NCBI GenBank assembly: GCA_001600635.1 | Contig: BCKL01000003.1 | Coordinates: 186,001 to 250,000, forward strand | From: Leucosporidium creatinivorum | Taxonomy: Eukaryota; Basidiomycota; Microbotryomycetes; Leucosporidiales; Leucosporidiaceae | Reading direction: 5' to 3' | DNA: 64,000 nucleotides | Part shown: positions 1 through 64,000 of the stretch, piece after piece | Numbering within the stretch: the first letter of the stretch is position 1 | Layout of the letters: each line of letters opens with the position of its first letter | Translations under genes and position numbers: made by a program | The notes under the pieces: model-generated | What the model saw: the letters and a program-made list of their open reading frames with translations, nothing else | The model's database searches: none | What the model was told of the DNA's origin: nothing

Positions 1-1318
1 AGGAGGAGGTCGCTGCTTTGGAGCTGCTGTTGGAGGTCTTCTTGAAGGGCGAGGGCAAGAAGTACAACCCCAACGCCAACTACGACTTCCTGGCATCAGT
101 TTTTGCCAACGTCTCGACTGTACGTTTTCAATCTCCACCCCCTCACGCCCTCGCTGAGTTCCAGGCTCACGCTGACCCGTTCTTCGCTTGCGCCGAACCA
201 GATACCCCTCGGCCGCTCCTTCCTCCTCTCCACCCCTTCGCCCGAGCTGGAACCCCCTCTCGTCAAGCTTATTTCCTTCACTGAGCATCCTTCCCCTATC
301 CGTCGTGGTGGAGTCGCTTCCTGCATCAAGTGCGTTGCTCCCTCTCACCTTGGCGCTCGGCCCTCCCCTCGCAACCCGCCGCCCTCTCTTTCACCTCACT
401 TCACGCCAGTCCGCATCTCCGAACCCTTTCGCTGACCTCTCCTCTCTTCGCTACAGGAACTCGGCCTTCCAAAAAGCCTCCCACTCCCGCCTCGTCGCTC
501 CCACCAACGACGCCCCCTCCGACCCCGGGTCCATCGACCTTCTCCCTCAAATGCTGCTGCCATTGTGCGGTGAGGGAGACGAGGAGTGGGATATCGAGGT
601 GAGTGCTCTCTGTTTCCGTTCTGCCTTAATGCAGTGCAGTTGGGCAAAAGCGAGGTCGGCGCTAACCCCCTCCTCCCTCCCCTTCGCCCCGTCTCCCCGC
701 CGCCCTCTCCCACGCACACCCGAACAACAGCTCCTCGACACCCTTCCCCTGGACCTGCAACTCCTCCCTCCAGACAAGAAGCGCGAGCCCGACTCCGCGA
801 TCCGGTTGATCCTCGTCGAAACGTTGGTGCTACTTGCTACGACCCGGCAATGCAGGGAGAGCATGCGGTCGAGGGGCGTGTATGAGGTGGTCAAGAGGGC
901 GCACTTGGCCGAGAAGGCGCAGAAGGTGCGTTGCGAGCTTTCGATCTCTGTCGTCGCCGCGCCGAGACGAGCACGAGCACGAGCACGCGCGCTCGCTGAC
1001 GTGCGTCTCGATTCATCACAACAGTGCAAAGAGCCAATGGTCCGACTAGTCAACCTCCTCATGCGGGAGGAAGGACCCGACACTGCGATCGAGGAGGTCG
1101 CTTCCGCCGAAGAGGACACGCTCCGCCCCGACGCCGATACGGTGTTTGTCTCTGCCGATGGGACGGAGGCTAAGCAGGAGGAGGAGACGATGGAGGAGGA
1201 GGAGGAGGAGGAGGAGGAGGCGGCAGAGGAGCCAGTGGACGATTATGTGCCGTTCCAAAGGGAGCCGGTGGAGAAGGTCGAGAGTGAGGATGAGGAGGAG
1301 ATGCTGTTGGAGGTTTGA
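1..1318 (+). CDS. HGH1: HGH1-family eEF2 chaperone, 5' truncated by the window edge
   Basis: This is the C-terminal part of an HGH1 (FAM203) armadillo-like protein. In yeast HGH1 helps the TRiC/CCT chaperonin and Hsp90 fold elongation factor 2. Readable exons are <1-119, 202-329, 457-598, 731-925 and 1025-1318, all joining in frame with GT-AG introns that hold GCTGAC-like branch sites. Family landmarks are LDTLPLDLQLLPPDKKREPD, then the helical stretch beginning IRLILVETLVLLATT, and RSRGVYEVVKRAH. The last exon ends in a very acidic tail containing a GAG-repeat-encoded glutamate run (about 1195-1221). The acidic tail is longer than I expect for the family. The start codon lies outside the window. 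The family call is good; the functional statement comes from yeast work. Confidence 0.82.
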
Positions 1319-1493
1319 GGGGCAGGAGATGGAAGGGAGAGACGACGGTGCTGTTGTTGATGAGGTGTAGATATAGATAGATATAATGCAACAGCGCTCG
1401 CCGAGCTCTCCATCCTCACCCGTCGAGCGCCGACCGAGCCGTGAGACTGCCTGAGGTATACTTCTATTCCTCTACCACCCCGTCATCTACAGC

Positions 1494-2766
1494 CTACAGA
1501 ATAGGATACACATCCCCCCTCCTCTGCTCCCACAACGGCATCCCCTCCCTCACACTGTCCAACCACTCCAAATCCACCTCGGCCTTCACAAAAGTCGCCT
1601 CATCTTCCAGTCCATCCTCACCCTCCTTCACAGCGGCAGGCTGTCGATCAGTCCCTTGAGCGAGTACAGTGCCCCAGGGATCGACGATCAGAGCGTGACC
1701 GTAGGATTGTCGAGTAGTGGAGTGAGCGCCGATTTGGGCGGGCGCGAGGACGTAGGTTTGCGTTTCGATGGCGCGGGCGCGGAGGAGGATTTCTATTGGG
1801 GTGTTTGCGCAAGGAGTTTTGGATGAGCAAAGATCGTTGCAGCGAGACTGGGGAGATGAACGAACCCCAATGAGCAGCTCCCGTGCGAAGCGTGAACGCC
1901 GAGGGGTAGGTGAGGATCTGGGCGCCTTGTCGCCGGAGGGAGAGCGAGACCTCGGGGAAGCGGAGGTCGTAGCAGGTGAGAAGACCGACTGTGTGAGAGG
2001 CAGACAGGTTAGCTGAGCAAGAGGGCGAGGGATCGACAGCGACAGCTCACTCTTGCCTAAGGGCGTCTCGGCGGGCGGTAGGAGGTCCTTGCCTGGTACT
2101 GTGGTATTGGACTCGAGAATGACGGCTCCGCCTTTGATGTTGACGTCAAAGAGGTGGAGCTACGGGACATGTGCGGAAGGAGGGGAAGGAGAGCCAGGCG
2201 AAAGTGGACGAATCGAGACGAGAAGACCGAGGATTAGCTCCCGCTCCAAAGGAAGGCCGCAGGTATATAGTGAAGCCCACTTTGCGATATGCCTGTACGA
2301 TGATTCCTTCGGGCGAGATGAGCTGTTTCAAGGGAGAAGAGGTCAGCTGAAGTCCACGAGCAGCGCCGAGCTACTCCCAGCCTCCCTGCCATCCGGCCCC
2401 GAGGGCTGCGAAAGCTCACCAGATTCGTGTTGTAGCACCTCTTCTCATCGGCCGTCTCATGCACGCCAACACCGACCCAGATTCCCCCCTCCTTCGCGCT
2501 CGCCTTGATCCTGCACACTAACGAGAGTCAGTTAGCTCTTCTGCGAGCTCCACTCCACCGACCACTCACCCATCAACAAATTCCGACCTATCCAACGGCC
2601 TTGAAAGCTTCGGTACATCAGCTGGACCCGCAATGAAGTCGCTGGCTTCCGGCAACCAGATCAGTCGTGCGCCTGAAGCTGAAGCACGCGCGATTACGTT
2701 CTTGCAGAGGAGGAGATTGTGCGCTACGTTGGAGCGCGAGCAGAGCTGCGCGACGGCGGCTAGCAT
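1494..2766 (-). CDS. NIT1: Nit1-type deaminated glutathione amidase (nitrilase superfamily)
   Basis: A carbon-nitrogen hydrolase of the nitrilase superfamily, closest in pattern to Nit1/NIT2-type amidases that hydrolyse deaminated glutathione formed by transaminase side reactions. The chosen start gives MLAAVAQLCSRSNVAHNL. An in-frame ATG at 2928 would add 54 unconvincing residues. The catalytic triad is visible across exons: Glu in WLPEASDF, Lys just before LHLFDVNIKGGAVILE, and Cys in GLLTCYDLRFPEVSLSLRRQ. The C-terminus reads DPWGTVLAQGTD and finishes in EQRRGDVYPIL, a typical Nit1 ending. It has several short introns. It converges on HGH1, with about 175 bp between the two stop codons. 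Substrate is inferred from the family. Confidence 0.85.
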
Positions 2767-3176
2767 GGTCGTTTGGCTGCTGAGCGATGTGGGCGGATGG
2801 CGGAATCGCAGGAGATGGGCGAGGTGCAGTGTAAGGTGGGGTGTGGGGCGATAGTGTATCAGATCGTACTCCTTTCGCTTGAGCTGCAGTGCGCGAGATG
2901 AAAAGTAGACGACGACAACGGAGACCAAGCGTGATTCGGGACGAGCTGCACGCTTCTCGGCTGAGCTGAGCTGAGTTTCGCGAGTCCGCTCTCAGATGCT
3001 CTCGCTACCAGTCAAAGATGTAGTGAAAGCAATCTCTATTCTTCTATACTAATGGCAACAAATCTATGGCGAGCCTGCGCCGTCTATATTCAAACCGAGT
3101 CCGAGTCCTCGGCGCACTCGTCCCCCGAGCGGGACTGGCGATGGTTTTGGGTGGGGTGGGTGTAGCGAGCAGACGC

Positions 3177-4070
3177 TTAAGCGAACTGCCACTTGATGGG
3201 GAGAACGCCAGAGTCCTGGGATCCAATCTGGTCGAAGGCGCCGACCGAGAGGTCGAGGGATCCGTAGGCGCAGCCGGGGCAGGTGTCGGCGACGATGGCG
3301 CGAACGCTCTTGCCGTTGGCGGTGTTGGTGACGACGACGGTCTTGCCGCAGTGGGAGCCGCCGGCGACTTGAGGAGCGTTCATGGCGACGATGTAGTCGC
3401 CGTCGGACTTCTGCCATCCGCACGATCCGTATGCACCTCCCTGTAGATGGGAAGAAGGAAGGTTAGCACTCGCTCGAAAGACGATGGAGAAGATGAGAAG
3501 TAGGGTGGAGTACGGAGAGTAGGAAAGAGGCGAAGGAGGAGGGAGATGGGCGAGGACTGGAGAGCTCGGCGAAGGGGGCGAGCAGGATTCAGAGACTGAC
3601 CTGGTAGTAGAAGGTACCGCGGCCAGTGTAGGCGGTTCCCGAGGGGACGGAGACGTTCGAAGTGGCCTGTACAGAACGTAAGAGGTTAGCTCGGCGCGTT
3701 GAGGGAGAGGAGTAGCTCGGCGAAGACTCACCTTCTTCTTAGCAGCGGCAGCGGCGTCGGCCTTCTTCTTGGCGGCAGCCTTAGCAGCAGCGGCCTTCTT
3801 GGCGGCAGCAGCCTTCTTGGCAGCGGCGGCCTTCTGCAGGAGCGAAGCGAGTGTCAGCTACGAGTTGACGTCGGCGAGTAGGGAGCTCACCTTGGCCTTA
3901 TCAGCCTTCTGCTTCTTGGTAAGACCGCGGACCTCGACGGAGATGGAGTCGGCCACCTGCTCGAGAGCAGCGACCGCCACAGCGTCGACCTGGATGGCGG
4001 GAGTGGGAGCAGCGACGACGAAGGCGGCGAGGGAGAGGGCGGCAAAGGAGAGGAAAGTGGAGGCGCGCAT
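3177..4070 (-). CDS. secreted single-DPBB (expansin/RlpA-like) protein
   Basis: Four exons (4070-3891, 3833-3732, 3666-3601, 3440-3177) join in frame. The N-terminus is a classic signal peptide, MRASTFLSFAALSLAAFVVA, followed by APTPAIQ. A linker rich in alternating Ala and Lys follows (exon 2 is nearly pure AAAKK). The last exon carries one double-psi beta-barrel domain of the barwin/RlpA/expansin kind: GSCGWQKSDGDYIVAMN, then CGKTVVVTN, then a VADTCPGCAYGSLDLSVGAF segment and a final IKWQF. The conserved cysteines and the DTCPGC/LDLS motif are intact. Such small fungal proteins are secreted and wall-associated; no enzymatic activity is established for most. The Ala/Lys linker is the odd part, since it would be strongly basic outside the cell. 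Confidence 0.82.
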
Positions 4071-5953
4071 ATTGAAGCTGAGGGTGGGTGGGTGGTGAGG
4101 AGCTGTAGGGCGAGCGTGTGGAGCAGACGAGGAGAGTTGAGGAGAAAGAGAGATGCAGCAGCCGTCTGGGGATCAAGTCTCCCCCCTCCGCCCTCCGCCC
4201 GCCTCTTGCCTCGCCTTTGTGCTGATCAGCATGCACCTTGACACCCTCAAACAAGAGTTTCGAGGCATCCCCCCGCAGAAAGTCGATCGGACATTTGAAA
4301 GCCCAACACGCTGGGCCACGAGCAAAAAACCTCGACGCGCCTTCAAACTTCGGCTTCGAGCGGCGAAATCTAGCCCCGAAGGGAACTGGGGTGCTCAACT
4401 CGAAGTGGCCGAGGTTGCCATCCGAATGGGGCAGTTGCGTACAACACCCGGCGGCCCCATACGACCTCACCTCCTTCTCCGTCGAGACAAAAGCGACACA
4501 CACCCGCCCTCCCCTCGCTCTCTCGCCGCCTGTCCCCTCCTTCTCCTTCCCCGGAAACAGCAAAAGACCAGAGAGGACTCGATGCGATACACGAGGAAGA
4601 GCGGGGTGAGGTTGGATGGCGACTCGCGATGAGGAGGGGGAGAGCGCGAATCGCGGGCGAAGGAGCTGTAGGGAAGCGGGGTGGAGCTGTTGGATAGGGG
4701 TGGAGAGCCGAGCCGAGTAGTGAGGAGCAGTTTATGTGTTTAGAAGTTGAGCTGGTGATGAGCTGCAACGCCCTCGAGTAAGGTCGAACTGATGTACTCG
4801 AGCTGAGTCGTGTGACAGCTGCTGAGAGGGGGAGAAGGCGGTGAGCGCGAAGAGCGACGCCGAAGCTGGTAAAGTACTCACTCGGTAGCAGTGAGCGAGC
4901 TGTACAGAGAACAAACACAGATTAAAAGAGCAGAGCAGCGACAATCAAGAAGTCAAGAGACGAACGGCTCCTTAGCTCATCCTTGTCCTCCAGCCTCGCT
5001 GCGGCGCTTGGACCTCCTTCTCGAGACGTTGCAGCACAGCCTTCTCGTCGAGGAAGGTCTGCCATCTGTCGGTTGATAGCGAGAGCGATTGTCGACTTGC
5101 TGCTCGTGCTCGAACCACCTACAGAGCGTCTCTCGAGGGCGGAAACCAAGGCTCGGCGATGGGCCTCGGCGAACAGATCGAAGCTTGGGAAGGGGAAGGA
5201 AAGAAAGCGAGAGCAGGGCCCGCTGAGCGTACTCAGCATCAACTCGCTTCACCATCACACTCGACTCGGCCGAGTAGGGAGGCGAGCTCTCGCTGAGGGG
5301 AGGTCCGGGGCTCACCTTCTAGCGAAAGTGCAAGCCGACCAGCCACGAGCTGTCTTCCAACTTCTGGCTGCGGTAGGCGAGGTGATTGAAGCTGTGGTGA
5401 ACGTGAGATGCTATCGGAGAGCAACGACCGCGATGTTCAGCTTGGCGAGGGGTCGAGTCGCAGCCTTGGAGCGCCGAAGCTCAAGGCCGAGCGAGTAGGC
5501 TGAGCAATTAGGAGGTCTCACACGAGGTGCAGAGAAGTCGAGCGGCGCGATGAGGCGCGTGGAGAAGCTTCATCTCCCTCCCGGCGCCGCGAGTAGGTGA
5601 TGAAAGTCCAGCGTCGAGGCAGCAGCCATGGCCGAGGCAGCTAGGCGCCGAAACGACGAACGGCCTTCGCGACAGAACGAGTAAGCCAGCAGCACGGCGC
5701 ATCTCGAGCAGCACATTCCCGCATCTCCTTCGCCCGAGCATCGAGTCGCCTGAAACGAGCACAGTATCCCCCTCCTTCGCCGTAGAGTACGAGCGAAAGT
5801 GGCATGAGCCGCGGATCGGTACAGTGCACTCGGGCTATCGGCCATCATCATGCCTACGCCCATCCACCCTCTCCCTCTCCCCCTCGTCTCCCAGCAGCCA
5901 GCCCTGATCGAAATCGTCGAAAGCAAAGAAGCACGCCGTTGCATGTCCTCCGT
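4071..5953. other. 1.9-kb intergenic stretch, no supported gene
   Basis: Between the DPBB gene and RPL19 I see no ORF with a recognisable domain. Minus-strand exon-like pieces with splice signals occur around 4970-5420, and one open stretch reads TFLDEKAVLQRLEKEV near 4990-5040. I could not link them into one gene with a start codon. The first few hundred bases hold the promoter of the DPBB gene. A short spliced gene or non-coding RNA is possible. Confidence 0.4.
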
Positions 5954-6939
5954 CTACTCCTTGGTCTCCGACTCGGTCTCGACAGCGGAGATCGCCGACC
6001 TCTTCTCGGCGATACGTCCAGCGCGGCGCTCGCGAGCGGCCTTGTTCTTGGTGCGGCGAGCCTCCATCTGGTCGGCGAGGACCTTGGTGCGGGACTGCTC
6101 GGCCTTGGCCTTGTGGATGTGGTCCATAAGAACGCGCTGTGGTAACGACAGAGGTCAGCGCTCTGCTCTGTAGCATCCCTCCTCGCAGCTCCAGCTCCAG
6201 CTCCCATCTCCGAAGTCGATCGCCGAACGCGACGCACCTTGTTCTTGAAGACGTTTCCCTTGGCCTTGAGGTAGAGCTCGTGGTAGCTGTAGCAATGCAT
6301 AGGTCAGCTCTGCTCCCATGGTCCCTCTGCGAGCGCTCCGACTACTCACAGGTGCTTGTTGATCTTGCCCTCCTCGCGGTACTTGCGGAGCATGCGCCTG
6401 AGGACACGCTGCCTCCTCATCCAGAGGACCTTGGTGGGCATACGGGCCTCAGCAGTTCCCTTCCTCTTTCCGGCTCCGGTGTGACGTCCCTTGGCCTTGG
6501 CGAGGTCGTGAGCACGAACGCGCGAGCGCGAGTGGATCGCCTGGGGCTTGACAATGATGTAACCATCCTTGCGGAGGGAACGGATGCTGTAGGAAGACAA
6601 AGCGAACGCCGCGCATCAGCTCCCTGCTGCTCCCATGTATCCCCACCAGCCCCGAGCCTCAGCGCGCGCCTCCCACACACGCCTGGCTTCCCCGGGCCAT
6701 TTCCCAGCCTCGCTGTAGCTCGAGAGAGAACGCACTTGGCCCTAGAGTTGGCGTTAGCGATCTCGGAAAGGTGGGAGGGGTCGAGGTAGATCTTCCTCTT
6801 TCCGACGCCGAGGACCTGCGAGAAGTGGATGAAAAGTTCGACGATAGCGTCAGCCTCTGAGGCTCGAGGGAGATGCAGGCGAGTAGGGGGCTAGGCGTAC
6901 GGAAGCGGCGAGACGCTTCTGGCTAGAAAGGTTGCTCAT
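5954..6939 (-). CDS. RPL19: 60S ribosomal protein eL19
   Basis: Large-subunit ribosomal protein eL19. The start gives [20 protein letters not shown]. Later landmarks are [73 protein letters not shown] and the long basic helix in ...[12 protein letters not shown]. The protein ends in a short acidic tail, [11 protein letters not shown]. Codons are GC-rich and biased. Several introns interrupt it, the first only about 23 codons or fewer from the ATG, as is common in fungal ribosomal protein genes. Length and domain order match eL19 of other eukaryotes. Very high confidence in the family; individual exon edges were read by eye. Confidence 0.95.
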
Positions 6940-9900
6940 GTTGGCCTGGGAGGGAGCAGCGAGAGGTGGACGAGAGGGTCGAGAGGGAGGGGAGTTGAGA
7001 GGTCGAAGGGTCGAGGCGAGGGCAGAGGGTAGTGGCGAGTTGAGGTGGACGGGCAGCAGTTCGGCGTTAGCTTGGTTCTATGTACATTCCTACAGCAGTT
7101 ACGCACTTGAGATTGGGCGGCTCGAACAGGGGAAACCGTCACCTGGGACTTGGCGATTCACGAGCACTCGGAATTTTCGACATCAGGCCAATTCCTCGAC
7201 CTCGAGCTTAGCCCTGCGACACTTTCCTTCGAGTTCACTAGTGGTGAATTCGCCTTTGAGTTCCGAGAAAGATGCAGGAAATTCGAAGCGCTGGGAAAAG
7301 ACCGCTCTACTCTACTACAGATGAGTCGCTCTCGGCGATGGGCTCGGCGCTCACTTCGCACCTAGCTGAGAGCTCGAGTGAGGTCTGTAGGCGTCCTGTG
7401 CTGCTGAGGGAGGTATGGATCAGCTTTCTACACTTTAGCGACCACTCTCGCCTACCTAGAGAGCTCGAAACGACCACCTTCGTCGCTTCGCTGGTCGACT
7501 TGAACTTGGGACTGGAGCGCCGAGCGGCAGGTCGAGTCGCTCATTTCTGACTCTGCGCGCTCCACAGCTGGGCAGATCACTTTTGCATCCAATCCAACCC
7601 TCTTCAGCTACTCGCACTGGTACAGATCCTCTCGCTTGACGTCGAAAGCCCTCGCCTTGACCATCGCCGAGCAGCTGGCACAGCTGGACGAAACAACGTC
7701 CCACGCTGACTCGCACGAGCTTTGATCTCTCCCGGACTTCATCGGAATTAGGCAATTCCCTGCGCTTTCTTTCTGGCTTACACCTTCACGATTCCACCAC
7801 TTCGCCCTCTCGCCCTCCGCTTGGGCGCCGAGCGGCAGGTCGGGTCGCTCATTTCTCACTCTGAGCGCTCAAGAGGCGTGAAGGAGGGGTATATAGCTAA
7901 TCCAACATGCTTCAGATGCTTGGCCTCGTACAGATCCTCTCGCTTGACATCGAAAGTCATCGCCTTGAGCAGCGCCGAGCAGCTGGCGTGGCTAGGCGAA
8001 TAACGCTCCAGGCTGGTTCGGACGACCCGCACTCGCTTCTGAGCTTCATCAGTATCAAGTTAGTCCGTGCGCCTTCTTCCCAGCTCTGACGTTGCTGAGT
8101 CGAGCACTTCGCCCTCTCCTTCTCGACTTGGGCTGAGGCGCCGAGAGGAACGTCGAGTCGCCGATTCGCAGCTTTGGCTGTTCGAGCTGGTCTTGAGCTG
8201 GCTTGTAGCAGCTCTGAATCCCCTTCGACGCTTTCGCCTAGCACGACTTGGCGAGAGAATCGTTTCGCTCGCCGCTCGGAGCTGGACTCCACACTGTACA
8301 AAACCTGCAGGATTTGGCCTCTGTACTTGTATCGTACCGGTTTACCCCGCAATGTTACGTGATACAGCTCAGTACAAGTACATCGTGTATCTGTATCAGC
8401 CGGTAGAGGCTGAAAAAGGGAGGAAAGCTCGCGAGGTCAACGCCGAGCTCGCATTTTTTTCACGTATTGCACTACATGGGGGCTGTGAGGAGTTGTGTAA
8501 TGCGCTAAGCGTAGCAAAAGTATAAGATTCGGCGCGATGTACATGTTGATAGAAGATTTTGGCGAGAAAAGCTGACGCCGAAGGACACAGGGTGAACCTC
8601 GAGGCGAATTGAACCCGCCTCGAGAGCTTTGAATGAACAGAGATAGACTGAAGTCAACCACTCGACTAGTTGGCCATCGATTGAGAGCTCCCGAGCTGTT
8701 TGAAGACCAAGTCGAGCTTCGTAGACCACTCGCCGAGCGCCGAGCTGGCTACTTTCGACACTCGGTTACGCGCCTGACGGATCCGAGAGGGTGTGATTGT
8801 ACTGTCAGGTCCAAGATAGGGGCTGTAATTTCCGCAGTAAATTACAGTACAGTCCGACCTTGAACTTGCACGCTGTGGAGTCCAGCTCGGAGCCTTCGCC
8901 GAGCAGGCGGATGACTGCGTGTCTCGTTCTCCAAAACACTCGAGGCCACCTGATACGCTGCAGTATGGTCAAAACACATTAGACTCATCTTTGGCGTCGA
9001 ACAGGTCCATTCTGCCCTTCCTTGAGGTCTTCCCTTGTCTCGCCTTCCGCCGCCGAGCTGCTCGCGCTGCATCCCAGAAACCTGAGATCTGGTACCGAGA
9101 GTTCGAAGATCAGCCAGTCCGCATGGTTAGTCAATATGAGGACCCTAATGCAACCTCTTGAGCAAGTCCGAGCTCCCTTGCCACTCGGCGCTCGTTCCGC
9201 TAGTCGGCGCCAAAGGTTGCTGCTCAAGCTTTCGCTGGCCTCGGACACGCTTTAGCTGCTGAAGATCCGCTAGCTTTCAGGTGTCGAGTCAATCTGTAGC
9301 TTTCAGAGCTCTGGCTCCATGCCAGCCGACGGAGGCTGTCGGCAACATTCGCCGAGCTGACTCGCCGGCCTCCTACTCTCGCCGAGCAGGCTCCTGAGGT
9401 GGCGTAGATACGGCGAGCGGGGCCACAATGGCAGAATTTAGGGTAGGGCACATAGCATAGCATCGGTGTCACGCCGTAACATGAGGCGAGGACGACGAGC
9501 ACATGCTCGGCGGCGAAAGTTGCCGACCTTGCCACCGCCCTCTGATTGAGCAGCCCTCTGACCTTGAAGCTGTGTCTCTGTAGGACTTTTTGTCTCGCAA
9601 AGACAAACTCTGACAACTTGCAGAAATATCCGAGAGGATCAACGGAACTTGGACCCGAAGCCGTTGCCTCGGTCGGGCGACTCGGCGAGGGACAGGGAGG
9701 AGAGGAAGAGCGGGAAATAAAGGTGATGATGCAGCAGCTTCTTAGGGCTCTGAGATCATCCTTCGAGAAGAAGCACGGGCGAAGGGCGAGGGCAGGAGAG
9801 ATGTATGACATCAAGGCCGTTGGAGCGGACGAGTCGAGCTGGAGCCCGAAAAATCTCGAAGTCTCGCAACGGATCTTTCTGCAGGTCTTCAGGATGTTAT

Positions 9901-10648
9901 GTAGCTCTACAGCGCGGTCGCGGGTTCTGCAGTATATCAACAGCGTTCCCCCCCTTTTTCCCGAGCCCTTCAGAGGCAGAAACACTTGAGCTTGAGTGCT
10001 CGATGAGTCGCCGACTTTCGCTGAGCGCCAGGAGAGGGTCTGCTTCGTCATCCCTCGTGCTCCCTCGTCCGGTCAGGTGGGTGCTAAGCACCTCCTGTAG
10101 CAAGTCGCGTTATGGGGAGGCTGCATGCTTCCACGCCGCCAGCATCAAAGATCAACTTCGGCGAGCAGGAAGGCCTCGCTTCTTCCTTCGCTTGATCTCG
10201 CTTGCTCTGAGCGCCCGGGCAAGCCGGGGGGTGGGTGCATGAATTGGTGTAACACTCAAGGCAACCTGCCTTTGCGACACTAAGGCTGCATCTCTCTGCC
10301 TTCCGCAACCGGGAGAGCCAGAACATTTCGGATCAACCTCGCGAGGAAGAGGCACGACCTGGGGCTGAGGTCGGGGAAGAGGTCGATCGCAAATGTCAGA
10401 AGCAAGATGGGGTTCTCAAGGCCTGCGCGCGCCGGGGAGCGCGGCCCTTGAAGTTCGACGCGACCCTCCATCAGAATCCCCTCGAAAAGAGGGAGGGGGC
10501 GCCGAGGTCAAGAGCGATTTGGGACGCCTTCCTCTCTCTCTTTCCTACACCTTCCTCACCTTCTTCGGCTTCTCACTCCCTCACCTTCTTCGACTTCTCA
10601 CTCCACTCCGGGCCCCTTCTCCTTTCCTCCTTTCTTTCCCACTTCAAC
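6940..10648. other. 3.7-kb gene-poor region
   Basis: No protein family is recognisable on either strand. The region holds the RPL19 promoter at its left end, a degenerate tandem repeat (about 7.5-8.2 kb, listed separately), AT-richer sequence around 8.27-8.6 kb and a 147-codon plus-strand ORF at 9546-9989. That ORF has a charged segment (KVMMQQLLRALRSSFEKKHG) but no domain I know. The last few hundred bases, rich in CCTTCTC and CTTC pyrimidine tracts (10530-10648), look like the promoter and leader of the downstream secreted-protein gene. Confidence 0.5.
7490..8190. repeat. degenerate tandem repeat, period about 308 bp, just over two copies
   Basis: Matching words recur at a constant spacing. 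CGCCGAGCGGCAGGTCG occurs at 7518 and 7826 (308 apart), with a weaker match at 8139 (313 further). TACAGATCCTCTCGCTTGA occurs at 7621 and 7929 (308 apart). A CACTTCGCCCTCTC block occurs near 7798 and 8105. The copies have diverged by many substitutions and small indels, so the array is old. It sits in a gene-poor region and carries no conserved reading frame. Confidence 0.7.
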
Positions 10649-11975
10649 ATGCTCGCTTTCGCCGCCGCCTCGCTCGCCCTTGCCGCCTCCGTGCGCGCCG
10701 CCCCCATCGCCGCTTCCCTGGCTACCGTTGAGGCTTCCCTCTCTACCCCCAACACCACCCAGACCGACGCCGTCGAGTACTACTACCGTGAGTTTTCCCC
10801 TTTGCGCCGAGCTCGAGAGCTTCGACTTGCGCGTCTTTGCTGACTTCAACCCTTCCATCCAACAGAGAACGGCAACGCTGGAGCTTGCGGCCTCTACTCT
10901 GAGGACTCTGACCTCGTCGCTGGTCTCCCCACCGAGTTCTACTCCGAGCTCGGCGTCGTCTCCGCCTACTGTGGATCGTACATTGTCATCAAGTCCGAGG
11001 TCAACAACAAGACCGTCACTGCCCGTGTTGCTGACGCTTCGGCCACCAACGGATCCCTCTCCATCTCCATTGCCACCTGGCAGGCCCTCAACGGCACCGC
11101 GACCCACCTTGGTGAGTTTCGGCGCTCACCTTTCGTTGGCGTCTTCGAGATCATCCACTGACCTCGAGCTCTTCTTCTCATCACAGACACCGTTCAGTGG
11201 CGCTTTGCCAACGAGACCGAGACCGCCGCCGCCAAGAAGGCCCTCGGCTCCGCTTCGTCCTCCTCCGCCGCCGTCGCCGAGCCCGTCGCCGAGAAGACCT
11301 CGTCCTCCTCCGCCGCCCCCGCTCCTTCGTCGACCTCCACCTCCGAGTACGTCGCTCCCTCGACCACCTCCACCTCCGAGTACGTCGCTCCCTCGACCAC
11401 CTCGACCTCCGAGTACGTTGCCCCTTCGACCACCACCACTTCGGCCTGGACTCCTTCCTCCTCGTCGACTTCCGAGTACGTCGCCCCTACCACCACCAGC
11501 ACCTCCGAGTGGGTCGCTCCTACCACCACCACTACCACCGAGGAGGCCAAGCAGACCGTCCAGGCTCAGAGCTACTCTTCGGCTTCGTCTGGCTCGTACT
11601 CGGGAACCGCCACCTACTTCTACCAGGGAGGAAACCCCGGAAACTGCGGCACCGTTCACTCCGACTCTGACTCCATCGTCGCCCTCACCACCTCCATGGT
11701 ACGTTCTCTCTTCATCTCGCGCCTCGGCGATGGCTTCTCGGCGCTGTTGGCTGACTTTCTCTCTCGTTCTCTCCCAACAGTACGGCTCCGGTGACCACTG
11801 CGGACAGACCGTCTCCATCTGCTCCACCGACACCGGCAAGTGCACCTCCGCCACCGTCGCCGACTCGTGCCCCAGCTGCACCTCCTCGGGAGACCTCGAC
11901 CTCTCCGTCGCCGCCTTCACCGCCCTCGCCGACACCTCGGCTGGTGTCACCGGCATCACCTGGTCGTTCGCTTAA
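10649..11975 (+). CDS. secreted two-DPBB expansin-like protein with Ser/Thr-rich repeat linker
   Basis: Four exons (10649-10787, 10866-11111, 11187-11698, 11781-11975) join in frame. A signal peptide (MLAFAAASLALAASVRA) precedes APIAAS. The first barrel-like domain runs from QNGNAGACGLYSEDSDLV through YCGSYIVIKSEVNNKTV to DTVQWRFANE. A Ser/Thr-rich linker follows with tandem 33-bp repeats encoding units like STTSTSEYVAP (about 11340-11530), likely heavily O-glycosylated. The second barrel is canonical: GTATYFYQGGNPGNCG, CGQTVSICSTDTGKC, VADSCPSCTSSGDLDLS and a terminal ITWSFA. The two barrels are divergent, so they do not look like a recent internal duplication. Probably cell-wall or extracellular; no catalytic claim is made. 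It is related in its second domain to the single-DPBB gene at 3177-4070. Confidence 0.85.
11340..11530 (+). repeat. 33-bp coding tandem repeat (Ser/Thr linker)
   Basis: Three close copies of a 33-bp unit, followed by looser variants, encode STSEYVAP-type modules between the two DPBB domains. Such arrays expand and contract readily, which would change linker length between strains. Confidence 0.75.
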
Positions 11976-12882
11976 GCGGATCGCCTCTCCCCTCCTCGTG
12001 TCTCTGGGCGGGCCATAGAGCATTCGCATTGATTGCGATTTGCCGGCTCTCGGTGGTTTCGTTTCCTGTTGGGCTTTCCTCACGTTCTCTTATGCCCTCC
12101 TCCTCGTCGTCCTTCTCTCTTCTACCTCATCGCATCATTACGCACGCTTCCCTCCCCTTCCTTCACTCCCCATCCTCACTCCTTTTTTGCCCCTCGACGA
12201 GGCATGACCACCTTGCACACCCTGTAGCCATAGACGTTCTTACTCTCTGTATCCCCCACCATCGTTTATATTCCCCCACAACACCCCCAAAATGTTACCA
12301 TAGACGATGTGCTTTGCTGCAAAGATTGCGCATCCTTTCTCATACTCCTCGACTCGACCGAAGCGAACCTCGAGAGCTGCCTTCAGATACAGAACAGCCA
12401 ACGAGCCTTCTCAATGCCTCCCGAACGACTCTTCTTGCGACGCTCTTGACTCGCTCCAGGGCTTTGCGAAGCTGCGAGAGCAAGCCATGTTCGAAGTTGG
12501 CCGAGCCGAACTCGCCGAGCCTGGGAGCCGTCGAACATGAGAGGGACGAGCCGGCTGAGAGCTGAGCTGGATCCTCGACGAATAGCAGCCACGGGTACCC
12601 TTTGTCACTTGCGCACGTCATTCAGACTAAGGATTGCCGCTCAAAGCGAAGGAGCTCTTCGACGCCGGACGAGGGAAGCTCCGCCGAATTGTCGCATAGC
12701 TGCACGAGAGCCGAGCGAGAGCCACTCGCGGAAGTGCTGGGGATGATTTTCACCATGAGAAGGGGTGAGATGTCGTCCGAGTTTACAACAGTGACCTCTC
12801 GGCGCCCAACTCCAACGCCGACTGCTCTCTCCTCCTCTCCGTAACCGCCTTCCCCGCCGAAGTCAAACGCCGGCGTGGTCCA

Positions 12883-13294
12883 TTATGCTGAAGATGGGGT
12901 GAACTTGGTTCCTGTAAGCGAAGCACGGGTCAGCCTGGTTCTGCTAGAGCGATTCGGTCGACCGATCTCGACGAACCCTCGTTCATCTGAGCCATGGCGC
13001 CTCCTCGAGTGGCCATATGCCGTTCCCGCTTGGCCCTATCGTTCCTTCGCTTAGAGATGATGAAGACTGGTAGAGCGACTGTTGCACAGCAGCAACAAGG
13101 CAGAGGATTGTGAGCTCGGCTAGGGCAGCGAAGGTGCGAGACGGCCTTACTTCCTAGAACAGCGGCAAAGCTGAGCAGCGTACCGCCTGCAGAATGTATC
13201 CGATCAGTATGCAAGTCGATGGCTGCTCTGAGAAGCTTTGAGACGTACGCATATTGGAGCGAGCCGCTTGGAGGGGAGGAGGAGGAGCGCTCAT
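12883..13294 (-). CDS. 70-residue putative single-pass membrane protein
   Basis: Four short exons (13294-13249, 13186-13151, 13078-12977, 12911-12883) sum to 213 nt and keep one frame from ATG to TAA. The protein starts MSAPPPPLQAARSNMRG. A hydrophobic segment TLLSFAAVLGIALPVFIIS is followed by a strongly basic tail beginning KRRNDRAKRERHM, and it ends in GTKFTPSSA. The layout (short N-terminus, one membrane helix, positive flank) fits a small organellar or ER membrane protein. I do not recognise the family. It is divergent from the cold-shock-domain gene with 230 bp between starts. The consistent splicing frame is the main support. Confidence 0.6.
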
Positions 13295-13524
13295 CGTGAA
13301 GCAGAGTGGGGGAAGGCTTGTGTAGTAGGTGCTGGCTGAGCGAGCTAGGCTGAGCCTGAAATGGAGCTGTAGGTGATTCGAAGTCGAGCGAGGTGAATGA
13401 AGGTGAATGAGCGGAGCCAACCTTTGAGCGATTCTCAGCTCAGCACTTGCCCTCCGTCTCATCACTTCGACTCGCCTCTCGACACTCTTCCCGTCGTAGC
13501 TGCAGGACTACGACACCCGGCAAC

Positions 13525-15909
13525 ATGTCCTACAAGCGCCAGGGATCGCCTACCGGACCAGGTTAGCTCCGCTTGCTCGTTTCGACTCTCCTCCCTCTCT
13601 TTAGCGCGCTACGGTGGCTGCATGCGATTACGTGGGCTGGCAGCTGGGCGGGGGATGGTCTATCGATGTGAAGAGGGTACGGTGGGGCTGCAGGGGGAAG
13701 CCGAGCGAGCTCGTTCGGCGGAGAGCCTGGCGGCAGCTGTTTGAGTGGAGGGTGCGGACTCGGCTTGCGATGCAGCAGAGCGGCTGGGAGCTGGAGCACG
13801 GCTGGGGCTGGCTCATACCTAATCACAGTAGAGCACCGAGCTACTACAGGCGTCGCCGAGCGATATGCTGACCTTCAGCGCGCGTCGTTCCTTCCCCTCT
13901 GCTGGTAGGTGGAGTCACGACGGTCGCCTTTAAACGACCTCGCGCTTCGGATCACTTCGAGTCGCAAGCTGCCTCTGCCGCCTTGCCCGCTGGTCGTCCC
14001 CATCCGCCCCCTCCCCCTCCCCCAGCCTTCCCTGCGCCGCCGACCGGTCCTGCTGCCTCTCGAGGTGTAGCAGCTGGTGGAGGCATACCTCAGGGAAGGA
14101 GGCAGGGAGTATGCACTCACTGGGATCTACAGAAGGCGTACGGCTTCCTTCAGGATCATGCGAACGGACCCGATTCGAAACGAGGTAAGCTCATGGCTCT
14201 CAACTCGGCGATAGCGTGGTGCTGACCTTCGCCTCTGAATCATCAGTCTTTTGCCATAACTCTTCGCTTGCGTGGGCTGGTGATGGAAAGCAGGAGTTTG
14301 CGTCCCTCGCCATCGGCGACGAGGTCGAGTTCGAGTACATCGACGGCGAGCGAGGAGTCGAAGCGGTCAGGGTCACGGCGACAGTGCAGTTCTCGGAGCG
14401 TCGTCGAGGAACGGTCACCGCCTTCAACGACGAGAAGGGCTACGGCTTTGCTGCAGACTCGGAACCAGCCACCGTCGGCAACAAAGAAGGTGGGTCAAAG
14501 CTGTCGACCCCTCGCCTCGAGAGCTACATTGACGCTCGCTTTTCTCGCAGTCCTCGTTCACCACAAGAAGATCAAGTCGAATGCTCGTCACAAGACTCTG
14601 GTCGTCGGCGAGCTCATCGAGTACGGCTTGGTGTCGACCGCCAAAGGCTTCGCCGCAATCGACATCGTTCAACTCGACCCTCCTCAGAGTGAGCATCTTG
14701 ATTTCTGTTCGATCGCTGTTGCTGTAACACTAACCAACCTTCACTCCTCCTCAGTCGCCGGCATGTCAACGCCTAGAGGCGGTGCTCCCTCGGCCTCGGC
14801 TGCCTCGACCAGCGCTGCTCAACCCAGCTACGACTACTCGGCGTACGGCTATCAGCTCGGCCAAGATGGGCAGTGGCATCCCACTTCTGCAGCGCCTACG
14901 ACTGCTGGTGAGTAGTGCAGTGCTCCCCGTTCCTCGCTCCCGAGCGCCGAGCTGACCTCGACCCGCCGCTTTCGCAGAAGCGTACTATGCGATGTATGGC
15001 GTCTACCCCGGCCAATCCTACCCTCCTCAAGTCCCTGCTTCGACCGCTCCTCCGTCCGCACCTGCTCCTCGACCACCTGCGCCCGAGCAACGCCCGCCGC
15101 CAGCAATCCCCGCCATCCGACCTCGCGAAGGACCTCCTCCCGTCCGCCGACCACCTCAGCAAGCTCCTCCTCCCCCTCCTCCTCCCCAGCATGCTCCTCC
15201 ACCGCCCCCTCCTCCCTCCCACTACCAAGCTCAGAACTCGCCGTACCCACAACCTTCGTACTCTGCTCCTCTTCCGCCGTCTCAGCATCAGGGCTGGCCC
15301 GAAGCACCGCCCCGCGCCAGTCCTCCGATGAGCTCGGACGTCACCTGGGGATCGCGAGGGCCACCACCCGCCCAACTCGAGCAGCAGCCTTCGTACGAGC
15401 GCGAGCCGAGCTATTCGCAGCCAGCGCCCTACGATCCTCCCGCTGCCTACGACCAGTCGCGCCCCTCTTACGACCGCGCTGCATACGAGCACCCGCCACC
15501 ACAACAGCATCCGCAACAGTACGGCCAGCCAGTGCAATCTCCTGCCCACTATGGTGGCTACGGCGAGGCAGGAGGATACGCTCCTTCCGCTCGCGGAGGA
15601 GCAGGGCCGCCGCCCGAGTCGTGGGGAGCAGCGTCGAGCGGATGGGAAGAAGCAGGAAGAAGGCCTGCGCCTGCTGGAGCTTACGAGTCACCCGCGCCGA
15701 ATGGAGCAGCCTACCGCCAACCTCCGCCGAGGGCAGGCCCAGGTGAGGCTCCGTGGCGCGCTGCTGCTGGAGAGGCGCCGAGGGGTGGAAGAGGAATGGG
15801 ACCGTTTGCTGGTGCTGGATCTGTGTCGATGTCGATCTTGTACGAGGGCAGGCAGGTTCGAGGAGGAGCGGGAGAGACGCCTTTCGCGGCGTACACGAAT
15901 GGCTGGTAG
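13525..15909 (+). CDS. tandem cold-shock-domain RNA-binding protein with Pro/Gln/Tyr-rich tail
   Basis: The start MSYKRQGSPTGP is followed by an intron and a proline-rich lead. The first cold-shock domain reads GVCTHWDLQKAYGFLQD, VFCHNSSLAWAG, then IGDEVEFEYIDGERGVEAVR. A second one follows directly: GTVTAFNDEKGYGFAADSE, VLVHHKKIKSN and LVVGELIEYGLVSTAKGFAA. KAYGF and KGYGF correspond to the RNP1-type motif, though other aromatic positions differ from bacterial Csp proteins. The last large exon (from about 14978) is low complexity: PPPPPP runs, QQPSYEREPSYSQP and many Tyr/Gln/Gly residues, ending ETPFAAYTNGW. Role inferred: binds single-stranded RNA, perhaps in mRNP granules. No specific orthologue is recognised. 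Confidence 0.82.
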
Positions 15910-16059
15910 CTTGGATGGAATTGCTTGTTGAAGCTTATTCAGTACTGTTCTGTACCGAATGAGAAGCGAAGTGTTGGTTGAGAGCCTACGGCCTTCAGCA
16001 GGCGCGCTCGCGCGCTCGAGCTCGACGAGGCTTGCCCTCCGTCTGCTTCGTCTCTTTCG

Positions 16060-17813
16060 ATGGCCGGCGCCCAGGAGGAAGTCGGGGACACACTTGTAGG
16101 GGCAGCAGAAGCTGCACATGCTGTCTCGACCTCGCTACCGCCTCGTCAGCCTTCGAGGCGATACTTGAGGGTCAACAATCTGCTCGGCAAGCTCATCCTG
16201 GCACTGCTGGCCGTGCTGGCGTGGAAAGGCTTTGAGCTGGTAGTGATACAGACAGGTATGTGCAGTGCCCTCTGCTTTGCTACCTCCAGCTCATCACGTC
16301 CTCGCAGGCAGCTACATCGTCCTGGTCCAACAGCGACCCCTCCTCGCTCGAGTCTATCAAGCTCAGTTCATCGTGTGGTACAGCTGGCTCCTCTACTGCT
16401 TCTTCTCCGTCTACCTCGTACCACGGCCGAAACCCAGCAAGCTTCCGCCGCCCGAGGTCGTCTCGCGCTCTGTGGTGAGCTCTCTCCGTCATCGCCGAAC
16501 TCCCGTTTCGCTCGCTCATGCACCCTTCGATACAGATCTTCGAGTGTACATCGGATGGTCAACCTGCGCGCTGCTTCGAGGACGACTGTGCGGGAGCCTG
16601 GAAGTCGCTTCGGACTCGGCATTGCCGGGATTGTGGAGTTTGTCAGTGAGTTGCGCTCGCTCTGCTCTCCTCGGAGCCTCAGACGACTAGACACACTTCT
16701 CTTAGACCCGGCTTCGACCATCATTGCCCCTTCATGGACGCCTGCGTCTCAGCCAACACTTTCAAGGCCTTCGCTTGCTTCCTTTTCGTGCGTTTGTCCC
16801 TCGCGAGCTCGGCTGTGGGCTCATCGCTGACTCTAGTACTCGCCATAGACGACATTGCCCTTGATTGGTTTTGCCGAGGTACCTCTGATACCCTTACAGC
16901 TACGAGCTGTTCGCGAGGTGGTGCAAGCAACTTGGTCGACCGAAGCGATGAGCGAAGCTTGGTGGTCAAGATGGTGGAGTTGGGCAGGAGGACCCGTCTG
17001 GAGGTGAGTCTATGACTTTTTTGGAGTGCTCTCTAGCTCATGTGCACTTTCGCAGGTACGGCGGAGCGCTACTTCTCGGCTACAGGCGATACCCTTCGGT
17101 ACTCGGCGCCGAACGTCTCCTCTTCTCAGACAAGGCGACAATTTCGCTTTCCAAGTCACCTTCTCCACTATCATACACCACTCTCTCCACCCCTCACCTC
17201 ACTCCTCTTCTGCTCGTCGTCAGCGGCGCTTTTGTGTGGTGGGTCGCCATCGCAAGTGAGTTCTGCTGCCTGCTCTGGGATAAAGGCGACGAGCTGACAC
17301 AACATCGACCTCCCAAGTGATCACGACCATCGTCATCAATGCTCGGCGTGGTCTTAGCACGGTCCAGGTCGAGCGCATCCGACGATGGAAGCTCATGTCC
17401 GCCGAGCGTCGCTCGCCAACAGCCTCGCCTACAACAGGTGCGACCTACGATCCTCGGATACGGCTTTGGGTACCTTTACCGCGTGAGGAGTGCTCCGAAG
17501 GCGGCGCAGTGGTGTATGTGGATCCCACCGAGCCGCTGTTCGATCTCGGCGCTCGGAGGAATTGGGAATTGCTGATGGGCGAGAAGGTTTGGGAGTGGTT
17601 CGGTGAGTTCGACCTCGCGTTTTGAACGATTTGCCGTTGACACCAGCCTCTACTGCAGTCCCGTGGATCAAGAGGTGCGCAAGGCGGTCTGGTCGAGCTC
17701 CCACGCCGAGCGCTCGCTGACCGCTTTCTCCTCACAGCCGAGTCGACGACTTCGAGATGAACCCATCCGTAGTAAGGAGACTTCAAGACAAAGCTCGGAA
17801 GCGGGCGACATGA
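16060..17813 (+). CDS. DHHC-family protein S-palmitoyltransferase
   Basis: A multi-exon membrane protein. Hydrophobic segments include [22 protein letters not shown] and FIVWYSWLLYCFFSVYLV before the Cys-rich core, and LLVVSGAFVWWVAIA after it. The core reads FECTSDGQPARCFEDDCAGAW, RTRHCRDCGVC, then across an intron PGFDHHCPFMDACVSANTF. The DHHC tetrad, whose Cys takes the acyl group, is intact, and the usual zinc-binding Cys/His pattern is present. The C-terminal cytosolic end reads VDDFEMNPSVVRRLQDKARK. The enzyme attaches palmitate to cytosolic cysteines of membrane proteins. I cannot assign it to a specific yeast orthologue (Pfa, Swf1 or Erf2 types). It converges on APN2. Confidence 0.83.
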
Positions 17814-18043
17814 TAGACAAGCGCGACTTCTATAATCTTATGCAGCCCCGAACAAAAGCTCGAGACAAACCGTCTCGCGAGCAGCGGCAAAGGACGCTCG
17901 CTCCCTGTACATCTCATGTAGCTCAACACTCTCGCACGCGGTACACAGCACGGCAAGCTTTTATCACAAGCGGAGGAAAGGCGAGGTTATACGACAAGGG
18001 GTACGGCGGAAGGGAAGGGGAGAACGGAAGCTGACGATGCAAG

Positions 18044-20471
18044 CTAGGCCTTCTTGCTCTTCTTGCTCGACCATCCATCGAGGTTCATGCCTGCTGGTCG
18101 TTTTACAGTCGTCTCCCCTGCGAGAACAGAGAGCGCGGGCGTCAGCTTGACCATCGCCGAGAGGAGCGAACGCGCTACTCACACTGAAAAAAGTCGCAAC
18201 GGAACTCGGTGTTGACGTGCAGCTTGGCTTGACCCTTGTCATAACCAGGTCCGACCGGTCTACGGGGTGGGAGCGAAGGAGAGAAAGCCGAAAGCGCATC
18301 AGCGGCGCCCACCGAGCGGGAACGCGCGAGCACGCTCACCTCTGGCACATGAAGAAGCGACGACCCTTATTGATGCCCGACTTGTTGACGGTCCAAAGCT
18401 TTGTCGGCTCGTTGTGACCCGCGCAGACCGGCGGTGGCTTGGACTGGAAGAGGTTCGACCAAGCCGACTTGGCATCGGCGTTTGACGAAGCGGTAGCCTC
18501 GAACTCCTCCGCGTCCATAATCTCCAGATCCGAACCGTCGTCGTCGTCTGCTCCATTCTTCGGTGTTTTGGGCGAGGGCGAGTCGACCTTCTCCTTCTTC
18601 TTTTTGCCGCCCTCCTTCGCCTTCTTGGTAGCCGCCTTCGGCTTCGGTGGAGGTGCAAAGAAGCTGGCGATGCTCTGCTGTCCTCCCATGGGCTTGATCT
18701 CGACCTCCTTCTCCTTCTCCTTGCCCTTCCACTTGCTCGAGCTCGAATTCGACGACGAGGTCGACATGGGCGTGCTGGTGCCGGTGCTCGATTTGAGCGA
18801 CTTGAGAGGAGTAGGGGCCGAGGAGGATGGGGTCTTGATGGCGAGCTTCGAGGTCGAAGCGACTGCTGAGCCGTTGGTGGGGGCGGACGAAGCGGGAGCC
18901 GAGGCGGAGGGGACCGAGGGAGCAGCAGCGGCACCGGCCTTGAAGAAGCTCATGAGGTTCTTCTGCGCGCTTGAAAACTCCCTGTACTTGCGAGTGGCGA
19001 AGGCGGGAGGGTCGGGCTTGGGTCCATCGCGCGTGCGATTCGGATTCATCTCGTCCCAGAGCGACACCTTGCCTCGTCCTTCGATCTCAATCTCGTCGTG
19101 GAAGTCGACAAAGACGGGGCAGTGGTCGGATCCCATGACCTCAGGCTGGATATTCGAGTCGCGGATCCAAGGAATGAGACCGGGAGTGACGAGGACGTAA
19201 TCGAGTCGAGTGCCGTAGTTGGAGGGTCTGGGGCGTGCGAAGGTCAGTACGACATGCGAGGGGTAAGTATATTGCTTTCAGACTAACCGAGCGTCAATCT
19301 TGGTGTTCCAGCCTGCGTGAGAGGGCGCGAGAGGCGTCAGCAGGAGCTCGCCAAGGACCGGAGCTCGGCGCGACTCACAAGTGAACATGCCCTTGCGATC
19401 AGGGTGGCAGCGGCGAGTAACGTCGATCATGGGTCCGTTGGGTCCGACAAAGTCCCTGAGCCATCGCCTTGGTGGGTGGTCGGTGAAGTTCTCGAGGCCT
19501 TGCTCCTTCGCGCGCACGGCTGGCTCGGCAGTGTCGAGGTTCTCGGCGCAGATGTTCTGAGGGGTGCTATAGGGTCAGCGAAGGCGTGATTGGGGTCTCA
19601 TAGAGCTACTTACCAGATCTCCGACGACAATGACCTCTCGGCCAGCCTTGATGAGGTTGCGAGCGCGCCGGTCGACCAGGAGGTTGAAGTAGTTCTTGAA
19701 GATGAGGCGGTCGTCGTTCGTCTCGTTGGGGCAGTAGCTGTGGAGTCGGAAGTCAGCTACAGGTCCCGAAGCAGTGGCCTCAAGCTCACAGGTTGATCAG
19801 TACGAAGAGGCCGCAATCGCAGACGGTCGTCCTTCCCTCCGCGTCCAAGTCCCTCATCTCCTCGAACGTGAGGTCGACGTCGCTTCCCAGAGGGTATCCT
19901 CCAATCCTTTCCGACTCAGTGAGGGCCGCAGGAAGCAGTGAAGTAGCCAATCCTTCCTCCGCCTTGAGGGGGATGGTCGCCTCGCTCTTGGTGAGGATGG
20001 CAGTGCCGTGGATGCCCTTGACGGAGCGCGCGAAGAAGGAGAAGAAGCCTTCGAAGTCCTCCATCACGGCCAGAGACTTGTCCATCTGAGCTCGAGTGAT
20101 CTTCGTCTCTGCGAAGGGGGAGAAGGGGTGAGCGCGTCGCGAGTGAGCCGAGGCCAGGGCAAACTCACCTTGTAGGCAGATAATGTCGGCTTCGAGCATC
20201 TTCATAGCGCCTTCATAGGTCTTGCCATCTCGCCAGCTGTGCGAAACGCAGCCAGAGGTGAGCTACAGCCTTGCACCGCGCGCGACTCTATCATCGAGCT
20301 CTCCCACAGCTCGCTACAGCCTCCTCAATCCCTGCACCAGTCGCAACAGCTGCTCACTTATCTACTACAGCTCCTCCTCTTTTCTCTCCCACCTCAGCTA
20401 CAGCTAGAGACTCACGGATGGTACTGAAGGAGCGTCCTGAGTCCGTTGACGTTCCAGGTGAGGAGCCGCAT
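18044..20471 (-). CDS. APN2: AP endonuclease 2 with two PCNA-binding motifs and a GRF zinc finger
   Basis: An exonuclease III-family class II AP endonuclease acting in base-excision repair. The N-terminus MRLLTWNVNGLRTLLQYHP opens the fold. The catalytic motifs ADIICLQETK, YCPNETND, GDLNI and GSDHCPVFVDF are all present. The C-terminal half is a long Ser/Pro/Lys-rich linker with two good PIP boxes: QKNLMSFF (18942-18965) and QQSIASFF (18657-18680). It ends in a GRF-type zinc finger, CAGHNEPTKLWTVNKSG ... GRRFFMCQR ... FRCDFFQ, as in yeast Apn2 and human APE2. The final exon is KRPAGMNLDGWSSKKSKKA. At least seven exons. Identification is firm. APE2-type proteins bind PCNA and usually one PIP box is described, so two are worth noting. 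Confidence 0.92.
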
Positions 20472-20816
20472 CCTTACTAGCTCTCAGAGATAAAGCCGAG
20501 CAGTCCAAGTGAGAGGAAGGTGCTCCCTGCAGCGGCGAGAGGTGACGTTGAGAACGAGCAGAAGTGGCGAAGGGCAAGCCAGGCGAGCGCGACGGCGACG
20601 CGTTGATCTCTGCATCGGAGCGGGTCGCAGACAGCTCTGGCCTGTTCTACATCAACTGGGAGGGTGTACAGCCCCCGTAGTAGCTACTTGGTCGACTGCA
20701 CGACCCTGCTGATCTGTGAAGCCCACTCTCGGCGCCGAGTCGCTCCATCTCGCCCGCCCCACCTCTGAGCAGTATGCACAAGCCTCGTCTATTCCATAGT
20801 CTATAAGACAATACGT

Positions 20817-22666
20817 CTATTCTCCCCTCGCCTCCCTGACGCACTCAGCCAGCCTGCTGAACGCCAGCTCGGCATCCCCCTCGGTCGCCAGCGAGAAAGA
20901 GACACGGACGAAGGAGCTGATGGAGCCGTTGGGCGAGAAGCCCTTGCCCGGTACGGCGAGCACACCCTTCTTGACGGCGGTGGTGGAGATGAGCTCGGAC
21001 GAGTCGCCCTGCGAGCCGTCTTTGGTGAGGTGGAGGTCGATGTAGAGCTGAGGGAGTGAGCGCCGAGGTCAGCTTGAGCGTGATGAGTGGACTCAAGAAG
21101 GCCGAAAACGCACGAACATGCCAGCATCGGGGCTGACCCAGTTGGCGAGGCCATCGAGGTGCTTGTGCGCTACACGCTCAAACATGTCGCGCTTCTCGAG
21201 GTAGAAGTCGGCGACTCGGCGCGTGTGGGCGATGAAGCCGTCGTGGCCCCACTTGTTCAGGAGGACGAGGACAATAGCTTGGGTGGTGGAGCTATTGGGC
21301 GTGCAGCGAGTGTAGGTAGCGTCAGCGAACTGCAGACCTCCTGCGCCGGGGTGCTTCGAGCTCACCTGGGCTGGAGGTTGGTGTTGGAGGTGATGAGATC
21401 GACGACGTCTACGACTTCCTTGGGTCCAGTGAGGAATCCAATACGCATTCCTGAACTGAGGATCTTGGACATGGAGTCAAAGCGGATGACTCGGCCGGTC
21501 TCTCCTCCGTTGCGAGCCTCGAGCTCGAGGTAACTGGGAGCCTGTTCCGCAGGGTTGAAGTGAAGGAAAGCGTAGGCGTCGTCCTCGAGGATGAGGAGGT
21601 TGTGCTTGCGGGCGAGGGCGAGGATCTTCTCCTTGCGGTCGAGAGGGGAGGAGCAGCCAGTGGGGTTGGATCCGGTGGGGCTGAAGAGCGAGATTGGTCA
21701 GTCTGAAGACCTCGGAGGAAGCGTATAGGGCTCACATGGTGTACAGAAGCTTGGGGAAGCGCTTGTTGGGGTACTTGGTGGCCCAGTTCTCTAGGGTATC
21801 TTCGAGAGCGTCGGCCGAGATTCCAGAGGTGTCGGTCGGGATCTCTGCAGAGATCGGACCTTCGTTAGCGGGGGACTGACGGCTAGAACAGCGCCTTTTA
21901 GACTCACCTACGGCCTCGCAAGGCATGGGTTCGAGCAGGCCGAGTGTACCGCTGCGAGAGGAGGAAGGGGGGTTCAGTCGGCTGCCTCCTTCTTCGGCGC
22001 ACAAGGAAGAGCTCGGCTCACGAGTAGACAGGGGACTCTAGCAGGATGGTGTCCCCATCATTGACAAGCGCCATCATGGCCTGAACGAGGGGACGGGTCA
22101 GCTGAGCGTACTCGGGATCTGTCGCGTCGGCGACGCCGGCGGAAGCGCACCTTGTTGATGAGGTCCTGTAGGAGGGCGACGAGGCTCAGATCTCAAGCCG
22201 AATGCGCTCAGGTAGTGTATATCAGACTCACCTGACTTCCAGAGCCCACACTGACCCTCCAGCTGGGGTCCTTCTCGCGCTTGTGTCGGATCGTCTGCAG
22301 CTGCTCCAACCACTTGACGAGGCCGCCGAGGCCAGCAGTGGGACCGTACTGGAGACCCTCGGTGAGCGCATCCGACTCTACGACGAGCGTCTCGACTGGG
22401 TCCGAAGGGATGATGGGCTTGAGAGCGACGGAGATGGATGAGAAGGGGAAAGTAGCGGGGTTGGGCTTGCCGGCGAGCAGGGACACCATGCCAGGGATCT
22501 GCTCGAGAGGGAACAGCCCGCGGACTGCAGTACAGAGCGAGTGGTCAGCTTCCTGAGCCCGGAGAGAGGACGGCGAGGAGTGCGCTCTAGAGGACGTACT
22601 GGCGGAAGGGGTGAACTTGCGACCCTGGGCCGAGATAAAGTAGTTCCAGTCGATAGTACTCGTCAT
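20817..22666 (-). CDS. class I/II PLP aminotransferase (ARO8/kynurenine-alpha-aminoadipate type)
   Basis: A fold-type I PLP aminotransferase. The start reads MTSTIDWNYFISAQGRKF. Later motifs are MVSLLAGKPNPATFPFSS, LTEGLQYGPTAGLGGLVKW, VGSGSQDLINKAMMALVNDG, PTGSNPTGCSSPLDRKEK, ILEDDAYAFLHFNP and FDSMSKILSSGMRIGF. The Lys in SMSKIL is the Schiff-base residue, and NPTG and DDAY are the usual cofactor-contact motifs. The pattern fits the Aro8 / aromatic and 2-aminoadipate aminotransferase group; exact substrate cannot be told. It is head to head with a PLP-homeostasis gene only 102 bp away. Many short introns. Confidence 0.87.
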
Positions 22667-22768
22667 CTTAAAGTCTATAGTCTAGTCGAGAACAGAGGCG
22701 AGAAGGAGAGCAGCGAAGGAGTCAAATCCAGGACGATTTGACGAGCCGGGCGAGCTTGCCCTTCGTCT

Positions 22769-23830
22769 ATGTTGTCTCGGCCCCTTCGGCACTTCACTAC
22801 AGCTTCAGTTACTCGCCTTTCATCCACTCGCGCCATGCCCGTAGAACAGCCTACAGAAGAGCGCTCGGCCGAGTTGATTTCTCTCTTTGACGAGATTCAG
22901 CAGCAGGTCAATGCAGCTGCTGCAGATCGAGCAGCGGGGGACAAGGTGAGCTGTACTGTACAGCTGTGTGCTGCTCTCGCTGTTGCTGATGCGCTTCTCA
23001 CTGTCGAACAGCCCCGCCTCGTCGCCGTCTCCAAGCTCAAGCCCGCGTCCGACATTCTGGCGCTGTACAAGCACGGCGTGCGCCACTTTGGAGAGAACTA
23101 TCCGCAAGAGCTGGTCGACAAGGCCCAGGAGGTGCGTTCAGCTGCTTCTGTAGCCCTCGGCGTGAGCTCAGCTGACCCGTCGCTCCTCTCTGTCCAGCTC
23201 CCTTCGGACATCGAGTGGCACTTTATCGGCGCTCTGCAGTCCAACAAGGCCAAGATGCTGGCATGCGAGCTTCTGTACTTTCCTTCGACCACCTGAGCTC
23301 CGTCGCTGACCCTCTCCCGCTCGACAGCTGTCCCAAACCTCTTCGCTCTTGAGACCCTCACCTCCATCAAGTCGGCCAAGCACCTCCACAACACCCTCTC
23401 CTCCCTCTCTCCTCCTCGTACTACACCTCTCAACGTCTTTCTCCAACTCAACACCTCTTCGGAACCTCAGAAAGCCGGTCTCGCTCCCTCCGCCTCCGCC
23501 GACTCGGACCTTCTCGCTCTCGCCAGCCACATTGTGGAAAAGTGCCCGACCCTTCGCCTTCGCGGATTGATGACCATTGGATCCTTTGAGAGCTCGACGG
23601 CCGACGGCGAGCAGAACCCTGACTTCGAGGTCCTCGTCAAAGCGAGGGAGGAGCTGCTAGCCGAGCTTCGGCGGAAGGAGTCGAGCGAGGGCTACGAGGT
23701 CGTGCTCAAGGAGGGACTCGAGTTGAGCATGGGCATGAGTGAGGACTTTGCTCAGGCGATCCGGCAGGGGAGCAGCAACGTGAGGGTCGGCAGCAAGATC
23801 TTTGGCGCGAGGCCGCCGAGGGGGGCCTGA
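22769..23830 (+). CDS. pyridoxal-5'-phosphate homeostasis protein (YggS/PROSC family)
   Basis: A YggS/PLPBP alanine-racemase-like TIM-barrel protein that holds PLP and buffers its free level; no enzymatic reaction is known. The upstream ATG (22769) gives MLSRPLRHFTTASVTRLSS, an Arg/Ser-rich, acid-free leader like a mitochondrial presequence. A second ATG gives MPVEQPTEERSAELIS for a possible cytosolic form. Family motifs are RLVAVSKLKPASDILALY (PLP Lys in VSK), GVRHFGENYPQEL, IEWHFIGALQSNK, RLRGLMTIG, ELSMGMSEDFAQAI and NVRVGSKIFGARP. All family landmarks are intact. It shares a short intergenic promoter with the aminotransferase at 20817-22666. Confidence 0.92.
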
Positions 23831-24245
23831 TCATGGATGGGAGGTTGGCGCGACGTAGCTCGGCTGTAGTGGTGTTGTACGAATATCCGCAACCGCATCA
23901 TTGTCGATTGGTGCCGTGGAATGCGGGTGAAGGTCCGTCAGCCTTGTTTGCTTGCTGCTGTCTGCCCTCGGCGCCGCTTTCGTCCTCTCACCTGGCGGTC
24001 GGGCATCTCTGGGCTGTCTACGCTCTTGCTGGATTGCTGGCTTTGCTGAGCCCTCCCCTGTTTGTGCATGCGTGGTGAACGGTGTAAGCCGTGGGAAGCG
24101 AGAAACGGGCTCTCGGCGCCTCGGCGCCTCGGCTTCCCACCCCTTCACAACGCTCGCAAAGCCCTCGCTCACTTTCCCGCTCGTCACAGCACTCTAGTAC
24201 ATCGCTTCTCTCCTCGACTGTTCTGTAGCGCTGTAGAGGGCTGTT
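23831..24245. other. intergenic, no gene seen
   Basis: About 415 bp between the YggS-family stop codon and inverted arm A. It contains palindromic CTCGGCGCCTCGGCGCC-type words near 24111-24130 and no convincing ORF. Confidence 0.5.
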
Positions 24246-24258
24246 TCGGCGCCCCTCG

Positions 24259-24354
24259 AAAGTGTTTCCTGACCTCGGGACCAGGAAAGCGGAGGAAAGT
24301 GGAGGAAAGTGGTGGAAAGTGAGAGAGAGCGACGAGGAAAGTCAGGAAACTCTT
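24259..24354. mobile_element. 96-bp MITE-like element with inverted ends, in arm A
   Basis: Left end AAAGTGTTTCCTGAC (24259-24273) and right end GTCAGGAAACTCTT (24341-24354) are inverted matches with one mismatch. Between them lies a purine-rich GGAAAGTGGAGGAAAGTGG tract. A mirror copy sits in arm B near 32025-32120. The same end sequence recurs elsewhere in the window, most clearly at 59883-59972. Confidence 0.5.
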
Positions 24355-25826
24355 GCTGAGAAGGGAGAAAAGTGAATTGAGTGCTGTTTTGCTCTTTAGG
24401 GACAAGGCTCTGCGTTGTCGAGATGTGGCAGCCTGGTGAGATGACGAAGCAGCTCGGCGCCGAGATGGCCTCGTGCAGCTCGAACGAGTGAGCTCGGGAG
24501 CTCCTCCTCTTGCATGGCCGCTCTCGAAGCTGGGTTCTCACCTCACCACGAGCGATGCGTACTCAGCTACAGTATCTTGCGCCGTTCAACTGTTTCCTGA
24601 GTTCTGGCCAGGTTGAAACCCACCCTGGGTTGAAACCCGGGTTGGAACCACCCTCGCTGGTTTCGACCTCGAGGCGGGCTCTGTAGGTCGTTATTGCCGA
24701 GTGTGAGGTGGGAGTCGGCAAAAATGACCGCTCTCCATGCGCCAGGGATGAAGCAAAAGTATGAGAAGGTACAGCAGAGCAGTAAAGCCGCTGAGAGACG
24801 AGCTCGGCGCCGAAGTGCGGCGGGTTCNTTGCTCTGTCGCTGCTTCCAAAGCTTGATCGCTCAGAGCAGAGGTCTGCAGCTGGTGGTTGATACAGTATGA
24901 ATGTCCACTCGAAGCGCTGAGGTATCCCGATCTAACGGCTCGTGTCCAGCGCCGCTCGGTGAGACTGGCGCCGAGAGAGGCGGCTCGAGAAGTCAAGGTG
25001 CAGTATATGTACCTCTCCATCTTCCGCCGTGACTAGAGTAGCTTTAGAGACCCTCGGGCATTGCTCGGCTAGTCCGANACACGACATCTCTGCACACGCC
25101 TAATTTGTTTCTTGGGTTGGCCCAGTGGCTAACGACCATCCTTTCGGAGAGAAATGTGGATTAGCAATTCATTATTTGAGGTAAGCTGCAAGCCTAGGTC
25201 AGCGGGCAAGATGACCAGATGTCACGCAGAGGTGCAGCGGGGGCGTTGANGGGTNTATGATACTTCCAGTGATGCAACACAGATTTACATCGCCAGCTAG
25301 CGACCTACGAGGTGACNGACGGCCAGNCNCGTCGCCGAGGTGGATGCTCGGCGCTCGCTTGAAAGGGCTTGCGCAGCTCGAGTGCTCTCGCAGTATGGTA
25401 GCTACAAGCGCCCCGTCATTACTGGACCTATCTAAAATCCCTGCACTATCGTCAGCCTCCAATGTGGTACAGTGAAGCCTGACAAGCCAGCCGGTCGAGA
25501 GGCGTAGTCAGCCGAGCTTCAAACAGGCAGAGTTTCAAAGGCTAGCAGGGCTCCACCTAAGCTCGGATGATGTACTGATAGTGTTTCTGATCCGATCTGA
25601 GTAATATGAGAGCCCGAAGCGACCTGCACAGCGCGCTGTAGAAGCCAAGGCCGGACCTCGGCGCTGAGATCCCACCCCGCTCTCAACCGGCTCAGACAGC
25701 CTACAGCCGCCCTGGGAGGGTCCGGGGTCGCAAAAGGGATGTCATACATTAATCTGAGAAGCTCTGGGTACCGCTAGTGGCCGGCAAAAGGGAAAATGAG
25801 AGCGCCGAAGGGCAAAAGAGAGGGTA

Positions 25827-25917
25827 TGCCTGATACAGGGATCGAACCTGTGATCTTCTCCGTACGTTACAGAGCGTACAATGTAAAGGAAACGTCATAA
25901 ACCGCGCAGACTCAGGC
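25827..25917 (-). tRNA. tRNA-Val(UAC)-like, D-arm eroded (probable pseudogene)
   Basis: Read on the minus strand it has a near-complete acceptor stem (GCCTGA with TCAGGC), a perfect T-arm (ACAGG TTCGATC CCTGT) and an anticodon arm with UAC interrupted by an intron of about 19 nt. Compared with the copy at 30462-30553 it lacks two bases after the acceptor stem and the D-stem no longer pairs. It lies at the inner end of arm A. A functional variant is not excluded. Confidence 0.55.
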
Positions 25918-26270
25918 ATTTGGAGCGATACTGGGGCGCAGTAGCGTCTCCCGCCCTCCTGCCCGCTCCTCTGCTTGCTGTAGCTGGGTAGACGTGCAAG
26001 CGTATTCCACACGTGCTCTGATACACCTTGCTCTCCTTGCAGCAAGCCGAGCCTCGAGCGACGCGCCCTGGACGAAGCCGAGCGCCGAGCGCCGAGCATG
26101 GCCCCACGTCTCTCTGAGGCAAGGTCAGCGGGGGCGGTGGGCTCATGCAGTGCAGCAAATACACACTCTAGCGTCCTCCATCGGCTGCTAACACCAGTGC
26201 AGGCATCAGCAACCCTGGGCCGCCTTGTGCAGGCAACGCCGAACGAGCCCCACCGAGCCGAGCTCAGCTC

Positions 26271-29200
26271 TCATCGCAGAGGCGAGAGCGTGACAGGCTG
26301 ATCCGCATATAGGAAGATCTGGAAGTCGGCCTGCACGGTCTGTGGTAGAGCAGTCGGGATGACGAGGTAGCCTGCGAGTCGGACGACGTTAGCTCAGTGA
26401 ACTCGACCTCGACTTCGGCCTCAGCGCGCCGACTCACCAGTTTCGCTTGCTGGTAGTCGAAAGAGGCGAGTCACAACTCCACAGACAGCATCGGAGAATG
26501 GACCTGTGCTCTCAATCAGCTGCTGAGGGGCATCGTCATGCGAGGTCGAGTAGAGGGAGAGGGCGATGGGGAGAGGGCCCTCAGGTGCTTGAAGGCGAAT
26601 CCTGCGCGGAGCTCGACATTAGTAGGGATCTCCAACTTTGTATGGCGAGGCGTGAGAGACTCGCCGGAGTTGCGTTGGCTTGGGAACGGCGAGGAGGAAG
26701 CTCGGCTCGGCGCGCTGCGTGTCGTCCGGTGATCCCCTAAAGGCGAGAAGCGTCAGTCAGAGATCCCGGCACGAATATGGGCTGCAAATCAATCTGACCA
26801 TGACCCTCGAGCACTACGAGCGAACATTCCAGCTCCCTCTGGGGGGATCGGCGCGACCTCGAGCGGTAAGTTGGACTCGATCCGGAGCTCGAAGTCGGCC
26901 TTGTGGTGGGGTTGGAAGGAGGAGACGACGAGCGTGTATGCGTCCGCTGTAGAGGATAAATCCATGAGCTCGGAGGTCTACAGCAGCTCCGGAGCCGAGC
27001 TCACAAAGAAGACCGTCGGCGTGCGTTGCGACGAAGCCGTAGCTGTAGGCGGAGGCTCCAGCCACGACGTCGCGCTCCTCGAAGCTGCAGACCGGGAGAG
27101 GTCAGCAGGGTGACAGCAAGCACGAGGTCTTGACCGCTCACTCGGCGATGCGCTCGCCCTTCCTCCGCACGAGCTTGACGTTGACGGGGGTGTCCTTCGA
27201 GGTGTCGCAGTGAATGCTGAGCTCTCCTCGGAGATTTGTTTGCTCGGGTAGGGAAGAGACGGTGACCCGGTACTGAGGATTGGTGAGGAAGCTTGCGCAG
27301 GTGTGATTGCCTCCGGCGGTCTTCTCGCTCCAGCTCCCTCGCAGCTACAGAACGAGTAGAGTAAGCAGCTGCTCCGCGATCAAGAAGAACGCTTAGCTTA
27401 CCGTCCTTGCATAGGGTAAAGGAGCGGGACCATCGACGAGGTCTAACGGCACGTCGGCGAACGCGCGCAGAGTGAACCGAGGCTCGACCGCTGCACCTCG
27501 GTAGGACACGAAGAGGTCGTAGACGTCGGTGTCGGGCTCCGAGTTGAAGCGGTACTGTAGCAGCGACCCGATGAGCGTGAGCGACAGCAGTGAAAAGGGG
27601 AGCAACGCACGAGGAGGAAAGGGTTGTCCGTCAAGCTCGACTGTGGGAGGCTGAGGTAAGCCGCTGCCTATCCCAGGATCGAGCGAGAGACCCGAAGGCT
27701 TACAGACGTGTCTACTCGACTCCGCCCTTGCTTGCCGCCGCGCCACGACTTGGCAACGTTGAGGCCGATGTACTCCTCGGCGTCGTTCTTGTCGTGGAGA
27801 TGCCGCGAGATGAGTATCCAGACCTCGCTCGGGACCTGAGGTACGCGCTCGACCTTGAGTTGTAGCTGAGTGCTGAATCCCGAGTCCGTTGCGCCAGCTT
27901 TCTGAGGGATGAAGCTGCAAGGGTCCTGATTAGCTCATTAAGGCGCCGGGGTGTAGCGCTCGCAACTCACCAGTGCACCGAGCTAGACTCCTTGAGGCTC
28001 TTGGGGTCCCAGCTGACGTGTAGAGCATCGAAGTGCGACGAGAGCTGATCCCAGTCGACGACGAACGTCTCGGCACCTGTTGCAGACTCTTGTTCAGCGA
28101 GAAGCGCGGAAGAGCAGAAAGAAGCGTGGCTCACCAAAGTCCATCCGAGGTAGGGCGCTTCGCACTTGCTCGGTCCAGCTCGTAGGTAGGTCGGTCGATG
28201 ATGAGGCTGGGGATGTCGGTCGTCGCCATGGGTTCATGAGCTCGACCTCGCGATGTCCTTCTCGCTCTCGTAGGTCTGTACAAGCGAAGGCCTTAGCACG
28301 GATCACACGAAGGAGATGGTGCAAATACTCACCGAGGATGGCGTACGAGTGGGAGGCGATCAGCCCTGGCGAAAGCGACGACTCGGACTTGCCTGTGCCC
28401 ACGGTGAGCACACATCGACCGGCGTGGTACGCGTCGAACAGCCTCGTCCATGTCCTGTCGCTATGGTGTGAAGAGCTATCGAGTACGAGGTCAGGTCGCC
28501 GCCAGCCGAAGAGCACCGCCGAGCGCACCTCAATTCGACGTGCTCGGGGATCCAGCCAGAGAGCGCACTGAATAGTAGCAGGTCAGCTGCGTAGTCCTTG
28601 CTACTAACGAGGCAGTTCGGCTCACTGTAGATCGATACCCGAGTTGCTGCAATGTGAACGAGATCAGCGAGGCACATGGAGGGGCGAGTTCGGCGGAGCT
28701 CACGAGCCATGGAAGTCGTATCCTCCCATCAGTTTGAGGTACTAGAGAGCAGACGTGATCAGTATAGCCCTCTTTATCGATTCTGAGAGGGCACGTACAG
28801 CCTTCTCGACGAGCGCCGTCCAGAGCTGGTCGTGTTGCTTTGTCGACGCCGACAAGGCTCGGCCATCCTCCGACACGGGTAGAGCATCGTCGATCGCTGT
28901 CGGCGGGAAATCAGCGCCTGGACGTGGGAGAGGAGCTATACCCTCTTACAGATCTGCACAGGCAAGGAGATCAGCTCTGAAAATGAAAGCTCGGCGCACT
29001 CTCGAACTCACCAGCCGCCAAGTTCCATTGACGAAGAAGCGCGCAGTGTAGCGGCCGGTCTTGCCGAGGCGAGGCAAGCCGTCGTCTCCTTGAGGGTACA
29101 AACAGGAGAGACCGAGCTGTGCAAAAGGTCAGCGGGGAGCGAAGCGGGCGGGGAGTCGTCGGCGCTCACTCTCGAGCCGAACCTGAGGTGATGCTCAGCG

Positions 29201-30030
29201 CCGACGATCAGCGAGGAGACGAGGGAGCAGTCCGAGACGTTGTCCTGTAGTATGTCTCTGCCTCTGAGAGATCCTGCGACCATGTCGGCCTCAGGGGAGA
29301 CCTCTGCCGCTGGTCGCCAGGAAGCGCCATGCTCGAGCTGCAGCGGCGAGAGCGCGGGCTGCGAGTCGTTGCGGCTGGGGAGAGCAGGGTCAGCTTCGGT
29401 AGAGGATGCTTGATATCAATACTCACTCGCACGGCTGCTCCACGGCATCGCTGCTCGTCCATCGCGGCAAGCGAACCCCATTGACCGTCGACGAGCGTTC
29501 GAGCACGGCATCCTGTTCCTCTGCAGCAGAGTGTCAGCAGGAGCTACTGGCGGCGTTGACTGGGTACTCACCAACGGACAGCCTGTCCCTCTGCACCGGT
29601 CGAATGAGGTCCTTCTTTGCCTGCTTGATCCGCGTCGCCCTCTCGACGAGCTTGGCAGACAGCGCTCGTAGCTCCTCCTTCCTCTGCTGGCTGGGACAAT
29701 GGCGAATGAGAGAAATGTAGGCCTGGGCTGCTTTGACGTAGCTATCGAATGCGGCGTCGAAAGAGCCCGCGAGCTCGTGTTTGGTCGCTCGGGCGCCGGT
29801 GGCCTGTAGGAGAGTCAGTTGTGGTCATCTGCGATGTCCTGTAGACTCACCTGAGCTTCCTTGAGCTTCAGGCTCCATTCGGCTGGTGTGGGAGCGCGGT
29901 CCGCCAGCTTGACGAGATGTGGGGAGAGCGAGACAGGCAACGGCTCCTTCTTCGGCGACGAGGCAACCTGCCGGGACTTCCATGGTACGGAACATGGTGA
30001 AACTCGCTGCAGGTGGTGCTCAAGTACCAT
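26271..30030 (-). CDS. RIM13: PalB/Rim13 calpain-like cysteine protease
   Basis: The calpain-like protease of the fungal alkaline-pH pathway, which in other fungi processes Rim101/PacC with Rim20 on endosomal ESCRT-III. An N-terminal MIT-type helical region is visible: PAEWSLKLKEAQ, then ELAGSFDAAFDSYVKAAQAY. The protease core has its Cys in QDNVSDCSLVSSLIVGA, the LKLMGGYDFHGS and SGWIPEHVEL motifs of the PalB group, His in LIASHSYAIL and Asn in ELMNPWRR, so the triad is complete. C2-like domains follow: GGNHTCASFLTNPQYRVTV, then YTLVVSSFQPHHKADFEL. The end reads FQIFLYADQPVTLSPLR. There are more than ten introns. The only ATG in the first-exon frame is at 30030, but a further upstream exon is possible. 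The whole gene sits between inverted arms A and B. Confidence 0.88.
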
Positions 30031-30419
30031 TAGCCGCCCTCGAAGCTACCGAGCGGCATGAGGTGATCCGGAGACCCCCCGGGAGCGCCGCCGAGCTCGG
30101 CGGGGCCCTCGCCGAGCACTCGTTGCCCTTTCTGCCTCCCCGCTTCCTGTGTGCCACCTGTCGCTGCTCTAAGGTCCATAAGAGTCTGCTACAAGCCCAT
30201 CGGTATTATCCCTGTGCGCCGATTCTGGCTCTGAGATGCGTAGGGCCGGCGCCGAGCATTTCGGCGAGGGGTTGCTAGCTCGGCAACGGAACTACGAGGG
30301 GGACAGCCGGTGATACAGGGGGGAAGCCCTACACCTGTATGTACGCAGTACGGCTGCTCGGCCTCGTTTACGGCGGTATGGGACGGATGGGAGCCGAAAA
30401 AACCTGGCCGGACTCCGCC

Positions 30420-32133
30420 AGGACTCGGGGGACGGTACTGCACGCGGTATCGCTCCAAATGCCTGATTAGTCTAGCGGTTTATGACGTTTCCTTTACATC
30501 GTACGCTCTGTAACGCCCGGAAAAGGTCACAGGTTCGACCCCTGTATTAGGCAGATCTCTCTTTTGCCCTTCGGCGCTCTCATTTTCCCTTTTGCCGGCC
30601 ACTAGCGGTACCCAGAGCTTCTCGGATTGATGTACAACATCTCTTTTGCCACCCCGGACCCCCCAACGGCGGCTGTAGGCTGTCTGAGCCGGCCGAGAGC
30701 GGGGTGGGATCTCAGCGCCGAGGTCCGGCCTTGGCTTCTACAGCGCGCTGTGCAGGTCGCTTCGGGCTCTCATATTACTCAGATCGGATCAGAAACACTA
30801 TCAGTACATCATCCGAGCTTAGGTGGAGCCCTGCTAGCCTTTGAAACTCTGCCTGTTTGAAGCTCGGCTGACTACGCCTCTCGACCGGCTGGCTTGTCAG
30901 GCTTCACTGTACCACAGTGGAGGCTGACGATAGTGCAGGGATTTTAGATAGGTCCAGTAATGACGGGGCGCTTGTAGCTACCATACTGCGAGAGCACTCG
31001 AGCTGCGCAAGCCCTTTCAAGCGAGCGCCGAGCATCCACCTCGGCGACGNGNCTGGCCGTCNGTCACCTCGTAGGTCGCTAGCTGGCGATCTAAATCTGC
31101 GTTGCATCACTGGAAGTATCATANACCCNTCAACGCCCCCGCTGCACCTCTGCGTGACATCTGGTCATCTTGCCCGCTGACCTAGGCTTGCAGCTTACCT
31201 CAAATAATGAATTGCTAATCCACATTTCTCTCCGAAAGGATGGTCGTTAGCCACTGGGCCAACCCAAGAAACAAATTAGGCGTGTGCAGAGATGTCGTGT
31301 NTCGGACTAGCCGAGCAATGCCCGAGGGTCTCTAAAGCTACTCTAGTCACGGCGGAAGATGGAGAGGTACATATACTGCACCTTGACTTCTCGAGCCGCC
31401 TCTCTCGGCGCCAGTCTCACCGAGCGGCGCTGGACACGAGCCGTTAGAACGGGATACCTCAGCGCTTCGAGTCGACATTCATACTGCATCAACCACCAGC
31501 TGCAGACCTCTGCTCTGAGCGATCAAGCTTTGGAAGCAGCGACAGAGCAANGAACCCGCCGCACTTCGGCGCCGAGCTCGTCTCTCAGCGGCTTTACTGC
31601 TCTGCTGTACCTTCTCATACTTTTGCTTCATCCCTGGCGCATGGAGAGCGGTCATTTTTGCCGACTCCCACCTCACACTCGGCAATAACGACCTACAGAG
31701 CCCGCCTCGAGGTCGAAACCAGCGAGGGTGGTTCCAACCCGGGTTTCAACCCAGGGTGGGTTTCAACCTGGCCAGAACTCAGGAAACAGTTGAACGGCGC
31801 AAGATACTGTAGCTGAGTACGCATCGCTCGTGGTGAGGTGAGAACCCAGCTTCGAGAGCGGCCATGCAAGAGGAGGAGCTCCCGAGCTCACTCGTTCGAG
31901 CTGCACGAGGCCATCTCGGCGCCGAGCTGCTTCGTCATCTCACCAGGCTGCCACATCTCGACAACGCAGAGCCTTGTCCCTAAAGAGCAAAACAGCACTC
32001 AATTCACTTTTCTCCCTTCTCAGCAAGAGTTTCCTGACTTTCCTCGTCGCTCTCTCTCACTTTCCACCACTTTCCTCCACTTTCCTCCGCTTTCCTGGTC
32101 CCGAGGTCAGGAAACACTTTTGAGGGGCACCGA
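30420..32133 (+). repeat. inverted arm B (1.7 kb), mirror of arm A
   Basis: Reverse complement of arm A with Ns at 31050, 31052, 31062, 31124, 31129, 31301 and 31551, each mirroring an arm A N. Beyond about 30555 toward the tRNA the two arms gain indels and substitutions, and past 30420 and 32133 they become unrelated. The outer end carries CAGGAAACACTTTTGAGGGGC, the inverse of the arm A outer end. No protein gene is recognised inside. Confidence 0.9.
30462..30553 (+). tRNA. tRNA-Val(UAC), intron-containing
   Basis: All arms fold. The acceptor stem is GCCTGAT with ATTAGGC (7 bp, one G-U). The D-arm is GTCT AGCGGTTTA TGAC. The anticodon stem is TTTCC with GGAAA, and the loop carries UAC after U33. 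The T-arm is ACAGG TTCGACC CCTGT. An intron of about 19 nt follows position 37, and its TGTAA can pair with the anticodon region, as in canonical pre-tRNAs. UAC reads the valine codon GUA. It lies at the inner end of arm B; the matching copy in arm A is degraded. Confidence 0.85.
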
Positions 32134-32339
32134 ATGGGTCGAGTACAGCGACCTGTAGGACTATAGCACAGGAGAGGTACGCTTGAGAGCCGTGTTGCGT
32201 GGACGAGGGCGCGAGAGGCTCGGTGGCTCTGCAAAGGGCGCGCGAAGCCGAGGCGCCGAGAACCTGTCTCTCACCAGCACGCACCTCTCGCTCGCTCCAG
32301 CATTATATATACGAAGCAGCAGTATCGCTTCCAGCACGC

Positions 32340-34207
32340 CTACTCATCCTCTTCAACGACATAAACCCCCTTCAAGTCCTTTTTCTCCTTCTTGGCCGCC
32401 TTCTTCGCCGCATTCGCAGCCTTGGGGTTGAGCGGCGCGGTAGTGCGGAGGTGCTTGACGTGCATGGGGATGTAAGTCGAGGTAGAGGGTGCCGAGAGAA
32501 AGGAGGAGGTGAGGTGAGGAACGAGCCAGGGAGCGCGGAGAGGTTGGATGTGGGTGCGGATGAGGGAGAGAAGGGGAGCAATGCCGGGGGCGTTGGACTG
32601 CAAGGGGGCTGGTCAGCTCAGAAAGAAGAGCGCAGAACAAGATCCGACGCACAGAGAGACCGATGGTGGCGACTCGACGAAGAGCGAGAGCGTCGGCGAG
32701 CTTGCGTTCGGCGCCAATGTCGAGAGGGATGAGAAAGACGTTCTGGCCTGTCGGTCGAGGGGTAGAGCTATCCGTGTCGTCCGTATCCATCGCATCGGGC
32801 TCCTTATCCGCCGACGCCTCCTCGCTCGCCTTCAACGTCTCGTCGAGCGCTTGCTGCACGCCGTTGGCGGCGGCTGCCATCGTGGGAAGGTGGGCGACGA
32901 GCGAGGGAGGGTTGATGTCAGGCTTGCAGACAAAGATGAGGTCCAGCACGGGGACCCAGTCCTCGACTTCCTCCCCCTCGAGCTGCTCAACGACGACTGG
33001 CGCGCTTTTATTCGCTGGCGGCTGCTCCTCCTCCACCGCCTTGCCCTTGCCCTTGCCCTCATCTTCCACCGACTTGGCCATGGCGCCCTGGGGATCATCC
33101 GACTTGATGACATCCGCCAGCAGGGTCGCGGCGAGTCCTTTGCCCGGCTTCGGCGGAGGATCGACTCGGGCGGCCTTGACCTTCTCCGAGTGGGCGTTGG
33201 CAAGCATGCGGAAGAAGGTGTTACGCTCGGTGGGAGGGAGAAGGTACGGCGGGAGGGAGGAGGAGGATGGAGCAGAGACGCCCTGGGTGAGGAAGCGGTA
33301 CGAAGGGCGCGAGAGGGTGGTCGAGGAGGTCGGGTTGAGAGGGTCGAGTAGAGGGCGAAAGACTTGCTTCTTCGGGTCGGGGGTGGGGCGATCCTTGCGA
33401 CGGTTCTTCTTCTTCGTCTTGCCGTCCTCGCCTTCCCTTTCAGCGCCCTTCTTCTCCACCGCCGAGCCCTTCGTAGCGCCGAGCCCTCCACCTGGCGCTG
33501 CCGTCGGATCGCCCAGCTCCCACCTGCCCCAGCGCACGCGACTCTCGAGCGCACGGGTGACCTCGTTAATCCCTACGCTCATGTGGTCGAGCAGCTTGGG
33601 GCGAGGCAGCGGTGCAGGCGGCTCGGCCTTGACGCGAGGAGGTCGGTCGACAAAGTCGGGGATGGAAGGCGTTGCTCCCGAGCGAAGCGCGAGCTGGTGT
33701 GTAGGGCCTGGCGTCTTGTCCTGGTCCATGGGTGTAGCCTGATCTCCTCCCTTGCTCCTCTTCATCTTCTTGCGAGCCTTGTTTTCCTCGCCCGTAGCTG
33801 GAGCTGCTCGCTTGCCTCCGCCAAGCTCGTCTGCGCCCTCCTTCTCCTTGCCTTTGCCCTTTCCCGCACCGTGCACTCGTCCTCGACGACGGGCGTGCTC
33901 CTGCAGGCGCCAGTCGGCGATGGGAAGCTCCTCTGGAGTTGCGGGCGTCGAGAGGAAGAGGAGAAGAGCGTCGAGGAGCTGCTGGCGGATGTTGGCGGGT
34001 ACGGGAGGCCTGCACACCAGCATACGATTCAGCAAGAGCTCTGCAGCGTGGCATCATCGAAGCTCACCAGGCGACTGAGAGCGGGTTGTCGAGGACGGGG
34101 CGAAAGACGGTCTTGCGAGCGTTGTCGTTGTCCTGCTTGGACTTTGCTCGTACCGAGTTGTTGGCCTGAGCTGATTTGGCTGTACCAGGAATTGCCGCGG
34201 GCGGCAT
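32340..34207 (-). CDS. POP3: RNase P/RNase MRP subunit POP3
   Basis: Fungal Pop3, a protein subunit of the RNase P and MRP ribonucleoproteins that mature tRNA and rRNA. The start MPPAAIPGTAKSAQ leads to the family's opening motif KTVFRPVLDNPLSVAW, then across an intron PPVPANIRQQLLDALLLFLS. Much later comes the core WVPVLDLIFVCKPDINPPSL, VAHLPTMAAAANGVQQAL, then NVFLIPLDIGAERKLADALA and RRVATIGLS. The last exon includes PGIAPLLSLIRTHIQPLRAP and ends in a Lys-rich stretch and YVVEEDE. The protein is about 590 residues, roughly three times yeast Pop3, because of a long charged low-complexity insert between the N-terminal motif and the core. It is divergent from VPS18, with 141 bp between starts. 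Confidence 0.85.
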
Positions 34208-34348
34208 TGAAGGCGAGAAACGAGGTAAAGGCGGGAGAGAGACCTGCTCGAGGTCCGTTCGCGCTTCTCTTGAGCTTCGACCTTTCGCCTCGATTCGTTC
34301 GCCTCTCTCGTTTCCGGTCAAGCTCTTTAGTAGAGCACTTGTAGGAGT

Positions 34349-37300
34349 ATGGACGACTGGGTAGACAGCGCCAACAAAGCAGCCGAGCCGCTGCCCGTCC
34401 AAGGCTTCGAGCCCCACGACGGAGCCGTCTACGGTCATCAGCCAGACGGCGACGAGGTGAGTGGTGGGCTCCTACGCTGGCGACATATAGCTGCTGCTCC
34501 GTGCTCTGCTGTAGCACGCAGGCCTAGTCTTGTGCGCCCTACAGCCGCCAGCAGCGCTATTGACACCTCGTTCCCCGGCCTCTCGCAGACCGACGACTCG
34601 CCCATCTTCTCTCTGGGGCGAGTCCAATTCGCTCTTCCAAGTCCCCTCTTCTCCCTTTCCTGCACGGCCAATATCCTCCTCCTCTGCCTCACCGGCGTAC
34701 CCCGTCCCTCGCCCAACTCGACTTCGGGCGGCCAACCACCTCAGCTCATTCGCATCGACCTCGACCGACCCACCGAGGTGGATAACATCGACCTCGCCAT
34801 CCCTCCGCCAGTGCAGACTCGAGATGGTCCCGTCAGCACCCTCCACCGCGTTCACGCCGACCCGTCTGGTCGGCACGTCATTGTCACCACTACCACGGGA
34901 GACAACTTCTACATCTTCGTTGGAGCTCTACCAGCAGGAAGCACTACCTCGACCGGTCGAAGAGCCAAGCCGCTGGCTCGGCTAAAGGGAGCTGTCATCG
35001 ACGCCGTCTCCTGGTCTCCTTCGGCCGCCTCCTCCTCGACCGCCTCCTTCTCTACACGCGAGATCCTCCTCGGAACTGCAACAGGCCAAATCCTCGAGAC
35101 GACCCTCCTCGATCCTACCCTCGCCGAAACCTCCTCCTTCTCCCTCCCCGTTCCAGGCCGGTCGGGCGCCCCCGAGCGCTACGTCAAGCACCTGCACACG
35201 CTTGCAGAGCGGCAGTCGATTACTGGACTGAGGTGCGAGACGTGGGGAAAGAGGGCAGCCATCATCGCCACTACCAAGACGAGAATCTACCAGTTCATCG
35301 GCACGCTCAGCACTCGGAGAGAGGAGGAAGGAGGGATGCTCGAACCCATGTTTCAGCAATACACGTCGAACGAGGTACAGCCGAGTACGTCCCACCTTTA
35401 CGATCCTATGAGACTGCTTGCTGACCTTTCACACTCGCAGAATCGCTCGAATTGCCAGGCGAGCCGCTCAACTCGGAGCTGCACTTCTTCGCGCCGTTAC
35501 GGACAGACTCAAAGGGCGTTGTCACCGGGATCACACTACCGAAGAGTGTAGCATGGCTAACTGGTGAGTTTTCTCGCTGATGTCCCTCGTCAGCATCTTC
35601 TGATCCTCCCTCCTCGCAGGTCCCGGCATCTACCACGGCACTCTCTCCTTCCCACCGCCCTCTTCCGACCACCTCCACCCGGGCGACGGCATCATCGAAT
35701 CAGCTTCTCTCGTCCCCTACCCAGCCGAACCGTCCTCGCCTACCCACGTCTCCTCCTCTTACGACAAGTTCCACGCTGGGCATGAGGACGACGAAGGGCG
35801 AACGGAGATGCCCATCAGCATGGCGTTGACCGAGTGGCACTTTGTCTTGCTGTACGAGGATAAGATTCGAGTGATTGGCCTACTGAGCGACAAGGTGGTG
35901 TATGAGGACCCGCTGGATCTGGTGAGCTCCCGCTCCTTAGCGAGCATTGCAAACGCCCGCTGACTCTTCGCTCTCACTCGCAGCCACCAGGCGTTCGCCC
36001 TCTCAAGCTCTCGACCGATCCTCTTCGCAAGACATGCTGGATGCACACCGACCAGTCCATCTTTGAGCTCGTCATCAAGGACGAGGACCGCGACGTTTGG
36101 AAGATCTACCTCGGCCGCTCGAATTGGGAGCTGGCTCGTCGCTACGCCAAGGCGAGCCGCGTTATGTCAAAAGCTCACTATAAGCATCGCTGACACTCCT
36201 GCTACCGCTCTCAGACTCCACGGCAACGCGATCAAGTGCTCGCCGCCGAGGCCGACGCCTACTTTGCGATGGGCCGCTACATCCAGTCGGCGCAGTGCTA
36301 CGCACAGTCGTCCAAGAGCTTCGAGGAGGTTGTCTTGCGCTTCGTCGACAAGAATGAACGAGATGCTCTGCGCTACTATCTCGTGGCCAAGCTCGAGCGA
36401 TTGCGCCGAAGTGTGAGTTGGGCTCTCCCGTTTCGCTCCGCGACACGAGCTGACCGACGCGCAACTTGCAGGACCTCACTCAACGGATGATGCTCGCTAC
36501 CTGGCTCGTCGAGATCTACCTCTCCAAGATCAACCAGCTCGAGGATATCGCAGCAGCAGAGCGGTCGCCGGACGACGTCGAGAACCTCAAGGTGGAGAAG
36601 AGCTTACTCGAGGATGAGATGCGACAATTCTTGTCAACCTATAAGGTATGCACAGTGTCTTTGTGACGAGCGAGCAGTCGCTGACCCCTTCGGCTCTGCA
36701 GGAAAACCTCGACCGCAAGACCGTCTTCGACTTGCTCGACCGACATGGCAGGGACGAGATGACTCTGTACTACGCCTCAATCGTCGGCGATCACGAGCGC
36801 AACATCACCCACTGGGTCTTCGAGGCCAATTGGACGAAGGCTCTCGAGGCGCTCAACAAGCAGGTGAGTAGTGGACTCACCTCGGTCGAGCTCTCTCGCT
36901 GACTCTCTGTAACGCTTTACAGGAGGGCCTCGATCTCTACTACCGCTTCGCTCCCGTCCTCATCCGCCATGCACCCAAAGAGACGGTAGAGACCTTCATG
37001 CGCCAGCCGAGCCTCGACGTCCGGCGCCTCATCCCCGCCGTCTCGGCGCCTCAACGTCGCTCCCCTACCACTCCCAACGATACCCGCTCGTCGTTCGAGC
37101 ACGTCATCAAATACCTCCAGTACTCGATTCTCCAGCTGCAGAACACGGACGCCTCGGTCCACAATACCCTCCTCACCCTTTTCGCCACCGACTCGAGCGC
37201 CGACGAAGCCGACTTCCTCCACTTCCTCGCCGTCAGCCCCAACAACCCCGAGACGGGCGATCCTTACTACGACCTCGACTACGCTCTCCGTCTCTGCCGC

Positions 37301-38406
37301 GCCAACAAGCGAGTGCAGGCCTGCGTGCTCATCTACTCCAAGATGGGCCTCTTCGAGTCGAGCGTCGACTTGGCGCTGGAGCACGACGACCTCGAGCTCG
37401 CCAAGCTCAACGCCGACAAGCCCGAGGATGACGATCTTCTGCGGAAGAAGCTGTGGCTCAAGATCGCTCGCTACGTTGTCGGCCAGAAGAACGATATCAA
37501 GACGTGAGTTTCAGCCGTCGACCTCCTTCGGCGTTCGCTGACTTTCTCTTCCTTCGCTACAGGGCCATGCGCTTCCTCGAGTCGACCGATCTACTCAAGA
37601 TCGAGGACATCCTCCCCTTCTTCCCCGACTTTGTGGTCATCGACGACTTCAAGGACGAGATCTGCTCGGCGCTCGAGGGCTACTCGGCGCACATCGAGCG
37701 GCTCAAGGACGACATGGACGAGGCGACTCGGAGCGCAGAGGCCATCAAGAGCGATATTGCCGATTTGCGCAATCGCTTTGTCGTCGTCGATGCGAGCGAG
37801 AAGTGCGGGAGCTGTGGGCTGCCTCTCCTCACGAGGCAGTTCTACGTCTTCCCGTGCCAGCACTCGTTCCACGCGGATTGTCTCATCAACGAGGCGAGTC
37901 TGTCTTGGTGTTGGTTCCCGCTCGCGAGTTTAGCTGATTGAGCCGACTCGCCCTCTCAGGTCACCAAACATCTCTCCCCGACCGCCCTTCGTCGCATGCT
38001 CGACCTCCAATCCCAACTTTCCCCTTCCTCCGCACCCTCTCGTCCCCATCGCCGCAACCTCGTCGAGGACACTCAAACCCAAGGCCTCAAGCTCGCCGCC
38101 GCCTCGGTCCAAGGACTCGACCAACTCAGGAAGCTCGTCCTCCCCGACGCTCTCCTCGGCATCATCGGCGGCGCCATCCCAGGCAAGCAGCTCATGGGCC
38201 GCGTGGGAGGTCCGTTCGGCGGAGGAGGCGATGGCGTTGTGCCCGTGGCGGGCGCGAACCTCAGCGCCAGCGCGAAGAAGGAGGCTGGGGAGAAGCAGGG
38301 ATTGCGGGAGGCATTGGACGAGCTGTTGGCAAGCAGCTGTGTGCTGTGCGAGGGAGCTATTACTAGTGTGGATCGTGGGTTTGTCGACGAAGGCGAGGAA
38401 ATGTAG
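34349..38406 (+). CDS. VPS18: VPS18/Pep3, HOPS/CORVET core subunit with RING-H2
   Basis: The class C vacuolar sorting protein Vps18/Pep3, shared core of the HOPS and CORVET tethers that drive endosome and vacuole fusion. The start MDDWVDSANKAAEPLPVQGF is followed by a Pep3-type beta-propeller (FSLGRVQFALPSPLFSLSC, ILLGTATGQILETTLLDP, SMALTEWHFVLLYEDKIRVI). The alpha-solenoid follows (DVWKIYLGRSNWELARRYAK, ALRYYLVAKLERL, RHGRDEMTLYYASIVGDHER, YALRLCRANKRVQACVLIYS). The C-terminal RING-H2 reads CGSCGLPLLTRQFYVFPCQH, SFHADCLINE and ends SSCVLCEGAITSVDRGFVDE. About ten introns. Domain order and length match the family. Confidence 0.93.
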
Positions 38407-38670
38407 ACGCCGACCTTTCGCGCTCATCGTTCGGCGCCGACAAAATGTACTGCGAGCGGCGAAGAGCTTCACTTGGGCTCTCGGAGAGGGCTGTTCGAGC
38501 TGGTCTCACCGCGTTCAGCCGCTTGGAGCGGGCCTCTACGCACTCGCAATAGCTTCCCGAAGCCTCGGCACGTGCGAAGCGCCGACGCTCTTCACGTCGA
38601 CGAGAACACCTTGTTACACGGATCGGGAGGTCGTACGGAGATTAAAGATATCGTTCGGTGTCGGCGGTCG

Positions 38671-38989
38671 CTACGAGGGAGTCCAAGCGATCTGCAGGAG
38701 TTTGAGAGGCGGGAGTCAGCCCGGCTCGTCTTCACCGAGAACACTCAACAGCAGAGCTGCTAGGTAGCGGAATCGCTCGACAGAACGGCAACTCACTCGT
38801 TCGCTGGAGCCGAACGTCAACCTGAAGTGTCGACCGTATCGGTGGAGGTAGACGAGCTTGGGAAGGAGAGTGTACTGGCGAGGAGGGGCATAGGTCAGCG
38901 CGGGCGAGGGAGCACATTGTAGTGCATGAGAGCAGTATCAGCTCTGTAACACTTACGCGGTGGCTGCGGTGCTGTACTGTAAACCCCAT
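38671..38989 (-). CDS. 43-residue spliced microprotein, tandem copy 2
   Basis: Three exons (38989-38957, 38874-38797, 38691-38671) sum to 132 nt and encode 43 residues: MGFTVQHRSHR, YTLLPKLVYLHRYGRHFR, LTFGSSER, IAWTPS. It is a paralogue of the gene at 39210-39569: same length, 16 of 43 positions identical including LTFG, H22, G25 and AW.P at the end, and most other changes conservative. One intron of copy 1 (before LTFG) is absent here. The protein is basic, has no cysteine and no clear membrane segment. I do not recognise the family; a small subunit of a larger organellar complex is one guess. Matched length and frame across independent splice sites make chance unlikely. Confidence 0.68.
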
Positions 38990-39209
38990 GTCTTGAGAGC
39001 AGATGCTGGAAGAAGGGAGAGAGACGCGAGGGGGCTGTGCACGAACCTCGGCGATGAAGGAGGCTTCGTCTCTGAGCTCGGTCCAGCCTTCCCACGAAAG
39101 TCCTTCGCACCCGCCACCCTCGCTCTACACTCACTAATGTCTAAGGACTTCGTGTATCTAGAATTGAAACAACAGGCGGCGCCAGACTCTCTCCTTCAAC
39201 TACATTTCT

Positions 39210-39569
39210 TTACTTGGGTTGCCATGCGACCTGTGAGCACGCGAAGAGTCAGTGACAGTCAGAAGAGCTCCTGCAAAGATCCCACCTTGTCACCGGGTCC
39301 GAACGTGAGCTGCGATGAGCAGAGAGTCAGCGCCGAGTGCGAACTTGAGCTGGCGGCTGCTCACCTTCCAACGCTTGCCCCACTTGTGCACCTTGAGCAC
39401 GTAAGGAATGATGGTCCAACTGTAATTGTGTGCTTTGAGTCAGCTGATTGGCCGCGGCAAAGCCCTCCAAGCCAGTGCGAGCACAACGCCCGAACCAGGG
39501 CGAAGGTGTAATAGAGGCTGTTAGGAAGCAAGCTCACGAATGCGGGTGTGATTGGACGCTGAAGGGCAT
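39210..39569 (-). CDS. 43-residue spliced microprotein, tandem copy 1
   Basis: Four exons (39569-39538, 39419-39365, 39309-39286, 39230-39210) sum to 132 nt. They encode MPFSVQSHPHS, WTIIPYVLKVHKWGKRWK, LTFGPGDK and VAWQPK, then TAA. Every junction is GT-AG and phase-consistent. The protein is basic and aromatic-rich (four Trp) and is too short to appear in ordinary ORF lists. The neighbouring copy (38671-38989) has the same architecture and ending. Downstream lies the VPS18 3' end, upstream inverted arm C. No family assigned. It could be a mitochondrial or ribosome-associated small subunit, but nothing here proves that. Confidence 0.7.
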
Positions 39570-39983
39570 GTCGGTAGGTCGTGTGGTGGGAGGGTGAAAA
39601 GCGACCTTGAGGGAAGGAAATGACCGCGCTAGCTGGCGGCGACCTCGATGACGTTCAGACCAGCGCTGGAAAGTGCATCTCATCTCGAGGTGACGATTCC
39701 ACCGAGAGCGAGGATGGGTTCGGGTGCGCGTTGGCGTTCTGCGTATAAAGTTGCACGACCTGGAGACGATGAGAAGTTCGGCGACTTGAAGAGCTCGGCG
39801 CAGGCTGGAACGCAAAATTGTCGGAGGGAGCTGCGAGGGAGACTTGAGGCCAATGAGATCTTGTTACATACCTCGACGCCGTGAGGTGGGCTGGACGCTG
39901 ATCTCTTACAACTGCGTCGTTCCGCTCAGACGTCGATCCCTCGACCGAGCTCCCTCCCTTCCGAGTTCCGCCCGCTTAACCCC

Positions 39984-41234
39984 CTACCCCAACACCACAG
40001 GAGCCGGCGCTGAATTGTGTTGACTCCAAAGAGTGATTCCGGTAACCACTCCACCGACCACGAGGGCAAACACGATGAGGATGAGCGCCAATCGTTTCCC
40101 GCTGTACGGCGCGATGGCCTTTGGAGTCGTGCTCTCGCCCCAAGCACCTTCCTCCTCGTCGGGCTTGAGAAGAGGGCGAGATTGATCCTCTTGGAGCTGA
40201 GGGTCCTCGGGTGGAGGAGTGACTGTCCAGGTTGGGAGTGAGTAGGCGAAGGGCTGCGAGCGGTTTGTGACATTCAATACCAGTCTGCTGCTTGGAGGGG
40301 AAACAGATAAGACAGCTCACATTCAGCCAGCTGCCTGCCTGGCTTGCAGGTGCCAAAGCGCTCATCTTGTCGAGGAAGACGAGGCCCGTTTCGCCAGCCT
40401 CGGCGATGCTGCAAGGTGGAAATGTCGGTCAGCGAGATAGCGACGGGTCACCGGGAGACGTACTAGGCTTCCTTGATGAAAGAGAATGGGCATGTAGTCG
40501 ACTCCGAGGTTGCTGTGGAGGTCTGGAGCGAGCGAGATCAGTTCGGCGCTTCGGCGATGCCCGCGGTGTTCGATGCTGCTCACCTGGCCAAGACGAGCAC
40601 CGCGANTGACACCNGCATTGATAAGCTCGATGCAGTCCTTCATCAGCTTTCCTGCCCTCGCCAATTGCTGCTTGATCTCCTCCGTCTCGCTCGTGAGGAC
40701 GAAAGCTCGACCGCCGCCGCCACGAAGGTGAGGAGCACGAGTGTTGAGAGTACGGAGGATGGGAGGCAGGGGAGAGAAAGTTTTGGAGATCCTCTTCTTG
40801 AGCGTTTCGAGATCCTCGGCGAGCTTGTTGGTGGTAGCGCAGCGAGACGAAGTGGACGAGGGAACGGCGAGGAGTCAATCGTACAGCACAGCAAGCTCCC
40901 TGAGGTCGTCCTTAACATTGACTAGCTCGTGTGTGACTCTCTCCAACTGTTGAGGAACACCATGAGTCCCATGTCTGCTGTTCGCACCCCACTCGGCGCT
41001 GGCTCGACTCGGCGGACTCACCTCGAAGCGGAAACCGTCTACATCAAGTGCAGTACGACCACTCTGTTTCTCTTCCTTCTTCTGCTGCATGAGCGTCTGC
41101 TGGCCGCTCTGTTGAGCATCTGCACCTGCATCTTGCTGCTCCGCGGGGTAGCGAGGGAGCGTTTCGGCGAGGGAAGCGAGAGAGGTGNTCCTAGNGTGTN
41201 GAGGNGGAGGATCGTAGGCTGGAGAGGTGTACAT
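39984..41234 (-). CDS. predicted C-tail-anchored protein, copy in arm C
   Basis: Mirror copy of the gene at 53804-55054 (coordinates sum to 95038). The predicted protein starts MYTSPAYDP, has a charged helical middle (ERVTHELVNVKDDLRELAVL), a Pro-rich stretch with TPPPEDPQLQEDQSRPLL, and a single membrane segment near the end, RLALILIVFALVVGGVVTG, followed by about a dozen residues. The last residues differ from the other copy: ITLWSQHNSAPAPVVLG here, LVLWSQHNYAPEPIVTA there. This shows two real loci rather than one locus placed twice. Six N bases fall in the coding exons at the same relative sites in both copies. Family not recognised; the topology suggests a tail-anchored ER, Golgi or mitochondrial membrane protein. 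It lacks a clear SNARE core. Confidence 0.65.
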
Positions 41235-41725
41235 GTCGGTACTGGAGCTTGTGGTGAAGCTGGCGCTGTGGTCGAAAGAGGGCGGAGGAAGACAACCCGC
41301 GTCTCTCTTGAGTCCTCGTCGTCTCTCCTCGCCGCCGTGCCCCTAAGCGCCCCACATTCTGCACCGAGTTTCCGGCCAACACACGTGCTCGGCGCTGCAG
41401 AGGAGTGTAGTCGGACCTACATTCCGCAAGACCGCTGCAGTATACTACAGCAGCGAGCTTCGCCGAAAAATCGAGTCCAGCTCACTTCTCGGCGGCGCTC
41501 CTCGACGACCAGTCTCGAGCAAAAGAGCTCTGAGTTGCATGGCAAAGCGCTATTGGGGGGTACTAACAGGGACGGATGGGGTATTCGAACTACACATCGA
41601 GGAAGAGCGGGCGACATCGTGAAGCAAAAGGAGAGAAAGCGAAGGGGAAGCGGGAAGGGGAACGAACGCCGAGCAGGCAAGAGCAGCTCTACTGGTTGCC
41701 GTTACCGCGCGCCGCCGCTCCAACC
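40010..41725 (-). repeat. inverted arm C (1.7 kb), mirror of arm D
   Basis: Reverse complement of about 53313-55030. All six Ns (40606, 40614, 41188, 41195, 41200, 41205) mirror those of arm D with a constant coordinate sum of 95038. It holds the tail-anchored gene and its promoter. At its inner end (41691-41725) it also carries a decayed match to the last codons of the SNF2/RING gene, which is intact only next to arm D. That suggests arm D is the source and arm C the copy. Confidence 0.88.
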
Positions 41726-43023
41726 CCGGAACGGGCGACTATGCTCGCCACAGCGGCGCCGAGATTCCGAGAAAGCCTTCCAGAAGATCAAGGAGGACAA
41801 GCTGTATCTTGTACATTCGACTAGGGGACACTATCAGTTCCAGTGGTAGTCAGATAAGCTCGCTGAGCGACTTAGACAGCACCTCAGCTCCCCGCAAAGT
41901 GTTTCCTGAGATGCGAAGGAAAGTCTAGTGGCTTATCACGTTTCCTTAGGCAAGCGGAAAGAGGCGAGAGCTTGTGTCGAGGTACAGAGAGGGTACCGAG
42001 GCAACAGAAGAATGAACAGTAGTAGCTGTTGACCACCAGACTTGCCCTCGACGTACATGCAAGCAGAACGGCCGGACCGAGCAGCTCGCTCGGCGCTGTA
42101 GCCTCTGCGAGGAACTCGAAGGCTTTCCAGGTGAGCTGGTGGTCTCTGACCCCACAGGACTCATCTGCGTACGCTGATGAATAGGTTCGAGGGGTAGAGA
42201 CTTCATCGGAAGCTTTTTAAAGCACGTCAAAGCCTCAGCTTCGGCGACGGCAGCGGGAGCGCTGGCGTGCCTCAGGCAACGGTGTCTGGTGCAGGGAAGC
42301 TGCGTGGCTGGCAGACGAGAGATCTTGTACTCGCTACTCTTGACCTGTAGCACGACATCGCCCTGCCGCTCAACGTTGAAGCGCATCGGCGGAAGCTGGG
42401 AGCGCCTTGACCCCCTTTCGCCGAGACTTCCTGTATCGCACTTGCTGCACCCCAGCGTTTGCGCAACGGTGCAGATTCGCCTGTATAGCTGTAATCTAGT
42501 CACCGCCTTGGCCGCAAACCTCATTTCTGCAGGCGAGTAGGCGAGGATGGGCTACAGAGACTCGCCTCATTTGACTCTACGATACTCCTCTACGCGCTCA
42601 CGCTGAGACGCGCCTCGAAAGCGGAGAGTGAGCTGCAGCTTCTCGACGAGTAAGTCAGCTCGAGAGGTGTGGCGGCTTCTGGCTCTTGCTCCCACCATCT
42701 CTTCTGCCTCGCGGCTTCTATACGACTACAGGAGGGAGCATCTAGCACCTTTCGACTGTCGACCTACAGCTTCCTTCACCGTGGACTATCCCACCCCCAG
42801 CGACCCTCTCGCCTTCCCCCTCGCTTCCTCGACCTCTTCCGCCCCCGTCGCCCTCTCTCCCGCCTACCCGCTCCCGCCCAACCACCGCCCAGCAACGCTG
42901 AAAATCTCGACCGCTTCTTGGCTGCAGAAGAATAGCCCTACAGCTTCCACTCACGCTTCCCCTGGCCCAGAGGAGCAGTTGCACCACCACCTCCCGCACC
43001 TCGCATCACATCCCGACGACTTG
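41726..43023. other. 1.3-kb intergenic stretch with short repeat and possible gene remnants
   Basis: It contains the AAAGTGTTTCCTGAG motif and the tRNA-Val-like fragment (41896-41950, listed separately). A minus-strand open frame over 41946-42524 includes MRFNVERQGDVVLQVKSSEY (about 42390-42320), which faintly recalls the start of a BTB domain but goes no further. A plus-strand ORF from 42628 runs in frame into the YTA7 start region. It is probably 5' leader, since it includes a GACTACAG-type splice acceptor near 42730. No confident gene. Confidence 0.4.
41896..41950 (+). repeat. AAAGTGTTTCCTGA motif joined to a tRNA-Val 5'-half-like fragment
   Basis: AAAGTGTTTCCTGAG (41896-41910) is followed by GGAAAGTCTAGTGGCTTATC and ACGTTTCCTTAGG. 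Bases 41922-41947 match the D-arm and anticodon-stem part of the tRNA-Val at 30462 with three mismatches over the first 26 bases, then diverge before the anticodon. A shorter relative is at 60232-60276. Confidence 0.5.
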
Positions 43024-46000
43024 ATGCCCACCAATACGCGTCGCTCTTCCTCTCGCGCTGCACAGCATCCTCAGTCTACCTCGACTAGGTCTACCAGAGG
43101 CTCTCCCATGGTCAATCAGGAGGAGGATCAGTACGCGAGTGGATCGAGATCTACTCGCGGTCATGCTCCCAACTACGCCGAGCAGGATCCCGAGTACGAT
43201 CAGAAGGAGGGCGAGTATGCCGAGGAGAATGGAGCGGACGCGCCGTACCAGAACGGAGGCGATGCGGGAGGAGCAGCCCCTGCTGGCGAGGATGAGGACG
43301 ACGCGGGACGCGAAGGGCGGAACGCGAGGACGAGGAAGGCCACCGTCATTAAGGATAGCGAGGATGAGGATGCGGAAGGAGAGCAAGATGGCGATTTCGA
43401 CATGGAGGAGGATGAGGCGCCAGTTCGACCAGCTCGAGGTGGTCGCCGAGCAAAGGCCATCGCTCACGCGTCGTCGGACGAGGACGCCGATCTAGGATAC
43501 CAACCTCCCAAGGTCGTCGCCGTCACCACCTCTTCGGGACGACAGACCACTCGCCCTCTCTACTACGATGGCGATTCCGGCGACGAGGAGGAGGAAGTCA
43601 AGCCGAAGAGCTCCCTGCGGCGCGGCACCAGGAGCCACAACACGCATGACAACTTCGTCGAGGCCGACGAGGAGTACGACGAGGAGGACCGAGGCTACGG
43701 CACCGGCAAGCGCAGCTCTCGCCTCACCGAACGTCAGCAAAAGGCCGAGCAGGCGAGGAAGGAGAACGAGCGAGCTCGGCGCGCTGCTGCTAGCGGTGGT
43801 CGTGGCGCTCGCAACCGCAAGGTGGACCAATCATACGAGGGCGAGGACCACTCGAGCGAGACGGATGAGGATGACGAGGAGCTGGACCTCGCTGGCGATA
43901 GCGACGACCTCATGGGCAGTCAGCCCCAACGCAAGCTGAGGGAGAAGCGCAAGGTCGACTACTTTGCCATCCCCGCTCTCGAGGCGCCGCAGAAGAACAA
44001 GGGCAAGGGCAAGCAGCGCGACGCCGATAACCCCTTTGCTGGCCTTCCCCTCAACATGACTGGCGCTCAGTGGGCTGCTCTCTACCCCGAGAAGAATGGA
44101 CAGGCCGATTCTGTAGGTTCTCGCTTTGGCTCCTGACCTTCGAGTCAGCATCCGCAGTGACGGAGAGCTGACTTCGACCTCGTCTCTCCCCCTCCTCAGT
44201 CCGACGACGACGACAACCCCAACTTCTCGACCCCTCGCAAGGCCGCCCTCTTCTCTTCCAACGCTGCTGCTACCGCCGCTGGCTTTGGAGGCGGAGGAGC
44301 CATGCTCGCAGGCGGACCAGGAATGGGAGGAGGCATGCCCAACAATCTCGGCAAGGTCACCGGCCCTGCAGGTGCGTTGGCTGTTGATCTCAGACTCTCT
44401 ACTGGCTCCTGGCTCACACTCGTCTCCCCTCTTCAGCTCTCGCCGACACCGACCCCCTCGGCGTGTCCTCGACCGTCTCGTTCGACTCTGTCGGAGGACT
44501 CGGCTCGCACATTCAACAGCTCAAAGAGATGGTCTCCCTTCCTCTCCTCTACCCCGAGGTCTTTGAGCGCTTCAACATCACCCCTCCCCGCGGTGTACTC
44601 TTCCATGGTCCTCCCGGTACTGGAAAGACTCTGCTCGCGAGGGCGCTCGCTGCGAGTTGCTCGACGGATGGTCGTAAGATTTGTGAGTGCGCCTGTTCGG
44701 CTCGTTGGAAGAGCTGGGACTGACAGCTTATGCGATCTACAGCCTTCTTCATGCGTAAGGGAGCCGACTGCTTGTCCAAGTGGGTCGGAGAGGCCGAGCG
44801 ACAGCTTCGTCTGCTCTTCGACGAGGCCAAGGCGTGCCAGCCTTCCATCATCTTCTTCGACGAGATTGATGGTGAGTTGAAGACCTCGCGGTGCATTTCT
44901 GGACCATGCTGACTGTCAACACACTCTCAGGACTCGCCCCCGTTCGCAGCAGCAAGCAGGAGCAGATCCACGCCTCCATCGTCTCGACTCTTCTCGCGCT
45001 CATGGACGGCATGGACGGTCGAGGTGCGCTCTCTCGCATCTCACTACTCTACTCACCAGCAGCTGACTTCTCCCCTCTCCCTCACAGGCCAAGTCATCGT
45101 CATCGGCGCTACCAACCGACCCGATGCCATCGACCCCGCCCTCCGCCGTCCTGGTCGCTTCGACCGCGAGTTCTACTTCCCTCTCCCCAATCTCGAAGGT
45201 CGTCGCAAGATCCTCGACATCCACACCTCGGGATGGAACCCTCCCATCGAGGAGACGTTCAAGGACGAGCTGGCTCAGCTGACGAAGGGCTACGGAGGAG
45301 CTGATCTGAGGGTCAGTCGTGGTCGTGCCCGTTGTCGGTCGAGTGATAGTGCTGACCTTGATTCCACTCGACAGGCCCTCTGTACCGAAGCCGCACTCAA
45401 CGCAGTCCAGCGCACCTACCCTCAGATCTACAAGACGAACGAGCGCCTTCTCATCAAGCCCGAGACCATCGATGTCACCGCTCGCGACTTTGTTGTCTCG
45501 CAGAAGAGTGAGTCGGTCCTCACTGCCATCGCTACCTCGTGCTGACCTTGCTGCTCGCTCGCAGACCTCATCCCCTCCTCGGCTCGCGCAACTTCCTCAT
45601 CGGCTGCGCCCATCCCTCCTCAGCTCGTCCCGCTTCTTCAGAACGGTCTCGAGCAGGCCAAGATCGCGCTCTCCAAGGTTCTGCCCGAGGTCAAGAAGGC
45701 CAACATTCTTGAAGAGGCCGAATGGGAAGATGATGGAGGAGGATTCGAGAAGGAGAGGATGCTTCAGGGTGCGTCGAGCCTATCTCTTGCTCAAAAACCG
45801 ATAGCTGACCTTGTCTGTCTACTACAGCCTTCGAGACCCTCCGAGTCTTCCGTCCTCGCATGCTCGTCTGTGGCGAGACTGGCATGGGTCAGAGCTACGT
45901 CGGCGCAGCAGTCCTGCACCATCTCGAAGGCTTCCACGTCCAATCCCTTGATCTCGCCACCCTCGTCGCCGACTCTTCGCGTACCATGGAGGCCGCCTGC

Positions 46001-48093
46001 GTGCAGCTCTTCGTCGAAGCCAAGCGCCACAAGCCTTCCATCCTCTTCATCCCCTCGCTCATCACCTGGTGCTCGAGCGTCAGCGATGCCGTCAAGGCGA
46101 CCATCAAGGGACTGCTCGAGGGCTTGGACCCTTCCGACCCCATCCTCCTCCTCGCCGTCGTCGATGGTCCCCTCTCAGAGCTTCCCGCCGATGTGAGGGG
46201 TTGGTTCGGCTTCGTCAAGGGCAATCGCGTCGTTCTCGGCAAGCCCTCCTCCGTACGTCTCTTCTTCTGCAGCCGCTTTCTATCCTTCGCTGACGCAGTC
46301 CCACTACACTACAGGATCAGCGCACCGCCTTCTTCAAGGACGTCCTCGACGGCATCCAGCGCCCTCCCAACGAGTTCCCCGACGCCATGCCTCGCCGCAA
46401 GCGTGTGCTGGAAGAACTCGAGATCGCTCCTCCGCCACCGCCAAGAGCTCCCACCGCCGCCGAGATCCTCGCGCAAGAGCAGAACGACCAACGCCTTCTC
46501 GAGTACCTCAAGTGGAAGCTCGGCCCGATCCTCAACGAGCTCAAGAAGCGGTACAAGCGCTTCACGAGGTCCCTCTACGTGAGTTTGTGCTTCTGAGTGC
46601 GATGACGTACAAAGCTGACCTTGCATCGACTCTCGCAGGACGACTGGAAGAGCGACGACCTCGCTTGGCGCCGTTCGCAGCTCGAGAAGGAAGAGGACGT
46701 CGTCGGCCTCGGCACGCAACCTTACCACAACGTCGACCTCGACACGATGCACAACGACCTTTACAAGGGCTACTACTCTACGCCCGACGACTTCCTCGAG
46801 GACATTCTCCGCATCCAAGCCAACGCCGAGGTCAACGCCATCCTCGAATCGGACGCCGAGGCGCCCATCAAGGCCGGTCAGATGGTCAACCATGTCAACG
46901 TGATGAACGACCAGACGTTCGATGAGGCGTTCCGGGCCGAATGCGTCAAGATGAGCGAGCGGAGGAAGGAGAAGGAGAAGAGTCAGCCGTCGTCGTCGAA
47001 GAAGGGGAGGAAGGGCAAGGGCAGGGAGCTGCCAAAGGGGGACTTGGTGGCCAACGCCCAAGCGGCGGCGTCGGCTGGAGGCGCCGGGAAACTGAAGGGA
47101 GGAAGGGTGTCGATCTCGGGTCCGCCAGGTCAGCAGGGCGCCGAGGGAGACGAGGAGGAGGAAGTCGTCGACGGAGAGAGGAGGCTCAAGAGGGTCAGGC
47201 TAGAGGGAGAGGAGGACGAGGAGGATGCCGAGGGCGAGGAGGACGATCAAGGACCAGCCAAGCGGGCTCGCGGCGCCAACGGCATCAACGGCCACGACTT
47301 TGACGCCTCCGAGGAACAGCAACACCAGCCCATCGCTTCCACCAGTCAGCTCAACGGTCTCTACGGCGTCGCCCCTCATCAGCTCCAGCCAGGCCCGAGC
47401 TTCGGCGACCTCCTCAACCCCTCCTCTTCGACCTCGGCCGGCCCTGCTCCCGTTCCCGACCTAATTCCCACCACTCCCGCACTCCCCGGTATCATCCCAA
47501 CCGGCCACGCCATCGCCCCTCCCATGCAAGTCGGCGCACTTCCCACCACCTTCAGCGCCGCCGAGCTTGCAGGTCCTCTCGGCTCGACGGTCGATGCACC
47601 CTTCCCAGGCGGCGCCGTCGTTCCTCCTCACTTCCAAGCCGGTATGCAAGCTTCCACCTCTGCTGCAGGCTTCGCCATCGCCCCTGCCGCCGCCGCCGCC
47701 ATCGGTTCCCCCTTTCGCGCGTCGACTCCCGTCAACTTTGTCGCCCCTCCCGGCGGCCAGCAAGTCGGTACTACCGGCGGCGAGGACCATCAGATGTCGA
47801 TCGTCTCTTCGCCCATCGCTCCCGTCGTCGTCGTGCCCGAGCGCGAGCCCACTCCCGCCCCTCTGCCCGACTTCATCCTCTCGCCCTCGCTCCTCGATTC
47901 GCTCGCAACTTTCCTCTCGACGGGCACGGACGAGCTCAACATCGATCAGCTGGAGCAGCTGAGGGCCGCTTGCTTTGATGTGCTGTGGAGGGGTAGGAAG
48001 GCGTGGGAGAGGGATGAGATGATCAAGGAGCTGGAAGACCTGGCGAGGGAGTTTGTGCAGGAAGTCGAGGAGGTGAATGCTGGTAGTGCGTAG
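43024..48093 (+). CDS. YTA7: Yta7/ATAD2-type AAA ATPase with bromodomain-like region
   Basis: A chromatin AAA ATPase of the Yta7/Abo1/ATAD2 family, which binds histones and affects nucleosome density. The start MPTNTRRSSSRAAQHPQS opens a long acidic N-terminus (EDEDAEGEQDGDFDMEEDE). AAA1 is intact: VSFDSVGGLGSHIQQLKEMV, Walker A GPPGTGKTLLARALA, Walker B IIFFDEIDGLAP, then [20 protein letters not shown]. AAA2 is degenerate: GETGMGQSYVGAA lacks the Walker A Lys and ILFIPSLITW lacks the DE pair, as is usual in this family. A bromodomain-like segment follows (YLKWKLGPILNELKKRYKRF, VDLDTMHNDLYKGYYSTPDD, FLEDILRIQANAEVNAIL). The C-terminus is long and low complexity. An upstream in-frame ATG at 42628 exists but looks like leader. 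About ten introns. Confidence 0.92.
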
Positions 48094-48417
48094 ATAGTAG
48101 TTTAGTGTCTCGCCCTCTGATGCTTGAAGTGTGTACTCCCCCCCTGCTTTGCCACGATCGCTCCGCCGAGAGACAAGTTGAGCGCCGAGCGCCGAGATTT
48201 CGCAAGTTGAGACGCGCGTTTGGCGACTTGGGGAGCGAGAGGACCCCGATTTTGACCTCTTGCCACACCCTTCTTTTCTCTCTGCTTCCTACCACACCGC
48301 GAGAGTAAGTGCTGCTCTGCTACAGCAGCCCTACAGCACTCTCAGTCGCGTCTAGCGCGGTTGAACTGACGTCGCCTTTGACCTCTCCCCCCCCTCCACC
48401 TTCAGCTCAGCAGCAAG
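48094..48417. promoter_or_regulatory. intergenic promoter/leader of the SNF2/RING gene
   Basis: This 324-bp spacer holds two GAGCGCCGAG words (about 48180-48196), several CTCTGC and CTACAG pyrimidine-AG motifs and a CCCCCCCCTCC run just before the ATG at 48418. No ORF of note and no clear TATA box. Confidence 0.4.
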
Positions 48418-51400
48418 ATGGACGCTGCCGCTCTGTGCTTGAAAGCGCTACAGAAGCCTGCGAATGGAGTTGCCCCTCAAGGCTTCCTCCCCCAGTTCCA
48501 ACAACACCTCAACCTCTACCCTCACGACACGGAGTGGCTCCTCGAACTCGCGCCGGGCACTTATGGCACTGGTGAGTCGCTTGCAAGGGCTACAGGCTGC
48601 TCGCAGCAACTACTAACACATCTCTGCTCCCCTACAGTCACCTGCATGGAGGACTCTTGCTACCAGGACTTCCCCGTAAGCCCTCACAAACAATAGCGCT
48701 CGCTCGTCGCCGCTCTACAGCCAAACGTGTCCGCTGACGCGCTTGCCTCTTGACCTACACAGCTCGGTCCCGACCCTCAGAAGCACCAGAACGGCGCGAC
48801 TGTAGGCTTTGGCAGCCTCGACGCTTTCCACGTGAGTCTCTGCAGCCAGCGCGAGCGGAGCGGTGCAGTTGAGCGTGCGCTGACCTCGTTCTTGCTCTTC
48901 CACAGGACCACATCCGCACCAATGCTGCTCACCAGCAGACGCGCGATGCTCGTGTCGCCCGCACTGCTGTAAGTCGCCTTCTCCCCTTCGCCCTCGACGC
49001 GTACCAGTCCGACGCGCTCTTCATCTCTTGCCTCGGCGCCGAGACGGAAGCTGACCTGCGCTACGCGTCTCTCTCACAGGCGAAGCAAATGAAAGCCGGT
49101 ACTCCTGCGAAGGCTGCCACCCCCGCTGCCGCCGCCGCCGCCGCCGCCATCCAGGATCGCACGCCCTCGGTCGACAAGAAGCCCGTCCTCGACAAGTACG
49201 GTCGCCTCGTTCCTGCCGTCAACGGAGGTACTCCCTCGGGATCTGGTCAGAAGCAGGTCAAGCGCAACTCGACCGGCGGCCTCATCGTGCTCGGCGATGA
49301 CGAGGACGACCTGCCCGCTCCTCTCAAGCGCGTCAAGCTCGACCCCGAGCCCAACGTCTTCGCCGAGCGTGCCAACGCTATCGCTGGACCTGCCCCTCGC
49401 GACGACCCCGTCCCCGTCAAGAAGGATTCCGACTACGACCAGAAGATCAAGGACCTCGAGGCCGAGCTCGCCCAACTCCGCACCGTTCGCCCTCCCTGGT
49501 CCCCGGATCACTTCGCCGCCATCGACACCATCTACCGCAACATCGACATCGTCAAGGCCGAGAAGAGCGAGGCTCAGAGGATTCGCTTCGGTGGAGCTCC
49601 TCGCGCCCAAGTCGGAGCCGCCGCCCCTCAACCTCAAGTCGGCTTCGGTCTCAACGCTGCTCCTGGTGCCTACGGCCAAGGTGCTGCAGCTCAGCAGCAG
49701 GCCGCTCTCCTCCAGGCTGGCTTCGGCGGAGCGCCTGCGGCCGACAGCGACAGCGACCACGAGGATCCCATCGGCCGCTACGGTGCTGGAGCGAGGTTGG
49801 CCAACGATGAGGACCTGCATGACCTGTTCAAGGCCGCTGCCGAGGGCGAGTCGTTCGAGGGTGAGTTGTTTTCTCCGCGTCCGGGTGACCTTCTCGGCTC
49901 TTGCTCGCCCGGTTTCGCTCGACGAGGCTCTCGTTTGTGCCTCAGAGCTGCAACTGACTCGCTTTGTGACTCTCTCTCGCACCCTTATAGGCAACGGAAC
50001 CGTCGACGAGGCCGCTACCAAGCTCGGCCTCAAGCACCAGACCGACTTCATCGACGGCATGAAGATCTCGTTGATGGCTCATCAGCTCATGGGAGTGGTG
50101 AGTGCTGCTACTGCTCTCCCCCGCCGCGCATCCACCTGACTTCGCTCCTTCCGCAGGCCTGGATGTGCGAGCAAGAGAACTCGAAGAACTACGGCGGCAT
50201 CCTCGGCGACGAAATGGGACTCGGCAAGACGATCCAGACCATCGCGACCATGTGCAAGAATATGTCGGCCGACCCCACCGAGAAGACGAACCTCATCATC
50301 GCCCCCGTCGCCCTCCTCGAGCAGTGGAAGGACGAGATCGAGGACAAGTGCGAGAAGAACCAGTTCAAGATCCTCGTCTACCACGGCGATGGCAAGAAGG
50401 GCATCACCAAGACCAAGCACCTGCAGAAGTACGATGTGGTGAGTCTCCCTTCTGCTCTCGAGAGCTCGGCCTCTCATCGTCCGCTGGATCGGCGCTGACT
50501 ACCATCGCCTTACACGCAGGTTCTCACGTCCTACCACACGCTCGCCTTGGAGTGGCCCGACGAGGAGACGGCCGTCAAGAAGGCCAAGAAGCAGGCGAAG
50601 AAGCAAGGCGTCAATGTCGACGAGGATGATTTCATCCAACTAAAGACCCAAGGCATCCTCCTGCAGATGGGCTGGTACCGCGTCATCCTCGACGAAGCTC
50701 GTACGCTCTCGCTCTCGCTCTTCCCTCCTCCCCCTCGAACGCCCGCTGATCCTCTTCTTCTCATCGCCGAGCAGAGAACATCCGCAACCGCTCGACCAAG
50801 ATCTCGCGCGCCGTCGCTCAGCTCGACTCGCTCTTCCGCTGGTGCCTCACCGGAACGCCTGTCACCAACTCGCTGTCGGATAGTACGTCTCGCCTGGCGA
50901 TGAACGACACGCTCGGCGCTGACGGCTTTCTCGCTCGCAGTCTTCCCTCTGCTCCGTTTCCTGCAAATCAAGCCGGTGAGCCCTCTGCTTCTCTTTCTTC
51001 CTCTTGTGTGCATGCTAACACGTACCTATCTAGTTCTACGACTGGTCGGCTTACCGCGAGCAAGGTAGGCTTCCTTCCCCTCCCTGTCTCCCCTTCCCTC
51101 ACGCTGATCTCCCCGCCGTTCCCTCAACAGTCGTCATTCACGAGAAGAAGGCCCCCGCTGCCGCCGGTCGCAAGGCTCAAGCCATCCTCCGTGGCTGCAT
51201 GATGCGTCGCAAGAAGGACAGTCAGCTCGACGGTAAGGAGCTCGTCACTCTGCCCAAGAAGACCATCGAGCTGCGCGAGCTCGAGTTCAGCCAGGAGGAG
51301 CGCGACATCTGTAAGCTCTTTCCCTCCCTCTGTGTAACATGGCAGCGAGCTGACCACGTTCGGCCTCCCCCTTCGCAGACTCGTTCATCGAGGGTAGGAG

Positions 51401-53348
51401 TCAGGCCGTCTTCAACAAGTCCGTACACTCTCGCCGTGCTCGCTCGCCACCAGTACTGATCTCGGCACCCCTTCGCAGGTACCTCAAGGAGGGCACGGTG
51501 CTCAAGAACTACGCTCACGTCCTCGTCATGCTGCTCCGCCTCCGTCAAGGTTCGTTTCTGCTCCTCAGACGACCTGTTGAATTCGGCTTACGCGTCTCGC
51601 TCTTCGCACAGTCTGCTTCCACCCTTGCTTGATCGGTAAGTCTTTGCTCGCTCGACTTCCTCCTCTGCGGCGCCGAAACGCTGACCCTCTCCCTCTCGCT
51701 CGTTCAACAGCCGAGGGTTACGAGGCTCTCGCCAACGAGAACAAGAAGGAGCTCGAGAACGCGACCGAGCTGCAGCGCGCCATCGATGTTCTCAAGCAGC
51801 CGGCCGTCGACAAGATTCGCGAGCAACGCTTGGAGCTGGCCGTCGAGCGTTGCAAGATCGAGAAGGAGGTTCGTCCTGCTCGCTCTCTCTTCTCCTCGCT
51901 AGCAAGCGCTGACTCGACACACTCGCCGGCTCATTAGGGCGGAGATGTCCAGTTCGATGGCGACGACTGCCCCATCTGCATGACGCCCGTCTCGGAGGAT
52001 GAGAAGGGAGGATTCGTCACCTCGTGCCAGCACGTCTTCTGCCGCACCTGCATCGACGAGGTCATCGCCAAGGACCAAGTCGAGGACCACGACGACGACC
52101 CCAAGGCCATCAAGTACAAGGCCGATCAGCGCCCCTGCCCCAAGTAAGTCGTCACCCATCGCCCTTCGCTCCTCGCTGTACTACCGATGCCGACCTTTCT
52201 CTCGTCTCCCTCTACAGCTGCCGTCAGCCCATCTCCAAGACGCTCACCTTCTCCCTCGGCGCCTTTGAGCCCACCGACGAGGAGCTCAGCAAGGCCACCG
52301 GCACGCCCATGGAGCTCGACGACGACATCGACGACGACGGCGACCTGAAGGACTTTATCGCCAAGGACGACGACATGGACGAGGACGAGGAGTACGGCAA
52401 GCCTTCCTCCAAGAAGGTCAAGCAGCCTAACCGCCGCATCATCCAGGACTCGGACGACGAGAGCGAGGCCGAGGAGGAGAAGCCCAGCAGGCAGGACAAG
52501 GGCAAGGGCAAGGAGAAAGCCGGACCAGTCGAGCTGCCGGATTGGATGGAGAAGCAGGAGCCGTCGACCAAGATGAAGTGGGCGTTGGCCGAGGTGCAGC
52601 GGTTGGACGCCGAGTTCCCCGACGACAAGATCATCATCATCTCGTCCTTCACCACCGCCCTCGACTTGATGGCCGACATGCTCTTCCAAGCCGACTTCAA
52701 GGTCACTCGCTACCAGGGAGACATGACGAGGAAGGAGAGGGACGACTCGGTCAAGGTCTTGAAGAAGAGCAAGAAGTGCAAGATCATGCTTAGTGAGTGG
52801 TAGATGTCACTTTCACAGGACCTGAAGCTGATTCTCTCCTCTCATCGCAGTGTCGCTCAAGTGCGGAGGAGTCGGACTCAACCTCACCCGCGCCAACCGT
52901 GTCATCTCGCTCGGCGAGTTCTTGTCTCGAGAACGCTTCGCCGACTGGCGCTGACCGATCTCGCTTACTAGACCTCGCCTGGTCCAACGCCGTCGAGAGT
53001 CAGGCTTTCGACCGCACGCACCGCATCGGCCAGTTGAAGGAGGTTCAGATTGGTGAGCGCTCGTGCTCGCTGTCGCTGCCTCTCTCCCTCGAAGCTGACC
53101 TGTCCCTTCTCCAGACCGCTTGACCATCCAGAACACGGTCGAGCAGCGTATCGGAGAGATGCAGAACCGCAAGCAGGGACTCGCCGATGCTGCCTTCGGA
53201 GAGGGAGGAGGAGCCAGTACGCTTCTCCTTGCTTCCGTAGCTCAGCGGTCGCTAACTCGTTGGTACTACTACAGAGATCGGGAGGATAACAGTTGACGAC
53301 CTCGCCCATCTCTTTGGAGTGCCGGCGCGAGGCAACGGCAACCAGTAG
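48418..53348 (+). CDS. ULS1: ULS1/RIS1-like SNF2 ATPase with embedded RING finger
   Basis: A SWI2/SNF2 DNA translocase carrying a RING finger between its two helicase lobes, the architecture of Uls1, Rad5, Rad16 and HLTF. Lobe 1: ISLMAHQLMGVAWMCEQENS, GGILGDEMGLGKTIQTIATM (motif I), LIIAPVALLEQWKDEI, and motif II DEAQNIRNRSTK spliced across an intron. Next come WCLTGTPVTNSLSD and CMMRRKKDSQLDGKEL. The RING is CPICMTPVSEDEKGGFVTSC, QHVFCRTCIDEV and CPKCRQPI. Lobe 2: IIIISSFTTALDLMADML, SLKCGGVGLNLTRANRVI, SQAFDRTHRIGQLKEV. An N-terminal GGLIVLGDDEDD looks like a SUMO-interacting motif, and DEAQ with that motif favours the Uls1 (SUMO-targeted) group over Rad5. No HIRAN domain was seen. About 20 introns. 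It ends next to arm D. Confidence 0.85.
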
Positions 53349-55030
53349 AGCTGCTCTTGCCTGCTCGGCGTTCGCTCCCGTTCTCGCTTCCCCCTACGCT
53401 TCCTCCCCTTTTGCTTCTCGATGTCGCCCGCTCCTCCTCGATGTGTAGTTCGAATACCCCATCCGTCCCTGTTAGTACCCCCCAATAGCGCTTTGCCATG
53501 CAACTCAGAGCTCTTTTGCTCGAGACTGGTCGTCGAGGAGCGCCGCCGAGAAGTGAGCTGGACTCGATTTTTCGGCGAAGCTCGCTGCTGTAGTATACTG
53601 CAGCGGTCTTGCGGAATGTAGGTCCGACTACACTCCTCTGCAGCGCCGAGCACGTGTGTTGGCCGGAAACTCGGTGCAGAATGTGGGGCGCTTAGGGGCA
53701 CGGCGGCGAGGAGAGACGACGAGGACTCAAGAGAGACGCGGGTTGTCTTCCTCCGCCCTCTTTCGACCACAGCGCCAGCTTCACCACAAGCTCCAGTACC
53801 GACATGTACACCTCTCCAGCCTACGATCCTCCNCCTCNACACNCTAGGANCACCTCTCTCGCTTCCCTCGCCGAAACGCTCCCTCGCTACCCCGCGGAGC
53901 AGCAAGATGCAGGTGCAGATGCTCAACAGAGCGGCCAGCAGACGCTCATGCAGCAGAAGAAGGAAGAGAAACAGAGTGGTCGTACTGCACTTGATGTAGA
54001 CGGTTTCCGCTTCGAGGTGAGTCCGCCGAGTCGAGCCAGCGCCGAGTGGGGTGCGAACAGCAGACATGGGACTCATGGTGTTCCTCAACAGTTGGAGAGA
54101 GTCACACACGAGCTAGTCAATGTCAAGGACGACCTCAGGGAGCTTGCTGTGCTGTACGATCGACTCCTCGCCGTTCCCTCGTCCACTTCGTCTCGCTGCG
54201 CTACCACCAACAAGCTCGCCGAGGATCTCGAAACGCTCAAGAAGAGGATCTCCAAAACTTTCTCTCCCCTGCCTCCCATCCTCCGTACTCTCAACACTCG
54301 TGCTCCTCACCTTCGTGGCGGCGGCGGTCGAGCTTTCGTCCTCACGAGCGAGACGGAGGAGATCAAGCAGCAATCGGCGAGGGCAGGAAAGCTGATGAAG
54401 GACTGCATCGAGCTTATCAATGCNGGTGTCANTCGCGGTGCTCGTCTTGGCCAGGTGAGCAGCATCGAACACCGCGGGCATCGCCGAAGCGCCGAACTGA
54501 TCTCGCTCGCTCCAGACCTCCACAGCAACCTCGGAGTCGACTACATGCCCATTCTCTTTCATCAAGGAAGCCTAGTACGTCTCCCGGTGACCCGTCGCTA
54601 TCTCGCTGACCGACATTTCCACCTTGCAGCATCGCCGAGGCTGGCGAAACGGGCCTCGTCTTCCTCGACAAGATGAGCGCTTTGGCACCTGCAAGCCAGG
54701 CAGGCAGCTGGCTGAATGTGAGCTGTCTTATCTGTTTCCCCTCCAAGCAGCAGACTGGTATTGAATGTCACAAACCGCTCGCAGCCCTTCGCCTACTCAC
54801 TCCCAACCTGGACAGTCACTCCTCCACCCGAGGACCCTCAGCTCCAAGAGGATCAATCTCGCCCTCTTCTCAAGCCCGACGAGGAGGAAGGTGCTTGGGG
54901 CGAGAGCACGACTCCAAAGGCCCTCGCGCCGTACAGCGGGAAACGATTGGCGCTCATTCTCATCGTGTTTGCCCTCGTGGTCGGCGGAGTGGTCACCGGA
55001 CTAGTCCTATGGAGTCAACATAACTACGCG
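53313..55030 (+). repeat. inverted arm D (1.7 kb), mirror of arm C
   Basis: Its Ns (53833, 53838, 53843, 53850, 54424, 54432) mirror arm C with a constant sum of 95038. Homology starts inside the last codons of the SNF2/RING gene and ends in the last exon of the tail-anchored gene, where the two copies diverge. Only a few substitutions were seen in the core. Confidence 0.88.
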
Positions 55031-55054
55031 CCGGAGCCTATTGTGACGGCGTAG
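53804..55054 (+). CDS. predicted C-tail-anchored protein, copy in arm D
   Basis: Five exons (53804-54016, 54092-54454, 54516-54574, 54630-54717, 54785-55054) sum to 993 nt, giving 330 residues in a single frame. Segments: MYTSPAYDP, a Gln/Lys-rich region (AQQSGQQTLMQQKKEEKQSG), a long predicted helix (LERVTHELVNVKDDLRELAV), a second charged helix (TSETEEIKQQSARAGKLMKD), a Pro-rich spacer (WTVTPPPEDPQLQEDQSRPL) and one membrane segment (KRLALILIVFALVVGGVVTG) near the C-terminus. Charge suggests the bulk faces the cytosol. I do not recognise the family. It follows the SNF2/RING gene by about 455 bp, and its inverted copy is at 39984-41234. Confidence 0.68.
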
Positions 55055-56642
55055 GGAGAAGAAGGGAAGGGAGGGACAGGCAGGAGGTGAGGGCCCGGGG
55101 GGACGCTCGGTCGAAGGAATCCAGCAAGGCGGCGCATCTGTAGGGCTTCGGCGGTGGCAAGAATACATGCAGATATATTATGCAACACAATCGGATGTCT
55201 TCCAGTCGAAGTTCTCGGATGCACTGAGGCAGCTGATCTGCGCCGAGCTTTCGCCGAGCTCTATAATCTTCTCGGAGCCTGGAGTCACCCTCCTGCTGAT
55301 GTACACACCAGTAGACGCCGCAGACGTGACATAGCTATCGCTACTACTCCTCCCGACCTCCGCGCCCTCGCTGCACCTCTGCACGACCTCTCATCCTCTG
55401 CCCGCCCGCCCAAGGAAAAGCGACAACCCACTATACCTCCTTCGGATCTCAGGAAACACTTCGAGGTGCGCTGGCAAGCTATCTCCGTCGCTCGCCGAGC
55501 AGTATAAGAGGTAGCTGACAGTGTTAGTGTCACTCAGTCGAATGGACAAGCTGCTTGATGCACTCCTTGTCCCGCTAGAAGGGGTCCTCGGCGCCGCTCT
55601 CGCCGAGCACTCTCCGGCGCCAGCTGTGGTGAAGCTGTCACCTCTACTTTTCTCTGCGAGGCTAAGCTCAAGCCACACTATATGAGCAGCAGACTGGACA
55701 GGGGGAAGGCTCAGAACGTCCTCTGAAACGCCGGAGGGAGCTTCGGAACCAGATCGGCGCCGAGCTCCTTCGCTCGCATCAAGTCTCGCTCCGTCTGCCA
55801 CAGCTGCTCTTACTCGCTGTGGAGCTTAGTCAGCACGTTGGAGGATGTATCGCGGCTGCTGTACTTCAGCAGAGAGCTCAGGTCACCTTACAAGCCCTCT
55901 TCTCCCCGCTCGGCTTTCGCTCGGCTTTTTTTCTCCCTCTCGAAATCCCCAGGATGGCGTTTCGGTCAGGAAACACTTTGAAGGGGGGGGAAGATGTAGG
56001 GTATTGGACGTCTTTGGCGTGCATGCTGCCAGAAAGAGGCATCAGCTTCCCAAGGCTCTCAGCGCAGCTCGCGTGAGCCCCTTCCTCGTCGTCGCCGAGC
56101 TCGAGCTCTCAGTGCCGGCGGGCCGCATCCTCCAGTGCGTTCCCGCTGCACAAGAGTGAAGAGACTCCTAGTACTGTGAGCCGAGCTGTATGGGATGATG
56201 AGCATCACGAGGAGCGTAGGCAAGGTCGGAGCTTGGAGAGAAGGGAAGGGGGATGATGGAGACCGCCGACATTAATCCAAGTCTAGCAGGCAGACGGGAT
56301 GTCACGGGGCGAAGCCTGTAACAATGTAGCGAGGACGGCTCCGCTGCAGAGCATCGCTCGACCCTTCCCGCCAGCTCGTCCGCGCCAAAGCAAGAGCCCC
56401 TCGGCGCTCTGAGAGCCGAGAGCCAGCTGGGTTTTGTTTCCTGAGAAGAAGCTGAGTTTGGGGGGTGGGCTCTCGAGTGATATGGTTGCGAGTGAAGGTG
56501 GGAGAGGCGAGCTACTTGGATTGCCACGTCTTTCCCAGCTCTCGTCGTCGACCTCGACCTCTCTCGGCGGGCGAAAGTAAGCGAGAGGGACAAAAAGCCG
56601 AGCGCTTCGGCATTGTCCTCCATCTGCGCTGCGAAGCTACGG
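55055..56642. other. 1.6-kb gene-poor stretch with repeat motifs
   Basis: One open frame of 117 codons (55154-55507, +) reads ADLRRAFAELYNLLGAWSHP and ends in VRWQAISVARRAV. It has no recognised domain and overlaps a CAGGAAACACTT repeat motif (55449-55464), so I do not call it a gene. A second motif copy is at 55966-55980 and a partial one at 56432-56445. Several CTCGGCGCCG palindromes are present near 55589 and 55753. Confidence 0.4.
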
Positions 56643-57793
56643 TCACGCCGGCGTTGGTCCCCCGCCTCCCAACCCTCCAATCGGCGGCACTCCTCCTCCT
56701 CCTCCATCAATCCCGCCCTCACTCGCACCACCACGCCCATTCTCCCTCTCCCTCCTCCTCTCCACCAACGTCCCAGCAACACTAGCCGTACTCTCCCACA
56801 GCCTCTTGCCCAAACTGAACGCACTCCCATCGGTCACCTTGCCCCACACAGTCTCGAGCATCCGTTGCTGGGTGCCGTCCGTCAAAGTCGAGGGCAGCCG
56901 AGCGAGGTTGTTCAGGCCGGGAGAGTAGATGCGGAGGATGTGAGAGTGCAGCCGTTGGAGAGAGGTGGAGTAGAGGGTGGAGAGGGGGATGAGGCGCTCG
57001 TAGCTGTTGCGCATCAAAAGGGCGCGGTCAGCTCTGCTGGGCACGAGAGAGAGAGAAAGGAAGACCGAGCAACTCACCTCGGATGATCAAACTCGTCCTC
57101 CTCCCTCATCTGTTCCGGCGTAGGCACACTCGGCGGTGCTCCAAACGGCCTGGCCTTCCTCCCATACTTGTCGAGTCCCATCTTCTCCCTCTCCTCCCTC
57201 TTCCCTTCCGCCCTCGCTTGGATCTCCTCGACCGAAACGCCCTTCTTCATGTCCTCTAGGTGCTGCTTGACAGCTTCGTTCCCTCGCGCGATGTAGAGAT
57301 ATCGACCATCGAGACGGGGCCAGTGGTAGGCTGGTAATGTCGACTCGTTGTCGGCTTGGGCGGAGGGAGGGGAAGGCGAAGGAGGAGAGGGAGAAGGAGG
57401 AGCGACGTCTCGAGCCAAGTAGGCGCCGGGGAGGCCGGGCACGGGTACGAGGTCGGCGATGGCGTTGCGGAAGTTCATGTAGCAATACATGGTCGTTTGG
57501 GGGTCACGATGGAGAGCTCTGCTCGTTCGAGAGCGAGAGAGAGACGCGGTCAGCTCCTGGCCCTGTAAGCTGTAAGGGAGCAGCAGAGAGAAGACAGCTC
57601 ACCTTCTAGCGTTAGTCTGTTTTGTAGTAGTCCAACATCGTTCGTCTCGTTGTTCTGGGGAAGGGCGCGAGTGGTTGATGGGAGCGGTAGGGGAGCGGAG
57701 GATGGAATCGAGTTGAGCGGGAGTTGGGAGACCAGGGGGTAGTGGAGTAGTAGGGATGTTGGGTGCTGTGGTGTGCGGGGATTCTGTAGGTTG

Positions 57794-57824
<31 letters not shown>

Positions 57825-57844
57825 GGATCGGGCCTAGTCGACAT
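56643..57844 (-). CDS. uncharacterised protein with Ala-Gly repeat N-terminus
   Basis: Three or so exons join in frame. The start MSTRPDPAGAGAGAGAGQ is encoded in part by a 6-bp microsatellite (about 57794-57825). A conserved-looking core follows: ERCWTTTKQTNARR, then across an intron ALHRDPQTTMYCYMNFRNAI and ADLVPVPGLPGAYLARD. A Pro/Ser-rich spacer, a Lys/Arg/Glu-rich helix (EEIQARAEGKREEREKMGLD) and an Arg-rich last exon (SYERLIPLSTLYSTSLQRLH) with a Gly-rich end complete it. I do not recognise the family. The aromatic/Cys core suggests a conserved fungal protein rather than random ORFs. Divergent from the gene at 58079 (234 bp between starts). Confidence 0.6.
57794..57825. repeat. 6-bp microsatellite (CTCCTG)n inside a coding exon
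   Basis: About five units of CTCCTG encode the Ala-Gly run at the N-terminus of the uncharacterised protein on the minus strand. Confidence 0.8.
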
Positions 57845-58078
57845 CTCTCTTTGAAGCGCGAAAGTGAGTGGCAAGGGAAAGAGGGGCGATTCAGGCCATC
57901 ACTCGGTTCAATTTCGCTCTTAATCTTCTCCCAATGTAAAGAGCTACATAAACTCTCGCCTGCTCAGTCATCTAGTCTCCTCTCCCCTCAGCGCATCCTC
58001 GCGTTTCACCTCCAGCTCCTCCTCTTCTGCTCTCGCTCTCGCTCTCCCTCCTGCTCTATCGACCTACAGCAAGCAGCC

Positions 58079-59666
58079 ATGGCTCAATCACCACCACCAG
58101 CCCTCGAATTCCTCCTCACCCCAGTGCAACACTCTCCCTCCCCTCCTCCCCTCTTCTCCTCCCCACCGCCGACTCCCTCTCCGCGGCCATCCTTCAATTC
58201 GGCCATCTTGAGTGGCGCTTCCCGTACAGCGGGCAGTCCTGGCAACCCATTCGCCTCTCCCTCACCTTCACCCAGTCCGCAAGGATCGCCGAGGTTGCAG
58301 GCCCTTTCGTTCGGAGGTAGCCCGAGCAGCAGCAGTAAGCGGTTCAAGGACACTTCTCGGAGTGGGAGTAAGAGCAGAGGGAGCTCAGGGTCGAGGGAGA
58401 GGGTCCTAGTACCCCCTGGGAGTCCTCTAATTGCGAATGTTTAGATCGTGAGTCCTGGTTTCGAACGCCGAGCGTCGAAAGCTGCAAAGCTGACCGAGGG
58501 ACGGACAAGCAGAGCAAGAGCCGCATGATTGTGACTCGCAAGATCTGCCTCTACAACGACCCGAACCTGTCCTACCCCTCCGTCATGCTCGGCTTCAGCG
58601 TGACGATCCACACCCGTTTGTCATTCTCCCCTCAGGCTCCTCCCCTCCCTAGGCCTTCCCTCTTCTCCTCCCTCCTCTCGCTGACTCTCTGAAACCAACG
58701 AAAACAGCCCCCTCCTCCTCCTCCCGAGTCAAAGACGCGCAAATCACCCTCAACTTCCTACCCGGAGAGGATGGCAGCCCGCCGCCCGTGATCAAGGGGA
58801 TTGCGCCGAGGAGTGGCAGTGTCTTGGGAGTGGGTGGGGGTGCGCCGACGAAGGTGCAGGATCAGAAGGGGGTGCATGTGGTGCGTTTTGTCTCTCTTCC
58901 CTTGATTCTGAGCCCCCGGGGCCGCCGCCTTGGAGCACCTGCTCGGTGTGCGCGGAGCTGAGCTGACCTCTCCCTCCTCCCTCCTCACCACACAGTCCCT
59001 ATCCCTAGGCTACGACCCCTTCTCCCGCCTCTCCCTCACCACGCGCTCTCAACACACCTACACCCACACGACGCAGCCCATCCTCCAAACCTCGGGGATC
59101 GAGACCTCGGAAGCATGGATCACGTTGGATGAGGATCCGAGCACGAGGGAGGGCGTGCCCAGTGGTTTCGAGTTTGCTGTGCTGGTGGATCGGGGTGTGG
59201 TGGACGGGGAGCGGGGAGGGTTCGAGGTGGAACTGAGGTGAGCTTGCTCGCTCGCTCGCCGCGCGCGCCGAGCGGTGCTTTTCCTTCTTCCCGCTGACCG
59301 CGCTCCTCCCTCCTCCTCTCTCCTCATACTCCGATTATCTCACTACAAATCAACACTGAAAGCGTCGAAGCCTCCCTCGGCCGCCCCTCCTCGACCGCGC
59401 AAGAGAGATGGCAGCGCCTCATGGGCTCGCCCCGGGCGTGGAGGCTGAGTTATGATGGTGTGACGGAGCTTGGGGGTTCTGTGGGTGGGACTGGGAGGAG
59501 GGAGAGAGCGAGAATCCCGGCGATGGGGTTGGGGTTGGGGTTGGTCGTTGATGAGGAGATGGGGAGGGCGGTGAGCGAGGGGGGCAGGGCGAGGGCGCGG
59601 CAAGGGGAGAGAGGGGAGGGGAGGGTCGTACAGGATGATGATGACGAGTGGGATGGTGGTTTTTAG
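58079..59666 (+). CDS. uncharacterised protein with Ser/Pro-rich N-terminus
   Basis: Exon 1 encodes MAQSPPPALEFLLTP and a Ser/Pro-rich, low-complexity stretch (PFASPSPSPSPQGSPRLQAL). Later exons read SKSRMIVTRKICLYNDPNLS then YPSVMLGFSVTIHT, AQITLNFLPGEDGSPPP, LSLGYDPFSRLSLTTRSQHT, SEAWITLDEDPSTREGVPSG and ERWQRLMGSPRAWRLSYDG, ending DDDDEWDGGF. The middle has alternating hydrophobic strands as in a beta-rich domain. The family is not recognised. The first junction is odd: the reading frame closes just before a good GTGAGT, so either an unusual GTTTAG donor at 58439 is used or the first exon is different. Confidence 0.55.
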
Positions 59667-59882
59667 ATGCTGTAGTAACCTAATGAAGCCTCATCGACCA
59701 CCCTCGCCTCAATGCAGCGACCAAACCCGCCCTCCTCAAGAACTCGGCGCTCGCCTCTCCTTCTCGCTCCTCTTCCGCCCTTCGCAGCGCTCCTTCTCAC
59801 TTCTCCTTGCAGCACCTCACTCAGATACACCACACCTCCCCCTCATCTTCTCCACCAATCTGTACCTCAGCAACTCAGCGCA

Positions 59883-59972
59883 AGCCCCTCAAGTGTTTCC
59901 TGACCTCCGTCGCAGATTGACTGAAATTCAGTCTGAAATTCGACGAGATGGCAGGAAACACTTTTGGGCCGC
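59883..59972. mobile_element. 90-bp MITE-like element with AAGTGTTTCCTG inverted ends
   Basis: Left end GCCCCTCAAGTGTTTCCTGA and right end CAGGAAACACTTTTGGGCC are inverted repeats of about 18-20 bp. The centre contains GACTGAAATTCAGTC, itself a palindrome, so the whole unit can fold into a hairpin. The same left end with its GCCCCTC flank occurs at the outer ends of arms A and B. No coding capacity. I could not see an unambiguous target-site duplication. Confidence 0.6.
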
Positions 59973-60231
59973 GCGAGAGGGAGAGAGTCAGTGGCAGTCG
60001 ACTTGCTCGCGCGAGCTCTCGGGTGTAGTAGGTGGTATGTGATGTATGTAGGGCGAGGTACAGCAGCGGATCTGCAGAAGATGAGCAAGAAGCGAGAGCT
60101 CGGCGCCGAAGTCGGCATGAGCGACGAAAGAGCGGGTTATGCAGCGTTTGCAGGCTGGCACCTTGATGATAGAGCATATTTGAAACTCCACCCAGATCTA
60201 CAGCCTCAACGAGGCTCATCGGCGAGCCTTG

Positions 60232-60276
60232 GAAGTGTTTCCTGGGAAAGTCTAGCGGTTAAGATGTCTCCTTAGG
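60232..60276 (+). repeat. AAGTGTTTCCTGG motif with tRNA-Val-like fragment
   Basis: GGAAGTGTTTCCTGG is followed directly by GAAAGTCTAGCGGTTAAGAT and GTCTCCTTAGGGG. The AGTCTAGCGGTT part equals the D-arm of the tRNA-Val at 30462. The arrangement parallels 41896-41950. Confidence 0.5.
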
Positions 60277-60787
60277 GGAGGGTCAGGGGACGGCAGAGGT
60301 GCAGCGGGGAGTTCAAAGGGTGAAAGCCGTTATCGCTGACCTTCAGTGAGATGATCGCAAGATTCTGTGACGGAAGCATGGCCCGAGTGAGATGCAGGCC
60401 GAGCGTCCCTGCTCGAGCGCCGAGCCGAGCGTGAGCCGAGGTGCTTGCTCCTCGACGAGATGGCCAGGTCGACATCACGGACCGCATCACTCTCTCGGTA
60501 GGTTTCCCTCGTAGATGACCGCTTAGACCTGAGTAGCTCGCAGGCTCGAGCGCCGAACGCGAAAGGATCTGGAGAGGTGGTTGCTTGCAGAGGGGGGAGA
60601 TGCGATTGCTAAGAGGGGAGGAGGAGGGGGAATAAGGAAGAAGACTACAAGGGAGTGATAAAGCTACAAACTGCAGAACAAGTAAGCTACTACAACTGAC
60701 TGTCCATCTGATCACACTCGGCGCACTCCCTGCCCGCTCCCAACTCCGAAGCGCCCTCCCCTCGCCCATCTCCACCTCCATCGCTCA

Positions 60788-62340
60788 TCAATCCACCCGA
60801 CTCAGCCTCTCATCCTCCTCATTCTGCACAAACGTAGCAATCACCCGCTCGTACACCCAATACATGGTCACCGCGTTCGGCACGACACGGAGGAGGTGAG
60901 GGCTCAGTCCACCGTAGAGGGCGCGCCACCCTTCTTCGAGGAGGACGAGACGGAAGGACTGGAGGAGAGAGGTGTAGCGAGGGGATTGGCCGGGAGGGGC
61001 GGGTTGTCGTAGGCGGGTGCGGATGACCTGCGAGGGGGAGAGAGGCGAGAGCGAGGGAGTGGTGTGTGAGAGGGTAAGATCAGTCAGGGATGGATTCAAA
61101 GCGAGAGAAGGAGCAAGAAGAACCCACCTCGTGTGGGTAAGTAATCATAGTAGCTACGAGCTTGGCTCCTCCAGCAGCTGCACTGACCCTCCACCCACCC
61201 TGCTCCTCGACCCTCTTCCCCCGATTCGCCACACTCTTGAACTTCTCATACAACGTCCACTGAATCGTCCCCTCCGTCACGCCCAACAGACTGGCCGACA
61301 ACCCTTTGTAGAACCCCCGAATGCCCTCGGCGCGGAAGATGGCGAGGGTGGTGGAGTAGGAGGTGGGGCGGTGGGAGAGGGGTTGAGGTGGGGAGGTGAT
61401 GGAGCGGAAGGAGTGTGAGAAGGTGGAGGTGGGCGGTTTTGGTGGTGTAGGGAGAGGAGGGAGGGGGCGAGACGCCGAGGCGGTAGCGGTGGTGGAAGGA
61501 TGAGGGACAGAGGGGTTGATCCCTGGTGTTGGTGGCCGCTGCTGTTGCTGTAGCTGCATCACTGTCTTGACTACCCAGATGGGATTCGTAGCGGCAGCGG
61601 TGATGACTCCAGCCGTAGCGGCCGCCGAGAGATGGACGGCCGAGTTCTCGCGCCCGTGATTAAAGTAGTCGGCGTAGATTTGCTTGCCGTTGCCGTAGAC
61701 GAAGAAGTTGATGGAGCTGTTCATGAGTGAGGCGAGTGAGCTCTGAGATCGAAGGGGAGCGTGAGATGAAAGGGAAGGAGACTCACCGACCGGGCACAAC
61801 TCCGACGAGCGTAGGTCCTAGCCCTTTGAACAATGCTGATGGTCCCTCGTACTTGTACACATCCCTGTAGGATCAAGCTGATCAGCTCCAGCTACCCTAG
61901 AGTGCATACACTGAAGTAGGAGATGCGTCTTCGCAGGTCGCTCCCTTTGAAGCCGCCGCCCGAGGCCGATGCTCACCTGAGGATGAGGCCCGTGTCGACA
62001 AAGTTTCCGAGCAGCTGCTTGATACCATGCTGTGCTACCTTGGCGCCTTCTCTGCTCGCAGCGCTTCGGTGCTGGAACATGTCGGACTGCAGCCGAGTTT
62101 TGACGAGGTCGAATGGCGCCGTGACGACGGATCCGCACATACCACCGAGTCTGTAATGTTCAAAGAGTTAGTATAATCTTAGGGAAGAGGTGCAGCGAGC
62201 TGAACTGACCCTCCAGCGATGAGATGAACGGCCGGCGGCGGTCTTCGCTTGTCTTTTGGCGGCGAAGGCGAAGGCGCTGGCGAGTCTGCTGCTGATTGCG
62301 AGGCGAGGGGCGCTGGCGGTGGTGTGGGTAACGGTGCCAT
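60788..62340 (-). CDS. RIM2: mitochondrial carrier, RIM2/SLC25A33-36 (pyrimidine nucleotide) type
   Basis: A six-helix inner-membrane carrier with three mitochondrial carrier repeats. After a Pro/Ser-rich N-terminus (MAPLPTPPPAPLASQSAADS), repeat 1 reads AVHLIAGGLGGMCGSVVTAP, FDLVKTRLQSD. Repeat 2 has VHLSAAATAGVITAAATNP and IWVVKTVMQLQ, a long Pro/Ser insert, then EGIRGFYKGLSASLLGVTEG and TIQWTLYEKFK. Repeat 3 has VSAAAGGAKLVATMITYPHE, VIRTRLRQP, EGWRALYGGLSPHLLRVVPN and AVTMYWVYERVIATF. The PFDLVKTRLQ, NPIWVVKT and YPHEVIRTRLRQ signatures with EGTIQW are typical of Rim2-type nucleotide carriers. Substrate is inferred. Divergent from CCT8 (232 bp between starts). Confidence 0.87.
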
Positions 62341-62572
62341 CTTGTACGTCGAAAGCCGAGCGCCGAGAGAAGTCAAGCAGGAAGAGGACAGAGATGAAGA
62401 GAGGGGGCCGCCTTGCGAACTTCGAGCTTCGAGACTTGGACGCGCTCGGCTCTCCTCTGTGGTCTGATTCCCGCTTCATTCGTCTCTCCGACTAGTTTCG
62501 CTCTTCCTGTTCACTTAGGAAGCACTTTCGACTCAGCTACAGACCAGTCACCGCGCTCTCTCTCTGCCCAGC

Positions 62573-64000
62573 ATGTCGCTCAAGATGCCCCAGGGGGGAT
62601 CCTCCCTCTTCAAGGAGGGCTACAACGTCAGTTTGAAAGCACGGGCGCATCTACTACAGCTTGCTGACTTCTCTGTAACCCTACAGATGCACTCTGGTAT
62701 CGAAGAGGCTGTTATCCGGTCAGCTACACTCGCTGCTCCCCCTTCCAGCAGGATCCATCTAACCGCCCTGATCTCTTGCTCCCCTACAGCAACATCCACG
62801 CCGTCGCAGAGCTCTCCGAAATTGTTCGCACGTGAGCTCCCCCCTCGTCTTTCTCCTCTCTCGGTACACTCGCTTACTCCAGCTCTCTCATCTCTCAGCT
62901 CGTTCGGTACGCGCTGAGCTCACTCGTCGCTCGATTTGAACGCGTCGCAAGACCTTTACTGACCTGCTGACCATCACAACAGGTCCCAATGGACGTAACA
63001 AGATGGTCATCAACCACTTGGAGAAGCTCTTTGTCACCTCGGACGCTGCGACCATTATTCGCGAGTTGGAGGTCGTGCACCCCGCTGGAAAGGTCCTCGT
63101 TATGGCCTCCCAGCAGCAGGAGCACGAGGTGAGCTTTCAGTCTGTCTTTCAGGAGCTGCAGGAGGCTGTAGCAGCTCGACTGGACGACAGAGGGAGGTGC
63201 TCAGCTGGACGCGTGTTTTCTCGCTGAGCTGCTGGCCTGCACGCGACTTGTTGGGCTGCACGGGAGCTGACACTACGCGCTATGCTGTAGATGGGAGATC
63301 GCACCAACCTCGTCATGATCCTCGCCGGCGAGCTCCTTCGCAAGGCCGAGTACCTCCTCACCATGGGCCTTCACCCCTCCGAGGTCGTCTTGGGCTACGA
63401 GCTCGCTCGTGACCGTGCTATTGAGGAGCTTGAGAGTGCGTGGATGTTCTCATTAGACTTGAAGGGACGACCGCTGACCTCCTCGGCCATCGCAGAGCTT
63501 ACCGTCCGCACCCTCGAGACTCCTCTCACCGAGGAGAGCCTCATCCTCGCCCTCCGACCAACACTCGCCTCTAAGCAGTACGGTGCTGAGGATCTCCTCG
63601 CCAAGCTTGTTGCCGAGGCCGTTCTCGCCGTCATGCCCAAGGACCCCAAGGCTGTGAGTTTGGAGACGACGTTCGGCGAAGGAGGAGAGGGCTGACTTTG
63701 CTCTTTCGATGCACAGTTCAACGTCGACAACGTTCGTGTGGTCAAGATCATGGGAGGTGGACTGAGTCAGAGTCGTGTTATCCGCGGCATGGTGTTTGGT
63801 CGCGAGCCCGAGGGTGTGTTTGGCTCGTCCGAGACGCCCACCTCCGAAGCTGATCCTCCTTCGCTCCTAGGTACCGTTCAAAAGGCCGCCAACGCCAAGG
63901 TCGGGGTCTTCACCTGTGGTATCGACATTGCGCAGACCGAGACCAAGGGTACCGTCCTGCTCAAGAACTCGGAGGAGCTCCTCAACTTCTCGCGCGGCGA
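62573..64000 (+). CDS. CCT8: TCP-1 chaperonin subunit theta, 3' end outside the window
   Basis: CCT8, one of eight subunits of the cytosolic TRiC/CCT chaperonin that folds actin, tubulin and WD proteins. The start MSLKMPQGGSSLFKEGYN is followed by very short exons (MHSGIEEAVIR; NIHAVAELSEIVRT). Then come SFGPNGRNKMVINHLEKLFV, TSDAATIIRELEVVHPAGKV, MGDRTNLVMILAGELLRKAE, and later NVRVVKIMGGGLSQSRVIRG and VGVFTCGIDIAQTETKGTVL. GPNGRNKM and TSDAATI are ATP-site motifs; GD.TN is present as GDRTN. The open frame runs off the right edge at SRGE. Identification is firm; about half of the protein is present. Confidence 0.93.

Follow-up and report, generated by a model that had tools for sequence, protein, structure and literature searches.

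Programs such as getorf and sORFfinder scan frames without interruptions, and would not predict a protein whose codons are divided among exons of 21-78 nt. Conserved sORFs of 80 residues or less have been described in fungi (Mat-Sharani and Firdaus-Raih 2019, PMC7394265), and the new predictions of that study were made with these two programs. The locus analysed here lies in a window of 64,000 nt (the whole stretch of Leucosporidium creatinivorum DNA under study) and carries two adjacent minus-strand spliced gene models of 43 codons each. Like those fungal sORFs (PMC7394265), their products are small, overlooked by standard annotation and recognized by conservation; unlike the new getorf and sORFfinder predictions, they are divided among exons of only 21-78 nt.

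The products were also compared with three other known systems. The WW domain has ~40 residues, two Trp about 20-23 apart and a W-x-x-P motif. The likeness to that domain lies in a length of ~40 residues, aromatic content and a tail of the form G...aromatic...W..P, whereas the differences are that no Pfam family was matched up to E 10, that W40 is the only invariant Trp and that the tail reads W-x-P and not W-x-x-P. The PH domain has about 100 residues, with seven strands and a C-terminal helix. Its first strands offer a hydrophobic strand, a basic turn and a [WF]-x-L strand for comparison, but the present products end at 43 residues, with no supported 3' extension and no Pfam match. Cytochrome c oxidase 7C/8-like short subunits are tiny, conserved and membrane-spanning; they resemble the pair in size and, weakly, at the start of copy 1. 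They span the membrane, whereas the products of the pair have GRAVY values of -0.54 and -0.51 and no long apolar run by eye.

Gene models and their surroundings

Both were rebuilt from the sequence as gene models. Copy 1 occupies window positions 39569-39210 and copy 2 positions 38989-38671, with the following exons and introns:

39538..39569, minus strand: copy 1 exon 1, M1 to the first two bases of codon 11 (32 nt)
39537-39420, minus strand: copy 1 intron 1
39365..39419, minus strand: copy 1 exon 2, third base of codon 11 through residue 29 (55 nt)
39364-39310, minus strand: copy 1 intron 2, absent from copy 2
39286..39309, minus strand: copy 1 exon 3, LTFGPGDK, residues 30-37 (24 nt)
39285-39231, minus strand: copy 1 intron 3
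39210..39230, minus strand: copy 1 exon 4, VAWQPK and stop (21 nt)
38957..38989, minus strand: copy 2 exon 1, residues 1-11 (33 nt)
38956-38875, minus strand: copy 2 intron 1
38797..38874, minus strand: copy 2 exon 2, residues 12-37 (78 nt)
38796-38692, minus strand: copy 2 intron 2
38671..38691, minus strand: copy 2 exon 3, IAWTPS and stop (21 nt)

All five introns are of the GT..AG type and measure 55-118 nt. The preliminary description had proposed two adjacent minus-strand genes of tiny exons encoding 43 residues each, four exons in one and three in the other, with the intron before LTFG missing in copy 2. The rebuilt models agree with it throughout, and spliced alignment with either protein as query returned the same exon edges (below). 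A detail beyond that description is that the last intron of each copy falls at the codon boundary preceding residue 38, with identical site and phase. The first introns differ by 1 nt in position, being in phase 2 within codon 11 in copy 1 and in phase 0 after codon 11 in copy 2. Either copy 2 has lost the intron before LTFG or copy 1 has acquired it. Upstream of M1 the in-frame stretches of the two copies have no evident likeness by eye except a common D before M, and M1 is thus the likely start codon in both predicted genes.

The two copies lie on the same strand, with 220 bp from the copy 1 stop to the copy 2 ATG, and might form one transcription unit, a two-cistron mRNA whose products would work jointly, perhaps as a heterodimer. 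Such an arrangement has a precedent in several mushroom-forming species, where up to 8% of transcribed genes are reported as polycistronic (PMC4503453). That source concerns Agaricomycetes and probably not this lineage. Judged by eye, a separate pyrimidine-rich leader precedes each of the two ATGs, and both have G at -3. Although the best placed of the alternatives, a single transcription unit is considered unlikely, and separate genes are preferred.

On one flank, in convergent orientation to the pair, is a VPS18 gene (Pep3_Vps18, E 1.2e-44, frame 34349-35551, plus strand), one exon of which gave no match in a PDB search. The gene on the other flank is on the minus strand, ends near 39984 and has a hydrophobic segment at its C-terminus; three of its frames were without a Pfam family. 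These neighbours offer no functional clue. The GC content is near 60%.

Two separate inverted duplications of 1.7 kb are present in the window. The first (~98% identity) joins 40004-41723 and 53314-55034, with its edge at 39982/55056 from another query; it takes in the minus-strand gene that lies upstream of copy 1 but does not reach the microprotein genes. A 98-nt inverted match of 78.6% between 41897-41993 and 55365-55461 is separate from it. The second (97.7% identity) joins 24245-25953 and 30426-32134. In each duplication the two arms carry single N bases at mirrored positions, and all 26 N of the window fall within these two pairs; they may represent unresolved consensus between near-identical copies. 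Inside the arm 30426-32134 lies a tRNA gene (30460-30554, plus strand, 93-95 nt, Rfam tRNA 52.4 bits), which probably contains an intron and for which ARAGORN gave no clear anticodon. The other arm, 24245-25953, yielded no tRNA call.

Search for relatives

Homology searches agreed with the earlier impression that no recognized family is involved. Neither protein matched a Pfam family or, by sequence, a PDB chain up to E 10, and NCBIfam and PHROGs (two-member table) gave no family up to the same limit. A two-row profile matched only two PDB entries, antibody light chains with E 0.73 and 0.93, which were taken as chance. Among viral contigs, 16 stretches were returned for the whole alignment and 67 for the exon-2-to-3 part, none of them confirmed. 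Among GTDB contigs there were 31 stretches, one of which was confirmed (L030, E 1e-5, 46% over 24 residues). This bacterial stretch partly overlaps the end of a 277-residue frame; its 24 residues lie outside all 11 listed frames of at least 40 residues, and it was also taken as chance.

Within the 27.7-Mb genome (63 contigs) the exon-1 pattern M-x-F-[ST]-V-Q-x3-H had two matches, the two copies themselves, and its reversed control had none; G-basic-x-aromatic patterns matched one copy each and nothing else. Being drawn from the copies, these patterns bound close paralogues only. Protein searches of the same genome, with E up to 0.001 and up to 10, returned no third paralogue and were insensitive, neither copy having found its sister. 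No description of such a pair was met among the titles and abstract openings listed in the literature searches, whose coverage leaves out most subscription journals. As far as these tools reach, the two would be an unrecognized pair of a known kind, namely conserved small proteins escaping annotation.

These searches bear on whether the products could be microProteins in the plant sense, that is, single-domain derivatives, here a three-stranded sheet of WW-like or PH-like kind, that compete with a larger parent protein. The positions G25, [WF]28, W40 and P42 are loosely like the WW spacing, and [VL]-[LV]...[KR]-x-[WF]-[KR]-L is like the first strands of a PH domain. Such a derivation is nevertheless improbable: neither protein had a Pfam family or PDB chain up to E 10, the profile reached nothing in the PDB beyond the two light chains, and two protein and three pattern searches of the genome yielded no larger parent, with the same insensitivity of the protein searches to the sister copy.

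Likeness of the two copies

A gapless alignment of the two proteins has identical residues at 16 of 43 columns (M1, F3, V5, Q6, H10, T13, P16, H22, G25, L30, T31, F32, G33, A39, W40 and P42), the number given in the preliminary description. In a single pairwise comparison 31 of 42 positions were identical or similar, with no gaps (E 1e-15). The ungapped BLOSUM62 score was 112, against a mean of -45, a standard deviation of 14 and a maximum of 28 for 100,000 shuffles of one protein.

The models were further examined by a spliced-alignment routine which was blind to the starts, stops and splice sites of the models and allowed GT..YAG introns of ~40-200 nt in any phase, at a fixed penalty and without gaps. 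Protein 1 aligned to the copy 2 region along a path that begins at the ATG, uses the junctions 38956/38875 and 38796/38692 and stops directly before TAG (score 96). Protein 2 aligned to the copy 1 region from the ATG through the junctions 39537/39420, 39364/39310 and 39285/39231 and ended before TAA (score 88). The scan covered 264 kb, made up of the window plus 200 kb of other sequence from the 27.7-Mb genome (528 one-kb bins, both strands), and its next-best places scored 31 with protein 1 as query and 41 with protein 2. The value of 96 comes from a separate scan of 38401-39230; the bin ranking for protein 1 masks copy 2, the same 1-kb bin holding an alternative copy 1 end (192). Permuted versions of protein 1 over the copy 2 region reached at most 37 (n=2000), compared with the observed 96. 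A Gumbel P of 0.001 for copy 1 by protein 2 was derived by fitting moments to bin maxima that scatter widely; it is much weaker than rank or permutation and was not relied on. Based on these comparisons, the two are homologous spliced gene models of 43 residues each, and the claim that their likeness is hard to get by chance withstood the 100,000 shuffles, the 2000 permutations and the 264-kb scan.

The motif CTGAC, which resembles a branch site, occurs in 5/5 introns, 21-28 nt from the 3' end:

39439..39443, minus strand: branch-site-like CTGAC, copy 1 intron 1
39326..39330, minus strand: branch-site-like CTGAC, copy 1 intron 2
39248..39252, minus strand: branch-site-like CTGAC, copy 1 intron 3, with a second CTGAC 10 nt further upstream
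38894..38898, minus strand: branch-site-like CTGAC, copy 2 intron 1
38715..38719, minus strand: branch-site-like CTGAC, copy 2 intron 2

In the background, 164 of the 3360 YAG trinucleotides of the window have CTGAC 12-45 nt upstream; its presence in all five introns then has a probability of ~3 in 10 million, if the introns are independent. CTGAC was also seen by eye ahead of several acceptors in a phenylalanine ammonia-lyase gene of the same genome. One exon of a phenylalanine ammonia-lyase of this genome had 1t6j and 1y2m as its best PDB matches (E 1.5e-55), close and not identical; these two entries are the Rhodotorula toruloides enzyme. Together with the GC content, this match is consistent with a lineage of basidiomycete yeasts; a search for 5.8S rRNA gave no hit.

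Between the copies, identical bases occupy 23/43 first, 27/43 second and 14/43 third codon positions, and pN is 0.42 and pS 0.80 (paralogues only). With pS above 0.75 the synonymous sites are saturated, which points to an old duplication and leaves no finite dN/dS to quote. A repeat search found no repeat common to both copies, only one 14-nt family with both members outside exons, and blastn of 38400-39800 within the window returned the self-match only; the likeness of the copies therefore does not come from recent duplication. By these comparisons the pair goes back to an old tandem duplication and seems to have been maintained by purifying selection. What has been kept despite synonymous saturation is the protein pattern, the length, the start, the stop and one intron site. 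Among the marks of a conserved smORF or microprotein are a separate reading frame for a product of fewer than 100 residues and protein-level selection; the first was found in both gene models and the second in the 31/42 positives and in pN against pS, values for paralogues only with saturated synonymous sites.

A donor-like GT overlaps each stop (CCAA|GTAAAG and CCTC|GTAGCG) at the same position and phase, so the 43-mers could be the first part of longer proteins in which a further intron skips the stop. However, any codon ending in G before TAA or TAG creates a GT of this kind, the highest-scoring pair of 3' extensions had a score of 12 (equalled by 35% of 200 shuffled controls), and both spliced alignments end directly before a stop; longer products are accordingly considered improbable, and complete proteins of 43 residues are preferred. 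That splice sites were simply chosen so that unrelated noncoding stretches resemble each other is scarcely credible: the freedom of splice choice is wide, GT and AG being common, and both models were first picked by a reader who saw both copies, but spliced alignment returned the models whichever protein served as query, with nulls far below the observed scores, and the branch-site-like motifs and the codon-position pattern argue against it as well.

Predicted products and proposed role

Both predicted products are basic (computed pI 10.39 and 11.38, charge 5.8 each) and neither contains Cys. No signal peptide or membrane span is apparent by eye in either of them. Over residues 13-24 the hydrophobic moment is higher for a helix (0.42/0.35 in the two copies) than for a strand (0.13/0.20), and over residues 27-32 it is higher for a strand (1.13/1.04) than for a helix (0.34/0.38). 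Residues 26-33 of copy 2 are ambiguous, the helix moment (0.53) being above the strand moment (0.49). After residues 27-32 come a G-x-x-[DE]-[KR] turn and then a [VI]-A-W segment of ambiguous moment, the helix/strand values for residues 36-42 being near equal (0.36/0.40 and 0.46/0.49 in the two copies). The pattern suggests a short amphipathic helix at about residues 13-24, in which T13 would be the N-cap, P16 would lie in the first turn and G25 would be the C-cap. Less surely, a β-hairpin may follow, with strands at about 27-32 and 37-41 and a turn at 33-36.

A single-sequence structure model of low confidence was obtained for a fragment of copy 2 consisting of the 26 exon-2 residues and six read through, without the last exon. 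It has a helix over residues 14-32 with a mean pLDDT of 69.2, the block means being 72, 82, 58 and 48. The model supports the helix and counts against the first strand of the hairpin (27-32).

Taken together, it is probable that the locus holds two spliced genes of an old tandem duplication whose products have a small, basic, Cys-free intracellular fold. The 1-nt difference in the position of intron 1 counts against this reading. A docking step stands apart from that judgement. The kept aromatic and aliphatic positions W/F28, L30, F32, V/I38 and W40, with a basic face, might dock the products onto a larger acidic partner, either a protein complex or RNA. The two copies would then be accessory subunits or adaptors that have split partners or conditions between them. 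This role as docking accessory subunits is put forward tentatively, as the most economical mechanism.

It is possible, and equally tentative, that the pair represents an unnamed family of one fungal lineage, kept in tandem since before synonymous saturation, with a small disulphide-free fold that serves as an unrecognized subunit of a core complex. With 43 codons spread over exons of 21-78 nt, such a family is easily missed by standard gene finding. The tandem pair suggests a cheap finder that works without transcripts, namely spliced alignment between neighbours with the splice sites not supplied. If confirmed by RNA and orthologues, the pair would stand for a class of conserved genes missed both by single-frame sORF scans and by length cut-offs, the proteins of which have fewer than 50 residues and are built from several tiny exons.
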